Shown piece after piece: positions 1 through 64,000 of a stretch of 64,000 nucleotides of DNA. Location of the stretch: contig NZ_JACVPN010000001.1 of NCBI RefSeq assembly GCF_018881855.1, positions 868,001-932,000 of the forward strand, in the 5' to 3' direction. Below the pieces are notes generated by a model that saw only the letters and a list, made by a program, of their open reading frames with translations, was not told where the DNA came from and searched no databases. The position numbers and the translations under genes were made by a program. Origin of the DNA: Polynucleobacter sp. MWH-Berg-3C6. GTDB lineage: Bacteria; Pseudomonadota; Gammaproteobacteria; Burkholderiales; Burkholderiaceae. Within the stretch, counting starts at the first letter, position 1, and the number at the start of each line of letters is the position of its first letter.

Positions 1-839
1 TTATTTGTTGCTGCAGGGGCTGAATTGGCTTCTAAATTCGCTAAAGTTAATAAGTCCTCTACTAGGCTCTTCATCCTTTGCGCTTGGGACGTCATCATCT
101 CGAAATACTGATCACGTTGGCTTTTTTCAAGATCTAAAGATTGCACAGTTTCTAAAAATCCCATCAACACCGTAATTGGCGTTCTCATTTCATGAGATAC
201 ATTGGCAACGAAATCGCGGCGCATGGCATCGGCTTTTTGCAAATCGGTTACATTTTGTACCAGCAATAAGTGACGCTGATTACCAAACTGAAAAGCTTGT
301 AACATCAAGCTCAGACTGCTATCTGGACCCATCCGCTCTAATAACAATGGCTCATCAAAGTTGCGCTTATTGAGATATTGAATAAATTCTGGACGTCGAA
401 TTAAAAAATTGATTCGCTGCATTACGTCACGTTTAAAAACCAATCCAAAGAATTGTTCAGCAATACTGTTACACCATTCAATCTGATCATCTTGATCAAG
501 CATCAAAATCCCGTTTGGTGATGCTTGGAAAGCCTCAATAAAGTGATCATGCTGCTGCTCAATATTACGCATTCTTTGCTTCAGAGTTTTAACTAAACGT
601 TGTAGTCTAAAAAATATCTCCTCCCATAGTCCGCTTGGGAGCGGCATATTCTCAACCGAGTCAGATTGAACGTATTTGCCCAACCTTGCTAAATTGATAT
701 AGGAATAGACAAGGGGAACAGATAAAAAGGCCACTCCAGTGAGGATGGCTAACTCAGCACCCCAGTTGTAGAGAACAATGAATCCACCTATGAGCGCAAG
801 GCAGACTAGAAAAATGAAGCGAGATAAAGCAGAAATCAT
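1..839 (-). CDS. phoR: Phosphate regulon sensor histidine kinase PhoR (partial, 3' end outside window)
   Basis: This is the inner-membrane histidine kinase that phosphorylates PhoB when phosphate is scarce. The ATG lies at 839 and about 279 codons are in the window; the ATP-binding domain is cut off by the window edge. Two hydrophobic segments (about residues 7-22 and 28-43) form the membrane anchor, as in other PhoR proteins that lack a large periplasmic domain. A PAS-like region follows at about 95-200. The dimerisation/phosphoacceptor box reads NVSHEMRTPI, with the phosphorylated histidine near residue 216. It is the last gene of the pst-pho operon, 65 bp after phoB, and is probably transcribed with it. 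The family call is firm; the symbol rests on the neighbouring phoB and pst genes. Confidence 0.93.
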   Translation of the reverse strand, partial: MISALSRFIFLVCLALIGGFIVLYNWGAELAILTGVAFLSVPLVYSYINLARLGKYVQSDSVENMPLPSGLWEEIFFRLQRLVKTLKQRMRNIEQQHDHFIEAFQASPNGILMLDQDDQIEWCNSIAEQFFGLVFKRDVMQRINFLIRRPEFIQYLNKRNFDEPLLLERMGPDSSLSLMLQAFQFGNQRHLLLVQNVTDLQKADAMRRDFVANVSHEMRTPITVLMGFLETVQSLDLEKSQRDQYFEMMTSQAQRMKSLVEDLLTLANLEANSAPAATN

Positions 840-904
840 GGTGCAATCTTAGACGATCTCTAAAAAGCCCCAAAAATTGGCCCAAAAAGCCCGACTACAT
901 AAGC

Positions 905-1618
905 CTAGGTCTCAGTCGGCGTTTTGGTGATGCGATAGCCACTGCCCCTGACCGTCTCAATAAACCGATCGCAATCGACAGGGGTTAATGCAGCCCTTAA
1001 GCGCTTAATATGGACGTCTACCGTTCGCTCTTCGATATACACCTCATTACCCCATACCTTATCAAGTAAGTTAGTGCGAGAGTGAACGCGCTCTGGATTA
1101 GCCATAAAGAATTGCAGCAGGCGATACTCTGTGGGACCTAAAGAAACTGGCTTAGGCTCACAATTAGGCCAAACAGCCAAGACTCGATGGGAGCCAGGAT
1201 CGAGCTTTAAAGGTCCAACAGTAAGCGGACCAGTGTCATCAATCGGGGTCTGTCGACGTAACAATGCTTTGACTCGAGCAATTAATTCCTTGGGTGAAAA
1301 AGGCTTGGTGACATAGTCGTCCGCCCCAGAATCTAAGCCCATAACCTTATCGGATTCCTCGCTTTTAGCAGTTAGCATCAAGATAGGTAGGCCTCTAGTA
1401 CGCTCATTTGCCCGTAACTCTTTCGCAAATTGAACGCCTGACTTGCCTGGCAGCATCCAGTCGAGGATTACCATGCTTGGCAAGCGATCTTTCATCATTG
1501 CGATGGCAAGATCAGTTTGCATTGCTTTCTCTACTTCATAACCGGCATGGCTTAGATTAATTGCAATCAACTCTGCAATCGATGGCTCATCTTCAACTAT
1601 TAGTATGCGGTGAGTCAT
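905..1618 (-). CDS. phoB: Phosphate regulon response regulator PhoB
   Basis: This is the OmpR/PhoB-type transcription factor of the phosphate regulon; when phosphorylated by PhoR it binds Pho boxes and recruits RNA polymerase. The 237-residue length is normal. The receiver domain (about 1-120) carries acidic residues D10/E11, the phosphoacceptor D53 in VILDWMLPG, and the conserved lysine in VTKPFSPKEL. The C-terminal winged-helix DNA-binding domain (about 130-232) contains the recognition-helix stretch EERTVDVHIKRLR. The gene sits 14 bp after phoU and before phoR. Likely targets in this window are the Pho boxes at 6221-6238 and 7395-7412. Confidence 0.97.
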   Translation of the reverse strand: MTHRILIVEDEPSIAELIAINLSHAGYEVEKAMQTDLAIAMMKDRLPSMVILDWMLPGKSGVQFAKELRANERTRGLPILMLTAKSEESDKVMGLDSGADDYVTKPFSPKELIARVKALLRRQTPIDDTGPLTVGPLKLDPGSHRVLAVWPNCEPKPVSLGPTEYRLLQFFMANPERVHSRTNLLDKVWGNEVYIEERTVDVHIKRLRAALTPVDCDRFIETVRGSGYRITKTPTET

Positions 1619-1632
1619 AGTAGGTAGTGTAT

Positions 1633-2340
1633 TTATTCTCTATTGGCTTCGCGCACTAAATCTTCATGCGGTATATGGCGCACATCAGCCCCCTTTGCGA
1701 TATAAATCACAAACTCGGCAATGTTTTTTGCATGATCACCAATGCGCTCAATTGCCTTAGCAATGGTGAGCATATCTAAACCGGTGCTAATAGTATGTGG
1801 ATCTTCAGACATATAAGAAATAAGTTTGCGCACAAAGCCTCTAAACTCTTCATCGATCTGACGGTCCTCAGCTACAACTTCTGCGGCCGCAACGGTATCA
1901 AGGCGAGCGAACGCATCTAAACTACGACGTAATAAGTTAATTGCCATTTGACCAGAAAGACGAATCTCAGCCACGTTAATATTGTGGGGAGTACCGGTCT
2001 CAATGAGACGTTTAGTACGTTTGGCAACGCGCTCCGCTTCATCACCAGCGCGCTCCAAATTAGTAATCGCCTTTGATACAGCCATTACTAATCGTAAGTC
2101 GCGAGCGGTTGGCTGACGTCTTGCAATCAGCTCAGTACAAGCCAAGTCAATTTGAATCTCAAGATCATTTACGAGTTTTTCATTCTCAATCACAACATTG
2201 CAGGTATCAACATCCATTTGCGTAAAAGCACGCATAGCAGTAGAAATCTGTGCTTCTACTAAGCCACCCATCTCTAATAAACGACTAGAAAGTGAATTTA
2301 AGTCCGCATCAAATTGTGATGATAAGTGTTTATCTGGCAT
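1633..2340 (-). CDS. phoU: Phosphate signalling protein PhoU
   Basis: PhoU is a cytoplasmic all-helical protein that links the PstSCAB transporter to PhoR and keeps the Pho response off when phosphate is plentiful. The 235 residues match the usual length and form two similar three-helix bundles. The acidic metal-binding signatures of the family are visible in NLERAGDEAERVAK in the first half and AIERIGDHAKNIAE in the second. The gene lies 13 bp behind pstB in the operon. The ATG at 2340 is the only good start. Confidence 0.97.
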   Translation of the reverse strand: MPDKHLSSQFDADLNSLSSRLLEMGGLVEAQISTAMRAFTQMDVDTCNVVIENEKLVNDLEIQIDLACTELIARRQPTARDLRLVMAVSKAITNLERAGDEAERVAKRTKRLIETGTPHNINVAEIRLSGQMAINLLRRSLDAFARLDTVAAAEVVAEDRQIDEEFRGFVRKLISYMSEDPHTISTGLDMLTIAKAIERIGDHAKNIAEFVIYIAKGADVRHIPHEDLVREANRE

Positions 2341-2353
2341 TTAGTGTCTCCAA

Positions 2354-3202
2354 TTAACCGAAGCGACCGGTAATATAGTCTTCTGTTTCTTTGCGCTTAG
2401 GCTTGATAAATATTTCATCTGTTTTACCATACTCAACCATGCTTCCAAGATACATATAGGCAGTGTAATCAGATACGCGGGCAGCCTGCTGCATATTGTG
2501 GGTAACAATCGCAATCGTATACTCATGCTTGAGCTCATTTATCAATTCTTCAATTTTGCCGGTAGAAATCGGGTCCAATGCTGATGTAGGTTCATCTAGC
2601 AAAATCACAGATGGTTTCACTGCAACACCACGAGCGATACAAAGGCGTTGCTGTTGTCCGCCTGATAGTGATAAACCACTTTGGTTCAATTTGTCTTTAG
2701 CTTCATTCCACAAGGCCGCCTTATTGAGAGCCCACTCAACCCGCTCATCCATTTCAGAGCGTGAGAGCTTTTCATATAAACGCACACCAAAGGCAATGTT
2801 TTCATAGATGGACATTGGAAATGGGGTTGGCTTTTGGAAAACCATACCAATACGTGAACGCAGTAAGTTCAAGTCTTGTCCTGGCTCCAGGATATTTTGG
2901 CCGTAGAAGTTGATTTCACCCTCGGCACGTTGACCAGGATAGAGGTCATACATGCGATTCAAGGTACGTAATAGCGTAGATTTACCGCAACCAGAGGGTC
3001 CAATAAATGCAGTTACCTTACCCTGCTCAATATCAAGATTGATGTCTTTGAGGCCCTGAAATGAACCATAAAAGAAATTGAGATTTCGAACTTCAAGCGC
3101 ATTGATAACAGCCTGCTCTGATTGTTGATTTGTTGATTCCACTTTACCCCCTTGACTATCAATCTTATTTAAGTCAAACATTGATTTCATATTACTCATC
3201 AT
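2354..3202 (-). CDS. pstB: Phosphate ABC transporter ATP-binding protein PstB
   Basis: This is the ATPase of the high-affinity phosphate importer. Visible motifs are Walker [10 protein letters not shown] (about 68-76), the ABC signature LSGGQQQR (about 179-186) and Walker B VILLDEP (about 199-205), followed by the switch histidine in IVTHNMQQA. The extra 30 or so N-terminal residues are polar and probably a normal extension; in-frame ATGs at 3199 and 3190 are alternative starts. The chosen start overlaps the pstA stop by 4 bp, which suggests translational coupling. Length (282 residues) is within the family range. Confidence 0.96.
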
Positions 3203-4065
3203 CCTTGGACCTTCTCACGGAATACCACTCGTGCCAAAATATTTAAGCCGAGCACTGCAAATGTGATCAATAAAGCTGCAGCCCAAGCTAAATCAACCCA
3301 GTTATCGTAAGGACTCATTGCAAACTGAAAAATGACCACTGGCAAGTTCGCCATTGGAGCATTCATATTGGTTGAGAAGAATTGGTTATTTAGTGCTGTA
3401 AATAGTAATGGTGCCGTTTCACCGCTAACGCGCGCAAGAGCCAACAAAATACCGGTTATGACTCCACTTTGTGCGGCTCGTAAGGTAATCATAAAGGCTA
3501 CCTTCCACTTCGGAGTACCTAAAGCATAGGCAGCTTCGCGCAAACTTCCTGGAACTAAGCGCAGCATATTTTCTGTTGTTCTCACAACAACCGGAATTGC
3601 GATAAGAGCCAATGCAATCGTACCAGCCCAACCAGAGAAGTGACGAACTTGTGCCACTACCAATGCATACACGAATAGACCAATCACAATTGAGGGGGCA
3701 GACAACATGATGTCAGTAACGAAACGAGTAGTTGAAGCAACCTTACTTCTATCGCCATACTCTGATAGATATAAACCAGCCAACACGCCAACGGGAGTGC
3801 TGATTAAGGTACAGCTAGCCACAATCATGAGACTGCCAACAATCGCATTAGCCAAACCACCGCCCTCTGATCCCGGTGCAGGTGTACTGTGCGTAAAGAC
3901 ATCTAAATTAATTGATGAAAAACCTTTGATAAATAAAACGCTCAAAATCCAGAGCAAAAAAACCATACCCAGGACCATGGCCATCATAGAGAGGACTAAG
4001 CCAATTTTGTTTGCACGCTTACGCTTGGCAAAAATTGCAGGATTAATATTTGAGAGGCCGTTCAT
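3199..4065 (-). CDS. pstA: Phosphate ABC transporter permease PstA
   Basis: One of the two membrane subunits of the phosphate importer. I place the start at the ATG at 4065 ([10 protein letters not shown]), giving 288 residues and a 4-bp overlap with the pstC stop; an open frame upstream to 4107 would run 46 bp into pstC and is less likely. About six membrane segments are visible, and the EAA loop that docks PstB reads [15 protein letters not shown]. Together with PstC it forms the channel through the inner membrane. Confidence 0.95.
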
Positions 4066-5048
4066 GTTTTGAGTCCTTGCTTTTTCTCCATATTCATCAA
4101 CATCCACTTAGCAACAGCTAAAACAATGAATGTGATGACAAATAGCGCTAGACCCAGCGCAAATAAGGAAGAGTAATGCGCCCCAATCTCAGCTTCACCA
4201 AACTCGTTTGCTAGGGTCGATGCAATTGAATTACCAGGAGCGAATAGAGATGGAGATAAGCGATGGGCATTGCCAATAACGAAAGTGACTGCCATCGTTT
4301 CGCCAAGCGCCCTACCTAATCCGAGCATGATGCCACCAATCACACCAGCCTTGGTATAAGGAAGTACCACGTTCTTAACAACCTCCCAAGTCGTACATCC
4401 AATACCATAAGCAGACTCTTTGAGAACAGGTGGAACGATTTCAAATACATCGCGCATTACTGAGGCGATGAACGGCAGAATCATCATCGCAAGGATCAAA
4501 CCTGCGCAGAGAATACCGATCCCGTTAAATGCGCCAGAAAAAAGAATGCCTAAACCAGGAATCTGACCAAGAGTTGCAGCTAATGCTGGTTGAATATATT
4601 CACCAAATAGTGGTGCGGATATGAACAGACCAAACATGCCGTAAATAATCGATGGCACAGCGGCAAGTAATTCAACTGCGGTACCTAAGGGCCTTTTGAG
4701 TGGAGCTGGGCATAGCTCAGTCAAAAATACTGCAATACCAAAACTTAAAGGTACTGCAATTAGCAAAGCTATTAAAGAGGTAACGATAGTCCCGTAAATA
4801 GCAATTAAGCCACCAAATTCACCATTAATAATGTCCCACTCTTTTGTGAAGAAGAAGCCAATTCCAAACTTATCAAGTGCTGGCCAAGCATTAATTACCA
4901 ATGAAATAATGATGCCCACCAAAGCAATCAGTACAGATAACGCAAAAAATTGTGTAGTTGCATGAAATAGAAAATCTTGCACACGCTGTATCTTGGCGAT
5001 GCTCAGAGCCTGAGGGGTTGGCGCCGAATGAGACTGAAGAATATCCAT
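4062..5048 (-). CDS. pstC: Phosphate ABC transporter permease PstC
   Basis: The second permease subunit of the phosphate importer, 328 residues with about six to seven membrane segments. The first is near residues 35-57, after a cytoplasmic N-terminal arm. The EAA loop for ATPase contact is [18 protein letters not shown]. It is separated from pstS by 89 bp that hold a strong hairpin (5074-5105) and overlaps pstA by 4 bp, so C-A-B are probably translated together at a lower level than the binding protein. Confidence 0.95.
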
Positions 5049-5073
5049 TATTGATTTAACTTATTTAAATATT

Positions 5074-5105
5074 GAAACAGCTCCACAATGCTGTGGAGCT
5101 GTTTC
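5074..5105 (-). terminator. Perfect 14-bp hairpin between pstS and pstC
   Basis: The two arms (5074-5087 and 5092-5105) are perfectly complementary over 14 bp and close a 4-base loop. It lies 32 bp after the pstS stop and 25 bp before the pstC start. Read on the minus strand, the second arm ends in TTTC followed by an AT-rich stretch rather than a clean U-run, so it looks like a leaky terminator or a 3'-end stabiliser that would leave more pstS message than pstCAB message. Confidence 0.75.
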
Positions 5106-5137
5106 TAAAAGGTGATTCAAAATAAAATCGTCAAACC

Positions 5138-6160
5138 TTATTTCGTTACAACCTGTGAGAATACGTTCTTACGAATAAAGTCGGTAGTTGAATCAGGCAT
5201 TGCAACGTAATCTAACTCTTCTGCCATTTTTTTACCTTCTTTAAAGGCAAAATCAAAAAACTTAATTACTTCCGCAGCATTTGCCTTGTTATCAGGATTT
5301 TTATACAGCAAGATGAAAGATGCACCGGTAATAGGCCAAGATTTAGCGCCAGATGCGTTAGTAATAAAGGTACCCATTCCAGGAATCTTTTGCCAATCCG
5401 TACCAGCTGCAGCGGCTGCAAAGGTCAGGTCATCAGGAGCAACAAAATTACCATCTTTGTTTTTCAAAGTAATGTAGGTCATTTTATTTTTCTTCGCATA
5501 GGCATACTCAACATAACCCACTGAGTTTTTCACGCGAGATACGTTAGCTGCAACACCTTCATTACCTTTACCACCAACAGAAGAGCTAGCTGGCCATTTC
5601 ACAGCCGCACCAGCACCAACAGCATCTTTCCATAATGAGCTCGTCTTGGCTAGATAGTCGGTAAAAATAGCAGTAGTGCCAGATCCATCTGCGCGGTGAA
5701 CAACAGTAATTGGACCAGAAGGAATCTTCACTCCAGGATTCATGATTGCAATACGCTTATCACCCCAGTCAGAGATGATGCCCTGGAAAATATCCGCTAA
5801 GGTTGGACCGTCTAACTTAATTTCGCCTGGTTTAACGCCATCAACGTTAATTACCGGAACCACGCCGCCGATAATGGCCGGAAATTGAACCATGCCATCC
5901 TTTTCAAGATCTTCAAATTTCACTGGATTATCAGTAGCACCGAAATCAACCGTTTTTGCTTTAATTTGCTTGATACCGCCTGAAGAACCAATAGATTGAT
6001 AATTCAAATTAGAGCCAGTTTTTGCTTTGTAGGCTTCTGCCCATTTGGCATAAATTGGGTAAGGGAATGTTGCGCCTGCACCTGTCATATCAGCAGCAAA
6101 TGCAACTGGAGCCAATGAAATAGCGCTAAAAACTAGTGCTTTTTTCAAGAAAGATTTCAT
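5138..6160 (-). CDS. pstS: Phosphate ABC transporter substrate-binding protein PstS
   Basis: The periplasmic phosphate-binding protein of the Pst importer. The start at 6160 (MKSFLKKALV) gives 340 residues and a clean signal peptide of about 22 residues ending VAFA; an upstream in-frame codon at 6238 would add 26 residues, destroy the signal peptide and run through the promoter. Ligand-binding stretches typical of the family are GAGATFPYPIYAKW near the mature N-terminus, QSIGSSGGIKQI, DFGATDNP and HRADGSGTT. It is the first gene of the operon and has a Pho box and -10 immediately upstream. Confidence 0.97.
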   Translation of the reverse strand: MKSFLKKALVFSAISLAPVAFAADMTGAGATFPYPIYAKWAEAYKAKTGSNLNYQSIGSSGGIKQIKAKTVDFGATDNPVKFEDLEKDGMVQFPAIIGGVVPVINVDGVKPGEIKLDGPTLADIFQGIISDWGDKRIAIMNPGVKIPSGPITVVHRADGSGTTAIFTDYLAKTSSLWKDAVGAGAAVKWPASSSVGGKGNEGVAANVSRVKNSVGYVEYAYAKKNKMTYITLKNKDGNFVAPDDLTFAAAAAGTDWQKIPGMGTFITNASGAKSWPITGASFILLYKNPDNKANAAEVIKFFDFAFKEGKKMAEELDYVAMPDSTTDFIRKNVFSQVVTK

Positions 6161-6204
6161 GTGATTAGTCCTAAATAGAAATAACGCAACATTGCGATCT
6201 ATGG

Positions 6205-6210
6205 ACAATA
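6205..6210 (-). promoter_or_regulatory. -10 element of the PhoB-dependent pstS promoter
   Basis: On the minus strand TATTGT begins exactly 10 bases after the Pho box. That is the spacing in PhoB-activated promoters, where the box replaces the -35. Transcription would begin near 6198, leaving a leader of about 38 nt before the ATG at 6160. Confidence 0.6.
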
Positions 6211-6220
6211 CGTTTTCACT

Positions 6221-6238
6221 ATGACGATTTAATGACAA
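6221..6238 (-). promoter_or_regulatory. Pho box (PhoB-binding site) upstream of pstS
   Basis: On the minus strand the site reads TTGTCAT-TAAA-TCGTCAT: two 7-bp half-sites 11 bp apart start to start with an AT-rich 4-bp linker. The consensus is CTGTCAT, four A/T-rich bases, CTGTCAC. Each half-site is close to consensus, and the position relative to the -10 and to pstS is correct. Confidence 0.85.
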
Positions 6239-6246
6239 ATTAATAG

Positions 6247-6283
6247 TTAATAAAAATTTGTATATAAATCAATATCTTATAAT
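6247..6283 (+). repeat. 37-bp intergenic repeat, copy 1, with IHF-consensus match
   Basis: This AT-rich stretch matches 59386-59422 at 33 of 37 positions. Within it 6267-6279 reads AATCAATATCTTA, a full match to the IHF consensus WATCARNNNNTTR. It lies about 10 bp behind the Pho box of pstS, where IHF bending could assist or modulate PhoB. TATAAA (6263-6268) and TATAAT (6278-6283) are also present on the plus strand, so a weak rightward promoter is an alternative reading. Confidence 0.6.
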
Positions 6284-6339
6284 TGATTTAATAGATTCTT
6301 TTTTGTAATTTAGCCCCTTAATATTCGGGGAATTGCCCT

Positions 6340-7371
6340 TTAAATGATTCTTTTAAGTTTTAATGCGGCAAAAACTGCAGAGCCAGCAATTGACATCAGA
6401 ACCATGACCTCGTAAAAAGAGCCCTTTAAGCCTGGAAGGTCTTCCATATTCATACCCATGATTCCAGAAATAAGGGTCATAGGCAAGAAAATCACCGTCA
6501 TTACGGAAAGAACTTGCAAATTTTTAGCATTGAATTCAGCTACGTGAGCAGCCTGCTCGTCCTGAAGCACCTTCGCCCGATCATAAAGACTAGAAATTTC
6601 TTGAACTAAATAGGTGAGCAAGTCCAAGTCATCGTTCAAGCTGTCCTTGTCTTCATTACTAAACCAATAAGGTAATCGCTTCAGAAGACGATGTAGGGCT
6701 ATTAACTCTGGTGAAAATTGCCTACGGAGGCGACTACATTGAATGCGTATCCTACCTAGATTTTCATGCTCTGGAAACTCTTTGCCCTTCAGTAGATTTT
6801 CCTCCAGATCATCCATATCTCCCGCGAGATGGGTGAGCAAAGTACGAAGTTGCTCAGCGCGCAAATCTAAGAGCTCATGAAATAGCTCAATAGCAGAGAC
6901 GGGATTAATCTGACCATTTCTCAAGTCATATCTAAGCTTATCTGTAGTTCTGAGAGGATTGTTACGTAAAGAAATCATGAGCCTTGGTGTAATAATTGCC
7001 CATAGGGTGCCCAGACTGGAATCATTCACCGCCTCTCCAAACTCCTGCTGGAAATCATTCATTACCATTAAGAGGCAGTCGTCTAGCTTTTCAATACGTT
7101 CTAAGCGACTCAGATTTACACCTTCCTGAATCATCTCTACCACGCGTTCGGGAATGAGCGGCGTGCTTTTAAGCCATCGCTGAATTTGAGAGTTGGATAA
7201 ATTTAAATGCAACCAAATTGATAAATCAGGATTTTCTAGTGCTTCGGAAATTTCAAATAATGGTAGTTCATAGCCCTTGCCAGATGACGGTATTGCCCAA
7301 GCAAATACAACGCCTGCAATTGGTAACGGATTGACATCTGAATAAGCTAACATGCGCGAATTGTAAGCCAT
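6340..7371 (-). CDS. CorA-family divalent metal ion transporter
   Basis: An inner-membrane channel of the CorA (2-TM-GxN) family, which carries Mg2+, Co2+ or, in the ZntB branch, Zn2+. The 343 residues have a long cytoplasmic funnel domain with a charged helical stretch before the membrane part. Two C-terminal membrane segments lie at about 285-304 and 318-337. The pore signature GMN is at about 306-308, followed by MEDLPGLKG in the periplasmic loop. The loop composition does not decide between Mg2+ and Zn2+, so no symbol is given. It reads divergently from the plus-strand islet, and its start is 24 bp from the Pho box at 7395-7412. Confidence 0.9.
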   Translation of the reverse strand: MAYNSRMLAYSDVNPLPIAGVVFAWAIPSSGKGYELPLFEISEALENPDLSIWLHLNLSNSQIQRWLKSTPLIPERVVEMIQEGVNLSRLERIEKLDDCLLMVMNDFQQEFGEAVNDSSLGTLWAIITPRLMISLRNNPLRTTDKLRYDLRNGQINPVSAIELFHELLDLRAEQLRTLLTHLAGDMDDLEENLLKGKEFPEHENLGRIRIQCSRLRRQFSPELIALHRLLKRLPYWFSNEDKDSLNDDLDLLTYLVQEISSLYDRAKVLQDEQAAHVAEFNAKNLQVLSVMTVIFLPMTLISGIMGMNMEDLPGLKGSFYEVMVLMSIAGSAVFAALKLKRII

Positions 7372-7394
7372 TAAATGTAGTCACAAATATAGGT

Positions 7395-7412
7395 CTGACA
7401 TAGTTTTGTCAC
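7395..7412 (+). promoter_or_regulatory. Second Pho box, upstream of the outer-membrane protein gene
   Basis: The plus strand reads CTGACAT-AGTT-TTGTCAC, two half-sites 11 bp apart, each with one mismatch to the consensus CTGTCAT/CTGTCAC. The sequence TAGAAA (7423-7428) lies 10 bases downstream, matching the -10 at four of six positions and at the same distance as in pstS. This puts transcription start near 7435. The box also lies between two divergent genes, so an effect on the corA-like gene is possible. Confidence 0.7.
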
Positions 7413-7461
7413 AATACTTCGCTAGAAAACAATGTCATTACTTTGGCTCATTAATATCTTC

Positions 7462-8292
7462 ATGAAATATATTTTTCTGGGTCTATTTATGTTAGCCACT
7501 TCTGCGGCGGCATTTGAGCCATTGAATACTGACGATGCAGGAACGGTAGTTGCTTGTGGAAATCAGATTGAGCAGTACTATTTCCTAATAAATAGATCTG
7601 GAGGATCGCAATCAAGCGATATCATTACTCCTGGAGAAGAATACTCCGGCTCAACAGATGCAAGGGCATTCCCTTTTACCTATACACGAGGTTTAAGTGA
7701 CACGGTCGAGGCATCGTTCTCAACCACCTATTACACCCAGCCAAATGGAAATTTTTCAAGGTTTGCAAACTATGTATTCGCAACTAAGTGGCGATTTCAG
7801 GAGGATCTAGCTAACAGATATGCACTTGCAATTAAGCCAATTGTCATTCTGCCTGCGAAGCAACAGCAACAAGTAGCTGGTCTTGGTTTGGCGGCATTCA
7901 ATTATGGCTTCAACTTCATAGGCTCCAAGTACTGGGATGAGATCGAAATTCATGCAAATGCATCCTATTTATGCTCGCCATACAACACAAACTACAGTAT
8001 TGGACGCACTGCAGATAGTAGCCGCACTGATATTTTCCTTTTATCTATTGCCCCAGTTTTTTCGATAGCATCGGGTATGCGGCTGGCTCTTGATGTAGGG
8101 GCCACAACTAACCCTGCAAATGATGAACAATATTTAAGTTTTTACTCATTAGTGGGAGTAATTTATTCATTAACTCAAAGTGTTGATATAGCAACCTCTT
8201 ATATGCGAACAGCTTTAAATTACAGCGCAACTATTGGGGCAGCTAGTGCCGGCTCCTCAAGAGCAGAAATTGGATTCACCTGGCGATTCTAA
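7462..8292 (+). CDS. Putative outer-membrane beta-barrel protein (phenol MetA-type transporter family), Pho-box controlled
   Basis: A predicted exported protein of 276 residues. I choose the ATG at 7462 (MKYIFLGLFM) because it gives a clean signal peptide of about 17 residues ending SAAA. The Pho-box promoter would also start transcription near 7435, downstream of the alternative ATG at 7432. The mature N-terminus EPLNTDDAGTV and the later TRGLSDTVEASF resemble the family described as MetA-pathway phenol-degradation outer-membrane transporters. Alternating polar/hydrophobic strands and a final phenylalanine (TWRF) fit a beta-barrel C-terminal signal. The substrate is unknown; the Pho box suggests a role in phosphorus limitation. 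Family call moderate, function inferred. Confidence 0.7.
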   Translation: MKYIFLGLFMLATSAAAFEPLNTDDAGTVVACGNQIEQYYFLINRSGGSQSSDIITPGEEYSGSTDARAFPFTYTRGLSDTVEASFSTTYYTQPNGNFSRFANYVFATKWRFQEDLANRYALAIKPIVILPAKQQQQVAGLGLAAFNYGFNFIGSKYWDEIEIHANASYLCSPYNTNYSIGRTADSSRTDIFLLSIAPVFSIASGMRLALDVGATTNPANDEQYLSFYSLVGVIYSLTQSVDIATSYMRTALNYSATIGAASAGSSRAEIGFTWRF

Positions 8293-8321
8293 TGTTGGGC
8301 ATTACATTAACTTGTCATGAT

Positions 8322-8350
8322 TTGAGGTCACAATACTCTTGGAGTACAAA
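8322..8350 (+). promoter_or_regulatory. Candidate promoter with degenerate Pho-box-like sequence
   Basis: TTGAGG (8322-8327) and TACAAA (8345-8350) are 17 bases apart and each match the sigma-70 consensus at four of six positions. The overlapping stretch from 8312 holds TTGTCAT and AGGTCAC 13 bp apart start to start instead of 11, and then the 11-mer GTCACAATACT, which also occurs at 7408-7418 in the Pho box of the preceding gene. Confidence 0.4.
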
Positions 8351-8376
8351 TAGACTTAACACTATGGGGGTTAGCT

Positions 8377-8796
8377 ATGGATTATCAGATCATTCCTTTA
8401 GAAATAGGCTCAATTACAGAGCGACATATTTTTCAATGTGGAAAAAAGGAAATTAAGTGCGGTATGGTATGGAAGCTAGGCTCAGTTATAACCCACACTA
8501 AGCCTACATTTCTTCATAACTATAATCCTGACATCGGAATTTGTATACAAGACATACCCGGTGGAACAGTTGGTGAAACCTATGGCGGAGAAAAGGTAAT
8601 TTACTTTTCTGATACCGTAGATGAAGATGAGCAGAATGAATTAACGGATATCTTTTACGAAAGCTCCAAGAAATATTCCAAGAACTATGCTGACGTCTTT
8701 CATGATCTAGGATGGAAAGAAGTTAGTGCAGAATCTTATATTTTTGGAGAAATTGAAGTTATAGAGCTCAATCAGAATCCAAAACTATACAAATAA
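8377..8796 (+). CDS. Hypothetical protein, 139 residues
   Basis: I do not recognise this protein. It has no signal peptide or membrane segment and looks like a soluble cytoplasmic protein with a mixed alpha/beta pattern. The middle (VDEDEQNELTDIFYES) is acidic and helical, followed by a lysine-rich patch (SKKYSKNYADVF). A G-run at 8365-8369 before the ATG could act as a ribosome binding site. It follows the outer-membrane protein gene by 84 bp on the same strand and precedes the phosphoesterase remnant by 2 bp, so it may belong to the same phosphate-linked group. It is more AT-rich in feel than the flanking core genes. Confidence 0.7.
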   Translation: MDYQIIPLEIGSITERHIFQCGKKEIKCGMVWKLGSVITHTKPTFLHNYNPDIGICIQDIPGGTVGETYGGEKVIYFSDTVDEDEQNELTDIFYESSKKYSKNYADVFHDLGWKEVSAESYIFGEIEVIELNQNPKLYK

Positions 8797-8798
8797 CA

Positions 8799-9005
8799 AT
8801 GTGACTTTTCAGGCTACTTATATTTGCATTTATAGCTATATCCTCCGCCGTAGTGTTAGCGTAGTCATTCAAGTTCATCGCTCTTGGCGATATGCCCTAC
8901 AAAATTCCGAATGATTATGTTCGCTACGAAAGATTGATTGCAGATATTAATAAGGCTAACACCAGCTTTACCCTTTTCATTGGTGACTTAAGAGGTTGGC
9001 ACTAA
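8799..9005 (+). pseudogene. Remnant of a secreted metallophosphoesterase gene, two nonsense codons and 3' truncation
   Basis: One frame from the ATG at 8799 reads M-stop-LFRLLIFAFIAISSAVVLA-stop-SFKFIALGDMPY and continues to FTLFIGD before ending at 9005. The first part is a textbook signal peptide. The part from FKFIALGDMPY resembles the N-terminus of calcineurin-like metallophosphoesterases, with the GD metal-binding motif and a second FIGD block. Both stops (TGA 8802-8804, TAG 8862-8864) are one C-to-T change from CGA and CAG. Similarity ends where the convergent glmM gene ends, so the rest has been deleted. Homology is from memory of the family and needs a search. Confidence 0.65.
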
Positions 9006-10331
9006 ATCGGCAATGCTTTTTGCAGCATTCATAGCGACATTGGCGTCTTTAGTCTCAACCATCACCCTGAGAAGGGGCTCTGTACCAGATGCCCTGATCA
9101 GCACCCTGCCAATATCTTTCAGATCAGCCTCTACTTTGGAGATCTGCTGTTTGAGTTTTTCATCTGACTTCCAATCGTAACCAGGCTTGAATTTCACATT
9201 CAAGAGCACCTGGGGAAAGATGCTTACCTTCTCCAATAACTGCGCCAGACTCTTTTTATTTTGACTCATGGCTGCTAGCACTTGGAGGGCCGCAATCGTG
9301 CCATCACCTGTGGAATGCTGATCTAAGCACAGTAAATGGCCTGAACCTTCTCCGCCAATAATCCAGCCCTTTTGTTTTAGGAGCTCAAGAACGTATCTAT
9401 CGCCTACATTGGCACGCTCAAATCCAATCCCTAAATCCTTAATCGCGCTCTCAACTGCCAAGTTAGTCATGAGCGTACCAACTGCACCGCCAATCTTTTG
9501 TCCACGGTCCAATCGATCTTTAGCGAGCACATATAAAAGCTCATCGCCATTAAATAGTCTGCCTGTGGCATCTACCATTTGCAGGCGGTCTGCATCACCA
9601 TCTAAGGCAATACCTAAATCTGCTTTTTCTGCCTTGACTTTAGCAATGAGTGCGTCAGGTGCAGTTGCGCCACAGCCATCATTAATGTTTCTACCATCTG
9701 GAGTAACACCAATCGAGACCACCTCTGCACCAAGCTCATGAAACACATTAGGCGCTGTGTGATATGCGGCACCATTGGCGCAATCAACTACCAGCTTTAA
9801 TCCCTTTAGATTTAGAGAACCTGGGAATGTCGATTTGCAAAATTCAATATAACGCCCTGCTGCATCATCTAAGCGAAATGCTTTACCCAAATCTTGCGCG
9901 CTCACACAACCCATAGGCTTTGCTAACTCAGCTTCAATTGCCAACTCAAAGTCATCATCGAGTTTGTCGCCATTGGCAGAGAAAAACTTAATGCCGTTAT
10001 CTTGATAGGGATTATGAGATGCGGAGATTACTACGCCTGCTGATAAACGCAAGGCTTTAGTAAGATAAGCTACTCCAGGCGTTGGCATTGGACCACACAA
10101 CATGACATCGACACCTGCCGCTGCAAAACCTGCCTGTAGTGCTGACTCCAATAAGTAGCCTGAGATGCGTGTATCTTTGCCAATCAATACCTTGCAACGT
10201 TGCCCAGGTTTGGCATCCTTTGATAGCACCTTACCTGCGGCATATCCCAGGCGGGTCATAAACTCAGGAACAATCGGAAATTGCCCTACTTCACCGCGAA
10301 TGCCATCAGTTCCAAAGTATTGTTTTTTCAT
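8988..10331 (-). CDS. glmM: Phosphoglucosamine mutase GlmM
   Basis: Converts glucosamine-6-phosphate to glucosamine-1-phosphate, the second step toward UDP-N-acetylglucosamine for peptidoglycan and lipopolysaccharide. The 447 residues match the family. The N-terminus [11 protein letters not shown] is typical, the phosphorylated catalytic serine is in ISASHNP (about residue 105), and the Mg2+ loop is LDGDADR (about 245-251). The C-terminal phosphate-binding loop reads [12 protein letters not shown]. It follows folP by 38 bp, as in many proteobacteria where folP-glmM lie behind ftsH. Its last bases overlap the phosphoesterase remnant on the other strand. Confidence 0.97.
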
Positions 10332-10369
10332 AGGGTCATTATAAAACTGAGCGGCTTAGAGCTCAGGCC

Positions 10370-11233
10370 CTAAGCTTCTATTGCTTCCCATAGCTTTAAA
10401 GCATCTACAGTCTCAGGAATATCGTGGACCCTGACAATTTTGGCTCCACGATCAGCTGCCATGATGGCTGCTGCAATACTGGGAGCTACTCGCTCATTGG
10501 TATCTTTGCCGGTAAGCTTACCGATCATTGATTTACGAGATATGCCTGCCAGGACCGGATAACCCAAAGTCGAGAAATCCTTGAAGTGCGACAGCATGCT
10601 GAGATTATGTTCAAGGCTCTTGCCAAATCCAAAACCAGGATCAATAGCAATTCGATTTTGAGCGATCCCTTTTGATCTGAGTAGCTCTGTACGTTCTTTA
10701 AGAAACAACATGACATCTGCAACTACATCTAGATACTCAGGATTAAATTGCATGGTTAATGGATCGCGCTGCATATGCATCAATACAATTCCGCAATCTT
10801 GACTGTCTAGTGCAGCATCCACAGCACCATCCTGTCTCAGTGCCCAGATGTCATTGACACAATCAACACCTGCATTGAGTGATTGCCGCATAGTCTCTGC
10901 TTTATAGGTATCAATCGATAACGGTACACCACAGTCTTTGAGTGCTTCAATCACTGGCAAGACGCGATCAAGCTCCTCCTGCAGTGATACTGGCTCTGCT
11001 CCAGGCCTAGTTGACTCTCCACCGATATCGATCAGATCAACACCATTGGCAATCATCAACTCTGCTTGAGCGATGGCATCTTTCGGAGATCTAAATTGAC
11101 CGCCATCAGAAAATGAATCTGGTGTGGCATTGAGAATGCCCATCACTACGGGACGCCTGCGTTTGGTGAAGTCAAAAAGAAAACGCCCACAACGCCAAGT
11201 TGTGGGCATCTCTTGTATGCCTTGCTTGTCCAT
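10370..11233 (-). CDS. folP: Dihydropteroate synthase
   Basis: Joins p-aminobenzoate to dihydropterin pyrophosphate in folate synthesis and is the target of sulfonamides. Family signatures are visible: MGILNATPDSFSDGG near the N-terminus, DIGGESTRPGA, and the sulfonamide-contact region GISRKSMIGKLTG. The length of 287 residues is usual for a TIM barrel of this family. The ATG at 11233 is used, though one at 11209 (MPTTWRCGRF) is also possible. It lies 15 bp after ftsH and is probably cotranscribed with it. Confidence 0.96.
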   Translation of the reverse strand: MDKQGIQEMPTTWRCGRFLFDFTKRRRPVVMGILNATPDSFSDGGQFRSPKDAIAQAELMIANGVDLIDIGGESTRPGAEPVSLQEELDRVLPVIEALKDCGVPLSIDTYKAETMRQSLNAGVDCVNDIWALRQDGAVDAALDSQDCGIVLMHMQRDPLTMQFNPEYLDVVADVMLFLKERTELLRSKGIAQNRIAIDPGFGFGKSLEHNLSMLSHFKDFSTLGYPVLAGISRKSMIGKLTGKDTNERVAPSIAAAIMAADRGAKIVRVHDIPETVDALKLWEAIEA

Positions 11234-11248
11234 TCAGACGACTAAGTT

Positions 11249-13129
11249 TTAAGCTGTCGCTGGGGCGCTACCAGCAGCTGGTCCCGGTGCCCCACCAGCA
11301 GAGTTACCAAACTGAGTTGCAGGAGGAGGAAGCGGCGCTCTCGGTGGGCGACCTTCCATAATGTCATTGATCTGCTCTGCATCGATGGTCTCCCATTCGA
11401 GCAAAGCGGCAACCATGGCTTCAACCTTATCGCGATTATTCTCAAGAATAGATCTCGCTAAGTTGTATTGACTATCGATCAGCGTGCGAATCTCAAAGTC
11501 TACTTTTTGCTGCGTCAACTCAGAAACAGTCTTAGTGCTGTTGCGCCCAAAGATACTTTCTGATTCGGTATCCACATAAACCATCGTACCTAAGCTGTCG
11601 CTCATACCATAGCGCGTCACCATGTCACGCGCCATTTTGGTGGCACGTTCAAAGTCATTGGAAGCACCAGTGCTCATAGAATTCAAGAACACTTCTTCAG
11701 CAGCACGACCGCCAAACAAAATCGCCAACTCTTCCATCATGCGATCTTTATAAAGATTGACACGATCAAATTCAGGCAACTGCCAAGTCACACCTAAGGC
11801 CATGCCACGCGGCATGATAGTGACTTTGTGTACAGGATCAGCCTTAGGCAGAATCTTGGCTACAACCGCATGGCCAGACTCATGATAGGCAGTATTACGA
11901 CGCTCTTCTTCGCGCATCACAGCTGACTTACGCTCAGGACCCATGTAGATCTTGTCCTTAGCATCTTCGAAATCCCTCATATCCACTGAACGCTTATTAC
12001 GACGTGCAGCAAACAAAGCGGCTTCATTAACCAAGTTCGCTAAATCAGCACCAGAAAATCCTGGAGTGCCGCGCGCCAATACAGCAGCATTCACATCCGG
12101 ATCAATTGGAACTTTGCGCATATGCACTTGCAAGATCTGCTCACGACCACGAATGTCAGGTAAACCTACATGAACCTGACGGTCAAAACGGCCTGGACGT
12201 AACAAAGCTTTATCCAATACATCGGAGCGGTTGGTAGCAGCAACGACGATCACACCGCTGTTGCTTTCAAAGCCATCCATCTCAACGAGCATTTGATTCA
12301 AGGTCTGCTCACGCTCATCATTTCCGCCGCCCATACCAGCACCGCGATGACGACCAACAGCATCAATCTCATCAATAAAGATAATGCATGGTGAATTTTT
12401 CTTGGCGTTTTCAAACATGTCGCGTACCCGAGATGCACCAACACCAACAAACATTTCTACGAAATCAGAGCCAGAGATTGAGAAGAATGGAACCTTCGCC
12501 TCACCCGCAATAGCACGTGCCAGCAGGGTTTTACCGGTACCAGGAGGGCCAACAAGTAAAACGCCATGCGGAATGCGGCCGCCAAGCTTTTGAAACTTCT
12601 GCGGATCTTTTAAGAAATCAACCAACTCGTAGACTTCTTCTTTAGCTTCATCGCAACCAGCAACATCAGCAAAGGTAACTGTATTGCTATTTTCATCTAT
12701 CAGGCGTGCTTTTGATTTACCGAAAGAGAAGGCCCCACCTTTGCCGCCACCTTGCATTTGGCGCATCATGAAAAACCAAAAACCAATGATCAATAAAGTT
12801 GGTCCCAGGTAGTACAAGGCAGAGACCAACATATTGGGTTCATCATCCGCTTTACCTGTTACCTGTACGCCGTACTTCATTAAGTCACCAACCATCCAAA
12901 TATCACCTGGAGAGATGATGGAGTATTTAGTGCCGTCAGCGGGAGTGACTTGCAATGTACGACCTTGTACATCCACACGCTTCACTTTGCCCGCTTTTGC
13001 GTCATCCATGAATTGGGAATACGTGACTTGAGTTTGGTCCTTGGGTTTATCAAACTGTTTAAAAACAGTGAAAAGTACCAAGCCCACAATGAGCCACACA
13101 CCGATTTTTTGGAACATATTGCTGTTCAA
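11249..13129 (-). CDS. ftsH: ATP-dependent zinc metalloprotease FtsH
   Basis: An inner-membrane AAA+ protease that degrades unassembled membrane proteins and regulators. Two membrane segments (about 9-24 and 103-122) flank a periplasmic domain. The AAA domain has Walker A GPPGTGKT (about 193-200), Walker [11 protein letters not shown] and the SRH region [19 protein letters not shown]. The zinc site HESGH is at about 414-418. The start is probably TTG at 13129: AGGA lies six bases upstream, whereas the next ATG (13117) would be 17 bases from it. The C-terminal tail of about 30 residues is proline/alanine-rich. Length is 626 residues. Confidence 0.97.
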
Positions 13130-13296
13130 ATTGTTTCCTTTTCTGGATCTACCCAGGATTTAAAGCCAATTGCTTTCTAAGTATTTGATTCTACTACCAC
13201 CCTTTTTCAAGGGCCAATGGCTTATTTATTTAATAAACCCATCTATTTCGGGGGGTTATTGGGGTGCTTCTATCGCCTCAATATCCTAAAGGGAGC

Positions 13297-13971
13297 TTAT
13301 TTAGGGGGTTTTAAGTTACGACCCAGCAGAAAAATCTCTGAGGATCTGGCACGGGAAGCCTTAGGCTTGCGGGAAGCAACCGTTTTAAAGACCTTTTTGA
13401 AGGACTCCACAATCTGGCTATAACCACTACCGTTAAAGCATTTGATCAATAAGGCACCTTCGGGCCTAAGGTGGGCTACGGCAAAATCTAGGGCAATTTC
13501 AGCTAAAAAAGCCATCCGAGCAGCATCCGCCACACCCACACCCGAAAGGTTTGGGGCCATATCGGATAAGACGAGATCAACCTTGCCTTCAGCGCTCTTA
13601 GGCAATAAGGCTTCTAAAGCCTGGAGCCCCTCATCCTCACGAAAATCCCCCTGAATAAAGCTGACGTCCGCAATATCTTCCATCGGCAAAATATCGATAG
13701 CGATGATTTGGCCATCAGGTTTGCCAGACTCAATCTTAGGATTGCTTTTGCCTAGCTCGGTAAGGCGATTACGGGCGTACTGTGACCAGCTCCCTGGAGC
13801 GCTTCCAAGGTCAACAATGGTCATGCCTGCTTGTATGAGGTGATCCTGCTCATCAATTTCACTGAGCTTATAAACCGCTCTAGCGCGATAGCCCTCTTTC
13901 TGAGCCATCTTCACATAGGGATCGGTTAAATGATCCTGCAACCAACTTTTATTAAATTTATTCTTCGCCAC
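13297..13971 (-). CDS. rlmE: 23S rRNA 2'-O-methyltransferase RlmE (FtsJ/RrmJ)
   Basis: Methylates the 2'-OH of U2552 in 23S rRNA using S-adenosylmethionine, a late step in large-subunit assembly. The SAM-binding loop [14 protein letters not shown] and the catalytic lysines and aspartate are visible ([26 protein letters not shown]). Length is 224 residues. The start codon is GTG at 13971. It lies upstream of ftsH in the same direction, the arrangement known from E. coli, and is divergent from the yhbY-like gene. Confidence 0.95.
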
Positions 13972-14097
13972 AACTTACCCACTTTCGCCCTTCATTTTCC
14001 TAGTTTTACCTCTCTAAAGCAAAAGGAATTGTTCTTAAAACTGTTAAAACTGATCCAAACAGGCCTTTTAAGCAGTCAATGCTCTATCATCAAGCCC

Positions 14098-14724
14098 ATG
14101 ACTGCTCTTACTATTACCCCCGCACAACGCAAATCCCTCAAAGCTGATGCCCATGACTTAAGCCCGGTTGTCATGGTTGGTGGCGATGGCTTAACTCCTG
14201 CTGTAATTAAAGAAGCCAAGCTTGCCATTGGTCATCATGGCCTCATTAAGGTTCGCGTCTTTGGCGATGATCGCGAAGCACGCATCGCGATATACGAAGA
14301 ACTCTGCAACAAACTCGATGCTGCGCCAGTGCAACATATTGGCAAGCTACTGGTTATTTGGAAACCAAAAGATGTAGTGGATGAGGCTTTTTCTAATCTA
14401 GGAAGATCTTCTAAGCAGACTAAGAAAACATTGCAAGCTCCACGTACTAAACGTCAGCCTAATCGTGCACCAACAAAATCTGGTGTACGCACTAGTACCT
14501 CAGAAAGATCAGATCGACGCTCTGCTTCCAATGCCGCCCCCTTTGCGCGCGCCGCAGCTGTAAAGTCTGCTACGCCGAAGAAGCGAGTGCTACGCTCTGA
14601 AGCCGCTGAATCCAAAATTGGTTGGTCCTCACCAGGCTACCGTAAAGCTGCTGCTGCACCCGCTCCCATCAAGAAACGGAAAGTCCGTATGAGTAGCACA
14701 AAGAAAAAATCGCTTGGGTCTTAA
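14098..14724 (+). CDS. yhbY: YhbY/CRM-domain RNA-binding protein with long basic tail
   Basis: A CRM-domain protein that associates with pre-50S ribosomal subunits. The start at 14098 (MTALTITPAQRKSLK) is chosen; an open frame to 13930 would overlap rlmE. The CRM domain covers about residues 1-97, with the conserved GDGLTPAVIKE and LIKVRVFGDDREAR. E. coli YhbY is only about 97 residues; here another 110 or so residues follow. They are rich in lysine, arginine, serine, alanine and proline and are probably disordered and RNA-binding. The gene is divergent from rlmE, a pairing common in proteobacteria, and ends at a bidirectional terminator. Confidence 0.9.
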   Translation: MTALTITPAQRKSLKADAHDLSPVVMVGGDGLTPAVIKEAKLAIGHHGLIKVRVFGDDREARIAIYEELCNKLDAAPVQHIGKLLVIWKPKDVVDEAFSNLGRSSKQTKKTLQAPRTKRQPNRAPTKSGVRTSTSERSDRRSASNAAPFARAAAVKSATPKKRVLRSEAAESKIGWSSPGYRKAAAAPAPIKKRKVRMSSTKKKSLGS

Positions 14725-14741
14725 TTGACTCATCTGATACG

Positions 14742-14768
14742 AAAAACGCCGCTAGTCGGCGTTTTTTT
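14742..14768. terminator. Bidirectional intrinsic terminator
   Basis: ACGCCG (14746-14751) pairs with CGGCGT (14757-14762) around a 5-base loop, extended by A-run against T-run on either side. It can terminate the yhbY-like gene on the plus strand and the DUF4149 gene on the minus strand. Confidence 0.88.
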
Positions 14769-14786
14769 ATTAGCTAAATTAGATAG

Positions 14787-15257
14787 TTAAGGATTGGACT
14801 TGGTCAGGCGCCAAACAAGATAGAGGCCCAGCACACTCTGAATCATAAATACGATGCTTGATGCGCCATGAAGCTTACTGAATACATCTGCGGATGGCGA
14901 GAGCATGACAGGCATTCCATTGAGCAGGGCCTGATCTCTTAAGGTATTCATCCAAGGGATGAATACAAATGAGGCTGCTACAGAGCAAAGCAACATGCCC
15001 AATAGTATGAAGCGAATCATTTTGTACTGAGTCAAGCCACGGTTAACCAAAAGATTTGCAAGCACCATTAGCGCAATACAAATAATGATACTGAGATAAG
15101 CCTCTACTCTAAAGATGCTGCCGGCAACCATACCAGCTACTTGACGATCGGTAAGTGTGCCAAAGATTGTTGGTGCAACCAAATATCCAACCGTCAGAAC
15201 GCTGCCAACCCAAAGACCGGCTACTAAGATAAAAAGGCGTTGTGCGCCAGCATGCAT
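14787..15257 (-). CDS. DUF4149-family inner-membrane protein
   Basis: A 156-residue membrane protein of unknown function. Four hydrophobic segments are visible (about 8-30, 50-68, 80-100 and 130-150). The N-terminal RLFILVAGLWVGSVLTVGYLV and the following APTIF are typical of the DUF4149 family. It lies 26 bp behind greA in the same direction, a neighbourhood I recall from related Burkholderiales, but the link does not reveal its role. The family assignment is from memory. Confidence 0.85.
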   Translation of the reverse strand: MHAGAQRLFILVAGLWVGSVLTVGYLVAPTIFGTLTDRQVAGMVAGSIFRVEAYLSIIICIALMVLANLLVNRGLTQYKMIRFILLGMLLCSVAASFVFIPWMNTLRDQALLNGMPVMLSPSADVFSKLHGASSIVFMIQSVLGLYLVWRLTKSNP

Positions 15258-15283
15258 TGGATTCGCTGCTCTTGAAATTTCGC

Positions 15284-15760
15284 TTAGATGTAGCGAACTG
15301 CCAAAATCTCAACTTCGCGGTTACCACCCGGCGCTTGAACAGCAACCACATCACCCTCTTCCTTACTAATCAGAGCACGAGCAATTGGAGAGCTAATGGA
15401 GATTTTATTAGAGGCAATATCGGCTTCATCGTCACCAACGATTTGATAGGTAAATTTGGTACCGTCTTCAAGATCTTCTAAATCTACGGTGGCACCGAAC
15501 ACAATCCGACCAGAAACATCTAGTGAGGCAGGATCAATAATCTGAGCTGCAGAGAGCTTGCCCTCTAGTTCCTGAATGCGACCTTCAATGAAGCCCTGCT
15601 TTTCTTTAGCAGCATCGTACTCAGCGTTCTCAGAAAGATCGCCTTGGGCACGGGCTTCAGAAATGGAAATAATCACTGCTGGGCGCTCAACATGCTTAAG
15701 ACGGTGCAGCTCCTCTTTCAGGAGTTCTGCACCGCGTTTGGTAAGGGGAATTGTGCTCAT
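15284..15760 (-). CDS. greA: Transcription elongation factor GreA
   Basis: Rescues backtracked RNA polymerase by stimulating cleavage of the nascent transcript. Length is 158 residues. The N-terminal coiled coil (about 1-75) carries the acidic tip in [16 protein letters not shown]. The C-terminal FKBP-like domain includes [18 protein letters not shown] and the final VEILAVRYI. It follows carB by 58 bp in the same direction. Confidence 0.97.
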
Positions 15761-15818
15761 ACTGCCAACCTAACTTAAATTCTTGCGCTGTATTGCGCGA
15801 ACAAAAGTTGATTTTAGA

Positions 15819-18800
15819 TTAAATGAGCTTCCGATGTAAGTCTTGCAAGGAATACACCTCTAGAGACTCTTTGCTGCCTTTTTGGGAGGCTAGCAGACCA
15901 TCCATAACCGCCCTTGCTGCGCTAATAGTTGTGTAATATGTAACGCCATTGGCTTGAGCAGTGGTTCGGATAGACCTAGAGTCCGCAATGGCAGTACGGG
16001 TTTCATCCACAGTCGTAAATACCAGAGAAATTTCACCGTTTTTGATGAAATCCACAATATGGGGACGACCATCTTTCACCTTATTAACTACACGTACTGG
16101 CAGACCAGCTGCCTCTATCGCCGCCGCAGTACCTTTGGTAGCAACCATTGGGAAGCCCAACTGATGCAAAAGTTTGGCAACTTCAACTGCTTTAGGCTTA
16201 TCGCTATCTTTCACGGTCAGTAATACAGTTCCACTCTTCGGTAGCTTGATTCCAGCACCTAATTGAGATTTGAATAAAGCTTCGCCAAAAGTTTTACCCA
16301 CACCCATGACTTCACCAGTTGACCGCATCTCTGGCCCCAGAATTGGATCAATACCTGGGAACTTATTAAATGGAAACACAGCTTCTTTGACAGAGAAATA
16401 AGGCGGCTTCACTTCTGCCTTGATGCCTTGCTGCTCTAGGGTTTGACCGACCATGCAGCGTGCAGCAATCTTGGCTAACTGCAGACCGGTTGCTTTTGAT
16501 ACAAATGGAACAGTACGTGAAGCGCGTGGGTTCACTTCTAAGACATAAATAACGTCTTTACCGTCGACATTTTGGATGGCAAATTGAACGTTCATCAAAC
16601 CAATTACGTTCAAGCCTTTGGCCATTGCTGCTGTTTGACGTTTGATCTCTGCAACGGTTTCGTCTGATAGTGAGTATGGCGGCAATGAACATGCAGAGTC
16701 ACCTGAGTGAACACCAGCCTGCTCAATATGCTCCATCACACCACCAATGAAAACCTTAGCGCCATCACTAATGCAATCGACATCACACTCAATTGCATCA
16801 TTGAGGAAACGGTCTAGCAATACTGGGGAGTCATGAGACACCTTGACAGCTTCACGCATATAACGCTCTAAGTCACGCCCATCATGGACGATTTCCATGG
16901 CACGACCACCCAAGACATAGGAAGGACGCACTACCAAGGGGTAGCCAATCTCTTCAGCAAGCTTGAGAGCCTCATCTTCAGCGCGTGCAGTCCGATTTGG
17001 TGGCTGACGTAAACCCAAGTCATGCAAGAGTTTCTGAAAGCGTTCACGATCTTCGGCCGCATCAATCATGTCTGGCGAGGTACCAATAATCGGCACGCCA
17101 TTGCGCTCCAGATCTAAGGCGAGTTTCAAGGGAGTTTGACCGCCATACTGAACGATTACACCTTTTGGCTTCTCTTTGGCAACGATTTCTAATACATCTT
17201 CGAGAGTCAATGGCTCAAAATACAAGCGATCAGATGTGTCGTAGTCCGTTGAAACAGTTTCAGGGTTGCAGTTGACCATAATGGTTTCATAACCATCATC
17301 GCGCATTGCTAAAGCAGCATGTACGCAGCAATAGTCAAACTCAATACCTTGACCAATACGATTAGGACCACCGCCCAAGACCATAATCTTGTCTTTACTG
17401 GTTGGATTGGATTCGCACTCACCATGCTCTGCTTCATAGGTGGAATACATGTAAGCAGTATTGGTTGAGAACTCAGCCGCACAAGTATCAACACGCTTGT
17501 AGACCGGAACTACCTTTAAGCGATGACGTGCAGCGCGCACAGATGATGCATCCACGCCAAGCAATTTTGCTAAGCGACGGTCTGAAAAACCTTTTTGCTT
17601 TACAGCACGTAGCTCTGCTGCTGACAGACTATCAATCTTGCGTTGCTTAAGTTCAGCTTCAATCGTGATGAGCTCTTCAATTTGCTCTAAGAACCAAGGA
17701 TCCACTTTGGTTTCCGCGTAGACCTCATCAAGACCCATACCCATCCGGAAAGCATCAGCAAGATACCAAATACGATCTGGGCCAGGCTCATTGATTTCAT
17801 TAATGATGTCATCAAGATCGGTAGACACTTCATCCAAACCATCTACGCCGACTTCAAGTCCACGCAGAGCCTTTTGGAATGACTCCTGAAAAGTACGACC
17901 AATTGCCATCACCTCACCAACAGACTTCATTTGTGTTGTTAAACGGGAGTCAGCTTGCGGGAATTTTTCGAAGGCAAAGCGAGGAATCTTCGTCACTACG
18001 TAGTCAATCGAAGGCTCAAAAGATGCTGGTGTAGCGCCGCCAGTAATGTCGTTCTTGAGCTCATCCAAGGTATAGCCAACAGCTAACTTCGCTGCAATTT
18101 TGGCAATCGGGAAACCAGTTGCCTTAGAAGCAAGTGCGGATGAACGAGATACGCGTGGATTCATCTCAATGACGATCATGCGACCATCAACAGGATTGAT
18201 CGAGAACTGAACGTTTGATCCACCTGTATCCACACCGATTTCACGCAGAACAGCAATCGATGCATTACGCATGATTTGATATTCTTTATCAGTCAGTGTT
18301 TGTGCAGGCGCAACAGTGATTGAGTCGCCCGTATGCACGCCCATTGGATCTAAGTTTTCGATTGAGCAAACAATAATGCAGTTATCGTTACGATCGCGCA
18401 CTACTTCCATCTCAAACTCTTTCCAACCCAGCAAGGACTCTTCAATCAGGAGCTCACGGGTTGGTGAAAGATCAAGGCCACGTTTGCAGATCTCTTCAAA
18501 TTCTTCACGGTTATAGGCAATACCACCACCAGATCCACCCATAGTGAATGAAGGGCGAATGACGACTGGGAAGCCTGAGCTACCGGTCTCTTGCTGAATG
18601 CGTTGTTGAACCTCTAGGGCTTCATCCATCGAATGGGCAATGCCAGACTTAGCGGAGCCAAGACCAATCTTGGTCATTGCCTCTTTAAATTTCTGGCGGT
18701 CTTCAGCTTTATCGATTGCTTCTGGGGATGCGCCGATGAGTTCACAGCCGTACTTTTCTAATACGCCGTTGCGGTGCAAATCTAAAGCACAGTTCAAGGC

Positions 18801-19082
18801 AGTTTGACCACCCATCGTTGGCAAAATGGCATCTGGTTTTTCAGTGGCGATGATGCGCTCAACCACTTCCCAGGTAATGGGCTCGATGTAAGTGACATCA
18901 GCCATCTCTGGATCAGTCATGATGGTTGCAGGATTGCTATTCACCAAAATAACCTTGTAACCTTCGTCACGCAGAGCCTTACAAGCTTGCGCACCGGAAT
19001 AATCAAACTCACAAGCTTGCCCAATCACAATGGGACCAGCACCAATAATGAGGATGCTCTTAATATCGCTACGCTTAGGCAT
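15819..19082 (-). CDS. carB: Carbamoyl-phosphate synthase large subunit
   Basis: Makes carbamoyl phosphate from bicarbonate, ammonia (delivered from CarA) and two ATP, for pyrimidine and arginine synthesis. The 1087 residues contain two homologous ATP-grasp halves. The first half begins [20 protein letters not shown] and the second [23 protein letters not shown]-binding stretches [12 protein letters not shown] and [12 protein letters not shown] are visible in the two halves. The C-terminal allosteric domain (about 940-1087) includes [12 protein letters not shown] at its start. The ATG overlaps the carA stop by one base (TAATG), so the two subunits are translationally coupled. Confidence 0.98.
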
Positions 19083-20275
19083 TATTTGCCCTCCTTCTTG
19101 GCAGCATTCATGAGCTCCACAAAATGATCAAATAAATAGGCAATGTCATGAGGTCCAGGCGAGGCCTCGGGGTGACCCTGGAAACAGAATGCTGGCTTAT
19201 CTTTCCAAGCCAAGCCTTGTAATGAACCATCAAATAGAGAAACGTGCGTAACTCGAATATTGTCTGGCAAGGTTGTTGCATCGACTGCAAAACCATGGTT
19301 CTGCGAAGTAATTGCTACACGCCCAGTATCAAGGTCTTTTACAGGATGATTAGCGCCATGATGACCGAACTTCATCTTCAAGGTTTTAGCGCCGGCTGCT
19401 AAACCCATAATCTGATGACCTAAACAGATGCCGAAAGTAGGAATGCCTTTTTCGATCATTTCTTTTGCCGCAGCAATTGCATAGTCACAGGGACCAGGAT
19501 CTCCAGGGCCGTTAGAGAAAAACACGCCGTCTGGATTCATGGCAAGCACTTCTGCTGCACTCGTTTGTGCAGGAACTACAGTGAGCTCACAACCACGCTC
19601 TGTGAGCATACGCAAAATATTATGTTTAACACCGAAGTCATAGGCGACTACTTTTTTAGTCGGCTTGCTGGTATCTAACGTTTTGTATGCAGGCTTATCT
19701 GCGGGACCATGCAACTCCCATTCGGCTTCGCGCCATGGGTAAGATTTTTTGGTTGATACAACCTTAGCCAAATCTAAGCCAGACATTCCAGGAAAAGCTT
19801 TGGCAAGCTCAAGCGCTTTCTTGCCCATAACTTCGTAGTCATCGCCTAATTTGCCAGCAACAATCGCACCTGATTGAGCACCCTTATCGCGCAGAATACG
19901 GGTTAGCTTGCGGGTATCGATGCCAGCAATGCCAAGAACGCCTGCTTTGGTGAGGTAGGCATCTAGCGCTCCCTCGGAGCGAAAGCTAGAAACGCGCTTT
20001 GGCAAATCTTTAATAACCAAGCCCGCAGCATGAATCTGGTCAGACTCTGCATCTTGAGCATTCACACCAACGTTGCCAATGTGAGGATATGTGAGGGTAA
20101 CAATCTGACGGCAATAACTTGGATCAGTAATGATCTCTTGGTAGCCAGTTAAAGCGGTATTGAAAACAACTTCGCCGGTAGTTTCGCCTGAGGCGCCAAT
20201 GCTAAAACCAGGAAATATAGTGCCGTCGGCTAAGGCCAACACGGCGGGGGGAAAAGAAGGAAGCAAGGGTGACAA
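19082..20275 (-). CDS. carA: Carbamoyl-phosphate synthase small (glutaminase) subunit
   Basis: The glutamine amidotransferase subunit that supplies ammonia to CarB. The class I glutaminase domain has the nucleophile elbow [11 protein letters not shown] (about 275-285) and the catalytic histidine/glutamate in [13 protein letters not shown]. The N-terminal domain begins [10 protein letters not shown]. Length is 397 residues. The start appears to be TTG at 20275, with GGAG five bases upstream; the ATG just upstream is in another frame. It is followed directly by carB. Confidence 0.97.
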
Positions 20276-20400
20276 ACCATCTCCAGTCCCTGCTCCATCC
20301 GACGCTCAAAACCCCCAAAAAAGACTAACCCCGGGGCTTGTTTATGCGGGAGGTGAGTGTCTTTAAGCGCTAGGGTATTTAATTAGTTTCGAACCTTGCA

Positions 20401-20409
20401 ATGATACCA
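20401..20409 (-). promoter_or_regulatory. Candidate extended -10 promoter for carA
   Basis: On the minus strand TGGTATCAT combines an extended TGn with a TATCAT hexamer (five of six to consensus). No good -35 is seen at 17 bases. It would give a leader of about 115-120 nt before carA. That leader contains a CCCCGGGG palindrome followed by a T-run (20311-20334), which might act in attenuation. Confidence 0.4.
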
Positions 20410-20463
20410 GTTTTGCTCGTAAACCCTTGAATACCCAGCCAATTGACCCTTTGCGGGCTATTT

Positions 20464-20490
20464 CCTCCCCCAGCCCTTAGCTAGAGGAGG
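20464..20490. terminator. Strong hairpin after prpE
   Basis: CCTCCCCCAGC (20464-20474) pairs with GCTAGAGGAGG (20480-20490) over 11 positions on the plus strand, with two mismatched pairs that become G-U on the minus-strand transcript. The loop is 5 bases. It lies 15 bp after the prpE stop and upstream of the carA promoter. There is no U-run in the prpE direction, so it may be a 3'-end stabiliser rather than a true intrinsic terminator. Confidence 0.45.
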
Positions 20491-20505
20491 TCTTGCTTTT
20501 AATGC

Positions 20506-22389
20506 TTAAGCCTGGGCACTTTGCTCAATGATGGTCTTAATTTGAGCCAAAACCGTCTGGTCTTCCATGGTGCTGATATCTCCAGGATCGCGCCCTTCCG
20601 CCACGGCCTGTAATGCGCGGCGCACTATCTTGCCAGAACGGGTTTTAGGTAATGCCGTTACAACATAAACTCGTCCAGGACGAGCAATCGCGCCCAACTG
20701 ACTATCAACAGTTTTCATGCACTCTTTTTCAAGAGTCTCTGTGTTGGAAGAGTTTTTAGGGATAACGAATGCAATCGCAGCCTGACCCTTGAGCTTGTCT
20801 TCGATGCCAACCACAGCTACCTCAGAAACGTTTGGATGACTAGAAATGCTTTCTTCAATCTCCCGAGTTCCCAGACGATGTCCAGCAACGTTAATCACAT
20901 CATCGGTGCGACCTAGGATGAAGAAGTAGCCATCTTTGTCTTTAATACCCCAGTCAAATGTGGAGTAGATCAACTTACCAGGAATGGTTTCCCAGTAGGT
21001 GCTTACAAAGCGCTTGTCATCACCCCAAACCGTTTGCATACAACCCGGAGGCAATGGACCTTCAATGGCAATAACGCCTTTTTGATCTGGGCCCAACTCC
21101 GCTGAAGTGGCGTCGTCTAGCAACTTCATGTTGTAACCAAAAGATGGCACGCCTGGGGAACCAAACTTATGTGGCATGACTTCAACGCCACGCTGGATTG
21201 CCAGCATTGGCCAACCCGTTTCTGTCTGCCAGTAATTATCCACAATCGGTTTTTTGATTGCATCATGAATCCAACTTGCGGTTGGCTCATCCAATGGTTC
21301 GCCTGCCAAGAACAATGCACGCAATGATGAAAGATCGTGTTTAGTTAAAAAAGCAGGATCTTGTTTTTTGAGAACGCGAACCGCTGTTGGCGCTGAGAAC
21401 ATGACTGAGACCTTATATTTCTCAACTAATTCCCACCAGATTCCTGCATCAGGACGCAATGGCGTACCTTCATACATGATGGTAGCCATACCACTAAGTA
21501 ATGGCGCATAAATGATGTAGCTATGGCCAACCACCCAACCAATATCCGAAGTACAGAACATGGTCTCACCAGCATTACCGGTAAAAATATGCTTCATCGA
21601 GGAAGCTAGGGCAACAGCATAGCCGCCGGTATCACGCTGCACACCCTTAGGCTTGCCCGTTGTACCTGAGGTATACAAAATGTATGAAGGATGAGTTGCA
21701 TCAACCCATTCAATTGGAACGATATCGTTCAGATGTTTCTGACGCTCAGTCACGTAATCCAAATCGCGGCCAGCAACGGTAGTGAATTCAGTTAAACCAC
21801 GATTCACAATCAACACCTTTTCAGGTTTATAGCTAGCTAAAGCAATCGCTTCATCTAGCAATGGCTTGTAAGGCACAGCCTTGCCACCACGAGCACCAGC
21901 CTCAGCAGTTACTATCATTTTTGGTTTTGCATCATCAATACGAGATGCCAAGCTATGGGATGCAAAGCCGCCAAATACCACTGAATGAATGGCGCCGATA
22001 CGCGCACAAGCCAGCATTGCAAAACAAGCTTCAGCAATCATTGGCATATAAATTAAGACACGATCGCCCTTGTTGATGCCGTTCGCTTTATAAATAGCAG
22101 CCATACGATTCACTTCTTCGTAAAGCTCTTGATAGGTGTATACCTTCTCTATATTGGTTTCGGTAGAAACCGCAACCAAGGCCGTTTGGTTTGGTCGCTC
22201 TTTAGCGTGACGATCTACTGCGTTGTAACAAAGATTGGTAAGGCCACCCTCAAACCATTTTGCAAATGGAGGGTTATCGTAGTTCAGCACCTTGTTAAAA
22301 GGTTTTTCCCAGTGAATTAACTTTGCCTGCTCACCCCAGAAACCGTCTGGATCTTTTACTGAGCGTTCATGATGTGCTTTATAGGACAT
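20506..22389 (-). CDS. prpE: Propionate--CoA ligase PrpE
   Basis: An AMP-forming acyl-CoA synthetase that activates propionate (and likely acetate) to the CoA ester. The ATG at 22389 (MSYKAHHERS) has an AGG seven bases upstream; an in-frame TTG two codons earlier is less likely. The product is 627 residues. Core motifs are ILYTSGTTGKPKGVQRD (ATP loop), YWQTETGWP, and KTRSGKIVRR with the lysine that is acetylated in this family. VQRDTGGYAVAL and the order of blocks favour PrpE over acetyl-CoA synthetase. No other methylcitrate-cycle genes are in the window. Confidence 0.88.
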   Translation of the reverse strand: MSYKAHHERSVKDPDGFWGEQAKLIHWEKPFNKVLNYDNPPFAKWFEGGLTNLCYNAVDRHAKERPNQTALVAVSTETNIEKVYTYQELYEEVNRMAAIYKANGINKGDRVLIYMPMIAEACFAMLACARIGAIHSVVFGGFASHSLASRIDDAKPKMIVTAEAGARGGKAVPYKPLLDEAIALASYKPEKVLIVNRGLTEFTTVAGRDLDYVTERQKHLNDIVPIEWVDATHPSYILYTSGTTGKPKGVQRDTGGYAVALASSMKHIFTGNAGETMFCTSDIGWVVGHSYIIYAPLLSGMATIMYEGTPLRPDAGIWWELVEKYKVSVMFSAPTAVRVLKKQDPAFLTKHDLSSLRALFLAGEPLDEPTASWIHDAIKKPIVDNYWQTETGWPMLAIQRGVEVMPHKFGSPGVPSFGYNMKLLDDATSAELGPDQKGVIAIEGPLPPGCMQTVWGDDKRFVSTYWETIPGKLIYSTFDWGIKDKDGYFFILGRTDDVINVAGHRLGTREIEESISSHPNVSEVAVVGIEDKLKGQAAIAFVIPKNSSNTETLEKECMKTVDSQLGAIARPGRVYVVTALPKTRSGKIVRRALQAVAEGRDPGDISTMEDQTVLAQIKTIIEQSAQA

Positions 22390-22418
22390 GGTCAACCTAA
22401 TTAAAAAAGTTACTGAAT

Positions 22419-23816
22419 TTACTGATTTTTTGCTGCCCCCTTGTTGCTGGTAGAGGCTGAGCTACCATTTTTCGCAGATTTTGCAAGTCCTGTCGATGCG
22501 GATTTATGCTGAGATGCAGCATTTTTTGCAGAAGAATTACCCTTAGAGCCCGCTTTCGGTACTGGACACTTAGCGTTTTTTGCGCCCTTGGCTGGTTTTG
22601 CGCAATTTGGAACTGCCGGGGGCGCCGGCTTTTCTAGGCTCAAACTGGCGTTTTCGGCCATTGCCGATGAAACGTCACCGGCACGACTACTGGTCTTCGG
22701 TATTAATACCGTCGAGCCTGCCTTAATGCGCATGCCTTTCGGGATGCCATTTACCGACCTTAATGTGTCGACATCAACTCCTAAAGTTTTGGCAACCTGC
22801 TCAACGTTTTCGGTTTTAGCTACCTTGACTGCCGTCCATGAAGATAGTGGCTTGCTATAGGTCTTCAGATTTGCCTGAAATATTTCTGCATGGGCAAATG
22901 GCAACAAGATCTGTTGATTTGCATTACTCAATATCACTGGCTTATTAAATGAAGGATTGAGATTATGAAATTCTTCTTCTGGAATTTCGGCAAGCTTAAT
23001 TGCAACCGCTACATCGATATCGTTATCAATATCCAATGCCACAAAATAGGGATGATTTTCTAATTCCGGCAAAACAATGCCGTAAGCTTGAGGATCTAAA
23101 ACAATTTGCCGATAAGCCATGAGCTTAGGAACATAGTTGCGTGTCTCCTTCGGCAATGTGAGACTCTCATAGTCAGTTGGTAAACCTGCCGCTAAATTGC
23201 GTTTTTGCGCCTTAGTAATGTTGCCAGCACCCCAGTTATAGGCCGCTAATGCAAGCTCCCACGAGCCAAACTGGCTATGTAAACGCTGTAGATAATCTAA
23301 GGCAGCATCTGTTGACTGCACAACATCGCGACGTTCATCCCTAAAAACGTTTTGGGTCAAACGAAAATCTTTGCCCGTCGCTGGCATGAATTGCCATAGG
23401 CCTACTGCCTTAGCGCTGGACTTTGCATGGGTAACGAATGCGCTCTCGACAAATGGCAGCAAAGCTATTTCAGTTGGCATATTACGAGCGTTTACTTCTT
23501 GCACAATATAAAACATATATCTTGAAGAACGGGCCATGGAGCGATGGACATAATCAGGCCTTGCGCTAAGCCAACGTACCTGTTCGATTTCGATTGGTGT
23601 ATTCATGGGTTCCATTTGGAAGCCATCCCGAATTCGAATCCATAAATTATCGGATGGTGCGTAAAGCTTGCTAACAGATTGCTGCTTAAGATTGACTCGC
23701 GGCGCTTTAGATGATTTGGGATTGGCTTTGGTCGGCGCGTCAGAAGACCAATCGCCAGTGCTCGCACATCCCGATAGAAAAGCGACAAGCAAAATTGTCG
23801 CAGCATACAAACGCAT
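22419..23816 (-). CDS. mltD: Membrane-bound lytic murein transglycosylase D
   Basis: A lipoprotein that cleaves peptidoglycan glycan strands to 1,6-anhydro products. The N-terminus is a lipoprotein signal with lipobox LSGC, the lipidated cysteine being residue 17. The SLT domain (about 95-230) has the catalytic glutamate in LLPFVESAF (about E124) and the downstream AVGLWQFMPATG. One LysM peptidoglycan-binding repeat lies at about 325-375. The last 65 or so residues are a lysine/alanine/serine-rich low-complexity tail. The ATG overlaps the gloB stop by one base (TGATG), the same mltD-gloB pairing as in E. coli though with the genes in tandem. Confidence 0.93.
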   Translation of the reverse strand: MRLYAATILLVAFLSGCASTGDWSSDAPTKANPKSSKAPRVNLKQQSVSKLYAPSDNLWIRIRDGFQMEPMNTPIEIEQVRWLSARPDYVHRSMARSSRYMFYIVQEVNARNMPTEIALLPFVESAFVTHAKSSAKAVGLWQFMPATGKDFRLTQNVFRDERRDVVQSTDAALDYLQRLHSQFGSWELALAAYNWGAGNITKAQKRNLAAGLPTDYESLTLPKETRNYVPKLMAYRQIVLDPQAYGIVLPELENHPYFVALDIDNDIDVAVAIKLAEIPEEEFHNLNPSFNKPVILSNANQQILLPFAHAEIFQANLKTYSKPLSSWTAVKVAKTENVEQVAKTLGVDVDTLRSVNGIPKGMRIKAGSTVLIPKTSSRAGDVSSAMAENASLSLEKPAPPAVPNCAKPAKGAKNAKCPVPKAGSKGNSSAKNAASQHKSASTGLAKSAKNGSSASTSNKGAAKNQ

Positions 23817-24625
23817 CAGAATCGGTCTTTCCAGGCCCTAATAACCGCCAGGACATGGGCTGGCGTTGGCAAATCTTGTTGCATCGATACTTCTTTAGCC
23901 ATCGCAATTACCGCAGCTTGATCACAACGCATAAATGGATTGACCTGTAGTTCTTGACCAATAGTGGTTGGCAATGTTGGTAAATTTTGCGCTCTTAAGG
24001 CTTGAGCTTTTTCTGACCAAGAAAGTAAATTCACATTATTGGGCTCCACAGCCAAAGCAAAACGAATATTGGATAAGGTGTATTCATGGGTGCAGTAGAC
24101 CAAAGTATTTTTTGGTAAAGACGCAAACTTCGCTAAGGACTGTGTCATCTGGGTTGGCGTCCCTTCAAATAGACGTCCACATCCTGATGCGAACAAGGTA
24201 TCGCCGCAAAACAGTATTGGCTCAACAACGTTAGCCTGCATATTGGCGAAATAGGCAATATGAGTCAAGGTATGTCCAGGCACCTCAAAGACCTTGAAGC
24301 TGATTCTGGGGGAAGCAATTTCTAGCTTGTCATCTTCTTTGACAATCACTGTTCTGCCTGGGATATCCGCCCCAACCGGTCCATAAACTGGAATATCGGC
24401 ACCAAAGTTTCGTAATAAGTTGAGTATTCCTCCGGTATGGTCGGCATGGTGATGGGTAATTAAAATACCAGCAAGCACCAGGTCATTTTGCAAAAGATAG
24501 TCCTCTACAGGGGCAGAATCCCCTGGATCGACGACCAAAGCTGACTTCCCATCATGGATACACCAGATGTAATTGTCATCAAAGGCCGGAATAGGCCAAA
24601 CTTGCAATAAAGTATTCTTATCCAT
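23816..24625 (-). CDS. gloB: Hydroxyacylglutathione hydrolase (glyoxalase II)
   Basis: Hydrolyses S-lactoylglutathione to lactate and glutathione, the second step of methylglyoxal detoxification. The metallo-beta-lactamase fold signature THHHADHTGG gives the two-metal site (H58, H60, D62, H63), with further ligands in VPGHTLTH, FCGDTLF and YCTHEYT. Length is 269 residues. Its start codon is only 6 bp from the divergent start of the methyltransferase gene. Confidence 0.96.
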   Translation of the reverse strand: MDKNTLLQVWPIPAFDDNYIWCIHDGKSALVVDPGDSAPVEDYLLQNDLVLAGILITHHHADHTGGILNLLRNFGADIPVYGPVGADIPGRTVIVKEDDKLEIASPRISFKVFEVPGHTLTHIAYFANMQANVVEPILFCGDTLFASGCGRLFEGTPTQMTQSLAKFASLPKNTLVYCTHEYTLSNIRFALAVEPNNVNLLSWSEKAQALRAQNLPTLPTTIGQELQVNPFMRCDQAAVIAMAKEVSMQQDLPTPAHVLAVIRAWKDRF

Positions 24626-24631
24626 AGAACG

Positions 24632-25444
24632 ATGATACCAACCCCATCTACCCCATCCCAGATGCCTGCACCCCCATGGAGCTCATGGGAAAAATGGCTC
24701 CAATCCCCACCAGGACGCTATGTTTTGGGTTGGGAGCAAAAGTGCTGCGACCAAATCGTCGCGGACGTCTTTGGGTTTCATGCGGTTCAGATCGGCCTGC
24801 CCCAAATGAATGCTTTGGCCGAAAACCGCATGCCCTTGCAAGCGCTCTTATTACATTCGAACGACAGTCGTGAATACGCAGCTCGTTTTAATTGGCATCT
24901 AATTGAGGGAAATTATTCTGAGCTGCCATTTGCGAATGAAAGTCTTGATTTAGTAGTGCTTCCCCATGTACTCGAATTTGCTGCCGACCCGCACCAAATT
25001 TTGCGTGAAGTAGATCGCGTCTTACGCCCTGAAGGTCGCCTCATCATTTCAGGATTTAATCCGGCCAGCCTATGGGGTGCACGCCAATATCTCAGCAGAT
25101 TAATTGGCAACCCCTATTTACCGCGTGATGGTCAATTTATTAGTCTCATACGCGTAAAAGACTGGTTGCAATTACTGAACTTTTCATTAGATCGCGGTCA
25201 CTTCGGCTGCTATAAATTTCCTCTGCAAGGTCAGTCTTCTATGGGTCGCATGGATTTTCTAGAATCCATGGGGAATCGCTGGTGGCCTATCTTTGGTGCA
25301 GTATTTTTGGTTTCGGCGATTAAGCGTCAACAAGGTATGCGCCTCATTGGTCAAATTGCTCCAGTACGCATTCCGGCCCTACAGCAACTTACCCCGGCTG
25401 CAGAACGCAATCAACTTAAAGAAGTTCAAGAGACAGTAAATTAG
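24632..25444 (+). CDS. Class I SAM-dependent methyltransferase (YafS-like)
   Basis: A predicted methyltransferase of 270 residues. The second half of the Rossmann fold is clear: [40 protein letters not shown] is split over about 100-140 with the usual post-II and post-III motifs. The glycine-rich motif I is weak (the region around [14 protein letters not shown]), so SAM binding is inferred from the rest. It lies between gloB and rnhA, the place occupied by yafS in E. coli. Substrate unknown. The ATG at 24662 is an alternative start. Confidence 0.85.
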
Positions 25445-25448
25445 AGAG

Positions 25449-25913
25449 ATGTCACACCACAAATCAACACCACCTGCGCCGCATATCGTCATCTACACAG
25501 ACGGTGCTTGTAAAGGCAATCCCGGTCCTGGTGGTTGGGGAGCTGTATTGCGTTCTGGCAGTCATGAAAAACATATTCATGGCGGTGAAAAACTCACCAC
25601 CAACAATCGCATGGAAATTAGCGCGGTGATTTTTGCCCTTCGCGCCCTGAAGCAAAGAAGTAGCGTTGAGCTATGGACCGACTCCCAATACGTCCAAAAA
25701 GGGGTGACTGAATGGCTTGAGGGCTGGAAAAAACGCGGTTGGAAGACCGCCAGCAAGGATCCAGTCAAAAATGCCGATCTCTGGCAGGAATTGGATGCCT
25801 TGTTGCCAGATCATGACATTTCTTGGCATTGGGTTAGAGGCCATAACGGCCATCCTGGCAACGAGCTCGCTGACCAGCTGGCCAACAAGGGTGTCGAGGA
25901 GTTTTTGCCCTAG
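25449..25913 (+). CDS. rnhA: Ribonuclease HI
   Basis: Cleaves the RNA strand of RNA:DNA hybrids. Active-site acidic residues are D18 in [17 protein letters not shown]56 in [11 protein letters not shown]78 in LWTDSQYV, and the late aspartate in NELADQLAN. Length is 154 residues, normal for bacterial RNase HI. It begins 4 bp after the methyltransferase stop and is probably cotranscribed with it. Confidence 0.97.
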
Positions 25914-26023
25914 GGCCAATATCGCCCCAAAAGCACTATTCTGAGCGTCTTATGAGAGAATGGCTTTGACTAAAAAACGCCAAAACCGCATTAGAACCCG
26001 ATAAAAACCAAGAAAACGAGACT

Positions 26024-27331
26024 GTGTCAAAAATAGAATCTTCTCTCGATAAATTATTTGCCAAATTAGTGCAAATTAAAAATACGGGTAAAGCGCGCCT
26101 GTGCACCGTGTGGAATAAATATTCCCCCCAAGTTAATCAACTCAAGAAAATAGATTACCCGACAGCTAAAGCATTTGTTATTCGCTTTAAGTGGCGCATT
26201 TTGTTGCTGTTGATTGTTCTTTATGCCGGCTCAAAAGCCTACGACTATTACCTCCCGGCAGGAAAAAAAGCCGGGGGACCTCAAGTAATCACTAGCATCG
26301 TTGTTGAGAAAAAAGACATTCCACTGATTATTGAAGCGACTGGAACGACGGTTTCCAATAGCATTGTGGATATCCGTCCGATGGTGACAAATACTGTTGC
26401 CAAAATTCATATTAAAGATGGTCAGGAAGTAAAAGAAGGGCAACTTCTTTTTACGCTTGATGATCGTAATGACAAGGCTAATTACGAGCGCCTAAAAGCA
26501 TTGGCTGATGATGCACAAAAGCAATACTTACGCGCGAAAGAATTGGTGGAGAAAAACTTTATCTCCAAGGCAGGCCTAGAGACATCCTTTGCCAATGCGA
26601 AGTCTGCAGCATCAGCAGCACGTTCCGCCGAGGTTCAGCTCTCATTTGACTCCATCCGTTCACCAATTAACGGTAGAGCCGGAATCATCAACGTCTTCCC
26701 TGGCTCTCTAGTGCAAGCAAGTAATGTCGTAACAACCGCAACAAGCTCTACCGCTACCTCAAGCGTTGGCTCGATGGTGACTATCACGCAATTGAATCCG
26801 ATCAATGTTCAGTTTGTGATCCCCGAAAAAGACATTCCCATCATTCTGGAAAACAAGCAAGGTGATGCGCCATTGACGGTAAAAGTAACAATTGGCAATA
26901 CCGGAAAAAATACCTACGACGGTCAGGTTCTGGTGATCGACAACCAAGTTGACCCTCTGATTGCCGCAGTGCGTGTTAAAGCACAAATTCCGAACGATAA
27001 GTTAGAAGTGCTTCCTGGACAATTTGCACGCGTTTCACTCAACGCCAATACCTTAAAGGATGTCATTGCCGTTCCAACGCAGGCTGTTGTGATTGGTCCC
27101 AATGGACGCCTTGTCTATGTTGTTGATAAAGATGATAAGGTCACTGCAAAGCCAGTGAAGGTTAGCTATGAATACCTCGGCACCTCGGTCATTACTGGGA
27201 TTAACGCGGGTGATCGCATTGTGGTTGAAGGTAAGCAGAATTTACGTACTGGCAGCAAAGTACGTGAAGCAAAACCCTCCAAATCAGAGAAGCCCCCCGC
27301 TGACAAAACCACTACCGCTGAACCAAAATGA
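26024..27331 (+). CDS. RND efflux periplasmic adaptor (membrane fusion protein)
   Basis: The periplasmic link of a tripartite efflux pump. The 435-residue protein starts with GTG at 26024. It has an unusually long N-terminal cytoplasmic arm of about 50 residues before a single membrane anchor (about 56-75). After it come the lipoyl/barrel-sandwich motif IKDGQEVKEGQLLFTLDDRN, a short coiled-coil hairpin (about 148-190), the second lipoyl half DSIRSPINGRAGI, and beta-barrel and membrane-proximal domains. The C-terminal tail is lysine/proline-rich. It overlaps the permease gene by 4 bp. No outer-membrane channel gene is adjacent, so the pump probably borrows one. Confidence 0.9.
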   Translation: MSKIESSLDKLFAKLVQIKNTGKARLCTVWNKYSPQVNQLKKIDYPTAKAFVIRFKWRILLLLIVLYAGSKAYDYYLPAGKKAGGPQVITSIVVEKKDIPLIIEATGTTVSNSIVDIRPMVTNTVAKIHIKDGQEVKEGQLLFTLDDRNDKANYERLKALADDAQKQYLRAKELVEKNFISKAGLETSFANAKSAASAARSAEVQLSFDSIRSPINGRAGIINVFPGSLVQASNVVTTATSSTATSSVGSMVTITQLNPINVQFVIPEKDIPIILENKQGDAPLTVKVTIGNTGKNTYDGQVLVIDNQVDPLIAAVRVKAQIPNDKLEVLPGQFARVSLNANTLKDVIAVPTQAVVIGPNGRLVYVVDKDDKVTAKPVKVSYEYLGTSVITGINAGDRIVVEGKQNLRTGSKVREAKPSKSEKPPADKTTTAEPK

Positions 27332-30300
27332 CGCTTTCTGAGCTATGTATTAGACGCCCCGTAATGACGGTATTGCTGTCTATTGCAACCGTGATTGCCG
27401 GAAGCGTTGCCTATTTCAAGATTCCAGTAGCCGCTCTTCCTAGCTTCAACACGCCAGTGATTTCTGTATCGGCCAGCTTACCTGGCGCTTCACCAGAAAT
27501 CATGGCCTCGGCTGTTGCGCTTCCGCTAGAAAAAGAATTTTCAACAATTGACGGTATCAAAGTCATTAGCTCTACCAACTCACTTGGTACAACGAGCGTT
27601 ACTCTTGAATTTACAAGCGATCGTGATATTGATAAAGCCGCAGTAGATGTGCAGGCTGCACTCTTGCGAGCCCAACGGCGTTTACCAATTGAGATGACGG
27701 TACCCCCTTCGTATCGCAAGATTAATCCTGCCGATACCCCAGTATTAATTGTGCGGATGAGCTCTCCATCTATCAGCCTTTCTGACATGAATGCTTATGC
27801 AGAGAACCTGATGTCGCCAAACTTATCCACCATCACCGGAGTTTCTCAAGTGGTGGTGTATGGAGCAAAACGGTACGCAGTTCGAGTTAGCGTTAGGCCA
27901 GACGCCTTAGGTAATCGCAATATCACCATGGATGAGGTTGCTGCCGCGATCAATAAAGCCAATACTAATAGCCCTATTGGGACTCTCGATGGCCCCCGCC
28001 AACTCATCACCATATATGCCAATCCCCAATTAGTAACAGCTGAGGAATTTGGCAACCTGATCGTTGCACAGCGTAATGGATTTCCCATTTACCTTAAAGA
28101 TGTTGCCGACGTACAAGAAAGCTTTGAGGATGTGAAGACCTTTGCCTCAGCAAATGGTGAACGCTCCATTGCCATTGCCGTGCTGCGTCAACCGAATGCA
28201 AATACGGTTGAGGTTGTTGACTCCATTAAAAAACTGCTGCCTTCTCTCAAGGCACAAATGCCGGAATCTATTCAGCTAACACTGGTAAATGACCGCTCTC
28301 TTTCAATTATTGAGTCAATTCATGATGTCAATCTGACTCTATTGCTGACAATCGCGCTGGTTGTCTTGGTGATCTTCCTATTCCTAAAGCATGTATCTGC
28401 CACCATCATTCCATCCATTAGCTTGCCGATTTCTCTGATTGGCGCATTCTTTGTTTTCTACTTCTTAGACTACAGCCTAAATAACATCTCCTTGTTAGGC
28501 ATCACTCTTGCTGTTGGCTTAGTAGTAGATGATGCGATCGTAGTTCTAGAAAATATCATGCGTTACGTTGAAGAAGGCATGGACCCTTTAAAGGCCGCGT
28601 TAAAAGGTAGTAAAGAGGTTGGCTTTACGATCATCTCAATCTCTATCTCATTGGTAGCAGTTTTTATTCCGCTATTTTTCATGGCAGGCCCAATTGGTCT
28701 TCTCTTTAGAGAATTTGCCGTTGTGGTAACGCTCTCCATATTAGTCTCCGCAGTTGTCTCATTAACAGTAGTTCCAATGTTATGTAGCCGCTTTTTACCA
28801 AAACCTGGTCAGCATCCAAAAGAATACGGAATCACAAAGCAGTTTGATCGCGCATATGAATGGACTTTAAAAAAATATATTCACTTTTTAGATTTGGCCT
28901 TAGCGAACCGAAAGAGAGTGTTATTTGGTGCAATAGCTAGCTTTGTCATTACCATTCTTCTCTTTGTTTACAGCCCAAAAGGATTCTTTCCGGAGGAAGA
29001 CATTGGTCAGTTACGCGTGACGGTAGAGGCTTCTGAAGACACTTCCTTTAGCACCATGATGGCCCTTCAAGAACAGGCTGCGAAAGTTGTAGATAGCGAC
29101 CCCAATGTTGCAACCTCAATCTCGATTCTTGGCGGCGGCCAAAGCTCAGGTCGTAATACCGGAAGATTCTTCATCATTCTGAAGCCCAAGGACGAGCGCC
29201 AAAAAATGAGCAAGGTCATGGAGGGACTTAGATCCAAGTTTAAAGAAATTCCTGGCATTCAGGTCTACATGAGCCCCGTACAAAATCTGCAACTAGGAGG
29301 TCGAAGCAGTAAAAGCCGCTATCAATTTACCCTCCAAAGCGTTGGCTTTGAAGGTGTCAATGAATGGGCTGAGAAATTACTGCAAAAAATGCGCGCCGAT
29401 CCAATTTTCAAGGATGTGACTAGCGACTCTCAATTAAAGGGTTTGAACGTTAAAATTGAAATCGATCGTGAAAAAGCTGCCAGTGCGGGTGTATCCATCG
29501 CCGATATTCGTACCGCCCTCTACTCTTCTTTTGGTGAGCGGCAGGTTTCCACTATTTATACCCCGGTAAATACCTATTACGTCATTCTGGAAACAGCTGA
29601 GAGTGACCGTCAATTTGAAACAGACTTGAACAAGGTCTTCGTTCGAGGCAGGGCGACAGATAAATTGATTCCGCTATCCAGTCTGGCGAGCTTTGTCAGA
29701 ACTGTGGGGCCCACTGCAGTAAATCACCAGGGTCAGATTCCAGCGGTCACGATATCTTTTAACCTCGCTCCGGATGTTTTCTTAGGTGACGCAACTAAGG
29801 CAATAGATGGCTTTGTTAAGGCGGTTGATTTACCGCCTTCCATTATCACGAGTTATGGTGGCGATGCAGCTGTATTTAAAGACAATCAATCGGGTCAGGT
29901 CATTTTGCTATTGGCTGCACTAGGAGTGATTTATATCTTGCTGGGTGTTCTCTATGAAAGTTATATCCACCCCCTCACTATTTTGGCAGGTCTACCCTCT
30001 GCAGCGATTGGTGCAATTTTATCTCTACGAATCTTCGGATTTGAGCTAACCGTTGTAGCCTCAATCGGCATCTTGCTGCTCATTGGTATTGTGAAGAAAA
30101 ATGCGATTTTGATGATTGACTTTGCACTAGATGCGCAGCGTAATCAAGGTATGACTCCCGAAAAAGCGATTCGTGAAGCATGTATCTTGCGCTTTCGCCC
30201 AATCATGATGACGACGATTGCTGCTTTAATGGGCGCATTACCTATTGCGCTTGGCATCGGTGCTGGCGCAGAGTTACGGCAGCCTCTAGGTATTAGTGTT

Positions 30301-30426
30301 GCTGGTGGCCTCATCTTCTCCCAATTCGTCACTTTAATTATTACGCCTGTTATTTACCTTTACTTAGATAAATATGCTGGTAATGGTCCGATGGACATTC
30401 CCCCGTCTGTGCTCGAAGGAACTTAA
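27328..30426 (+). CDS. RND family multidrug efflux permease (HAE1 type)
   Basis: A 1032-residue inner-membrane proton antiporter of the AcrB/MdtB/MdtC superfamily. The N-terminus CIRRPVMTVLLSIATVIAGS is the typical first membrane segment. The TM4 proton-relay pair is in GLVVDDAIVVLENIMR, and the TM10 lysine is in GIVKKNAILMIDFAL. Two large periplasmic loops and twelve membrane segments fit the family. The substrate cannot be told from sequence. The stop overlaps the dnaQ start (TAATG), so pump and polymerase subunit messages are coupled. Confidence 0.93.
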   Translation: MTLSELCIRRPVMTVLLSIATVIAGSVAYFKIPVAALPSFNTPVISVSASLPGASPEIMASAVALPLEKEFSTIDGIKVISSTNSLGTTSVTLEFTSDRDIDKAAVDVQAALLRAQRRLPIEMTVPPSYRKINPADTPVLIVRMSSPSISLSDMNAYAENLMSPNLSTITGVSQVVVYGAKRYAVRVSVRPDALGNRNITMDEVAAAINKANTNSPIGTLDGPRQLITIYANPQLVTAEEFGNLIVAQRNGFPIYLKDVADVQESFEDVKTFASANGERSIAIAVLRQPNANTVEVVDSIKKLLPSLKAQMPESIQLTLVNDRSLSIIESIHDVNLTLLLTIALVVLVIFLFLKHVSATIIPSISLPISLIGAFFVFYFLDYSLNNISLLGITLAVGLVVDDAIVVLENIMRYVEEGMDPLKAALKGSKEVGFTIISISISLVAVFIPLFFMAGPIGLLFREFAVVVTLSILVSAVVSLTVVPMLCSRFLPKPGQHPKEYGITKQFDRAYEWTLKKYIHFLDLALANRKRVLFGAIASFVITILLFVYSPKGFFPEEDIGQLRVTVEASEDTSFSTMMALQEQAAKVVDSDPNVATSISILGGGQSSGRNTGRFFIILKPKDERQKMSKVMEGLRSKFKEIPGIQVYMSPVQNLQLGGRSSKSRYQFTLQSVGFEGVNEWAEKLLQKMRADPIFKDVTSDSQLKGLNVKIEIDREKAASAGVSIADIRTALYSSFGERQVSTIYTPVNTYYVILETAESDRQFETDLNKVFVRGRATDKLIPLSSLASFVRTVGPTAVNHQGQIPAVTISFNLAPDVFLGDATKAIDGFVKAVDLPPSIITSYGGDAAVFKDNQSGQVILLLAALGVIYILLGVLYESYIHPLTILAGLPSAAIGAILSLRIFGFELTVVASIGILLLIGIVKKNAILMIDFALDAQRNQGMTPEKAIREACILRFRPIMMTTIAALMGALPIALGIGAGAELRQPLGISVAGGLIFSQFVTLIITPVIYLYLDKYAGNGPMDIPPSVLEGT

Positions 30427-31136
30427 TGCGCCAAGTCATACTCGATACCGAAACAACTGGGCTAAACCCCGCTACTGGTGACCGCATTATTGAAATTGGT
30501 TGCGTCGAAATGGTTGGTCGTCGTTTAACAGATCGTACTTTTCACTATTACATTAATCCAGAGCGAGATATCGATGCTGGTGCTTTTGCAGTTCATGGTC
30601 TATCACGTGAGTTTCTTTCTGATAAGCCAGTCTTCGCTAATATCGTTGAGCAACTCATCGAGTTTGTAGATGGCGCAGAAATCGTGATTCACAACGCAGC
30701 CTTTGACTTAGGCTTTCTCGATAATGAATTCGCCCTACTCAAGCGCCCACCATTTCGTAATTTAGCGGCCAAAATCACCGATACCTTACTAGATGCTCGT
30801 CAGATGTTCCCTGGTAAACGTAACTCTTTAGATGCGCTGTGTGAGCGCTTTTCGATCAGCAACCAACATCGAACCTTGCACGGAGCGCTTTTGGATGCGC
30901 AGCTATTAGCTGAAGTCTACGTTTCAATGACAAGAGGTCAAGAGGATCTATCGATCGATCTGATTGATTACACTGTTGGCGCAGACGCATCTGGACATAC
31001 AAAAGCCTTACCCACAGATTTCAAAATACTCACAGCTAGCGAAGATGATCTCGCGCAGCACGAAAAGATTCTTGCAGAGATCGCAAAAGCAAGTAAAAAG
31101 GACTCCGTATGGAGCCCTTTAAATACCGCTTCTTAA
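30426..31136 (+). CDS. dnaQ: DNA polymerase III epsilon subunit (proofreading exonuclease)
   Basis: The 3'-5' exonuclease that proofreads for the replicative polymerase. Exo I carries D7 and E9 in ILDTETTGLNP. Exo II is in VIHNAAFDLGFLDNEF and Exo III has the histidine/aspartate pair in LHGALLDAQLLAEVY. The C-terminal stretch after about residue 185 would bind the alpha subunit. Length is 236 residues. It begins in the last base of the RND permease gene and ends 8 bp before the convergent dehydrogenase gene. Confidence 0.96.
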   Translation: MRQVILDTETTGLNPATGDRIIEIGCVEMVGRRLTDRTFHYYINPERDIDAGAFAVHGLSREFLSDKPVFANIVEQLIEFVDGAEIVIHNAAFDLGFLDNEFALLKRPPFRNLAAKITDTLLDARQMFPGKRNSLDALCERFSISNQHRTLHGALLDAQLLAEVYVSMTRGQEDLSIDLIDYTVGADASGHTKALPTDFKILTASEDDLAQHEKILAEIAKASKKDSVWSPLNTAS

Positions 31137-31144
31137 GACCTGAT

Positions 31145-32236
31145 TTAGATAGCGGCAGCAATCGCCTTACCTAGATCGTCCGTCTTTGCTGTGCCACCAA
31201 TATCTGGTGTTAATGGGGCGTGCCCAGGGCCAGCGATGAGAACCTTTTCAATTGCACTGAAAATAGCCTTGCCCGCCTCTGGATAACCAAGGTGATCAAG
31301 CATCATCGCCCCGCTCCAAATTTGACCAATCGGATTAGCAATCATCTTGCCGTAGATATCAGGGGCTGAACCATGAACCGGTTCAAACAATGATGGGAAT
31401 TTACCTTCTGGGTTAATACTGCCAGACGGTGCAACTGCAATCGTGCCGGTACATGCTGGACCCAAGTCAGAGAGAATATCGCCGAACAGGTTGCTAGCAA
31501 CAACCACATCAAAACGATCAGGATTCATTACAAAGTGTGCTGACAAAATATCAATGTGATATTTGTCGGTACGCACATCAGTAAATTTCTTGGACATCGC
31601 CTCTACGCGCTCATCCCAGTAAGGCATAGTGATTGCAATGCCATTGGATTTAGTGGCGGAGGTCAAATGTTTCTTAGGGCGGCTCTGAGCCAAATCATAG
31701 GCGTACTTCAAAATACGATCAACGCCCTGTCTAGTAAATACCGATTCTTGAATCACAAATTCGCGATCGGTATCAGGGAACATCTTGCCGCCTACGCTGG
31801 AATATTCACCCTCTGTGTTTTCACGCACAACGAAGAAATCGATATCACCTGGCTTGCGATTAGCTAAAGGGCAAGGAATGCCTGGCAATAAACGTACCGG
31901 ACGTAAATTAACGTATTGATCAAAGCCACGACGGAACTGAATTAAGCTCCCCCACAGAGAAACGTGGTCAGGTAGAACATCAGGCATACCAACAGCACCA
32001 AAAAAGATGGCATCGTATTTCATGAGTGTTTCAAACCAGTCATCTGGCATCATCTTGCCGTGCTTAAGATAGTAATCACAGCTAGCAAAATCAAAATGGT
32101 CGAACTGCATGCCTAGGCCAAATTTACGATTTGCAGCCTCAAGCGCACGCACACCCTCGGGCATGACTTCCTTACCGATGCCATCTCCAGGAATAACGGC
32201 AATTTTTGGGTTCTTGAAGATTTTTTTAGCGTTCAT
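31145..32236 (-). CDS. Tartrate/D-malate-type dehydrogenase of the isopropylmalate dehydrogenase family
   Basis: An NAD-dependent beta-hydroxyacid oxidative decarboxylase of 363 residues. The fold signature is clear: IAVIPGDGIGKEVMPEG at the N-terminus, the substrate-binding arginines in NLRPVRLLPG, RENTEGEYSSVGG, and the metal/NAD region NLFGDILSDLGPACTGTIAVAPS, then FEPVHGSAPDI. The DFFVVRENTEGEYSS stretch and overall pattern point to the tartrate dehydrogenase/D-malate dehydrogenase (TtuC/DmlA) branch rather than LeuB. The exact substrate is not decided. Confidence 0.85.
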   Translation of the reverse strand: MNAKKIFKNPKIAVIPGDGIGKEVMPEGVRALEAANRKFGLGMQFDHFDFASCDYYLKHGKMMPDDWFETLMKYDAIFFGAVGMPDVLPDHVSLWGSLIQFRRGFDQYVNLRPVRLLPGIPCPLANRKPGDIDFFVVRENTEGEYSSVGGKMFPDTDREFVIQESVFTRQGVDRILKYAYDLAQSRPKKHLTSATKSNGIAITMPYWDERVEAMSKKFTDVRTDKYHIDILSAHFVMNPDRFDVVVASNLFGDILSDLGPACTGTIAVAPSGSINPEGKFPSLFEPVHGSAPDIYGKMIANPIGQIWSGAMMLDHLGYPEAGKAIFSAIEKVLIAGPGHAPLTPDIGGTAKTDDLGKAIAAAI

Positions 32237-32292
32237 TGTTTATGTCTCAATCATTAGTGGTTCTATTTAATGCAATCGGGGTAATTTATACA

Positions 32293-32955
32293 CTAGCTGA
32301 TGGCACGTCGGATTTGATCTGGAGCAGACTTGCCACCCTTAGCAATTGAATCGCTATCGTACTCAGTGGTATTTTCAATCGTCTCCGGAGCGTCCTCCAG
32401 CATACGGATATTATCCTTCGGGCAGATGGGCGCCCCATAACTAGCCCATTTTTTAAGCAATGTGACCTCGTAACCACATTGACCACATTTGGCCTTACTA
32501 CGGCTTGCATTGCTGGGTCTGGGAGGCGGGAAAACGATAGCCTGGTGAGGATATGGGCCCAGTTCTTGACTAATCATCATGAGCTTCACGGTGAGCTCCT
32601 CAGTAGCATGAGCCATCCTAGCTGGTCCCTCTAGTCCAACGGTCTGAGCAATCCCTTTAAAGTCCTCTCCGTGGCCGCTAAAGCAGTCATCTACGGCATG
32701 ACATAGCTCATGCACCAAGGTATCGAGCAACTGCACTGGATCATCAATTTTGGGGGATATAAAGATCTCGTTAACGCCCCCACCAGAACGCTCCCTTGGC
32801 CAGCATTGGCCTAAGGTAGTTCTAGGGCTACTAGAGGCTGGGAAGCCACAGGAAACTCTTACTGGGGGGATGGCATAGCCAGCTTTGGAAAATACTGGCT
32901 CAAGGTGTCTAACGGCATCTTCAAGCCATGCTTCGCGAACAGAATGTTGCTTCAT
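32293..32955 (-). CDS. SprT-like zinc metallopeptidase-fold protein
   Basis: A 220-residue protein with start at 32955 (MKQHSVREAW); a longer open frame to 33183 would run into the divergent amidase gene. The zinc site HELCH (H82, E83, H86) lies in LLDTLVHELCHAVDD, preceded by NEIFISPKIDDPVQ. A C-terminal zinc ribbon has CGQCGYEV and a later CPK pair, as in SprT-like proteins. The cellular role of bacterial family members is poorly known; eukaryotic relatives (Spartan) cut DNA-protein crosslinks. Confidence 0.82.
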   Translation of the reverse strand: MKQHSVREAWLEDAVRHLEPVFSKAGYAIPPVRVSCGFPASSSPRTTLGQCWPRERSGGGVNEIFISPKIDDPVQLLDTLVHELCHAVDDCFSGHGEDFKGIAQTVGLEGPARMAHATEELTVKLMMISQELGPYPHQAIVFPPPRPSNASRSKAKCGQCGYEVTLLKKWASYGAPICPKDNIRMLEDAPETIENTTEYDSDSIAKGGKSAPDQIRRAIS

Positions 32956-33037
32956 CGATCTACTTACTTTGCGCAATTGAGGTGAGATTAAAAACGGTAA
33001 ATTGCGATCATACGCCACCAACCGTAGAATATGGCCT

Positions 33038-34348
33038 ATGAAAGATCTAGAAAGCCTCAGCGCATCCCAAGCAGTAAAAGCCCTGTCCAAAAGAGAGATT
33101 AAGGCAACCGATTTACTCCTATCCTGCTTAGACCGCATCGGCCAGCGAGAAAGCACCGTAAAGGCCTGGGTTAGCCTTGGCAAGGAGAATGCTTTAACTA
33201 GGGCAAAAGCACTCGATAAGGGGGCAATTCAGGGTCTGCTGCATGGCCTACCCATTGGGGTCAAGGATTTATTCGATACCTATGATCTGCCAACCGCCTA
33301 TGGGTCACCCATTTATCAAAATAACTATCCTAGTGCTGATGCGGTTTCAATCGCCTTAATGCGTCAAGCTGGCGGCATTATTTTAGGAAAGACCGTCACA
33401 ACAGAGTTCGCCTCTTTTAAGGGCGGCATCACTACCAACCCCCATAACAGCAAACACACTCCTGGAGGATCCTCTAGCGGCTCTGCAGCTGCAGTTGCTG
33501 ACTTCATGGTGCCATTGGCTACCGGCAGTCAGACTGCTGGATCGATTATTCGTCCAGCATCTTATTGCGGCGTAGTTGGTTTTAAGCCGAGTCTTGGCAA
33601 AGTGAGTATCGCTGGTGCCAAAAGCCTATCGATATCAATGGATGTACTAGGCTGTTTTGGCCGCAGCGTAGAAGACGTTGCTCTGGGTATTGCAGCCATG
33701 AGTGGAGATCATGGACTTGCTACGGTCAATGAACTTCATAACAAACCTAGAATCGGTATTTGTAAAACAGCTAATTGGTCACATGCTCAAAAAGAAACTG
33801 CGACTGCATTAGCTGTTGCAAGACATGCAGCGGAATCGATTTGCAAAGGAACGGTTGGCGATCAAAAACTACCGAAGGCATGTGATGGTTTAACACAAGC
33901 CCAAACTAATATCATGATGTCGGAAATGTCCCGCAGCCTACTTTTTGAACGCGTCCACTATCCCAAGAAAATCAATCCCTTAATTAGTAAATTACTAAAT
34001 GATGGTGCTCAAATTAGCTATGAGCAATACGCCAAAGATCTACACATGGTGGAACGTGCCAAAGCCTCAGTTGCAGATCTCTTTAGCAATGAGATTGATA
34101 TCTTGATTGCGCCGAGCGCCACAGGGGAAGCGCCGCTGATTAAAGATGGTACAGGCGATCCTATTTTTTGCAGAGACTGGAGCATGCTTGGACTACCATG
34201 TATCAACATCAATGTAGCTAGTGGACCCAATGGGCTACCAGTAGGCGTACAACTAATTGCAGGCCCAGGTAAAGATCATTTCTTACTAAGTGCAGCCAGG
34301 GCATTCGCGCTAGCATTACCTGATCCTGTATTAAGGGATCAGGCTTAA
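33038..34348 (+). CDS. Amidase-signature family hydrolase
   Basis: A 436-residue hydrolase of amide bonds. The start at 33038 (MKDLESLSAS) is chosen over 33002 because it aligns with the family N-terminus and leaves room for a promoter. The catalytic triad is K76 (GVKDLFDTYD), the cis-serine in PGGSSSGSAAA (about 145-147), and the nucleophile S169 in TGSQTAGSIIRPA. Both GatA and free amidases share these; no gatB or gatC is adjacent, so this is probably a catabolic amidase. It is divergent from the SprT-like gene, with 82 bp between starts. Confidence 0.87.
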   Translation: MKDLESLSASQAVKALSKREIKATDLLLSCLDRIGQRESTVKAWVSLGKENALTRAKALDKGAIQGLLHGLPIGVKDLFDTYDLPTAYGSPIYQNNYPSADAVSIALMRQAGGIILGKTVTTEFASFKGGITTNPHNSKHTPGGSSSGSAAAVADFMVPLATGSQTAGSIIRPASYCGVVGFKPSLGKVSIAGAKSLSISMDVLGCFGRSVEDVALGIAAMSGDHGLATVNELHNKPRIGICKTANWSHAQKETATALAVARHAAESICKGTVGDQKLPKACDGLTQAQTNIMMSEMSRSLLFERVHYPKKINPLISKLLNDGAQISYEQYAKDLHMVERAKASVADLFSNEIDILIAPSATGEAPLIKDGTGDPIFCRDWSMLGLPCININVASGPNGLPVGVQLIAGPGKDHFLLSAARAFALALPDPVLRDQA

Positions 34349-34381
34349 GATAGTTACTATACGACTGAAGTTATTAATGAT

Positions 34382-35359
34382 TTAGTCGAGCGTAATATTG
34401 GCAGACTTGATTGCCTTATTCCAATATGGGAGCTCTTTCTTAACCAACGCCTCAGTTGCAGCAGGAGTTAAATAACGCAACTCCACTCCAGCTGCATCAG
34501 CACGCTCTTTCACTTCAGGCATTGCCAAACTCTTTTTAACGGAATCTGTCAGCTTAGCAATCACTGGAGCTGGTGTTCCGGCGGGTGCAAATAAACCTAC
34601 CCAAGACTCTAGCTGGAAGGATGGTAAACCAGCCTCAGCAGTAGTCGGTACATTAGGCATGCCTGGGTGACGATTCTTACCAGTCACTGCTAAGCCTTTC
34701 AGCTTGCCGCTTTGAACATGCTGCATTAATGATGGTGGCGTACTAATGAAAACCTGCACCTGACCCGCTAGAACATCCTGAATCGCTGGCCCCGATCCTT
34801 TGTATGGGACATGGACCATATCAACACCCGTAGTTTGCTTAAACATTTCAGTGCCAATGTGAGAGACGGAGCCGTTTCCTTGTGAAGCGTAATTAAGCTT
34901 CCCTGGATTGGCTTTTGCATACGCAATAAATTCTTTCAAATTATTGACAGGCACTGAAGGATGAACGGCGATCACATTTGTAGAAACAGTTAATAAAGCG
35001 ATAGGAGAAAAATCTTTAATCGGATCCCAGGGAAGCTTATCCATTAAAGCGGGATTACCTACGTGATAGCCGGAGTAAGAAATCAATAAAGTGTAGCCAT
35101 CCGGTTTTGAGTTTGCTACATATTGATAGGCAATGTTTCCACTTGCCCCTGGCTTGTTATCAACAACAACTGTTTGACCAATTACCCTTGTAAGCGGTTC
35201 ACTTAATAAGCGTGCAGAGGTATCAACCAATCCACCTGGAGGGTTTGGAACCACTAAACTAATTGGACGATCTGGGAAAGGCGCCGCTCCAGTAAGCTGC
35301 ACGGTCGTAGAAAGCGCAAGTGTCACCAATAATTTTTGGGCTAGATGAAATCTTTTCAT
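34382..35359 (-). CDS. Bug family tripartite tricarboxylate transporter substrate-binding protein
   Basis: A periplasmic solute-binding protein of the Bug (TctC) family, greatly expanded in Burkholderiales. The N-terminus is a signal peptide of about 25 residues ending TGAA. Typical stretches follow: FPDRPISLVVPNPPGGLVD, VVDNKPGASGNIA, HIGTEMFKQTTGVDMVHVPYKGSGPA and the LGLFAPAGTP-like VGLFAPAGTPAPV. Ligands are usually carboxylates. No tctA/tctB membrane genes are adjacent. It shares direction with the old yellow enzyme gene upstream (38 bp), so the two may be cotranscribed. Confidence 0.92.
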   Translation of the reverse strand: MKRFHLAQKLLVTLALSTTVQLTGAAPFPDRPISLVVPNPPGGLVDTSARLLSEPLTRVIGQTVVVDNKPGASGNIAYQYVANSKPDGYTLLISYSGYHVGNPALMDKLPWDPIKDFSPIALLTVSTNVIAVHPSVPVNNLKEFIAYAKANPGKLNYASQGNGSVSHIGTEMFKQTTGVDMVHVPYKGSGPAIQDVLAGQVQVFISTPPSLMQHVQSGKLKGLAVTGKNRHPGMPNVPTTAEAGLPSFQLESWVGLFAPAGTPAPVIAKLTDSVKKSLAMPEVKERADAAGVELRYLTPAATEALVKKELPYWNKAIKSANITLD

Positions 35360-35397
35360 AAGGGTCTCCTAGAATTTTTATCTGTATTGTGACTAGT

Positions 35398-36519
35398 TTA
35401 TCGCTGTCCTACTTTAACGCTTCCGAATACCGCCTGGGCCTCTCTTGGTAAACAACGCCAGTAACGCTCGTTTGCAGTCACCGTGGCACCCAAGGCGGCA
35501 GCAGCCTCCCATCCCCAGCGTGGTTTGTAGAGAAAGGCTCTGGCCAATGCGATCAGGTCGGCATCGCCAGCTTGCAAGATTGCTTCAGCTTCATGTGGAT
35601 CGGTAATCAAACCCACTGTCATGGTTGGTATGCCTGATTGTTCTTTAACAATCTTTGCAAAAGGCACTTGATATCTTGGTCCTAAAGCAATTTTTTGTTT
35701 GGGAGAAATGCCACCAGAAGAAATATGGACAAAATTACAACCCAAGGGCTTGAGCTGTTTTGCAAAATTCGCAGTCTCTTCTGGGGTCCAGCCACCCTCA
35801 ATCCAATCACTCGCAGAAATACGAATTCCCAAGACGCCTTGATATGCGGCTCTTACTGCAGCAAATAACTCCAATGGAAATCGAATGCGGTTTTCAAATG
35901 ATCCGCCGTATTCATCCGAACGCTGATTTGCAATTGGTGACAAAAACTGATGAAGTAAGTAGCCATGAGCACCATGCAGCTCAATGCCATCGACACCAAT
36001 GCGCTCTGAACGTTTTGCTGCAACGACAAAGTCTTCAATCAATTGCTTCAGTTCAGCTTTGGATAACTCATGTGGAAGACGCTCACCTTCAAGCTGAGGA
36101 ATTGCTGAAGGTGCCAAAGTTTCCCAGCCGCCCTGATCAGCCGTTAATAATTGACCGCCATCCCAAGGAGTTGCGCTCGATGCTTTGCGTCCTGCATGAG
36201 CAAGTTGAATAAATACTGGAATTGCAGGCGCCAACTTACGGGCACGACTTAATTTATCTTTAAGGGCAGCTTCGGTGCGGTCATCCCATAAACCTAAACA
36301 TGCAGGAGTAATTCGACCTTCAGGTGTGACGCCCGTTGCCTCAATGATGAATAAAGAAGCGCCGCTATTGAGTAAGTTACCCCAATGCATCAAATGCCAA
36401 TCTGTAGCCTCACCATTATTTGCTGAGTATTGGCACATCGGGGCAACCACAATGCGGTTAGCCAATTCCAGTGGTCCACGTGGCGAACTCAGGGTGTAGC
36501 TGGAGAACAAAAGACTCAT
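35398..36519 (-). CDS. NADH:flavin oxidoreductase, old yellow enzyme family (YqjM/XenA-like)
   Basis: An FMN-dependent ene-reductase of 373 residues in a TIM barrel. Family landmarks are RIVVAPMCQYSA (with the cysteine that tunes FMN in the YqjM/XenA class), FIQLAHAGRKA, ELHGAHGYLLHQFLSP with the substrate-binding His pair, NQRSDEYGGSFENR, and the phosphate-binding DLIALARAFL near the end. The physiological substrate is unknown. It lies just upstream of the Bug protein gene. Confidence 0.92.
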   Translation of the reverse strand: MSLLFSSYTLSSPRGPLELANRIVVAPMCQYSANNGEATDWHLMHWGNLLNSGASLFIIEATGVTPEGRITPACLGLWDDRTEAALKDKLSRARKLAPAIPVFIQLAHAGRKASSATPWDGGQLLTADQGGWETLAPSAIPQLEGERLPHELSKAELKQLIEDFVVAAKRSERIGVDGIELHGAHGYLLHQFLSPIANQRSDEYGGSFENRIRFPLELFAAVRAAYQGVLGIRISASDWIEGGWTPEETANFAKQLKPLGCNFVHISSGGISPKQKIALGPRYQVPFAKIVKEQSGIPTMTVGLITDPHEAEAILQAGDADLIALARAFLYKPRWGWEAAAALGATVTANERYWRCLPREAQAVFGSVKVGQR

Positions 36520-36552
36520 GGGATACCTTAAAAAGCGGAAATTAGTCCAAAA

Positions 36553-36581
36553 TTACGAAAATGATTCTAAAGCGATAAAAT
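36553..36581 (+). promoter_or_regulatory. Candidate sigma-70 promoter for mmsA
   Basis: TTACGA (36553-36558) and TAAAAT (36576-36581) are 17 bases apart. The -10 matches five of six; the -35 only three of six. The leader to the mmsA ATG at 36682 would be about 95 nt. Weak but the only decent pair in this gap. Confidence 0.35.
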
Positions 36582-36681
36582 ACTCTAAAAGCAGAATAAA
36601 CGAGACAAAGAAGTCTTGCTGACCCAGCGGTTGGTAGACCTCAGATACCAAAACCTATCAACGAAATAAGCAGACGAGATT

Positions 36682-38202
36682 ATGAACGCACCTCAAGCCT
36701 TTGATTCAAATGCTGATATCGGCCACTATGTTGGCGGCAGCGTACTAAACCCTAAAGATGGGCGCTTTGCCGATGTCTATAACCCCGCTAAAGGAGCTGT
36801 AGCTCGCCGCGTAGCCCTCGCCAGCCGTAAGGAAGTAGATGCCGCAGTAGCAGTTGCCCAAAAGGCTTTTGAAAGCTGGGGCCAAACTAGCCCACTACGA
36901 CGAGCCCGCATTCTTTTCAAATACTTGGAATTGCTCAACGCCAATCGCGATGCGTTAGCAGCCATCATTACTGCCGAACACGGCAAAGTATTTACTGATG
37001 CTCAGGGAGAAGTTACTCGTGGTATTGAGATTCTAGAATTTGCTACTGGCATCCCAGAATTACTTAAAGGTGACTACACCGAACAAGTCTCTACCGATAT
37101 TGATAATTGGATCATGCGCCAGCCTTTAGGTGTGGTTGCTGGTATTACCCCATTTAACTTCCCAGTCATGGTGCCAATGTGGATGTTCCCAGTAGCTATT
37201 GCCTGCGGCAATACTTTCATTCTCAAACCAAGCCCAACTGATCCATCAGCCTCGTTGTTTATGGCCAAGCTTCTCAAAGAAGCTGGTTTACCAGATGGTG
37301 TATTTAACGTCGTTCAAGGTGATAAAGAAGCGGTAGATGCCTTGATTGAAAATCCAGATGTTAAAGCGGTCAGCTTTGTTGGCTCCACACCAATAGCCAA
37401 CTACATCTATGAGCGTTGCGCCCATTTTGGCAAACGCTCTCAGGCTTTAGGCGGCGCTAAGAACCATATGGTCATCATGCCTGACGCAGATATTGATAAG
37501 GCAATTGATGCTCTGATAGGCGCTGCATACGGCTCTGCAGGCGAACGTTGTATGGCTATTTCAGTAGCGGTATTGGTTGGCGATGTTGCAGAAAAAATCA
37601 TGCCAAAACTGATCGAGCGCACCAAAACTCTCAAAGTAAAGAATGGTATGGAGCTTGATGCTGAAATGGGCCCTATTGTCACCAAGGCGGCCTTAGAGCG
37701 TATCACTGGCTACATCGAGAGCGGCGTTGCCTCTGGCGCCAAGTTATTAGTTGATGGTCGCGGCTTAAAAGTGCCGGGCAATGAAAATGGTTTCTTTATC
37801 GGCGGCACTCTCTTTGATAATGTTCAGCCTGATATGAAGATTTACCTTGAAGAAATCTTTGGACCGGTTCTCTCCTGTTTACGAGTAGCAAACTTTACCG
37901 ATGCCCTCAATCTAGTTAACTCTTGTGAGTTTGGCAACGGTGTTGCTTGCTTTACCAGTGATGGCAACATCGCCCGTGAATTTGCCCGCCGCGTCCAAGT
38001 TGGCATGGTTGGTATCAATGTGCCTATTCCAGTGCCGATGGCTTGGCATGGCTTTGGTGGCTGGAAGAAATCTATCTTTGGTGATATGAATGCCTATGGC
38101 AAAGAAGGAGTTCGCTTCTATACCAAGCAAAAGAGCGTAATGCAGCGCTGGCCTGAAAGTATTGCTAAAGGCGCAGAGTTTGTGATGCCAACCTCAAAGT
38201 AA
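36682..38202 (+). CDS. mmsA: CoA-acylating methylmalonate-semialdehyde dehydrogenase
   Basis: Oxidises (methyl)malonate semialdehyde to propionyl-CoA or acetyl-CoA with NAD and CoA, in valine, inositol or beta-alanine breakdown. The aldehyde dehydrogenase fold is complete at 506 residues. The catalytic cysteine is C290 in [11 protein letters not shown], the variant typical of the CoA-acylating branch. [20 protein letters not shown] and [13 protein letters not shown] line the NAD site, and the end reads KSVMQRWP as in MmsA. It stands alone, with OYE divergent upstream and a bidirectional terminator downstream. Propionyl-CoA made here could meet prpE's product pool. Confidence 0.93.
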
Positions 38203-38216
38203 TATAGTCCTGAAAT

Positions 38217-38248
38217 AAAAATAGCGATCTACGGATCGCTATTTTTTT
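38217..38248. terminator. Bidirectional intrinsic terminator between mmsA and the DUF1178 gene
   Basis: AAAATAGCGATC (38218-38229) pairs with GATCGCTATTTT (38234-38245) over 12 bp with a 4-base loop, followed by a T-run. It serves mmsA on the plus strand and, with its A-rich left side, the convergent gene on the minus strand. Confidence 0.92.
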
Positions 38249-38268
38249 ACTCTAAATGATTGAGCTTC

Positions 38269-38754
38269 TTATTGCAGGGTATTTTTAAACGCTGGCATCA
38301 AGGGCATTGCCAACACATCAATGCCCTCTTCTCTTAAAGCCTCAGCCTCATCTAATGTGGTCTGACCACGAATGCTTCGCTCAGGAGATTCCTTGTAGTG
38401 AATCTTTCTGGCTTCTTCAGCAAATGAATTACCGACATCCTCAGATCGACCCATGAGTTCACGCATACCTTTTAGAAAGGCTGCCTGAACTTGGGCTTCT
38501 AGATGAGAATGGTCTGGCCCTGTCAAAGCAACGACATCACCACTTAAGCTACCTGCGTCTGTTTTAGATACTGCCAACTCCGTTGAAGAAGATTTGGCGA
38601 TATGGGGAGCAGAGGGCATCCGGGAGATATCGGTACTGTCACATACAGGACAGGCAAGCATCCCCTTATCCTGTTGAGACAGGCAATCCTCTTCGGAGGC
38701 AAACCAGCCTTCAAAGCGGTGGTCTAGGGGGCAAGCAAGGTTATAAACTTTCAT
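38269..38754 (-). CDS. DUF1178 family protein
   Basis: A 161-residue protein of unknown function. It begins MKVYNLACPLDHRFEGWF, then has a CPVCDS motif around residue 36 that with the early cysteine suggests a small zinc-binding head. The middle is poorly conserved, and the C-terminal IHYKESPERSIRGQTTLDEA with EALREEGIDVLAMP is characteristic of the DUF1178 family. It lies 65 bp downstream of the NUDIX gene in the same direction. Confidence 0.88.
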   Translation of the reverse strand: MKVYNLACPLDHRFEGWFASEEDCLSQQDKGMLACPVCDSTDISRMPSAPHIAKSSSTELAVSKTDAGSLSGDVVALTGPDHSHLEAQVQAAFLKGMRELMGRSEDVGNSFAEEARKIHYKESPERSIRGQTTLDEAEALREEGIDVLAMPLMPAFKNTLQ

Positions 38755-38819
38755 AAAGCCTATATAAGGGCAAAAGTGCTAAATTCAATACCCTTATTTT
38801 AATCGGGATTGCTCAAACC

Positions 38820-39419
38820 CTATTTAATCGGCTGGGGATGAACTAAGCCTCGGCGATAACGGTCTAACCAGTAGGTGGAGATGGTCGTTTTAACGTCTGT
38901 AATCTCACCTTCCTCTACCCATGCAATGAGCTGCTCTAGAGGGGCTGCAAAAACATCCAAAAACTCTTCCTCATCTAAATGACTGGCACCGGGCATTAGA
39001 TCCTCGGCCAAATAGATATCAATAAATTCAGTGGAATAAGAAATCACGGGATGTATGCGGCGGATATAGCTCCACTTTTTCGCTGTATATCCAGTTTCCT
39101 CTGCAAGCTCTCGTTGTGCACACAAAAGCGGATTTTCATTGGGATCCAATTTACCCGCCGGAATTTCAATACAGGCTTTGGCAATCGGATAACGATACTG
39201 ACGCTCTAAGAGTACCCTGCCGTCATCCAATAAAGCAAGAATGGCAACAGCACCAGGATGCGTTAAATATTCTCTAACCGTCTCTTGTCCATCAGGCAAT
39301 GAAACCGTATCGCGCTTCATATTGAGAAAGATGCCGCCATAGATATCCTCACCAGAAATGCGCTCCTCACGTAAATGATGATCACCGCTGGGTAAATCTT
39401 TGAATGATTTCTCGGTCAT
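38820..39419 (-). CDS. NUDIX hydrolase, ADP-ribose pyrophosphatase type
   Basis: A 199-residue NUDIX enzyme that probably hydrolyses ADP-ribose or a related nucleotide sugar. The start at 39419 (MTEKSFKDLP) is chosen; an upstream in-frame extension to 39470 has no support. The NUDIX box is complete: GKLDPNENPLLCAQRELAEE followed by TGY. The preceding RQYRYPIAKACIEIPAG is typical of the ADP-ribose pyrophosphatase (NudF) group. It lies between the nuo operon terminator and the DUF1178 gene. Confidence 0.88.
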   Translation of the reverse strand: MTEKSFKDLPSGDHHLREERISGEDIYGGIFLNMKRDTVSLPDGQETVREYLTHPGAVAILALLDDGRVLLERQYRYPIAKACIEIPAGKLDPNENPLLCAQRELAEETGYTAKKWSYIRRIHPVISYSTEFIDIYLAEDLMPGASHLDEEEFLDVFAAPLEQLIAWVEEGEITDVKTTISTYWLDRYRRGLVHPQPIK

Positions 39420-39506
39420 AAATGAATACCTCGTTTGTGGTGTCTCGATAATACAAAAATTCAATGGCAATCAGGCGGTTCGTTTCTCACCACCCCCAAA
39501 AAGAAC

Positions 39507-39529
39507 AAAGGCCCCGTATAGGAGCCTTT
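39507..39529 (-). terminator. Intrinsic terminator of the nuo operon
   Basis: Positions 39507-39515 and 39521-39529 form a 9-bp stem (one G-U) with a 5-base loop. On the minus strand the stem ends in TTT, then GTTC and five Ts. It lies 22 bp after the nuoN stop. Confidence 0.8.
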
Positions 39530-39550
39530 ATACCTAGATCGGAATCAGGA

Positions 39551-41050
39551 TCAAGAGCCCAATAATGTGCGGCGCATTGCGTCTAGACAAAGACTCATTA
39601 AACCAGCAGGAACAATTCCAAGGGCCAATACCAAAATGCAATTGAGGCTCAGGATGCTCTTTGCATAGCCAGAGCCGCTAACGGCCATGTCATGCACTGG
39701 CTCATCAAAGTACATTACCTTCACTACACGTAAGTAATAGAAGGCACCGATCAAGGAGGCCATCACAGCAATAATGGCTAAGAAGGTGTGCTCTCCATCA
39801 ACCAAAGCCTCTAGAACACCCAATTTAGCGGCAAAGCCTACTGTTGGCGGAATACCAGCTAAAGAGAACATCATCACCAAACCGATAAAGGCAAACCAAG
39901 GATGCTTCTTATTAAGGCCCTTTAGGCCATCCAGAGTTTCGCAGTCATAGCCTTTGCGTGAGAGTGCCATTAACAAACCGAAGGTGCCTAGTGTCGTTAA
40001 TACATAGGTAATGGCATAAAACATAGAGGCGCTAAATGCATGCTCATCAAATACCGACAACATACCCAAAAGAACGAAGCCCATTTGAGCAATTGCAGAA
40101 TAAGCCAGCATCCGCTTGACGTTAGTTTGGGCAATCGCAGTAACGTTACCAACAACCAAAGAAAGCACAGCCAAGACCACTAGCATCGGCTGCCAATCAC
40201 CCATCAGTGGCAACAAAGTGTTTATTAATAAACGGAATAACAAAGCAAATGCAGCAATCTTAGGTGCAGCAGCGATCATCAATGTTACCGCTGTTGGTGC
40301 GCCTTGATACACATCCGGCACCCACATATGGAAAGGAACAACGCCAAGCTTAAATGCTAAGCCAGACACAATAAAGACCAAACCAAATGCCATGACCAAA
40401 TGATTAATGCGTGGATCAGCGACAGTTTTAAAGATCTCAATCAGATCAAGAGAGCCTGTTACGCCATACAGCATAGACATGCCATATAACAAAAATCCTG
40501 AAGCTAGAGCGCCCAATATAAAGTACTTAATACCGGCTTCTACACTCTTCTCGCTGTTGTGGCGCATTGCGACTAATGCATAGGTTGGGAGCGCCATTAG
40601 TTCCAGGCCGAGATATAAGGTTAAAAGATTGGCGCCAGAGATCAATACCATTTGACCGAGCAAAGCCAGTAGCGCCAGAACAATAAAGTCTGGGCGGAAC
40701 ATCGCACGGTCGGTGAGATATTGCTTTGAGTAAATCAAACTGACCAGTACAGCACCACATGAGCAGGCTTTAAGTAAATTAGATAAAGGATCTGATTGAA
40801 ATAAGCCGTTCATAGCTACGAGCGCTGGATCTCCCATGCGGCCAACGAATGCAAAAATCAGGTAAACCAACAAGATGATGGTGAAGAAATAAACAAAGCC
40901 TACTCCGCGTGGAGTATGGAAGATATCCTGCTCTACACCAGGAGTAGCAACCACCCTCTCAGGAACATAAACACTAGCAACCAATAACAAACAGGTTGCT
41001 ACAAGTAAAACGAGTTCCGGCAGGACAGCGTATAGATCAAATTCTTGCAT
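39551..41050 (-). CDS. nuoN: NADH-quinone oxidoreductase subunit N
   Basis: One of the three antiporter-like proton-pumping subunits in the membrane arm of complex I. The 499 residues carry about 14 membrane segments. Conserved charged residues of the pump are visible in [17 protein letters not shown] (the TM5 glutamate), [21 protein letters not shown] (TM7 lysine region) and [13 protein letters not shown]. It is the last gene of the operon and is followed by a terminator. Confidence 0.97.
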
Positions 41051-41060
41051 TTGCTTTTAC

Positions 41061-42527
41061 TCAGAGTTTGCTTACAGCAACATGCTGTAGCAGATTAATA
41101 ACGGCAGGATGAATGATGTCTGTAAATGGTTTTGGATATACGCCCATACCAATCACACAGATACTTAATACAGTCATCATAAAATATTCACGCGCGTTGA
41201 GGTCTTTTAATTCCTCAACATGAGCATTAGTGATGGCGCCAAAGAATACGCGTTTCACCATCCACAATGAGTAAGCTGCACCCAGAATCAAAGCTGTTGC
41301 AGCCAAGATACCAATGACAAAGTCATAATCGACTGCCGCCAAGATCACCATGAACTCACCAACGAATCCTGAAGTGGCTGGTAAACCGCAGTTTGCCATG
41401 GCCATTAATACTGCAAAGACTGTAAATGCAGGCATACGATGTACTACGCCACCGTAATCAGCAATCTGACGGGTATGCATACGGTCATAGAGCACACCAA
41501 TTGAGAGGAACATTGCGCCAGCTACAAAGCCATGCGAAATCATCTGCACAATACCGCCCTCAATACCCAATGGGCTAAAGAGGAAGAAACCAAGGGTTAC
41601 AAAGCCCATGTGCGCAACCGATGAATAAGCCACCAGCTTCTTCATATCCTTTTGCACCAAAGCTACTGCACCAACATAAATAACAGCAACTAATGATAGG
41701 AAGATGATGAACGGGCCAAGGTATTGACTAGCATCTGGGGCAATTGGTAATGAAAAGCGTAAGAAACCATAGGCGCCAAGCTTCAACATGATCGCAGCCA
41801 ACACCACGGAACCGCCTGTAGGTGCTTCAACGTGGACGTCTGGCAACCAAGTATGCAATGGCCACATTGGAACCTTAACAGCAAAAGCCATAAAGAACGC
41901 GAAGAACAGCAATATTTGCTCAACGATATCTAGGCGAGCATTTTGCCAAACTAAGATATCAAAGCTATTGGTCACGTTATACAAATAGAGCATGGCAACC
42001 AAGGTCAATAAGGAGCCGAGCAAGGTATATAAGAAGAATTTAAATGCTGCGTAAATACGATTGTGGCCACCCCATACGCCAATAATGATGTACATCGGTA
42101 TTAGGGTTGCCTCAAAGAAGACATAGAACAACAAGGCATCAAGAGCACAAAAGACACCAATCATCAAACCAGAAAGGATCATGAAAGAGGCCATGTACTG
42201 CGATACCTTGGTATCAATCACTTCCCAGGCTGCAATCACTACAAAAATATTGATGAACGCTGTTAGAACAATGAACCAAACAGAGATGCCATCAATGCCG
42301 AGGAAATAATTGATGTCGTAACGCGGTATCCAGCTAATCTTTTCAACAAACTGCATGCCTGGATTAGCAATATCAAACTGAATAATCAACGGTAGTGTTG
42401 CAATAAAACCGATGATCGAGCCTATCAGCGCTAACCAACGAACGCCAGCAGATGGCTTATCAGACCCATAGAACAAAATAATGAGTCCAAAAACAATCGG
42501 GGTCCAGATGGCGTAAGAAAGAATCAT
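41061..42527 (-). CDS. nuoM: NADH-quinone oxidoreductase subunit M
   Basis: Antiporter-like proton-pumping subunit of complex I, 488 residues with about 14 membrane segments. Signatures are FFEATLIPMYIIIGVWGG (TM5 glutamate), AVKVPMWPLHTWLPDVHVEA (TM7 lysine) and KKLVAYSSVAHMGFVTLG (TM8 lysine). It lies 10 bp upstream of nuoN and 24 bp downstream of nuoL in the same operon. Confidence 0.97.
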   Translation of the reverse strand: MILSYAIWTPIVFGLIILFYGSDKPSAGVRWLALIGSIIGFIATLPLIIQFDIANPGMQFVEKISWIPRYDINYFLGIDGISVWFIVLTAFINIFVVIAAWEVIDTKVSQYMASFMILSGLMIGVFCALDALLFYVFFEATLIPMYIIIGVWGGHNRIYAAFKFFLYTLLGSLLTLVAMLYLYNVTNSFDILVWQNARLDIVEQILLFFAFFMAFAVKVPMWPLHTWLPDVHVEAPTGGSVVLAAIMLKLGAYGFLRFSLPIAPDASQYLGPFIIFLSLVAVIYVGAVALVQKDMKKLVAYSSVAHMGFVTLGFFLFSPLGIEGGIVQMISHGFVAGAMFLSIGVLYDRMHTRQIADYGGVVHRMPAFTVFAVLMAMANCGLPATSGFVGEFMVILAAVDYDFVIGILAATALILGAAYSLWMVKRVFFGAITNAHVEELKDLNAREYFMMTVLSICVIGMGVYPKPFTDIIHPAVINLLQHVAVSKL

Positions 42528-42551
42528 AATGGCTACTTAAGTAACAAAGGC

Positions 42552-44609
42552 CTAGCGAACAAAAGGCAGGTAAGCGTACAAAACCCAGGCTAGCAATGCC
42601 GCTAAACCTGCAATCATTGCAAAGGCGTAGTGATAAAGGTAACCGGATTGCAAATGTCGTATGACACCGGCAAAGCGCCCTACTGTGTACGCACTGCCGT
42701 TAACAAAGAAACCGTCAATGACCTTCTGGTCACCGCGGTGCCATAAGATCCCACCGATCCAAATAAGGCCTTTGGCAAATACAGCCTGATTCAAATCATC
42801 AAGATAGTATTTGTTATCGAATAATTTTTTGATTGGTGCAAAAGTTTCTGCAAATTTAGCAGGCAACTTCGGAGCCCAGAGGTAACCGATTGCAGCTGTT
42901 AATACTCCCAGCACAACTAATAGCAATACTGGCGTAGTAAACGCATGGATTGCCATCGCTATAGGGCCATGGAATTCATCTTCGAGCTCTTTCATGATCG
43001 GATGACGCACCACATCAATAAAGATGGAGTCGCCAAAGAATGTGCCGAACAACAAAGACGTAATGGTGTAGAAACCAATAATCACGGAAGGGATTGCCAA
43101 GAGAATCAATGGCACCGTCACAACCGCAGGAGACTCATGCGGTTTCTCACCGGGAGCTAAACCATGATGAGCATGATCATCGCCCTGCTCTGCATGCCCA
43201 TGATGATCGTGTGCATGAGAGTCAGCATGACCCCAACGTGCCTTGCCATGAAATACCCAGAAGTACAAACGGAATGAATACAAGGCTGTCACAAAAACGC
43301 TTGCCATCACCGCAAAGTAAGCGAAGCCTGAGCCTGGAATATGGCTAGCAGCAACCGCCTCAATAATGGAATCCTTAGAATAGAAGCCAGAGAAGAATGG
43401 TGTACCAATCAAAGCTAAGTTTCCGAGCAACATCATCAGGCAAGTAATTGGCATGTATTTCCAGAGGCCACCCATCTTGCGCATATCTTGCTCATGGTGC
43501 ATACCTAAAATCACGCTACCGGCAGCAAGGAATAAAAGCGCCTTAAAGAAAGCATGCGTCATCAAGTGGAAGATGGCTACTGGATAGGCTGATACACCCA
43601 AAGCTACAGTCATGTAACCCAATTGGGAAAGAGTCGAATAAGCGACCACCCTTTTGATATCGTTTTGCACAATACCTAAGAAGCCCATGAAGAGCGCAGT
43701 AATCGATCCAATGATCAAGATAAAGCTCAAGGCTACATCTGAAAGTTCAAATAATGGTGACATGCGTGACACCATGAAGATGCCTGCGGTCACCATAGTC
43801 GCCGCATGAATCAATGCCGAAATGGGAGTTGGACCTTCCATCGAATCTGGCAGCCAGACGTGTAATGGAAATTGCGCTGATTTACCCATAGCACCAATAA
43901 ACAAGCAGATACAGGCAACAGTGAGCAAGCTCCAGTTAGTGCCAGGTAAGGTTTGTGCTGCTAAAGCAGAGTTCTGAGCAAAGATCACGTCGTATTGCAT
44001 TGAGCCAGTGCTTGCCAGTAGTAGGCCAATACCGAGAATGAAACCAAAGTCACCAACACGATTTACCAAGAATGCCTTCATGTTGGCAAATACAGCAGAC
44101 TGGCGCTCGAAATAGAAGCCAATCAGGAGATAGGAAACTACACCCACTGCTTCCCAGCCAAAGAAAAGTTGCAAGAGGTTATTACTCATCACCAACATCA
44201 ACATGGCGAAGGTAAATAAAGAGATATAAGAGAAGAAACGGTTGTAACCCTCTTCACCCTTCATATAGCCAATGGTATAAATGTGAACCATAAGTGATAC
44301 AAAGGTCACCACACACATCATAGTTGCTGTTAATGGATCAATTAAGAAACCAATATCCAGATTCAACTCACCTAATTGCATCCAGCGGTATACAGTGCCG
44401 TTGAAATAGAAACCATCCATCACTTGCACTAAAACATTGCAAGAAAGTGCAAATGCAATTGCGACACCCAAAATCGTGACAAATTGGCATGCGCCATGAC
44501 CGATACGATTGCCACCCAATTTAGTGCCAAAGAAACCGGCAATCATGGAGCCAATTAATGGCGCCAGAGGAATTGCGCAGAGAACAGGAATGTTTAAGGT
44601 CAATTGCAT
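42552..44609 (-). CDS. nuoL: NADH-quinone oxidoreductase subunit L
   Basis: The distal proton-pumping subunit of complex I, 685 residues. About 16 membrane segments are expected, including the long lateral helix near the C-terminus. Pump signatures are FFGWEAVGVVSYLLIGFYF (TM5 glutamate), GKSAQFPLHVWLPDSMEGPTP (TM7 lysine) and KRVVAYSTLSQLGYM. A histidine-rich cytoplasmic or periplasmic loop lies at about 457-482, with at least ten histidines, which is absent from the E. coli protein. The ATG is 2 bp after the nuoK stop. Confidence 0.97.
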   Translation of the reverse strand: MQLTLNIPVLCAIPLAPLIGSMIAGFFGTKLGGNRIGHGACQFVTILGVAIAFALSCNVLVQVMDGFYFNGTVYRWMQLGELNLDIGFLIDPLTATMMCVVTFVSLMVHIYTIGYMKGEEGYNRFFSYISLFTFAMLMLVMSNNLLQLFFGWEAVGVVSYLLIGFYFERQSAVFANMKAFLVNRVGDFGFILGIGLLLASTGSMQYDVIFAQNSALAAQTLPGTNWSLLTVACICLFIGAMGKSAQFPLHVWLPDSMEGPTPISALIHAATMVTAGIFMVSRMSPLFELSDVALSFILIIGSITALFMGFLGIVQNDIKRVVAYSTLSQLGYMTVALGVSAYPVAIFHLMTHAFFKALLFLAAGSVILGMHHEQDMRKMGGLWKYMPITCLMMLLGNLALIGTPFFSGFYSKDSIIEAVAASHIPGSGFAYFAVMASVFVTALYSFRLYFWVFHGKARWGHADSHAHDHHGHAEQGDDHAHHGLAPGEKPHESPAVVTVPLILLAIPSVIIGFYTITSLLFGTFFGDSIFIDVVRHPIMKELEDEFHGPIAMAIHAFTTPVLLLVVLGVLTAAIGYLWAPKLPAKFAETFAPIKKLFDNKYYLDDLNQAVFAKGLIWIGGILWHRGDQKVIDGFFVNGSAYTVGRFAGVIRHLQSGYLYHYAFAMIAGLAALLAWVLYAYLPFVR

Positions 44610-44611
44610 GA

Positions 44612-44920
44612 CTAGCCTTTTAGGTGGTCAAGATCCTCGGCATTAATGGTGTCAACCTTGCGGAAGAGCACAACCAAGATTGCCAAGCCGATAGCTGCCT
44701 CAGCAGCTGCCACAGTCAGAATAAAGAATACGAATACTTGACCTGCCATATCACTCAAATAATGGGAGAAAGCAACAAAGTTCATATTGACCGCTAGAAG
44801 CATCAATTCAATTGCCATCAAGAGTACGATGACATTCTTACGATTTAAGAAGATGCCAATAACACTGGTAGCAAATAAAATTGCGCCAAGTACTAAATAG
44901 TGAGCTAGAGTGATATTCAT
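44612..44920 (-). CDS. nuoK: NADH-quinone oxidoreductase subunit K
   Basis: A small three-helix membrane subunit of complex I, 102 residues, related to MrpC. Conserved glutamates of the proton path are in [17 protein letters not shown] and [14 protein letters not shown]. It overlaps nuoJ by 4 bp (ATGA) and is followed by nuoL after 2 bp. Confidence 0.97.
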
Positions 44921-45564
44921 TTCTTCTCCCCTCTAGAGTCTTGCTTAGCAGCCAAATCCGAACCCATCTTCACAACACGCATCCGGTCTGCTGCAACCAC
45001 ATTAACTTGCTCATGAATATTTTGTGATTTCGAATCCTTGCGATTGCGCAGTGTCAAAGCTACAGCAGCAATAATGGCTACTAAGAGGATGACACCAGCG
45101 ACCTCAAAGGCATAAACATAATCTACAAAAATCAATCTGCCCAGAGCTAATGTATTGTTGGCGGCAATCTCATCTGGCATTGGCTGTACAGGTGCATTTG
45201 TGCCTATAAAGCTACGAATGATCACAATCGATAGCTCCAAAACAATGACAGCGCCCATTAAGAAAGCAACAGGCAAATACTTTCTGAAGTCACGGCGTAA
45301 ATGCTCCAAATCGAGATCCAACATCATCACCACGAATAGGAAAAGAACCATCACGGCACCTACATAAACCAAGATAAGTGCCAGGCTCAAGAACTCAGCT
45401 TTCAGAAGCATCCAAAGACCAGAAGCGCAGAAGAATGCTAGAACTAAAAATAATGCAGCATGCACTGGGTTACGAGCTGTAATCACCCGTAGCGCAGAAA
45501 TAACAAGCAAGCCTGCAAATCCGTAGAAGAAAATAGCAAATAAAGTGGATGGATCAAATGTCAT
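44917..45564 (-). CDS. nuoJ: NADH-quinone oxidoreductase subunit J
   Basis: Five-helix membrane subunit of complex I, 215 residues. The third helix region [21 protein letters not shown] contains the pi-bulge stretch typical of NuoJ. The C-terminal 40 residues are polar and charged, somewhat longer than in E. coli (184 residues). It overlaps nuoK by 4 bp. Confidence 0.97.
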
Positions 45565-45584
45565 AGTGATTGTGCTCTATCCGA

Positions 45585-46076
45585 TTAGCGATAAGGTGCA
45601 TCAGCTGCACGGTTAGCGGCAATATCTTTTTCGTACTTATCGCCTACAGCCAAAAGCATGTCTTTTGTGAAATACAAATCACCGCGCTTGTCGCCAAAAT
45701 ACTCAAAAATATTGGTTTCAACGATAGCATCAACAGGACAAGCTTCTTCACAGAAACCGCAGAAGATACATTTAGTTAAATCAATGTCATAGCGCGTTGT
45801 GCGACGGGTACCATCATCACGCTGAGCTGTTTCAATCGTGATGGCGTATGCAGGACACACCGCTTCACACAACTTACAGCCAATACAACGTTCTTCGCCG
45901 CTTTCATAACGACGTAAAGCATGAAGTCCACGGAAACGTGGGGACAATGGCGTCTTCTCTTCTGGGTATTGAACAGTAATTTTGGGTTTAAAGAGATAGC
46001 GACCGGTAATAGACATACCAGTCAAAATGTCTTTGAGCATCAAGCTATCGAGGAATTGGGAAATTTTCTTAAACAT
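45585..46076 (-). CDS. nuoI: NADH-quinone oxidoreductase subunit I
   Basis: The ferredoxin-like subunit that carries clusters N6a and N6b in the electron path of complex I. Two complete 4Fe-4S motifs are seen, [12 protein letters not shown] (about 61-72) and [12 protein letters not shown] (about 100-111). Length is 163 residues, as in alpha/betaproteobacteria and mitochondria. It lies 20 bp upstream of nuoJ and 11 bp downstream of nuoH. Confidence 0.98.
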
Positions 46077-46087
46077 GATTGATCAAC

Positions 46088-47161
46088 TTATTTCCAAATA
46101 TTCCATGGTGACACTACCCATGCACCAACGACAACCACCCAGAATACTGAGATGGGAATAAAGATCTTCCAACCCAAACGCATGATTTGGTCATAGCGAT
46201 AGCGTGGCAAAGTGGCACGCAACCAAATCACACAGGACAAGAGGAAGAAGGTTTTACCAAATAGCCAGAAGAAACCTGGGATATCGCGCAGAATCGGCAA
46301 ATCAACAATAGGCAACCATCCACCGAGGAACATGATCGATGCGACAGCTGCAATCAAGATCATATTGGCATATTCAGCCAAGAAGAACATCGCAAAAGAC
46401 ATCCCTGAATACTCAACCATATGTCCAGCAACAATCTCCGACTCACCTTCAACTACGTCAAACGGGTGACGATTGGTTTCAGCAACGCCAGAAATAAAGT
46501 AGATCAAGAACATTGGTAGCAATGGCAACCAATTCCAAGAGAGGAAGTTCAGACCCATCTCTGCAAAGAAGCCCTGCTCTTGTGAAGCAACAATAGTGCT
46601 CAGATTCAAAGAGCCCGAGGTCAATAAGACGGTGACCAAGGCAAAGCCCATAGCAATCTCGTAAGAGATCATTTGCGCCGAAGCCCGCATTGCACCTAAG
46701 AATGGGTATTTAGAGTTTGAAGACCAACCGGCAAGAATGACACCATACACACCAATCGATGAAATCGCCATGATATATAGCAGGCCAGCATTGACATCGG
46801 CAAGAACCATCTTGGCTTGAAAAGGAATCACTGCCCAAGCTGCAAAAGCAGGCATGATGACCATGATTGGGGCAATGAAGTACAAAACCTTAGAAGCTTG
46901 AGCAGGAGCAATGATCTCCTTCATTAAAAGCTTCAATGCATCAGCAATCGGCTGCAACAATCCTAGTGGACCAACGCGATTAGGCCCAAGACGGATATGC
47001 ATCCAGCCAATGAGCTTTCTTTCCCAAAGAGTTAGGTACGCTACGCAGCCAAACATTGGTAATACGATGATGACAATACGCACCAAAGCCCAAACAAGCG
47101 GCCATAAAGAACCGAAGATGGCTTCGCCCTGGGTTGTGATGAGGCTCAAGAAATTATCCAT
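46088..47161 (-). CDS. nuoH: NADH-quinone oxidoreductase subunit H
   Basis: The eight-helix membrane subunit that forms the quinone chamber and the first proton channel of complex I. Length is 357 residues. Conserved segments are [33 protein letters not shown] and [23 protein letters not shown], which carries the acidic loop at the quinone site. It lies 8 bp after the nuoG stop. Confidence 0.98.
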
Positions 47162-47169
47162 CTACTACC

Positions 47170-49485
47170 TTAGGCCTTACTAACAGTCACTGGACCAAAC
47201 ATCGATCCCAATTTGGCACTAGCCATGGTGCCGGCAGATATTCTGACAGCTCCTGGCGCAAGATTTACTTCTAATGTGGCTGGCATATCAACAGACTGAT
47301 TACCCTGAGATACGCGGACTGCATCACCCTCTTTCAAGCCTAGCTCTGTAAATAGTTTTTGATTTAAGCCCGCTTGAATGCCGCGCTTTGCATCGCGTGT
47401 TAATTGCAAGGCAGGTGAACGGCGCACAATAGGGTCGCCAGCATAAATATTGACATCAGCCAAACGCTCAAGGCCATCAAATGGGGCAAGATTGCCATTG
47501 GCAATGGTGTTGCTAGCCGCTTTGTTATTCAGAAGAGTGCAATAGTTCTCACTCAAGGCTTCACCCAATACTTCTTCAGGAAGGTTGAATAAGAAACCAT
47601 CAAGACCTATAAGGCCGCCAAGTACTCGTAGCACCTTCCATGCTGGACGAGAGTCGCCCAAAGGCTTCACTGATGGTTGAATAGTCTGTGCTCTGCCTTC
47701 TGCATTAACGAAAGTAGAAACGGTTTCTGTAAAAGGAGAGATCGGGAGGATTACGTCAGCTACCTCAAGTAAATCAGCACTCTGATACGCACTCAATGCA
47801 ATTACCGTATTTGCTTTGGCTAAGGCCGCCCGAGCTTGAGCTGGATTCGGCAAATCAGAATCTGGCTCGATATTCATGAGCACCACTGCGCGACGATCAC
47901 CTGAAAGTACCGATTCAACTCCAGCACCATTTGCGTTTACTAAGGCCGCGCCAACAGCATTGCCACCAACCGGCAAGAAACCTAATGTAGCGCCAGTTTG
48001 ATCTGCAATAAATTGCGCCATGACATGTAAATCAGATGCATGGTGATGTGCAACTGCAGACGAACCAAGGAATACAGCCTTGCTTGAGCCAGAAATGAGA
48101 CTATCAGCGATCTTTTGCGCTGCTGGAGATACCGGTAAATTGAAAGTTCCCGCTGGAGCAGAAACAGATTTTGCTTTTGCTACCGCCAATGCAACTTCAC
48201 TCAAGCTATTGAGCCAAGCACTAGGTGCTGCTGAAATACCACTATTTGGAATTAACCAATCGTCACCACCAGCATCAATGCGCATGACTTGCAATCCACG
48301 CTTGGCAGCTGTACGGATGCGTGACGCAATAATGGGTTGATCCTTACGCAGGAAACTACCAATGAACAGCGCGCGATCTAGCTCACTTAATTTAGCAACC
48401 GGCATGCCTAACCAAGGTGCAGTTGCAGCTGCCTTAACATCGGTTTGACGTAAACGTGTTTCAACTTGCTTAGATCCTAAGCCACGAACTATCTTTTGCA
48501 AGAGGTGTAGCTCTTCGATACTAGAGATTGGATGAGCTAATGCACCAATGGACTCTGGGCCACTTTCAGCAGCAATTGTCTTCAATGAGTGCGCAACATA
48601 ATCGAGCGCTGATTGCCAGTCTGTTTCTAGCCACTGACCGCCCTGCTTCACCATTGGCGTAGTCAGACGATCGCCACTATTTAAGCCTTCATAGGAGAAG
48701 CGATCGCGGTCACTAATCCAGCACTCATTGATGGCTTCATTTTCAAGTGCTACAACACGCATTACTTTATTGGCTTTTGTCTGCACTGTAGTGTTAGCGC
48801 CCAAGCTATCGTGTGGACTGACAGAACGTTTACGACCTAATTCCCAGGTACGCGCTTCATAACGGAATGGTTTGCTGGTTAATGCGCCTACTGGACACAA
48901 ATCAATCATATTTCCAGACAATTCTGAATCGACTGTTTGACCAACAAAGGTTGTAATTTCTGAGTGCTCGCCGCGATTGATCATGCCCAGTTCCATCACG
49001 CCGGCAACTTCTTGACCGAAACGGACGCAACGGGTGCAATGAATGCAGCGGGTCATCTCCTGCATGGAGATCAATGGACCAACATTCTTATGAAATACAA
49101 CACGCTTTTCTTCGTCATAGCGTGAATTCGACTTGCCGTAACCAACAGCTAAGTCTTGTAACTGGCACTCACCACCTTGGTCACATATTGGGCAATCCAA
49201 TGGGTGATTAATCAGCAAGAACTCCATTACGGAGCGTTGCGCCTCTACCGCTTTAGCAGAATGGGTAAATACCTTCATGCCTTGGGTCACTGGTGTGGCG
49301 CAAGCAGGCAATGGCTTTGGTGCTTTTTCTACTTCTACCAAACACATACGGCAGTTAGCAGCAATCGATAGTTTCTTGTGATAGCAGAAGTGAGGAACAT
49401 AGGTGCCGAGCTTATTCGCGGCGTGCATCACCATGGAACCTTGCGGAACCTCTACCGTCTTACCATCTAATTCGATTTCTACCAT
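47170..49485 (-). CDS. nuoG: NADH-quinone oxidoreductase subunit G
   Basis: The largest subunit of the hydrophilic arm, holding clusters N1b, N4 and N5. The ATG at 49485 (MVEIELDGKTVEV) gives 771 residues and a sensible AAGTGAG ribosome site; an in-frame TTG at 49512 is an alternative. The 2Fe-2S ligands are in CYHKKLSIAANCRMCL with a later CATP, the N5 ligands include the histidine in LLINHPLDCPICDQGGECQL, and the N4 ligands are in TRCIHCTRCVRF and DLCPVGAL. The remaining two-thirds is a degenerate molybdopterin-oxidoreductase fold. Confidence 0.97.
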   Translation of the reverse strand: MVEIELDGKTVEVPQGSMVMHAANKLGTYVPHFCYHKKLSIAANCRMCLVEVEKAPKPLPACATPVTQGMKVFTHSAKAVEAQRSVMEFLLINHPLDCPICDQGGECQLQDLAVGYGKSNSRYDEEKRVVFHKNVGPLISMQEMTRCIHCTRCVRFGQEVAGVMELGMINRGEHSEITTFVGQTVDSELSGNMIDLCPVGALTSKPFRYEARTWELGRKRSVSPHDSLGANTTVQTKANKVMRVVALENEAINECWISDRDRFSYEGLNSGDRLTTPMVKQGGQWLETDWQSALDYVAHSLKTIAAESGPESIGALAHPISSIEELHLLQKIVRGLGSKQVETRLRQTDVKAAATAPWLGMPVAKLSELDRALFIGSFLRKDQPIIASRIRTAAKRGLQVMRIDAGGDDWLIPNSGISAAPSAWLNSLSEVALAVAKAKSVSAPAGTFNLPVSPAAQKIADSLISGSSKAVFLGSSAVAHHHASDLHVMAQFIADQTGATLGFLPVGGNAVGAALVNANGAGVESVLSGDRRAVVLMNIEPDSDLPNPAQARAALAKANTVIALSAYQSADLLEVADVILPISPFTETVSTFVNAEGRAQTIQPSVKPLGDSRPAWKVLRVLGGLIGLDGFLFNLPEEVLGEALSENYCTLLNNKAASNTIANGNLAPFDGLERLADVNIYAGDPIVRRSPALQLTRDAKRGIQAGLNQKLFTELGLKEGDAVRVSQGNQSVDMPATLEVNLAPGAVRISAGTMASAKLGSMFGPVTVSKA

Positions 49486-49516
49486 GCTCACTTTAAGATG
49501 TCCCGTACTCAATAAC

Positions 49517-50815
49517 TTATAAAGGTTGTGCAGAATCTAAGCAGCGCTTATGTTCTACGTGATACGCAAATTCATCCATGTAATGCTTCAACATGCCGCG
49601 CACTGGCATTGCAGCTGCATCACCTAAGGCGCAAATCGTACGCCCTTGGATATTGGCAGCTACATCGTTGAGCAAATCTAAATCCTCTGGACGCCCTTGA
49701 CCATGTTCAATACGATGCACAATGCGCCACAACCAGCCGGTACCTTCACGACATGGGGTGCACTGACCACAAGACTCTTCGTGATAGAAATAAGACAAGC
49801 GCTCCAATGCACGAACCATGCAGCGAGTTTCATTCATCACAATCACAGCACCGGAACCCAGCATCGAACCTGCTTTTGCGATGCTGTCGTAATCCATAGT
49901 CAGATCCATCATCTGAGTACCGGGAACTACTGGAGCAGATGAACCACCAGGGATCACTGCCTTTAATGCTTTGCCATCACGCATACCGCCAGCCAGTTTG
50001 AGTAGCTCAGCAAATGGTGTACCTAATGGGATCTCGTAGTTACCTGGATGCACTACATCACCAGAAACAGAGAAAATCTTTGTTCCGCCATTGTTTGGCT
50101 TGCCAAGATCTAAGTAAGCTTGACCACCAATTGCCAGAATGAATGGCACGGCAGCGAAAGTCTCGGTGTTATTGATCGTAGTTGGCTTGCCATACAAACC
50201 AAAACTTGCAGGGAATGGTGGCTTAAAGCGAGGTTGACCTTTTTTACCCTCTAAAGATTCCAGCAATGCAGTTTCTTCACCACAAATATATGCACCCCAA
50301 CCTGGGGAAGCATGTAATTGGAAGGAGAAATCGCTACCGAGAATCTTGTCACCCAAGTACCCAGCCGCACGCGCCTCTTCTAGAGCCTCTTCGAACCGTG
50401 AATACACTTCCCAGATTTCGCCGTGAATATAGTTATATCCAACGGAAATACCCATGGTGTAAGCACCAATAATCATGCCCTCAATCAAAGCATGTGGGTT
50501 GTAGCGCATGATGTCGCGGTCTTTAAAAGTACCAGGCTCACCTTCGTCGCTATTGCAAACTAAATATTTTTGCCCCGGAAACTGACGTGGCATAAAACTC
50601 CACTTCAATCCAGTTGGGAAGCCTGCGCCACCACGGCCCCGCAAAGATGAGGCTTTTAATTCTGTAATGATGGCATCAGGTGCAACTTTGTCGTTAATTA
50701 AACGACGTAACTGTTGATAACCACCGCGACTTTCGTAATCTTTTAAACGCCAATTGCTACCATTTAATCCTGCGAGGATTAGGGGCTTAATGTGGCGATC
50801 GTGCAAGCTGGTCAT
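49517..50815 (-). CDS. nuoF: NADH-quinone oxidoreductase subunit F
   Basis: Binds NADH and FMN and carries cluster N3, so it is the electron entry point of complex I. The nucleotide site [15 protein letters not shown] (about 60-74), [14 protein letters not shown], and the 4Fe-4S ligands [15 protein letters not shown] with a later C in RTICALGD are all present. Length is 432 residues. It overlaps nuoE by 4 bp. Confidence 0.98.
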
Positions 50816-51318
50816 GCCGCTTTCCCTTCTGCACGAAGTTCACTAAGGAGTGAATCAATTTTTTCTTTGCTCATAAAGCTGCACATACGCTTGTCATTCA
50901 CGAGCATTACTGGTGAATCACCACATGCACCCATGCACTCACCCTCTTTGAGAGTAAAAGTACCGCAAGACGTGGTTTCATTAAATCCAATGCCCAGGGT
51001 TTCTTTAAGGTATGTTGCTGCAGTCTGACCATGAGTCAATTGGCAAGGTAAGTTTGTGCAGATTACCAGCTTATATTTACCAATAGGCTTGGTGTTATAC
51101 ATATTGTAGAAAGTGGCCACCTCATCTACTGCAATGGTTGGCATTTCTAATATCTGAGCAACTGTTGCAATCACTTCAGGCGATACCCAACCCACTTCTG
51201 TCTGGGCAGCAATTAAAGATGCCATCACAGCAGATTGCTTTTGCTCTGGCGGATACTTCGCAACGTTGCGGGCAATGTCTGCAAGCGTCTTAGCGGAGAG
51301 TTGAAGAGTTGTTGTCAT
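50812..51318 (-). CDS. nuoE: NADH-quinone oxidoreductase subunit E
   Basis: A thioredoxin-fold ferredoxin with the 2Fe-2S cluster N1a. The ligands are C87 and C92 in [10 protein letters not shown] and C128 and C132 in [12 protein letters not shown]. Length is 168 residues. It lies 23 bp after nuoD and overlaps nuoF by 4 bp. Confidence 0.98.
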
Positions 51319-51341
51319 TAAATAATCCTTGGCACGCCTTA

Positions 51342-52595
51342 TTAGCGGTCAATCTCCCCGAACACAATATCCTGAGTACCAATAATTGTTACCGCATCAG
51401 CCAGCATGTGGCCACGAGACATTTCATCCATCGCTGAAAGATGCACAAAACCTGGGGCACGAATCTTCATGCGATAAGGCTTGTTAGCACCATCCGAAAT
51501 TAAGTAAATACCGAACTCACCCTTTGGATGCTCCACCGCTGAGTAAGCCTCACCATCAGGAACGTGAATACCTTCAGTAAAGAGTTTGAAATGGTGAATC
51601 AATTCTTCCATATTGGTCTTCATATCCACACGCTTCGGTGGTGAAACCTTATGGTTGTCACTCATGACAGGACCTGGATTTGCTTTAAGCCAAGCTACGC
51701 ACTGCTTAATGATTCGATTCGATTGACGCATTTCTTCCATACGTACTAAATAGCGATCGTAGGAGTCACCATTTACGCCAACTGGAATATCAAAGTCCAG
51801 TCGATCATAAACTTCATAGGGTTGTTTCTTGCGCAAATCCCATTCGATACCAGAGCCGCGCAACATTGGACCAGTAAAGCCTAGTTGCAATGCACGCTCT
51901 GGTGTCACGATACCGATATTGACTAAACGCTGCTTCCAAATACGGTTATCCGTTAGAAGATTGCAATACTCGTCTACATTGGCATCAAAGCCATTTACAA
52001 ACTGTTCAATGAAATCAAGTAAAGAACCGCTACGATTCTCGTTCAAACGTTTTACAGCGGATTCACTGCGAATCTTCGATTTACTATATTGGGCCATTTG
52101 ATCAGGCAAGTCGCGGTATACGCCGCCTGGACGATAGTAAGCAGCATGCATTCGAGCGCCTGACACAGCTTCATACATATCAAAAATATCTTCACGATCG
52201 CGGAAGGCGTACAAGAAGACAGCCATCGCACCAACGTCAAGACCATGGCAACCGATCCATAGCAAGTGGTTCAGCAAACGAGTCAGCTCGTCATACATCA
52301 CGCGAATGTATTGCGCACGAAGGGGAACATCTACTTGCAGCAATTTTTCAATGGCCATGACATAGGCATGTTCATTGGACATCATGGAAACATAATCCAA
52401 GCGATCCATGTAAGGAACGTTTTGAATCCAAGTGCGAGTCTCTGCTAATTTTTCTGTAGCGCGATGTAATAAACCAATATGCGGATCAGCACGCTGAATC
52501 ACCTCACCATCAAGCTCCAACACCAAGCGCAATACTCCGTGAGCCGCAGGATGCTGAGGTCCAAAATTGAGGGTGTAGTTCTTAATTTTTGTCAT
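51342..52595 (-). CDS. nuoD: NADH-quinone oxidoreductase subunit D
   Basis: The 49-kDa-type subunit that, with NuoB, forms the quinone-reduction site. It derives from the nickel-hydrogenase large subunit but lacks the nickel cysteines. Typical segments are [16 protein letters not shown] near the N-terminus (with the quinone-site histidine), [14 protein letters not shown], and the C-terminal [12 protein letters not shown]. Length is 417 residues. It is a separate gene, not fused to nuoC as in E. coli; the gap between them is 3 bp. Confidence 0.98.
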
Positions 52596-52598
52596 GAC

Positions 52599-53198
52599 TT
52601 AAACTGGGCCTCCGTACTGCTCTTCGCGCACGATACGTGGAGTAATCTCACGGGCCTCAATCGTTACGGGTTGATAGACAACACGCTTTAACTCGGGGTC
52701 ATAACGCATTTCTACATTGCCGCTAATAGGGAAATCTTTTCTAAATGGGTGACCAATGAAACCGTAGTCAGTCAAGATACGACGCAAGTCATCATGACCT
52801 TCAAACAAAATACCGTAGAGGTCAAATGCTTCACGCTCAAACCAGTTGGCTGAGTTCCACACCGGAGTAATGGAGGCCACTAATGGATAGCCATCATCAG
52901 CTGCAAAAACGCGCAGACGCAAACGCCAGTTATGCTCAATTGACAGCAAATGGCTAACTACAGCAAAACGCTGACCACTCCATGCCCCATCTCTGAAATC
53001 TTGGTAATCAACACCACATAAATCAATTAATTGTTCAAATGCGAGTGATGGATCATCACGGAGCAACATAGCAGATTCCAAATAAGTATCTGCATTCACA
53101 ACCACCGTTACCTCACCTAAGGCAACTTGAACAGAATGAATGCGCTTACCGAGAACTTTCTCGAGATTTGCGGCTAATTGAACTAAACGATCTGACAT
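52599..53198 (-). CDS. nuoC: NADH-quinone oxidoreductase subunit C
   Basis: The 30-kDa-type subunit of the hydrophilic arm, 199 residues, with no cofactor. The diagnostic stretch ERHxxDxxGixFxGHxDLRR is visible as [20 protein letters not shown] followed by [19 protein letters not shown]. It lies 3 bp after nuoB and 3 bp before nuoD. Confidence 0.97.
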
Positions 53199-53201
53199 TG
53201 C

Positions 53202-53684
53202 TTAGGCCTTCCGCGCAATCGTGCTGGTCCGTGCGATCTTGGATTGCAGCTGAATAATTCCGTAGATCAACGCTTCTGCAGTTGGAGGGCAACCAGGAAC
53301 ATAAATATCCACCGGCACAATGCGGTCACAACCGCGCACTACTGAATAAGAGTTATGGTAGTAGCCACCACCATTGGCGCAGGAGCCCATAGAAATAACC
53401 CACCGTGGCTCTGGCATTTGGTCGTAAACCTTACGTAATGCTGGAGCCATCTTGTTGCACAAAGTACCAGCAACAATCATCAGGTCAGACTGACGTGGTG
53501 ATGGGCGGAAAACAACGCCAAAACGGTCTAAGTCATAACGAGATGCGCCAGCGTGCATCATTTCAACCGCGCAGCAAGCCAGACCAAAGGTCATCGGCCA
53601 TAAAGAGCCATTACGCGTCCAGTTGATCAACTGATCCGCAGTGGTAGTAACAAATCCTTCTTTGAGAACGCCTTCTAATGCCAT
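53202..53684 (-). CDS. nuoB: NADH-quinone oxidoreductase subunit B
   Basis: Carries the terminal 4Fe-4S cluster N2 that reduces quinone. The start at 53684 ([10 protein letters not shown]) gives the usual 160 residues and a 5-bp gap after nuoA; the open frame upstream to 53783 would lie inside nuoA. The cluster ligands are the adjacent pair C37-C38 in [11 protein letters not shown]102 in GSCANGG and C132 in VPGCPPT. Confidence 0.98.
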
Positions 53685-53689
53685 ATCTA

Positions 53690-54049
53690 TCACTCCCAGT
53701 CGAGAGCGCCCTTTTTCCAGATATATACAAATCCCACAATGAATTCCAAAAGGAAGATCACCATAGAGGCGTAGCCAAACCAACCAATATCACGCAAAGC
53801 AACACCCCATGGAAATAGGAATGCAGTTTCAAGATCAAACAGGATAAAAAGAATGGCAATGAGGTAATAGCGCACGTCGAACTTCATACGCGCATCTTCG
53901 AAAGCTTCAAAACCGCACTCATATGGAGAGAGTTTTTCAGCGTCAGGCTTCGAAGGAGCCAAAATCTTTCCGAGGAACATGGGGACTAATCCCACCCCAA
54001 TACCTACGAGGATAAAAAGCAGAACAGGAAAGTAATTAGCGAGATTCAA
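53690..54049 (-). CDS. nuoA: NADH-quinone oxidoreductase subunit A
   Basis: The three-helix membrane subunit of complex I, 119 residues, and the first gene of the nuo operon. The long loop after the first helix holds [20 protein letters not shown] with the conserved glutamate and cysteine. It lies 110 bp downstream of tRNA-Leu. That gap contains no strong promoter that I can identify, so readthrough from secG/tRNA-Leu is possible. Confidence 0.97.
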
Positions 54050-54159
54050 AAAATGGTCCTGATTCGTTCGTCTGGTAATTCTTTAAACAGCAAATTGTTC
54101 ACTATTTCAGTTCATAAAGCCTTGATGTAGAGCAAAAACCCCTACAAATTCTTCATTTT

Positions 54160-54244
54160 TGGTGCCGACGGCGAGACTCGAACTCGCACAGCCTAAGCCA
54201 CTACCCCCTCAAGATAGCGTGTCTACCAATTTCACCACGTCGGC
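54160..54244 (-). tRNA. tRNA-Leu (anticodon GAG)
   Basis: An 85-nt class II tRNA with CCA encoded. The 7-bp acceptor stem pairs GCCGACG with CGTCGGC, and the anticodon stem CTATC/GGTAG (one G-U) frames the loop TTGAGGG with anticodon GAG, reading CUC and CUU. The long variable arm is typical of leucine tRNAs, and the T-loop stretch GTTCGAGTC is present. It sits between secG and nuoA. Confidence 0.97.
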
Positions 54245-54330
54245 ATCTTGCAAAACCTGTCAATTCTACCGCATTGCACAACTGAACCACCCTAAATTGG
54301 GGGTAGTTTTATCTGTAAAAACCTACCTTT

Positions 54331-54675
54331 TTACTTAGGAACTGCAGGTTTTGTTGGGTCCTGGACAGGGGCCACTGGAGCGGCTGGTGCCACCACTGGC
54401 GCAACGGTTCCAGAAAGAACCCCGGGACTAACTTCCTTCTTATTGCTAAGCCAGGTAATACCTAGAGTAGAAATAAAGAAAACTGCAGCAAAAATAGCGG
54501 TTGCATGTGACAAAAAGTTAGCGGAACCGCTGGCGCCAAATAAGCTACCGGAAGAACCGGAACCAAAAGCAGCCCCCATATCAGCACCCTTACCTTGCTG
54601 CAACAACACCAGCAAAATTACAGCCAATGCTGAAATGATTTGCAACACGATTAATAAAGTCTTAAGCCATTCCAC
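54331..54675 (-). CDS. secG: Preprotein translocase subunit SecG
   Basis: A small inner-membrane subunit of the SecYEG channel. The 114 residues have two membrane segments (about 4-24 and 54-73) around the conserved LLQQGKGADMGAAFGSGSSG. The C-terminal tail is alanine/proline/valine-rich and longer than in the minimal protein. The start codon is GTG at 54675, with GGAG eight bases upstream. It lies 21 bp after tpiA and before tRNA-Leu, a common proteobacterial order. Confidence 0.96.
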   Translation of the reverse strand: MEWLKTLLIVLQIISALAVILLVLLQQGKGADMGAAFGSGSSGSLFGASGSANFLSHATAIFAAVFFISTLGITWLSNKKEVSPGVLSGTVAPVVAPAAPVAPVQDPTKPAVPK

Positions 54676-54696
54676 AATTTATCTCCAAATAAAAAT

Positions 54697-55455
54697 CTAT
54701 GCCTTACAGATGGCGAGAAAGTCTTGGGGATCTAAAGAAGCCCCTCCAACTAAACCACCATCAATATCTGGCATTGCAAACAACTCAACGGCATTGTCAG
54801 GCTTGACACTGCCGCCATATAAAATTCCAACATGAGAGGCAACATCCTCATCAAATTCTGCCAACTGAAGACGTATAGCACGGTGCATGTCCTGAGCAAC
54901 TTGAGCAGTAGCTACCTTACCAGTGCCAATAGCCCATACTGGCTCATAAGCAATCAAACAATCTGCCAAGCGATCCTGAAGCACAGTCAACTGTTTTGCC
55001 ACCTGACCACGCACAACCTCAACCGCCCTGCCTGAATTTCTATCGTCAGCCGTCTCACCAACGCAAATAACAGGCGTCATTCCACTATCAAGCACTTGCA
55101 AGGCTTTTGCGGCAACCAGCTCATCAACTTCATGATGCAATTGGCGGCGCTCGGAGTGTCCAACAATCACATAACTACAACCCATTTCCTTTAGCGATGA
55201 AGCCGCAACTTCACCCGTGTAGGCACCAGCAACATCAGCAGATGCATCTTGTGCACCCAAACTTAGGAATGCCAGCGAATGCTCTTTAATCAATGAAGCA
55301 CATTGAGTCAGATAAGGAAACGGTGGACAAACTGCAAACTTACGACCAGAGGGCATGCCACTTTCCATGCCACGGGCAACGGTCTTGATCCAATCTCCAT
55401 TACTAGCAAGATTGCCATTCATTTTCCAGTTGCCGATAACGATGAGTGGTCGCAT
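54697..55455 (-). CDS. tpiA: Triosephosphate isomerase
   Basis: Interconverts dihydroxyacetone phosphate and glyceraldehyde-3-phosphate. The ATG at 55455 gives 252 residues; an in-frame TTG two codons upstream is an alternative. Active-site segments are GNWKMNG (lysine), VGHSERRQ (histidine) and AYEPVWAIGTG (glutamate with loop 6). The phosphate loop GILYGGSVKPDN is near the end. Confidence 0.97.
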   Translation of the reverse strand: MRPLIVIGNWKMNGNLASNGDWIKTVARGMESGMPSGRKFAVCPPFPYLTQCASLIKEHSLAFLSLGAQDASADVAGAYTGEVAASSLKEMGCSYVIVGHSERRQLHHEVDELVAAKALQVLDSGMTPVICVGETADDRNSGRAVEVVRGQVAKQLTVLQDRLADCLIAYEPVWAIGTGKVATAQVAQDMHRAIRLQLAEFDEDVASHVGILYGGSVKPDNAVELFAMPDIDGGLVGGASLDPQDFLAICKA

Positions 55456-55471
55456 ATTCAAGAGCAGCTTT

Positions 55472-56470
55472 TTAGACTGTTAAAACAATCTTACCAACGT
55501 GTTCAGAAGATTCCATCAAACGATGAGCATCTGCAACTTGGTCTAATGTGAAAGTTTTGTAAATAACAGGCTTTAATTTTCCCGCATTTAATAGCGGCCA
55601 AACATGCTCATAAAGCTGTTTAGTAATTTGCTTCTTAAACGAAACCGGACGTGGACGCAATGTAGAGCCAGTGATTGTCAGGCGACGGCGCAGAATTTGA
55701 TTGGTACTTACCTCCGCCTTTGATCCACCTTGAATTGCAATGATCACAATACGGCCATCATCAGCCAAGCAATCAATTTCCTTTTGTACATAAGCGCCGG
55801 TGACCATGTCCAAAATGACATTAACGCCTTTGCCATCTGTTGCCTTCTTAACCTCTTCTACAAAATCTTGTGTCTTGTAATTGATAGCCAGATCAGCGCC
55901 CAATTTCAGGCAGGCCGCACACTTTTCATCGGTGCCGGCGGTCACAAATACTTTATGACCTAAAGCTTTTGCAATCAAAATAGCAGTTACACCAATACCA
56001 CTTGAGCCACCCTGGACGAGAAGCGTTTCACCTTCTGATAACTCACCACGCATGAAGATATTGCTCCATACGGTGAAAAAAGTTTCAGGTAAAGAGGCTG
56101 CCTCTTGATCGGTAAAGCCTTTTGGGTAAGGCAAACACTGTGCAATGGGGGCCGTGCAGAGCTCTGCATACCCACCGCCTTGTACTAAAGCGCAAACCTT
56201 ATCGCCAACCTTAAGGCCAAAAAGATTATCGGCATGAGCTAGGTCACCACCAATAATCTCACCAGCAACTTCCAGGCCTGGAATATCAGATGCACCTGCA
56301 GGCACGGGATAGTGACCCTTGCGCTGCAATACATCTGGCCGATTAATGCCAGCAGCAATTACCTTAATCAAAATCTCGCCGGTACCAGCATTCGGGACCG
56401 CTGGATCCGGACGAGTGGCAACAACCAACATTTCTGGTGCGCCAAATTCTTTAATTTCCATTACGCGCAT
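55472..56470 (-). CDS. NAD(P)H quinone oxidoreductase, zinc-independent MDR family
   Basis: A 332-residue medium-chain reductase related to quinone oxidoreductase/PIG3. It has the GroES-like N-terminal domain (VIAAGINRPDVLQRKGHYP) and a Rossmann domain with LVQGGSSGIGVTAILIAKALG. The structural and catalytic zinc cysteines of alcohol dehydrogenases are absent. It lies between pnp and tpiA in the same direction. The physiological substrate is unknown. Confidence 0.9.
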   Translation of the reverse strand: MRVMEIKEFGAPEMLVVATRPDPAVPNAGTGEILIKVIAAGINRPDVLQRKGHYPVPAGASDIPGLEVAGEIIGGDLAHADNLFGLKVGDKVCALVQGGGYAELCTAPIAQCLPYPKGFTDQEAASLPETFFTVWSNIFMRGELSEGETLLVQGGSSGIGVTAILIAKALGHKVFVTAGTDEKCAACLKLGADLAINYKTQDFVEEVKKATDGKGVNVILDMVTGAYVQKEIDCLADDGRIVIIAIQGGSKAEVSTNQILRRRLTITGSTLRPRPVSFKKQITKQLYEHVWPLLNAGKLKPVIYKTFTLDQVADAHRLMESSEHVGKIVLTV

Positions 56471-56501
56471 AAGAGCTTCTCGCAGTAGTAGACGGAATTA
56501 C

Positions 56502-58670
56502 TTAAGCTGTTTCGTCAGAGGCAGGGGCAACATCAGCAACCGCTTCAGAAGCACCAGCTAAAGGAGCAATCCTGCCGCCCTCATCTGCCATTGCAGCTTT
56601 GAGAGACAAACGCAAACGACCACGCTCATCAGCAGCCAACAACTTCACGCGCACAACTTGACCTTCTTGCAAGTAATCTTTGACTTCTTTAACGCGCTCG
56701 TTAGAGATTTCAGAGATATGCAATAGACCATCTTTACCTGGAAGAATATTTACCAAAGCACCAAACTCGAGCAACTTCACAACTGGGCCTTCGTAGATCT
56801 TGCCTACTTCAGCTTCTGCAGTAATGCCCTCAATACGTGCCTTTGCTTCTGCCATGCCTTCAGCACTGGTAGAGGCAATAGTTACTGTGCCGTCATCTTT
56901 AATGTCGATGCTGCAACCAGTTTCTTTAGTCAAGGCTTGAATAGTTGCACCGCCCTTACCAATGACTTCACGAATCTTGTCTGGATGAATCTTGAATGAG
57001 ACCATGCGTGGAGCATGTGCTGACAGTTCTGTACGAACTGAACCCATCGCTTCTTGCATTTTGCTCAAAATGTGTAAGCGACCTTCTTTAGCTTGCGCCA
57101 AGGCAACTTGCATAATCTCTTTAGTGATACCTTGAACCTTGATGTCCATCTGAAGTGCAGTAATACCATTTGCAGTACCTGCTACCTTGAAGTCCATATC
57201 GCCTAGGTGATCTTCGTCGCCCAAGATATCGGTCAATACAGCGAAACGATTGCCATCGAGAATCAAGCCCATTGCTACACCAGCAACGTGAGCTTTGACT
57301 GGAACACCAGCATCCATCATGGCTAAACAGCCGCCACAAACAGAAGCCATGGATGATGAGCCATTGGACTCAGTGATTTCTGAAACAACACGAATGCTGT
57401 ATGCAAAATCTTCCGGGCTTGGCAATACTGGAATCAATGCGCGCTTAGCCAAACGACCGTGACCAATTTCACGACGCTTAGGGCTGCCTACGCGACCAGT
57501 TTCACCAGTAGCGAACGGAGGCATGTTGTAGTGGAACATAAAACGATCGCGGTATTCACCTTCGAGAGCATCGATAATTTGCTCGTCACGGGCAGTTCCC
57601 AATGTAGCAACTACCAATGCTTGTGTTTCACCACGGGTAAACAATGCAGAACCGTGTGTACGTGGCAATACGCCATTACGAATTTCAATTGGACGCACAG
57701 TACGGGTATCACGACCGTCAATGCGTGGCTCACCATTCAAAATCTGGCTACGAACAATCTTCGCTTCGATTTCGAACATGATGTCGCTTACAGCAACCGC
57801 ATCAACGTCACCCTCTTCAGATAACTTCGCCAATACATGTTTAGAGATTTCTTTGAGCTTGTCTGAACGTGCACCCTTTTGACGAATCTGATAAGCCTCA
57901 CGCAATGGCGCTTCAGCCAATGCAGTGACCTTAGCAATAAATGGCTCGTCTTTAGGAGCTGCAGTCCAATCCCACTCTGGCTTACCAGCTTCACGCACTA
58001 AATCATTGATTGCGTTAATAGCGGTTTGCATTTGGTCATGACCATAAACCACTGCGCCTAACATCACATCTTCAGATAGCTGATTTGCTTCGGACTCAAC
58101 CATCAATACAGCAGCTTGTGTACCGGCAACGATCAAATCGAGTTCGCTAGTAGCTTGCTCTGTACGAGTTGGGTTCAAGAGGTATTGGCCATTAGCGTAA
58201 CCAACACGAGCTGCGCCAACTGGGCCAGCAAATGGAATACCTGAAACTGCCAAGGCTGCAGAAGCAGCAATCAAAGCCGGAATATCAGCAGGTACATCTG
58301 GATTGATAGACAAGACGTGTACAACGACCTGAACTTCGTTCAAGAAACCTTCTGGGAATAAAGGACGCAATGGACGGTCGATCAAACGGGAGATTAAAGT
58401 CTCGCCTTCTGAAGGACGGCCTTCGCGACGGAAGAAACCACCAGGAATCTTGCCTGCTGCGTAAGTCTTTTCTAAATAATCGACTGTCAATGGGAAAAAG
58501 GATTGGCCTGGCTTTGCAGACTTCGAAGCAACTACCGTTCCCATTACTACAGTGTCATCAACGTTAACGATAACGGCACCACCAGATTGACGAGCAATCT
58601 CGCCTGTTTCCATCGTTACTTGATGGTTACCCCATTGAAAACTCTTTACTGCTTTTTTAAACATAGTCAT
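56502..58670 (-). CDS. pnp: Polyribonucleotide nucleotidyltransferase (PNPase)
   Basis: A 3'-5' phosphorolytic exoribonuclease in RNA turnover. The ATG at 58670 is favoured by a GGAG nine bases upstream; ATGs at 58694 and 58664 are alternatives. The 722 residues hold two RNase PH domains (with [12 protein letters not shown] and the active-site run [12 protein letters not shown]), then KH ([20 protein letters not shown]) and S1 ([21 protein letters not shown]) domains. It follows rpsO as in E. coli. The 268-bp leader carries two hairpins that could serve RNase III processing and autoregulation. Confidence 0.97.
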
Positions 58671-58718
58671 TCTGATCTTCTCCAAATTGTTCACGCAAAA
58701 CTCACATGAGCATTGCGC

Positions 58719-58748
58719 TTGTCGTGGGATAAAGCAGTGTCACGACAA
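58719..58748 (-). promoter_or_regulatory. Hairpin in the pnp leader
   Basis: TTGTCGTG and CACGACAA on the minus strand form an 8-bp perfect stem with a 14-base loop, about 48 bases before the pnp start. A second nested hairpin lies upstream (58780-58824, outer stem CATTCCA/TGGAATG with an inner CTGAA/TTCAG). In E. coli a leader hairpin at this place is cut by RNase III and used for PNPase autocontrol; here that role is inferred from position only. Confidence 0.5.
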
Positions 58749-58859
58749 CACTGGAGCGATTTAAGGTCACAAGGGATGCCATTCCAGGGAGACTCTGAAG
58801 GGCATTCAGAAACTCATTGGAATGACACGATCCCCTACACAAATGAACTTGAAGCGCCC

Positions 58860-58922
58860 AAAAAAACATGCCATCTGCTTAAGACTGGATCTGCGAAGAA
58901 ACAACCCTAAGAAAGATGGCAT
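58860..58922 (-). terminator. Terminator hairpin after rpsO
   Basis: On the minus strand ATGCCATCT and AGATGGCAT form a 9-bp perfect stem closing a long (37-base) loop, followed one base later by seven Ts. It begins 17 bp after the rpsO stop. The long loop is unusual but can be shortened by an inner CTTA/TAAG pairing. It probably ends most rpsO transcripts while letting some reach pnp. Confidence 0.7.
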
Positions 58923-58938
58923 TGCATACCGATAAGAA

Positions 58939-59208
58939 TTACTTACGGAGACCTAATTTGTCGATCAATGCGCGATAGCGATCCAAATCTTTGCCCTTGA
59001 GATAATCCAAGAGGCGACGGCGACGTGAAACCATCTTCAACAAACCACGACGGCTGTGATGATCTTTAGCGTTAGCCTTGAAATGGGGGGTTAATTCATT
59101 GATGCGGGCTGTTAGCAATGAAACTTGAACTTCAGGGCTACCCGTATCGTTTGCGCTGCGCGCGTTTTCTTTGACGATTTCCGCCGTCTTAATATCAGCA
59201 ACTGCCAT
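58939..59208 (-). CDS. rpsO: 30S ribosomal protein S15
   Basis: A primary 16S rRNA-binding protein of the small subunit platform. The 89 residues are the standard length, with the family core [34 protein letters not shown] and [13 protein letters not shown]. It lies upstream of pnp, the conserved rpsO-pnp order. Confidence 0.98.
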
Positions 59209-59378
59209 TTTTAATACTCCTTACTTGCGAACACTTGAGCTTTCACCCATTTTGTGTCGTGCGTTATTAACAAAATTTACAAAAAAGCTTTATAAATCAA
59301 AGCCCTCGAATTGTAGCAGATGAGCCCTATAAATTCGCAATAGACCCTCAATTATTGGTATGCTTAAACAAGTAAATT

Positions 59379-59407
59379 CTCACAATTAATAAAAATATCT
59401 ATATAAA
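59379..59407 (+). promoter_or_regulatory. Candidate promoter for the SYLF-domain gene
   Basis: CTCACA (59379-59384, four of six) and TATAAA (59402-59407, five of six) are 17 bases apart. Transcription would start near 59414, leaving a leader of only about ten bases without a Shine-Dalgarno sequence. A second TATAAT (59417-59422) ends one base before the ATG and cannot serve this start codon. Confidence 0.45.
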
Positions 59408-59422
59408 TCAGTAACTTATAAT
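59386..59422 (+). repeat. 37-bp intergenic repeat, copy 2, with IHF-consensus match
   Basis: Matches 6247-6283 at 33 of 37 positions in the same orientation. 59406-59418 reads AATCAGTAACTTA, a full match to WATCARNNNNTTR. It directly abuts the start of the SYLF-domain gene and overlaps its only plausible promoter, so IHF binding here would affect expression. Confidence 0.6.
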
Positions 59423-59423
59423 A

Positions 59424-60020
59424 ATGAATAACTATCTACGCACCCTATTAGCCCTCACTATTTTGGGATTTGGCCTCAACCAAGCCGCTTTTGCACAAAT
59501 CTCCAATCCTTTTGGTCCTGACAAGACGGTTGCCCAACAACGACAGGACATTCTTAAAAAGAATGATGAAATCCTCAAGCACCTCTATCAAGTTGAGCCA
59601 AAGGCCAAGGAGCTGATTGATAAGTCTGTAGGCTACGCTACCTTTAGCAATTTCGGAATGAAGATACTCATCGCTGGCGGCGGCAGTGGTAGCGGCGTTG
59701 TAATGAATAAGTCCAGCACCAAACCAATTTATATGAATATGGCTGAAGTTCAAGCAGGCATTGGTCTTGGCATTAAATCATTTCAGAATATTTTTATATT
59801 CCAAACTGAAGCTGCCTTGAATGACTTTGTAAATTCCGGATGGACGTTTGGTGGGCAAGTAACAGCTGCCGCCAAATATGAGAAAAAGGGTGATGCTTAT
59901 CAAGATGCTACCTTGGTAGCTCCTGGTGTTCTCATGTATCAAATTACTGACTCAGGGCTTGCCGCTGAAATCACTGGCAAGGGCACTAAGTACTACAAAA
60001 ACTCAGACTTAAATAAGTAA
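59424..60020 (+). CDS. Secreted SYLF (YSC84-like) domain protein
   Basis: A predicted exported protein of 198 residues. The signal peptide is about 24 residues and ends QAAFA. After a charged helical stretch (about 38-60) the SYLF domain covers about 65-195, with the glycine-rich ILIAGGGSGSGVVMN, the AEVQAGIGLGIKSFQNIFIF core and the late DATLVAPGVLMYQITDSGLA. Eukaryotic relatives bind phosphoinositides; bacterial ones are of unknown function. It is convergent with leuA and 215 bp from rpsO, with no recognisable ribosome binding site. Confidence 0.85.
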   Translation: MNNYLRTLLALTILGFGLNQAAFAQISNPFGPDKTVAQQRQDILKKNDEILKHLYQVEPKAKELIDKSVGYATFSNFGMKILIAGGGSGSGVVMNKSSTKPIYMNMAEVQAGIGLGIKSFQNIFIFQTEAALNDFVNSGWTFGGQVTAAAKYEKKGDAYQDATLVAPGVLMYQITDSGLAAEITGKGTKYYKNSDLNK

Positions 60021-60060
60021 GAATCTTTGTAGCGCTTACACAAAAAAATGAAGGTGCCAC

Positions 60061-61611
60061 TCAAGGTGTCATCTGTGCATTCAGCTTTGCTTGACTTGGA
60101 TCATGCAATTTGTTCAAGGCCGACAAGTACGCCTTGGCAGAGGCAGCAATGATATCTGGATCAGTACCAACACCATTCACAATACGTCCGCCCTTGGCCA
60201 ATCGCACGGTAACTTCACCCTGAGATTGAGTACCTGAAGTAATCGCATTGACTGAATAGAGTAATTGCTCTGCGCCGCTCTTAGCGATCTCTTCAATCGC
60301 ATTCAAGCTTGCATCTACGGGACCATTTCCCTCGGCCTCAGAGCTGACCTCTTTCTCGCCCATGCGAAAGGTAATGCGTGATTTAGGACGCTCGCCAGTT
60401 TCAGAATGCTGACTCAATGAGATGAAGTGGTAATGCTCACCCTCCTCCGCTGCCGCAGAATCTGACATGATGGCAATGATGTCTTCATCAAAGATTTCTG
60501 CTTTTTGATCAGCTAAAGCTTTAAATCTAGCAAATGCTTCATTCAAATCCACTTCAGCTTCAACCGTAATACCTAATTCTTGTAAACGCTGTTTGAATGC
60601 ATTGCGACCAGATAATTTACCTAAGACGATTTTGTTGGTAGACCAGCCCACATCTTCTGCGCGCATGATTTCATAAGTCTCGCGATTCTTCAAAATACCA
60701 TCTTGATGAATACCAGATGCGTGAGCAAAGGCATTTGCACCAACCACCGCTTTATTTGGCTGCACCACAAAGCCAGTGATTTGAGAGACCAACTTAGATG
60801 CAGGAACAATTTGACTGGCATCAATACCGCACACCATATCGAAATAATCCTTACGAGTACGTAAGGACATCACAATTTCTTCTAATGCCGTATTACCAGC
60901 ACGCTCACCCAAGCCATTAATGGTGCACTCAATCTGACGAGCCCCGCCAATCTTCACGCCTGCTAAAGAATTCGCAACCGCCATACCTAAGTCATTGTGG
61001 CAATGCACAGACCAAACAGCCTTATCTGAATTCGGTACACGTGTACGCAAGGTTTTAATGAACTCACCATACAACTCAGGAGTCGCATAACCTACAGTGT
61101 CTGGAATATTGATGGTAGTGGCGCCTTCATTAATTACAGCCTCAACCACTCTACATAAGAAGTCCATTTCTGAGCGATAGCCATCTTCTGCCGAGAACTC
61201 GATATCCTCTGCCAAATTTCTGGCAAAGCGAATGGAGCGTTTGGCTTGCTCCAAAACCTCTTCTGGAGACATACGCAATTTAACTGCCATATGCAATGGG
61301 CTTGTCGCCAAGAACGCATGAATACGTTTTGCCTTGGCAGCCTTTAAGGCATCAGAAGCACGGGTAATGTCTTTGTCATTTGCTCTAGCCAATGAACACA
61401 CAATGGAGTCTTTAATGGCAGCAGCGACTGCTGAGATCGCCTGAAAGTCGCCTTCAGAGCTAGCAGCAAATCCCGCTTCGATCACATCGACTTTAAGACG
61501 CTCTAATTGACGAGCAATGCGTACTTTCTCATCCTTGGTCATTGAAGCACCAGGGGATTGCTCACCGTCACGCAAGGTGGTATCAAAAATGATTACTTTA
61601 TCGCTCATCAC
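60061..61611 (-). CDS. leuA: 2-isopropylmalate synthase
   Basis: The first committed enzyme of leucine synthesis, condensing acetyl-CoA with 2-oxoisovalerate. The catalytic TIM barrel has [15 protein letters not shown] at the N-terminus, the metal ligands in [14 protein letters not shown], and [13 protein letters not shown]. The C-terminal regulatory domain for leucine feedback covers about 390-516. Length is 516 residues; a second ATG lies one codon in. A leucine-rich leader peptide and terminator hairpin precede it, implying attenuation. Confidence 0.97.
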
Positions 61612-61659
61612 TACTCTCCGGTTTTGAATACTTTATAAACATTTACTCAATTTGAATCT

Positions 61660-61690
61660 TAAAAACAAAAACCCCAGCAATTAGCTGGGG
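61660..61690 (-). terminator. Attenuator hairpin upstream of leuA
   Basis: On the minus strand CCCCAGC and GCTGGGG form a 7-bp perfect stem with a 5-base loop, followed by five Ts, a G and five more Ts. It lies 42 bp after the stop of the leucine-rich leader peptide and about 49 bp before the leuA ATG, the place expected of a transcription attenuator. Confidence 0.85.
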
Positions 61691-61731
61691 CTGGTATGTG
61701 GTGGTTAATGGATTATTTGGATCTCATCAAC

Positions 61732-61806
61732 TCAGGCCTTACCCGCCCCAAGCTTTAGGCTTAGTGCTAGTAGAAGGAGGCTGTTTAGAGACAAATTCAT
61801 GAACAT
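61732..61806 (-). CDS. leuL: Leucine operon leader peptide
   Basis: A 24-codon frame starting at 61806, or 22 codons from the second ATG at 61800. The product MNLSLNSLLLLALSLKLGAG followed by KA has nine leucines, with four in a row, and no other biased residue. A purine-rich stretch near the start is weak. It is followed by a terminator hairpin and then leuA. By analogy with enterobacterial leuL, stalling at leucine codons when charged tRNA-Leu is scarce would favour readthrough into leuA. Confidence 0.8.
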   Translation of the reverse strand: MFMNLSLNSLLLLALSLKLGAGKA

Positions 61807-61834
61807 GGAATTAATATACCCGAAAATTCTGAAA

Positions 61835-62695
61835 TTAGCTAAAACGCTTGCCACTGAGTCGTTCCCAAGCCCAAATGACGTAGCCCGACACAGAATAGAC
61901 CACAAAGACACCAAATAAGGTCAAAGGTGGATTGGAGGAAATTAATACAAACGTCAGGATCATCAGGACCATGACGCCAAAGGGCACACGGTAACGAATA
62001 TCAAGGGCTTTGCCGCTATAAAAACGGGCATTTGAAACCATGGTCAAGCCAGCATAGACAGCGATAAAAAAGGTCACCCAGGGAATTAAGGTGTCGCGTA
62101 CTGGGATCTTATTGTCATCAGCCAACCAAATAAATCCCGCCATCAGTGCGCCGGCCGCTGGACTTGGTAAACCCTGGAAGAACTTCTTATCAACAACGCC
62201 CGTATTCACATTGAAACGGGCTAAGCGCAAAGCGGCGCCAGCACAATAAGTAAACGCAGCTAACCAGCCCCACTTACCTAAATCCTTTAAAGCCCACTCG
62301 TAAGCAACTAATGCAGGAGCAACACCAAATGAAACCATGTCGGCAAGAGAATCATATTGCTCACCAAAAGCACTTTGAGTATTTGTCATGCGAGCCACTC
62401 GGCCATCCATGCCATCCAATACCAAGGAGGCAAAAATGGCAATTGCTGCCATTTCAAACTGGTGATTCATCGCATTCACAATTGCAAAGAAACCACAAAA
62501 TAAAGCCGCTGTAGTAAATGCATTGGGAAGCAAATAAATTCCCTTGCTGCGTAAGCGAGGTTTTTGAGGATGGAGTTCCTCTACCTCGAAATCAAGTCCA
62601 TCACCCAGTTCCTCAGCCCACTGTTCACCCTCACCTGCGCGTCTGTGCGCGAGGCGACTGCGATCAATGCGGCCACGACGGCGAAATGTAGTCAA
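61835..62695 (-). CDS. pssA: CDP-diacylglycerol--serine O-phosphatidyltransferase
   Basis: Makes phosphatidylserine from CDP-diacylglycerol and serine. The CDP-alcohol phosphotransferase signature is complete: DGRVARMTNTQSAFGEQYDS then LAD, fitting DGxxAR(x8)Gx3Dx3D. Seven or so membrane segments start at about residue 50, after a basic and acidic N-terminal arm. Length is 286 residues, of the membrane type II kind and not the E. coli soluble type. It follows psd by 25 bp, so the two steps of phosphatidylethanolamine synthesis are linked. Confidence 0.95.
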   Translation of the reverse strand: MTTFRRRGRIDRSRLAHRRAGEGEQWAEELGDGLDFEVEELHPQKPRLRSKGIYLLPNAFTTAALFCGFFAIVNAMNHQFEMAAIAIFASLVLDGMDGRVARMTNTQSAFGEQYDSLADMVSFGVAPALVAYEWALKDLGKWGWLAAFTYCAGAALRLARFNVNTGVVDKKFFQGLPSPAAGALMAGFIWLADDNKIPVRDTLIPWVTFFIAVYAGLTMVSNARFYSGKALDIRYRVPFGVMVLMILTFVLISSNPPLTLFGVFVVYSVSGYVIWAWERLSGKRFS

Positions 62696-62720
62696 AGAAA
62701 GCCCCAGTATTTAGTTGTAA

Positions 62721-63368
62721 TCAGTCCAGGCCTGGCATGCGGGCTAAGGCTGTATTTGTTGCGAACACTTTATCACCAACGCTAACCAACGGTTCAGCTG
62801 TGAGTGGTAGATAGACATCAACCCTTGATCCAAAGCGGATAAAACCATAACGCTCACCTGCCTTAAGGCGGTCACCCACATGGGTATAACAAAGAATGCG
62901 TCGTGCAATCAGGCCTGCAACCTGTACCAAGGTCACTGTTTGACCGTTAGCATCAATCACAACAGCATTACGTTCATTCTCGGTGGAAGCCTTATCCAAA
63001 TCTGCATTCACAAATTTACCCGGGAAATATTGAATCTCTTTTACTAGGCCATTAACAGCACTGCGATTGGAATGAACATTAAATACGTTCATGAACACAC
63101 TGATTTTCAGTGCTTCACGACCAGCATAGGGATCATTGGCTTTTTCAACAACAACGATACGACCATCTGCAGGAGATAAAACCAAATCACGACCTAAAGC
63201 AGGAATGCGCTGTGGATCACGGAAGAACTGCAGAACAAAGATAAAGATAATCCAGAGTGGCCATGACCAAGCAATACCACCTAGAAAGTGGACCAATAGT
63301 GTCACAGCCCCCACTAGTGCTAAATACGGCCAACCTTCTTTCGCAATAATGGGGTGCGGATACATCAT
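62721..63368 (-). CDS. psd: Phosphatidylserine decarboxylase proenzyme
   Basis: Decarboxylates phosphatidylserine to phosphatidylethanolamine after self-cleavage to make a pyruvoyl cofactor. The short 215-residue form is of the archaeal/PSD-A type. The cleavage site is the G180-S181 bond in [14 protein letters not shown], and the upstream [11 protein letters not shown] and [16 protein letters not shown] are typical. Two hydrophobic segments lie near residues 15-45. It sits between ilvC and pssA. Confidence 0.95.
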
Positions 63369-63410
63369 CTTTGTTCTGAGCCTTTTGTTGAACTGCTTTT
63401 GTTTTACTTC

Positions 63411-64000
<590 letters not shown>

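Follow-up and report, generated by a model that had tools for sequence, protein, structure and literature searches.

A predicted PhoB-dependent promoter upstream of an outer-membrane beta-barrel gene in the phosphate cluster of Polynucleobacter

The DNA analyzed here, referred to as the window, is a stretch of 64,000 nucleotides from Polynucleobacter sp. MWH-Berg-3C6 in which phoB, phoU, pst and corA genes form a phosphate cluster. Within this cluster, a plus-strand gene at positions 7462 to 8292 encodes a 276-amino acid outer-membrane beta-barrel protein with a signal peptide, recognized by inspection, and 12 predicted strands. It is followed on the same strand by a conserved ORF of 139 amino acids (8377 to 8796) that gave no family match above the cut-off in Pfam (best E value 0.017, below the cut-off) and no match in NCBIfam. 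We compared 23 named loci, 18 from Polynucleobacter and five from unclassified beta-proteobacterial metagenome bins; the 139-amino acid ORF was present in eleven of them, not always adjoining the barrel gene. Next to it, at 8799 to 9005 on the plus strand, lies the decayed remnant of a gene for a protein with a metallophosphatase fold, which is full-length in relatives. The remnant has two early stop codons, is truncated at the glmM end and is not functional here.

On the other side of the barrel gene, corA is transcribed divergently. Its promoter and start (7351 to 7365, minus strand), assigned from the sequence and from relatives, consist of the -10 element TACAAT (7365-7360), six bases and an ATG codon (7353-7351), so that 7353 is the most likely corA start and 7371, the first position of the longest ORF, is probably not. 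The corA gene appears to be leaderless: in all 16 corA-bearing loci among L001 to L017 (corA is missing at L016), ATG follows TACAAT or TACACT after exactly six bases, and L018 has eight bases between the -10 element and ATG.

Upstream of the barrel gene, a 7-4-7 direct repeat at 7395 to 7412 on the plus strand, CTGACAT-AGTT-TTGTCAC, corresponds to a candidate PhoB box, as judged from the sequence, matrix scans and conservation. Its half-sites (7395-7401 and 7406-7412, with the spacer AGTT between them) each contain one mismatch to the reference CTGTCAT/CTGTCAC. Ten bases past the box is the -10 element TAGAAA (7423 to 7428), whose position is conserved among orthologues. By inspection, no -35-like hexamer was seen 17 bases, the usual distance, from TAGAAA; at 7395-7428 the box stands in place of the -35 element, about ten bases ahead of the -10. 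The letters and layout given for this site by the first-pass annotation were thus exact, and its statement that the geometry equals that of the pstS promoter in the window also held, as the latter (6205 to 6238, minus strand, read from 6238 to 6205), which we used as a reference site, shows the box TTGTCAT-TAAA-TCGTCAT, 10 bp and the -10 element TATTGT. A ten-base distance between box and -10 is likewise found in E. coli Pho promoters.

The E. coli pstS, phoA and ugpB promoters share the 7-4-7 direct repeat with the barrel site. The E. coli consensus is CTGTCAT-A(AT)A(TA)-CTGT(CA)A(CT); the box of phoA reads CTGTCATAAAGTTGTCAC (PMC3465305). The barrel promoters differ from this consensus in that their first half-site is usually TGACA: this was the case in 16 of the 17 nearest upstream regions, that of the window included, compared with the TGTCA of pstS. 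A TGACA half-site is nevertheless present in an E. coli PhoB ChIP-seq site, that of ugpB (PMC10294691). The target gene considered here is not one of the seven reported operons that a passage of this paper names.

Taken alone, the box is a weak to modest match, and sequence by itself is insufficient for the claim. A search of the window with the 18-base consensus, allowing up to three mismatches, returned three matches against 4.95 expected, that is, no enrichment, although 7395-7412 was the best of the three, with two mismatches. The whole genome has two exact matches to YTGWCAYNNNNYTGWCAY: the site itself and a second match to YTGWCAYN4YTGWCAY, which lies within the coding region of a dxs-like gene, named by inspection. 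With up to two mismatches allowed, the genome contains 309 matches versus 225 for the reversed pattern used as control, so that the matching of single sites tells little. A matrix trained on pstS boxes gave p = 0.03 for the 150-bp region upstream of the barrel gene (200 Markov shuffles). In this genome the same matrix scored the barrel site at 21.4, a site before ppx at 20.9 and one before an alkaline phosphatase gene at 15.5, and its scores were all negative for the eight remaining genes in the scan (corA, DUF2252, a tautomerase-like gene, a low-molecular-weight phosphatase gene, mgtC, phoB, phoU and glmM).

It is the conservation of the element across orthologous upstream regions that lifts it above chance. 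The pstS gene was matched in 174 genomes, and a box was present in all 44 pstS upstream regions examined, which are themselves the training set of the matrix; 43 of these boxes precede the start codon by 76 to 79 bases and one by 94, and a -10 element follows ten bases later. A search of 186 genomes of the genus gave a barrel match in 83 (E ≤ 0.001, counting weak and fragmentary ones), and 75 upstream regions of the gene were examined after leaving out fragmentary or very weak matches and L145, which has almost no upstream sequence. The pstS matrix reached p ≤ 0.05 in 47 of the 75. We relied on a strict test of all 75 rows, none dropped, which required the best box to lie between -55 and -75 and TA to occupy precisely the -10 position. 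It was passed by 54 regions, whereas 300 column-permuted matrices passed 2.0 regions on average and 32 at most, none reaching 54. Some of the 54 may have passed by chance; L016, for instance, passes and has p = 0.16 with the pstS matrix. Among the 21 failures, about nine (L126, L137, L138, L140-L142, L144, L146 and L152) have, on visual inspection, a good box that is either spaced by nine bases or followed by a start codon placed too far downstream; the remaining twelve were not credited, and some of these, such as L021, L028 and L030, are not distant. A thinned version of the test, which left out the near-identical rows L005, L006, L011, L014, L015, L121 and L122 as well as the non-fitting L030, gave 12/12 and 20/20. 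Information content was higher in the half-sites, the four-base spacer and the -10 element than in the flanks, a contrast that is inflated by anchoring on the best site. Conservation among orthologues, named as a check by the first-pass annotation, was therefore borne out by both the 54 strict passes and the 47 regions with p ≤ 0.05. Beyond the genus, a family-wide search found weaker barrel relatives (E ≤ 1e-10) in three of the 24 other genera sampled.

Genome-wide ranking pointed in the same direction. A mixed model was built from ten pstS and 16 barrel promoters, with the barrel site of this genome left out and its pstS promoter kept in. In its own genome it ranked pstS at 18.3 bits, the barrel site at 14.5 and ppx at 14.0, the next hit having 8.8, so that the withheld barrel site came second genome-wide, between pstS and ppx; the corresponding E values were only 0.119 for the barrel and 0.175 for ppx, followed by a gap to 8.74. 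A 34-base model made from pstS promoters only (R1) was rejected: it finds pstS and misses the barrel site in both the genome and the window, and it carries spacer and -10 letters specific to pstS. Two further sites lie outside the window, before genes identified by Pfam. The Ppx/GppA exopolyphosphatase gene is preceded by a Pho-type promoter with the box ATTTCAC-CAAT-GTGTCAT, 10 bp and TAAAAT (L181:5792-5825, minus strand), and the alkaline phosphatase gene (PF00245; L181:6852-8597, minus strand) has the box GTGTCAC-AGAT-CTGTCAT with a poor -10 element. PhoX had no match in this genome, and the phoX gene of locus L100 showed no good box with the pstS-trained matrix (score 5.8).

Concerning the regulator, a domain search for the OmpR-type DNA-binding domain (Trans_reg_C) returned exactly one match in the genome, PhoB, encoded at 905 to 1618 on the minus strand. 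Together with the conservation of the box and the second rank of the site in the mixed model, this lends good support to the assertion of the first-pass annotation that the box places the barrel gene in the phosphate regulon. We conclude that there is good sequence support for counting the barrel promoter as a predicted member of the Pho regulon, and that 7395-7428 is very probably a PhoB-dependent promoter of the gene at 7462-8292, which would belong to a phosphate-scavenging set.

Three other readings of the site were weighed. It could be a sigma-70 promoter of the ordinary kind, or a target of another regulator, with an incidental likeness to a Pho box, given that TGACA resembles a -35 hexamer and that the repeat of the window can also be read as the inverted repeat TGACA-N6-TGTCA. 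However, -35 and -10 elements are usually separated by 16 to 18 bases, and the -10 would be 22 bases away from a -35 placed at the first half-site and 11 bases away from one at the second, both distances falling outside this range. Moreover, both halves are TGACA in six of the 17 nearest regions (L004-L006, L010, L012 and L014), which breaks the inverted repeat and keeps the 11-base direct repeat. No second OmpR-type domain was found in the genome either, in a search restricted to this type, and we hold an ordinary promoter or another regulator to be very unlikely. The least credible reading is that of a chance match with no regulatory role: matches of similar quality do occur elsewhere, as seen from the exact one inside the dxs-like gene and from the 309 versus 225 reversed matches, yet the box, its position and the -10 element are conserved across the genus, which contradicts it.

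The box might instead serve the divergent corA gene, or corA and the barrel gene both. In the window it lies inside the 108-base region between corA, starting at 7353, and the barrel gene; corA is near the barrel in both of the gene orders described below and, by tblastn, divergent from it in L018-L020 too. Nevertheless, the corA -10 element is 29 bases away from the box, the matrix scan of the corA strand was empty (best score -1.5), and the box upstream of the barrel gene is kept where corA is downstream, as in the second gene order, and in L016, where corA is absent and pstS is the divergent neighbour. A role of the box in corA transcription thus seems very improbable, and a PhoB-dependent promoter of the barrel gene remains the preferred reading.

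The position of this promoter also bears on the barrel start codon. The ATG at 7432-7434 lies upstream of the inferred transcription start (about 7435), and it is with the residue encoded at 7462 that the best orthologue alignments start; both observations support 7462 as the start, in agreement with the earlier choice of this codon over 7432.

The identity of the barrel is less certain. The window protein matched neither Pfam nor NCBIfam, NCBIfam gave no match for two barrels, and PF13557 was matched by one of 19 aligned barrel members (E value 2.5e-4). A sequence search of the barrel profile against solved structures found none up to E 1. The predicted structure has 12 strands with a mean pLDDT of 68.5 (under 50 for residues 1-26), and its best matches were about equal: FapF (Z 20.5), the COG4313 channel 4rl8 (Z 19.5) and KdgM (Z 19.2). 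The 4rl8 protein, Pput2725, is a channel of COG4313/PF13557 (Phenol_MetA_deg), which we take to be one family. Channels of this family have an N-terminal segment that occludes the barrel; in the window protein the N-terminal residues 1-26 are those modelled at low confidence. The barrel resembles Pput2725 in the 12 strands and a similar length, aligning over 219 residues with an rmsd of 3.3; it differs in having 11% identity, no Pfam match and a location in a phosphate cluster. The amyloid secretion channel FapF (PDB 5o65) was matched over 223 residues with 12% identity, tied with 4rl8, and no fap genes were present among the neighbours scanned with Pfam. Because FapF and KdgM match equally well, the fold fails to single out COG4313/PF13557. 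The MetA-type label of the first-pass annotation is therefore plausible, and neither secure nor proven. The phosphate-inducible porins OprP and PhoE are outer-membrane channels under PhoB control, as is proposed for the barrel, but they are 16-stranded trimers whereas the barrel is predicted to have 12 strands. The COG4313 family has been tied to the uptake of hydrophobic molecules (PMC4493636).

The barrel gene and pst-pho genes lie within 10 kb of each other in 20 of the 23 named loci. The exceptions are L111 and L113, on contigs under 4.5 kb, and L097, with none in the 7.9 kb to the contig end or in 10 kb on the other side. Two gene orders were observed, and the box is kept in both. In one, the barrel gene is divergent from corA and next to pstS. 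In the other it reads towards a convergent phoR-phoB-phoU-pst operon, with corA usually downstream on the same strand; L100 is an example in which PhoX is encoded upstream, within the cluster. The single example inspected for each order also shows DUF2252 and a low-molecular-weight phosphatase/ArsC-like gene by the pho cluster (L181:8679-11144 and L100:7537-9585, both on the minus strand). The metallophosphatase-fold gene, which in relatives often accompanies the barrel gene, was found in 18 named loci and is full-length in 16 of them, being shortened in L100 and a remnant in the close relative L113. A full-length relative has a predicted metallophosphatase-like fold (pLDDT 82.8) and a signal peptide recognized by eye; its best structure matches were Lmo2642 and then, lower, human CD73, with TM about 0.5. 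Sequence searches with this phosphatase-like protein found no solved structure up to E 1 and no NCBIfam family, and in Pfam a single sub-cut-off match with E 0.026.

Since a box of the pst type is kept in many relatives, the barrel is probably made when phosphate is short. We infer PhoB binding, induction, channel activity and substrate according to the following scheme. Under phosphate shortage PhoR would phosphorylate PhoB, a dimer of which would bind both half-sites, positioned where a -35 element would be, and recruit RNA polymerase to the -10 at 7423-7428, with transcription starting near 7435. The barrel would then be made along with the pst transporter and probably alkaline phosphatase and exopolyphosphatase; in relatives the set would also include a secreted metallophosphatase-like enzyme. 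The barrel would most likely act as an outer-membrane channel for a phosphorus-bearing compound or one released by phosphatases. A more specific proposal, which we advance tentatively and regard as rather unlikely, is that a COG4313/MetA-type barrel and the adjacent secreted metallophosphatase-fold protein form a PhoB-induced outer-membrane uptake unit of Polynucleobacter, through which hydrophobic phosphoesters (fragments of phospholipids or lipid phosphates, for example) would enter and be dephosphorylated in the periplasm. If this were true, channels of a family associated with hydrophobic carbon compounds would have a role in phosphorus nutrition, and the genome of the window would retain the channel after loss of the partner enzyme.

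In the available parts of the literature, no link between COG4313, MetA-type or PF13557 channels and PhoB or phosphate appeared among the matches listed, and those on Polynucleobacter and the Pho regulon held no link to the barrel. With the barrel gene, a known regulon gains a new predicted target, and an as yet unnamed outer-membrane barrel from freshwater bacteria acquires a likely regulator, PhoB, with phosphate shortage as the likely condition. The genome, in which one OmpR-type regulator was found, offers a Pho regulon that is small and testable, and the result suggests that a channel family of hydrophobic carbon compounds may also take part in phosphorus acquisition.
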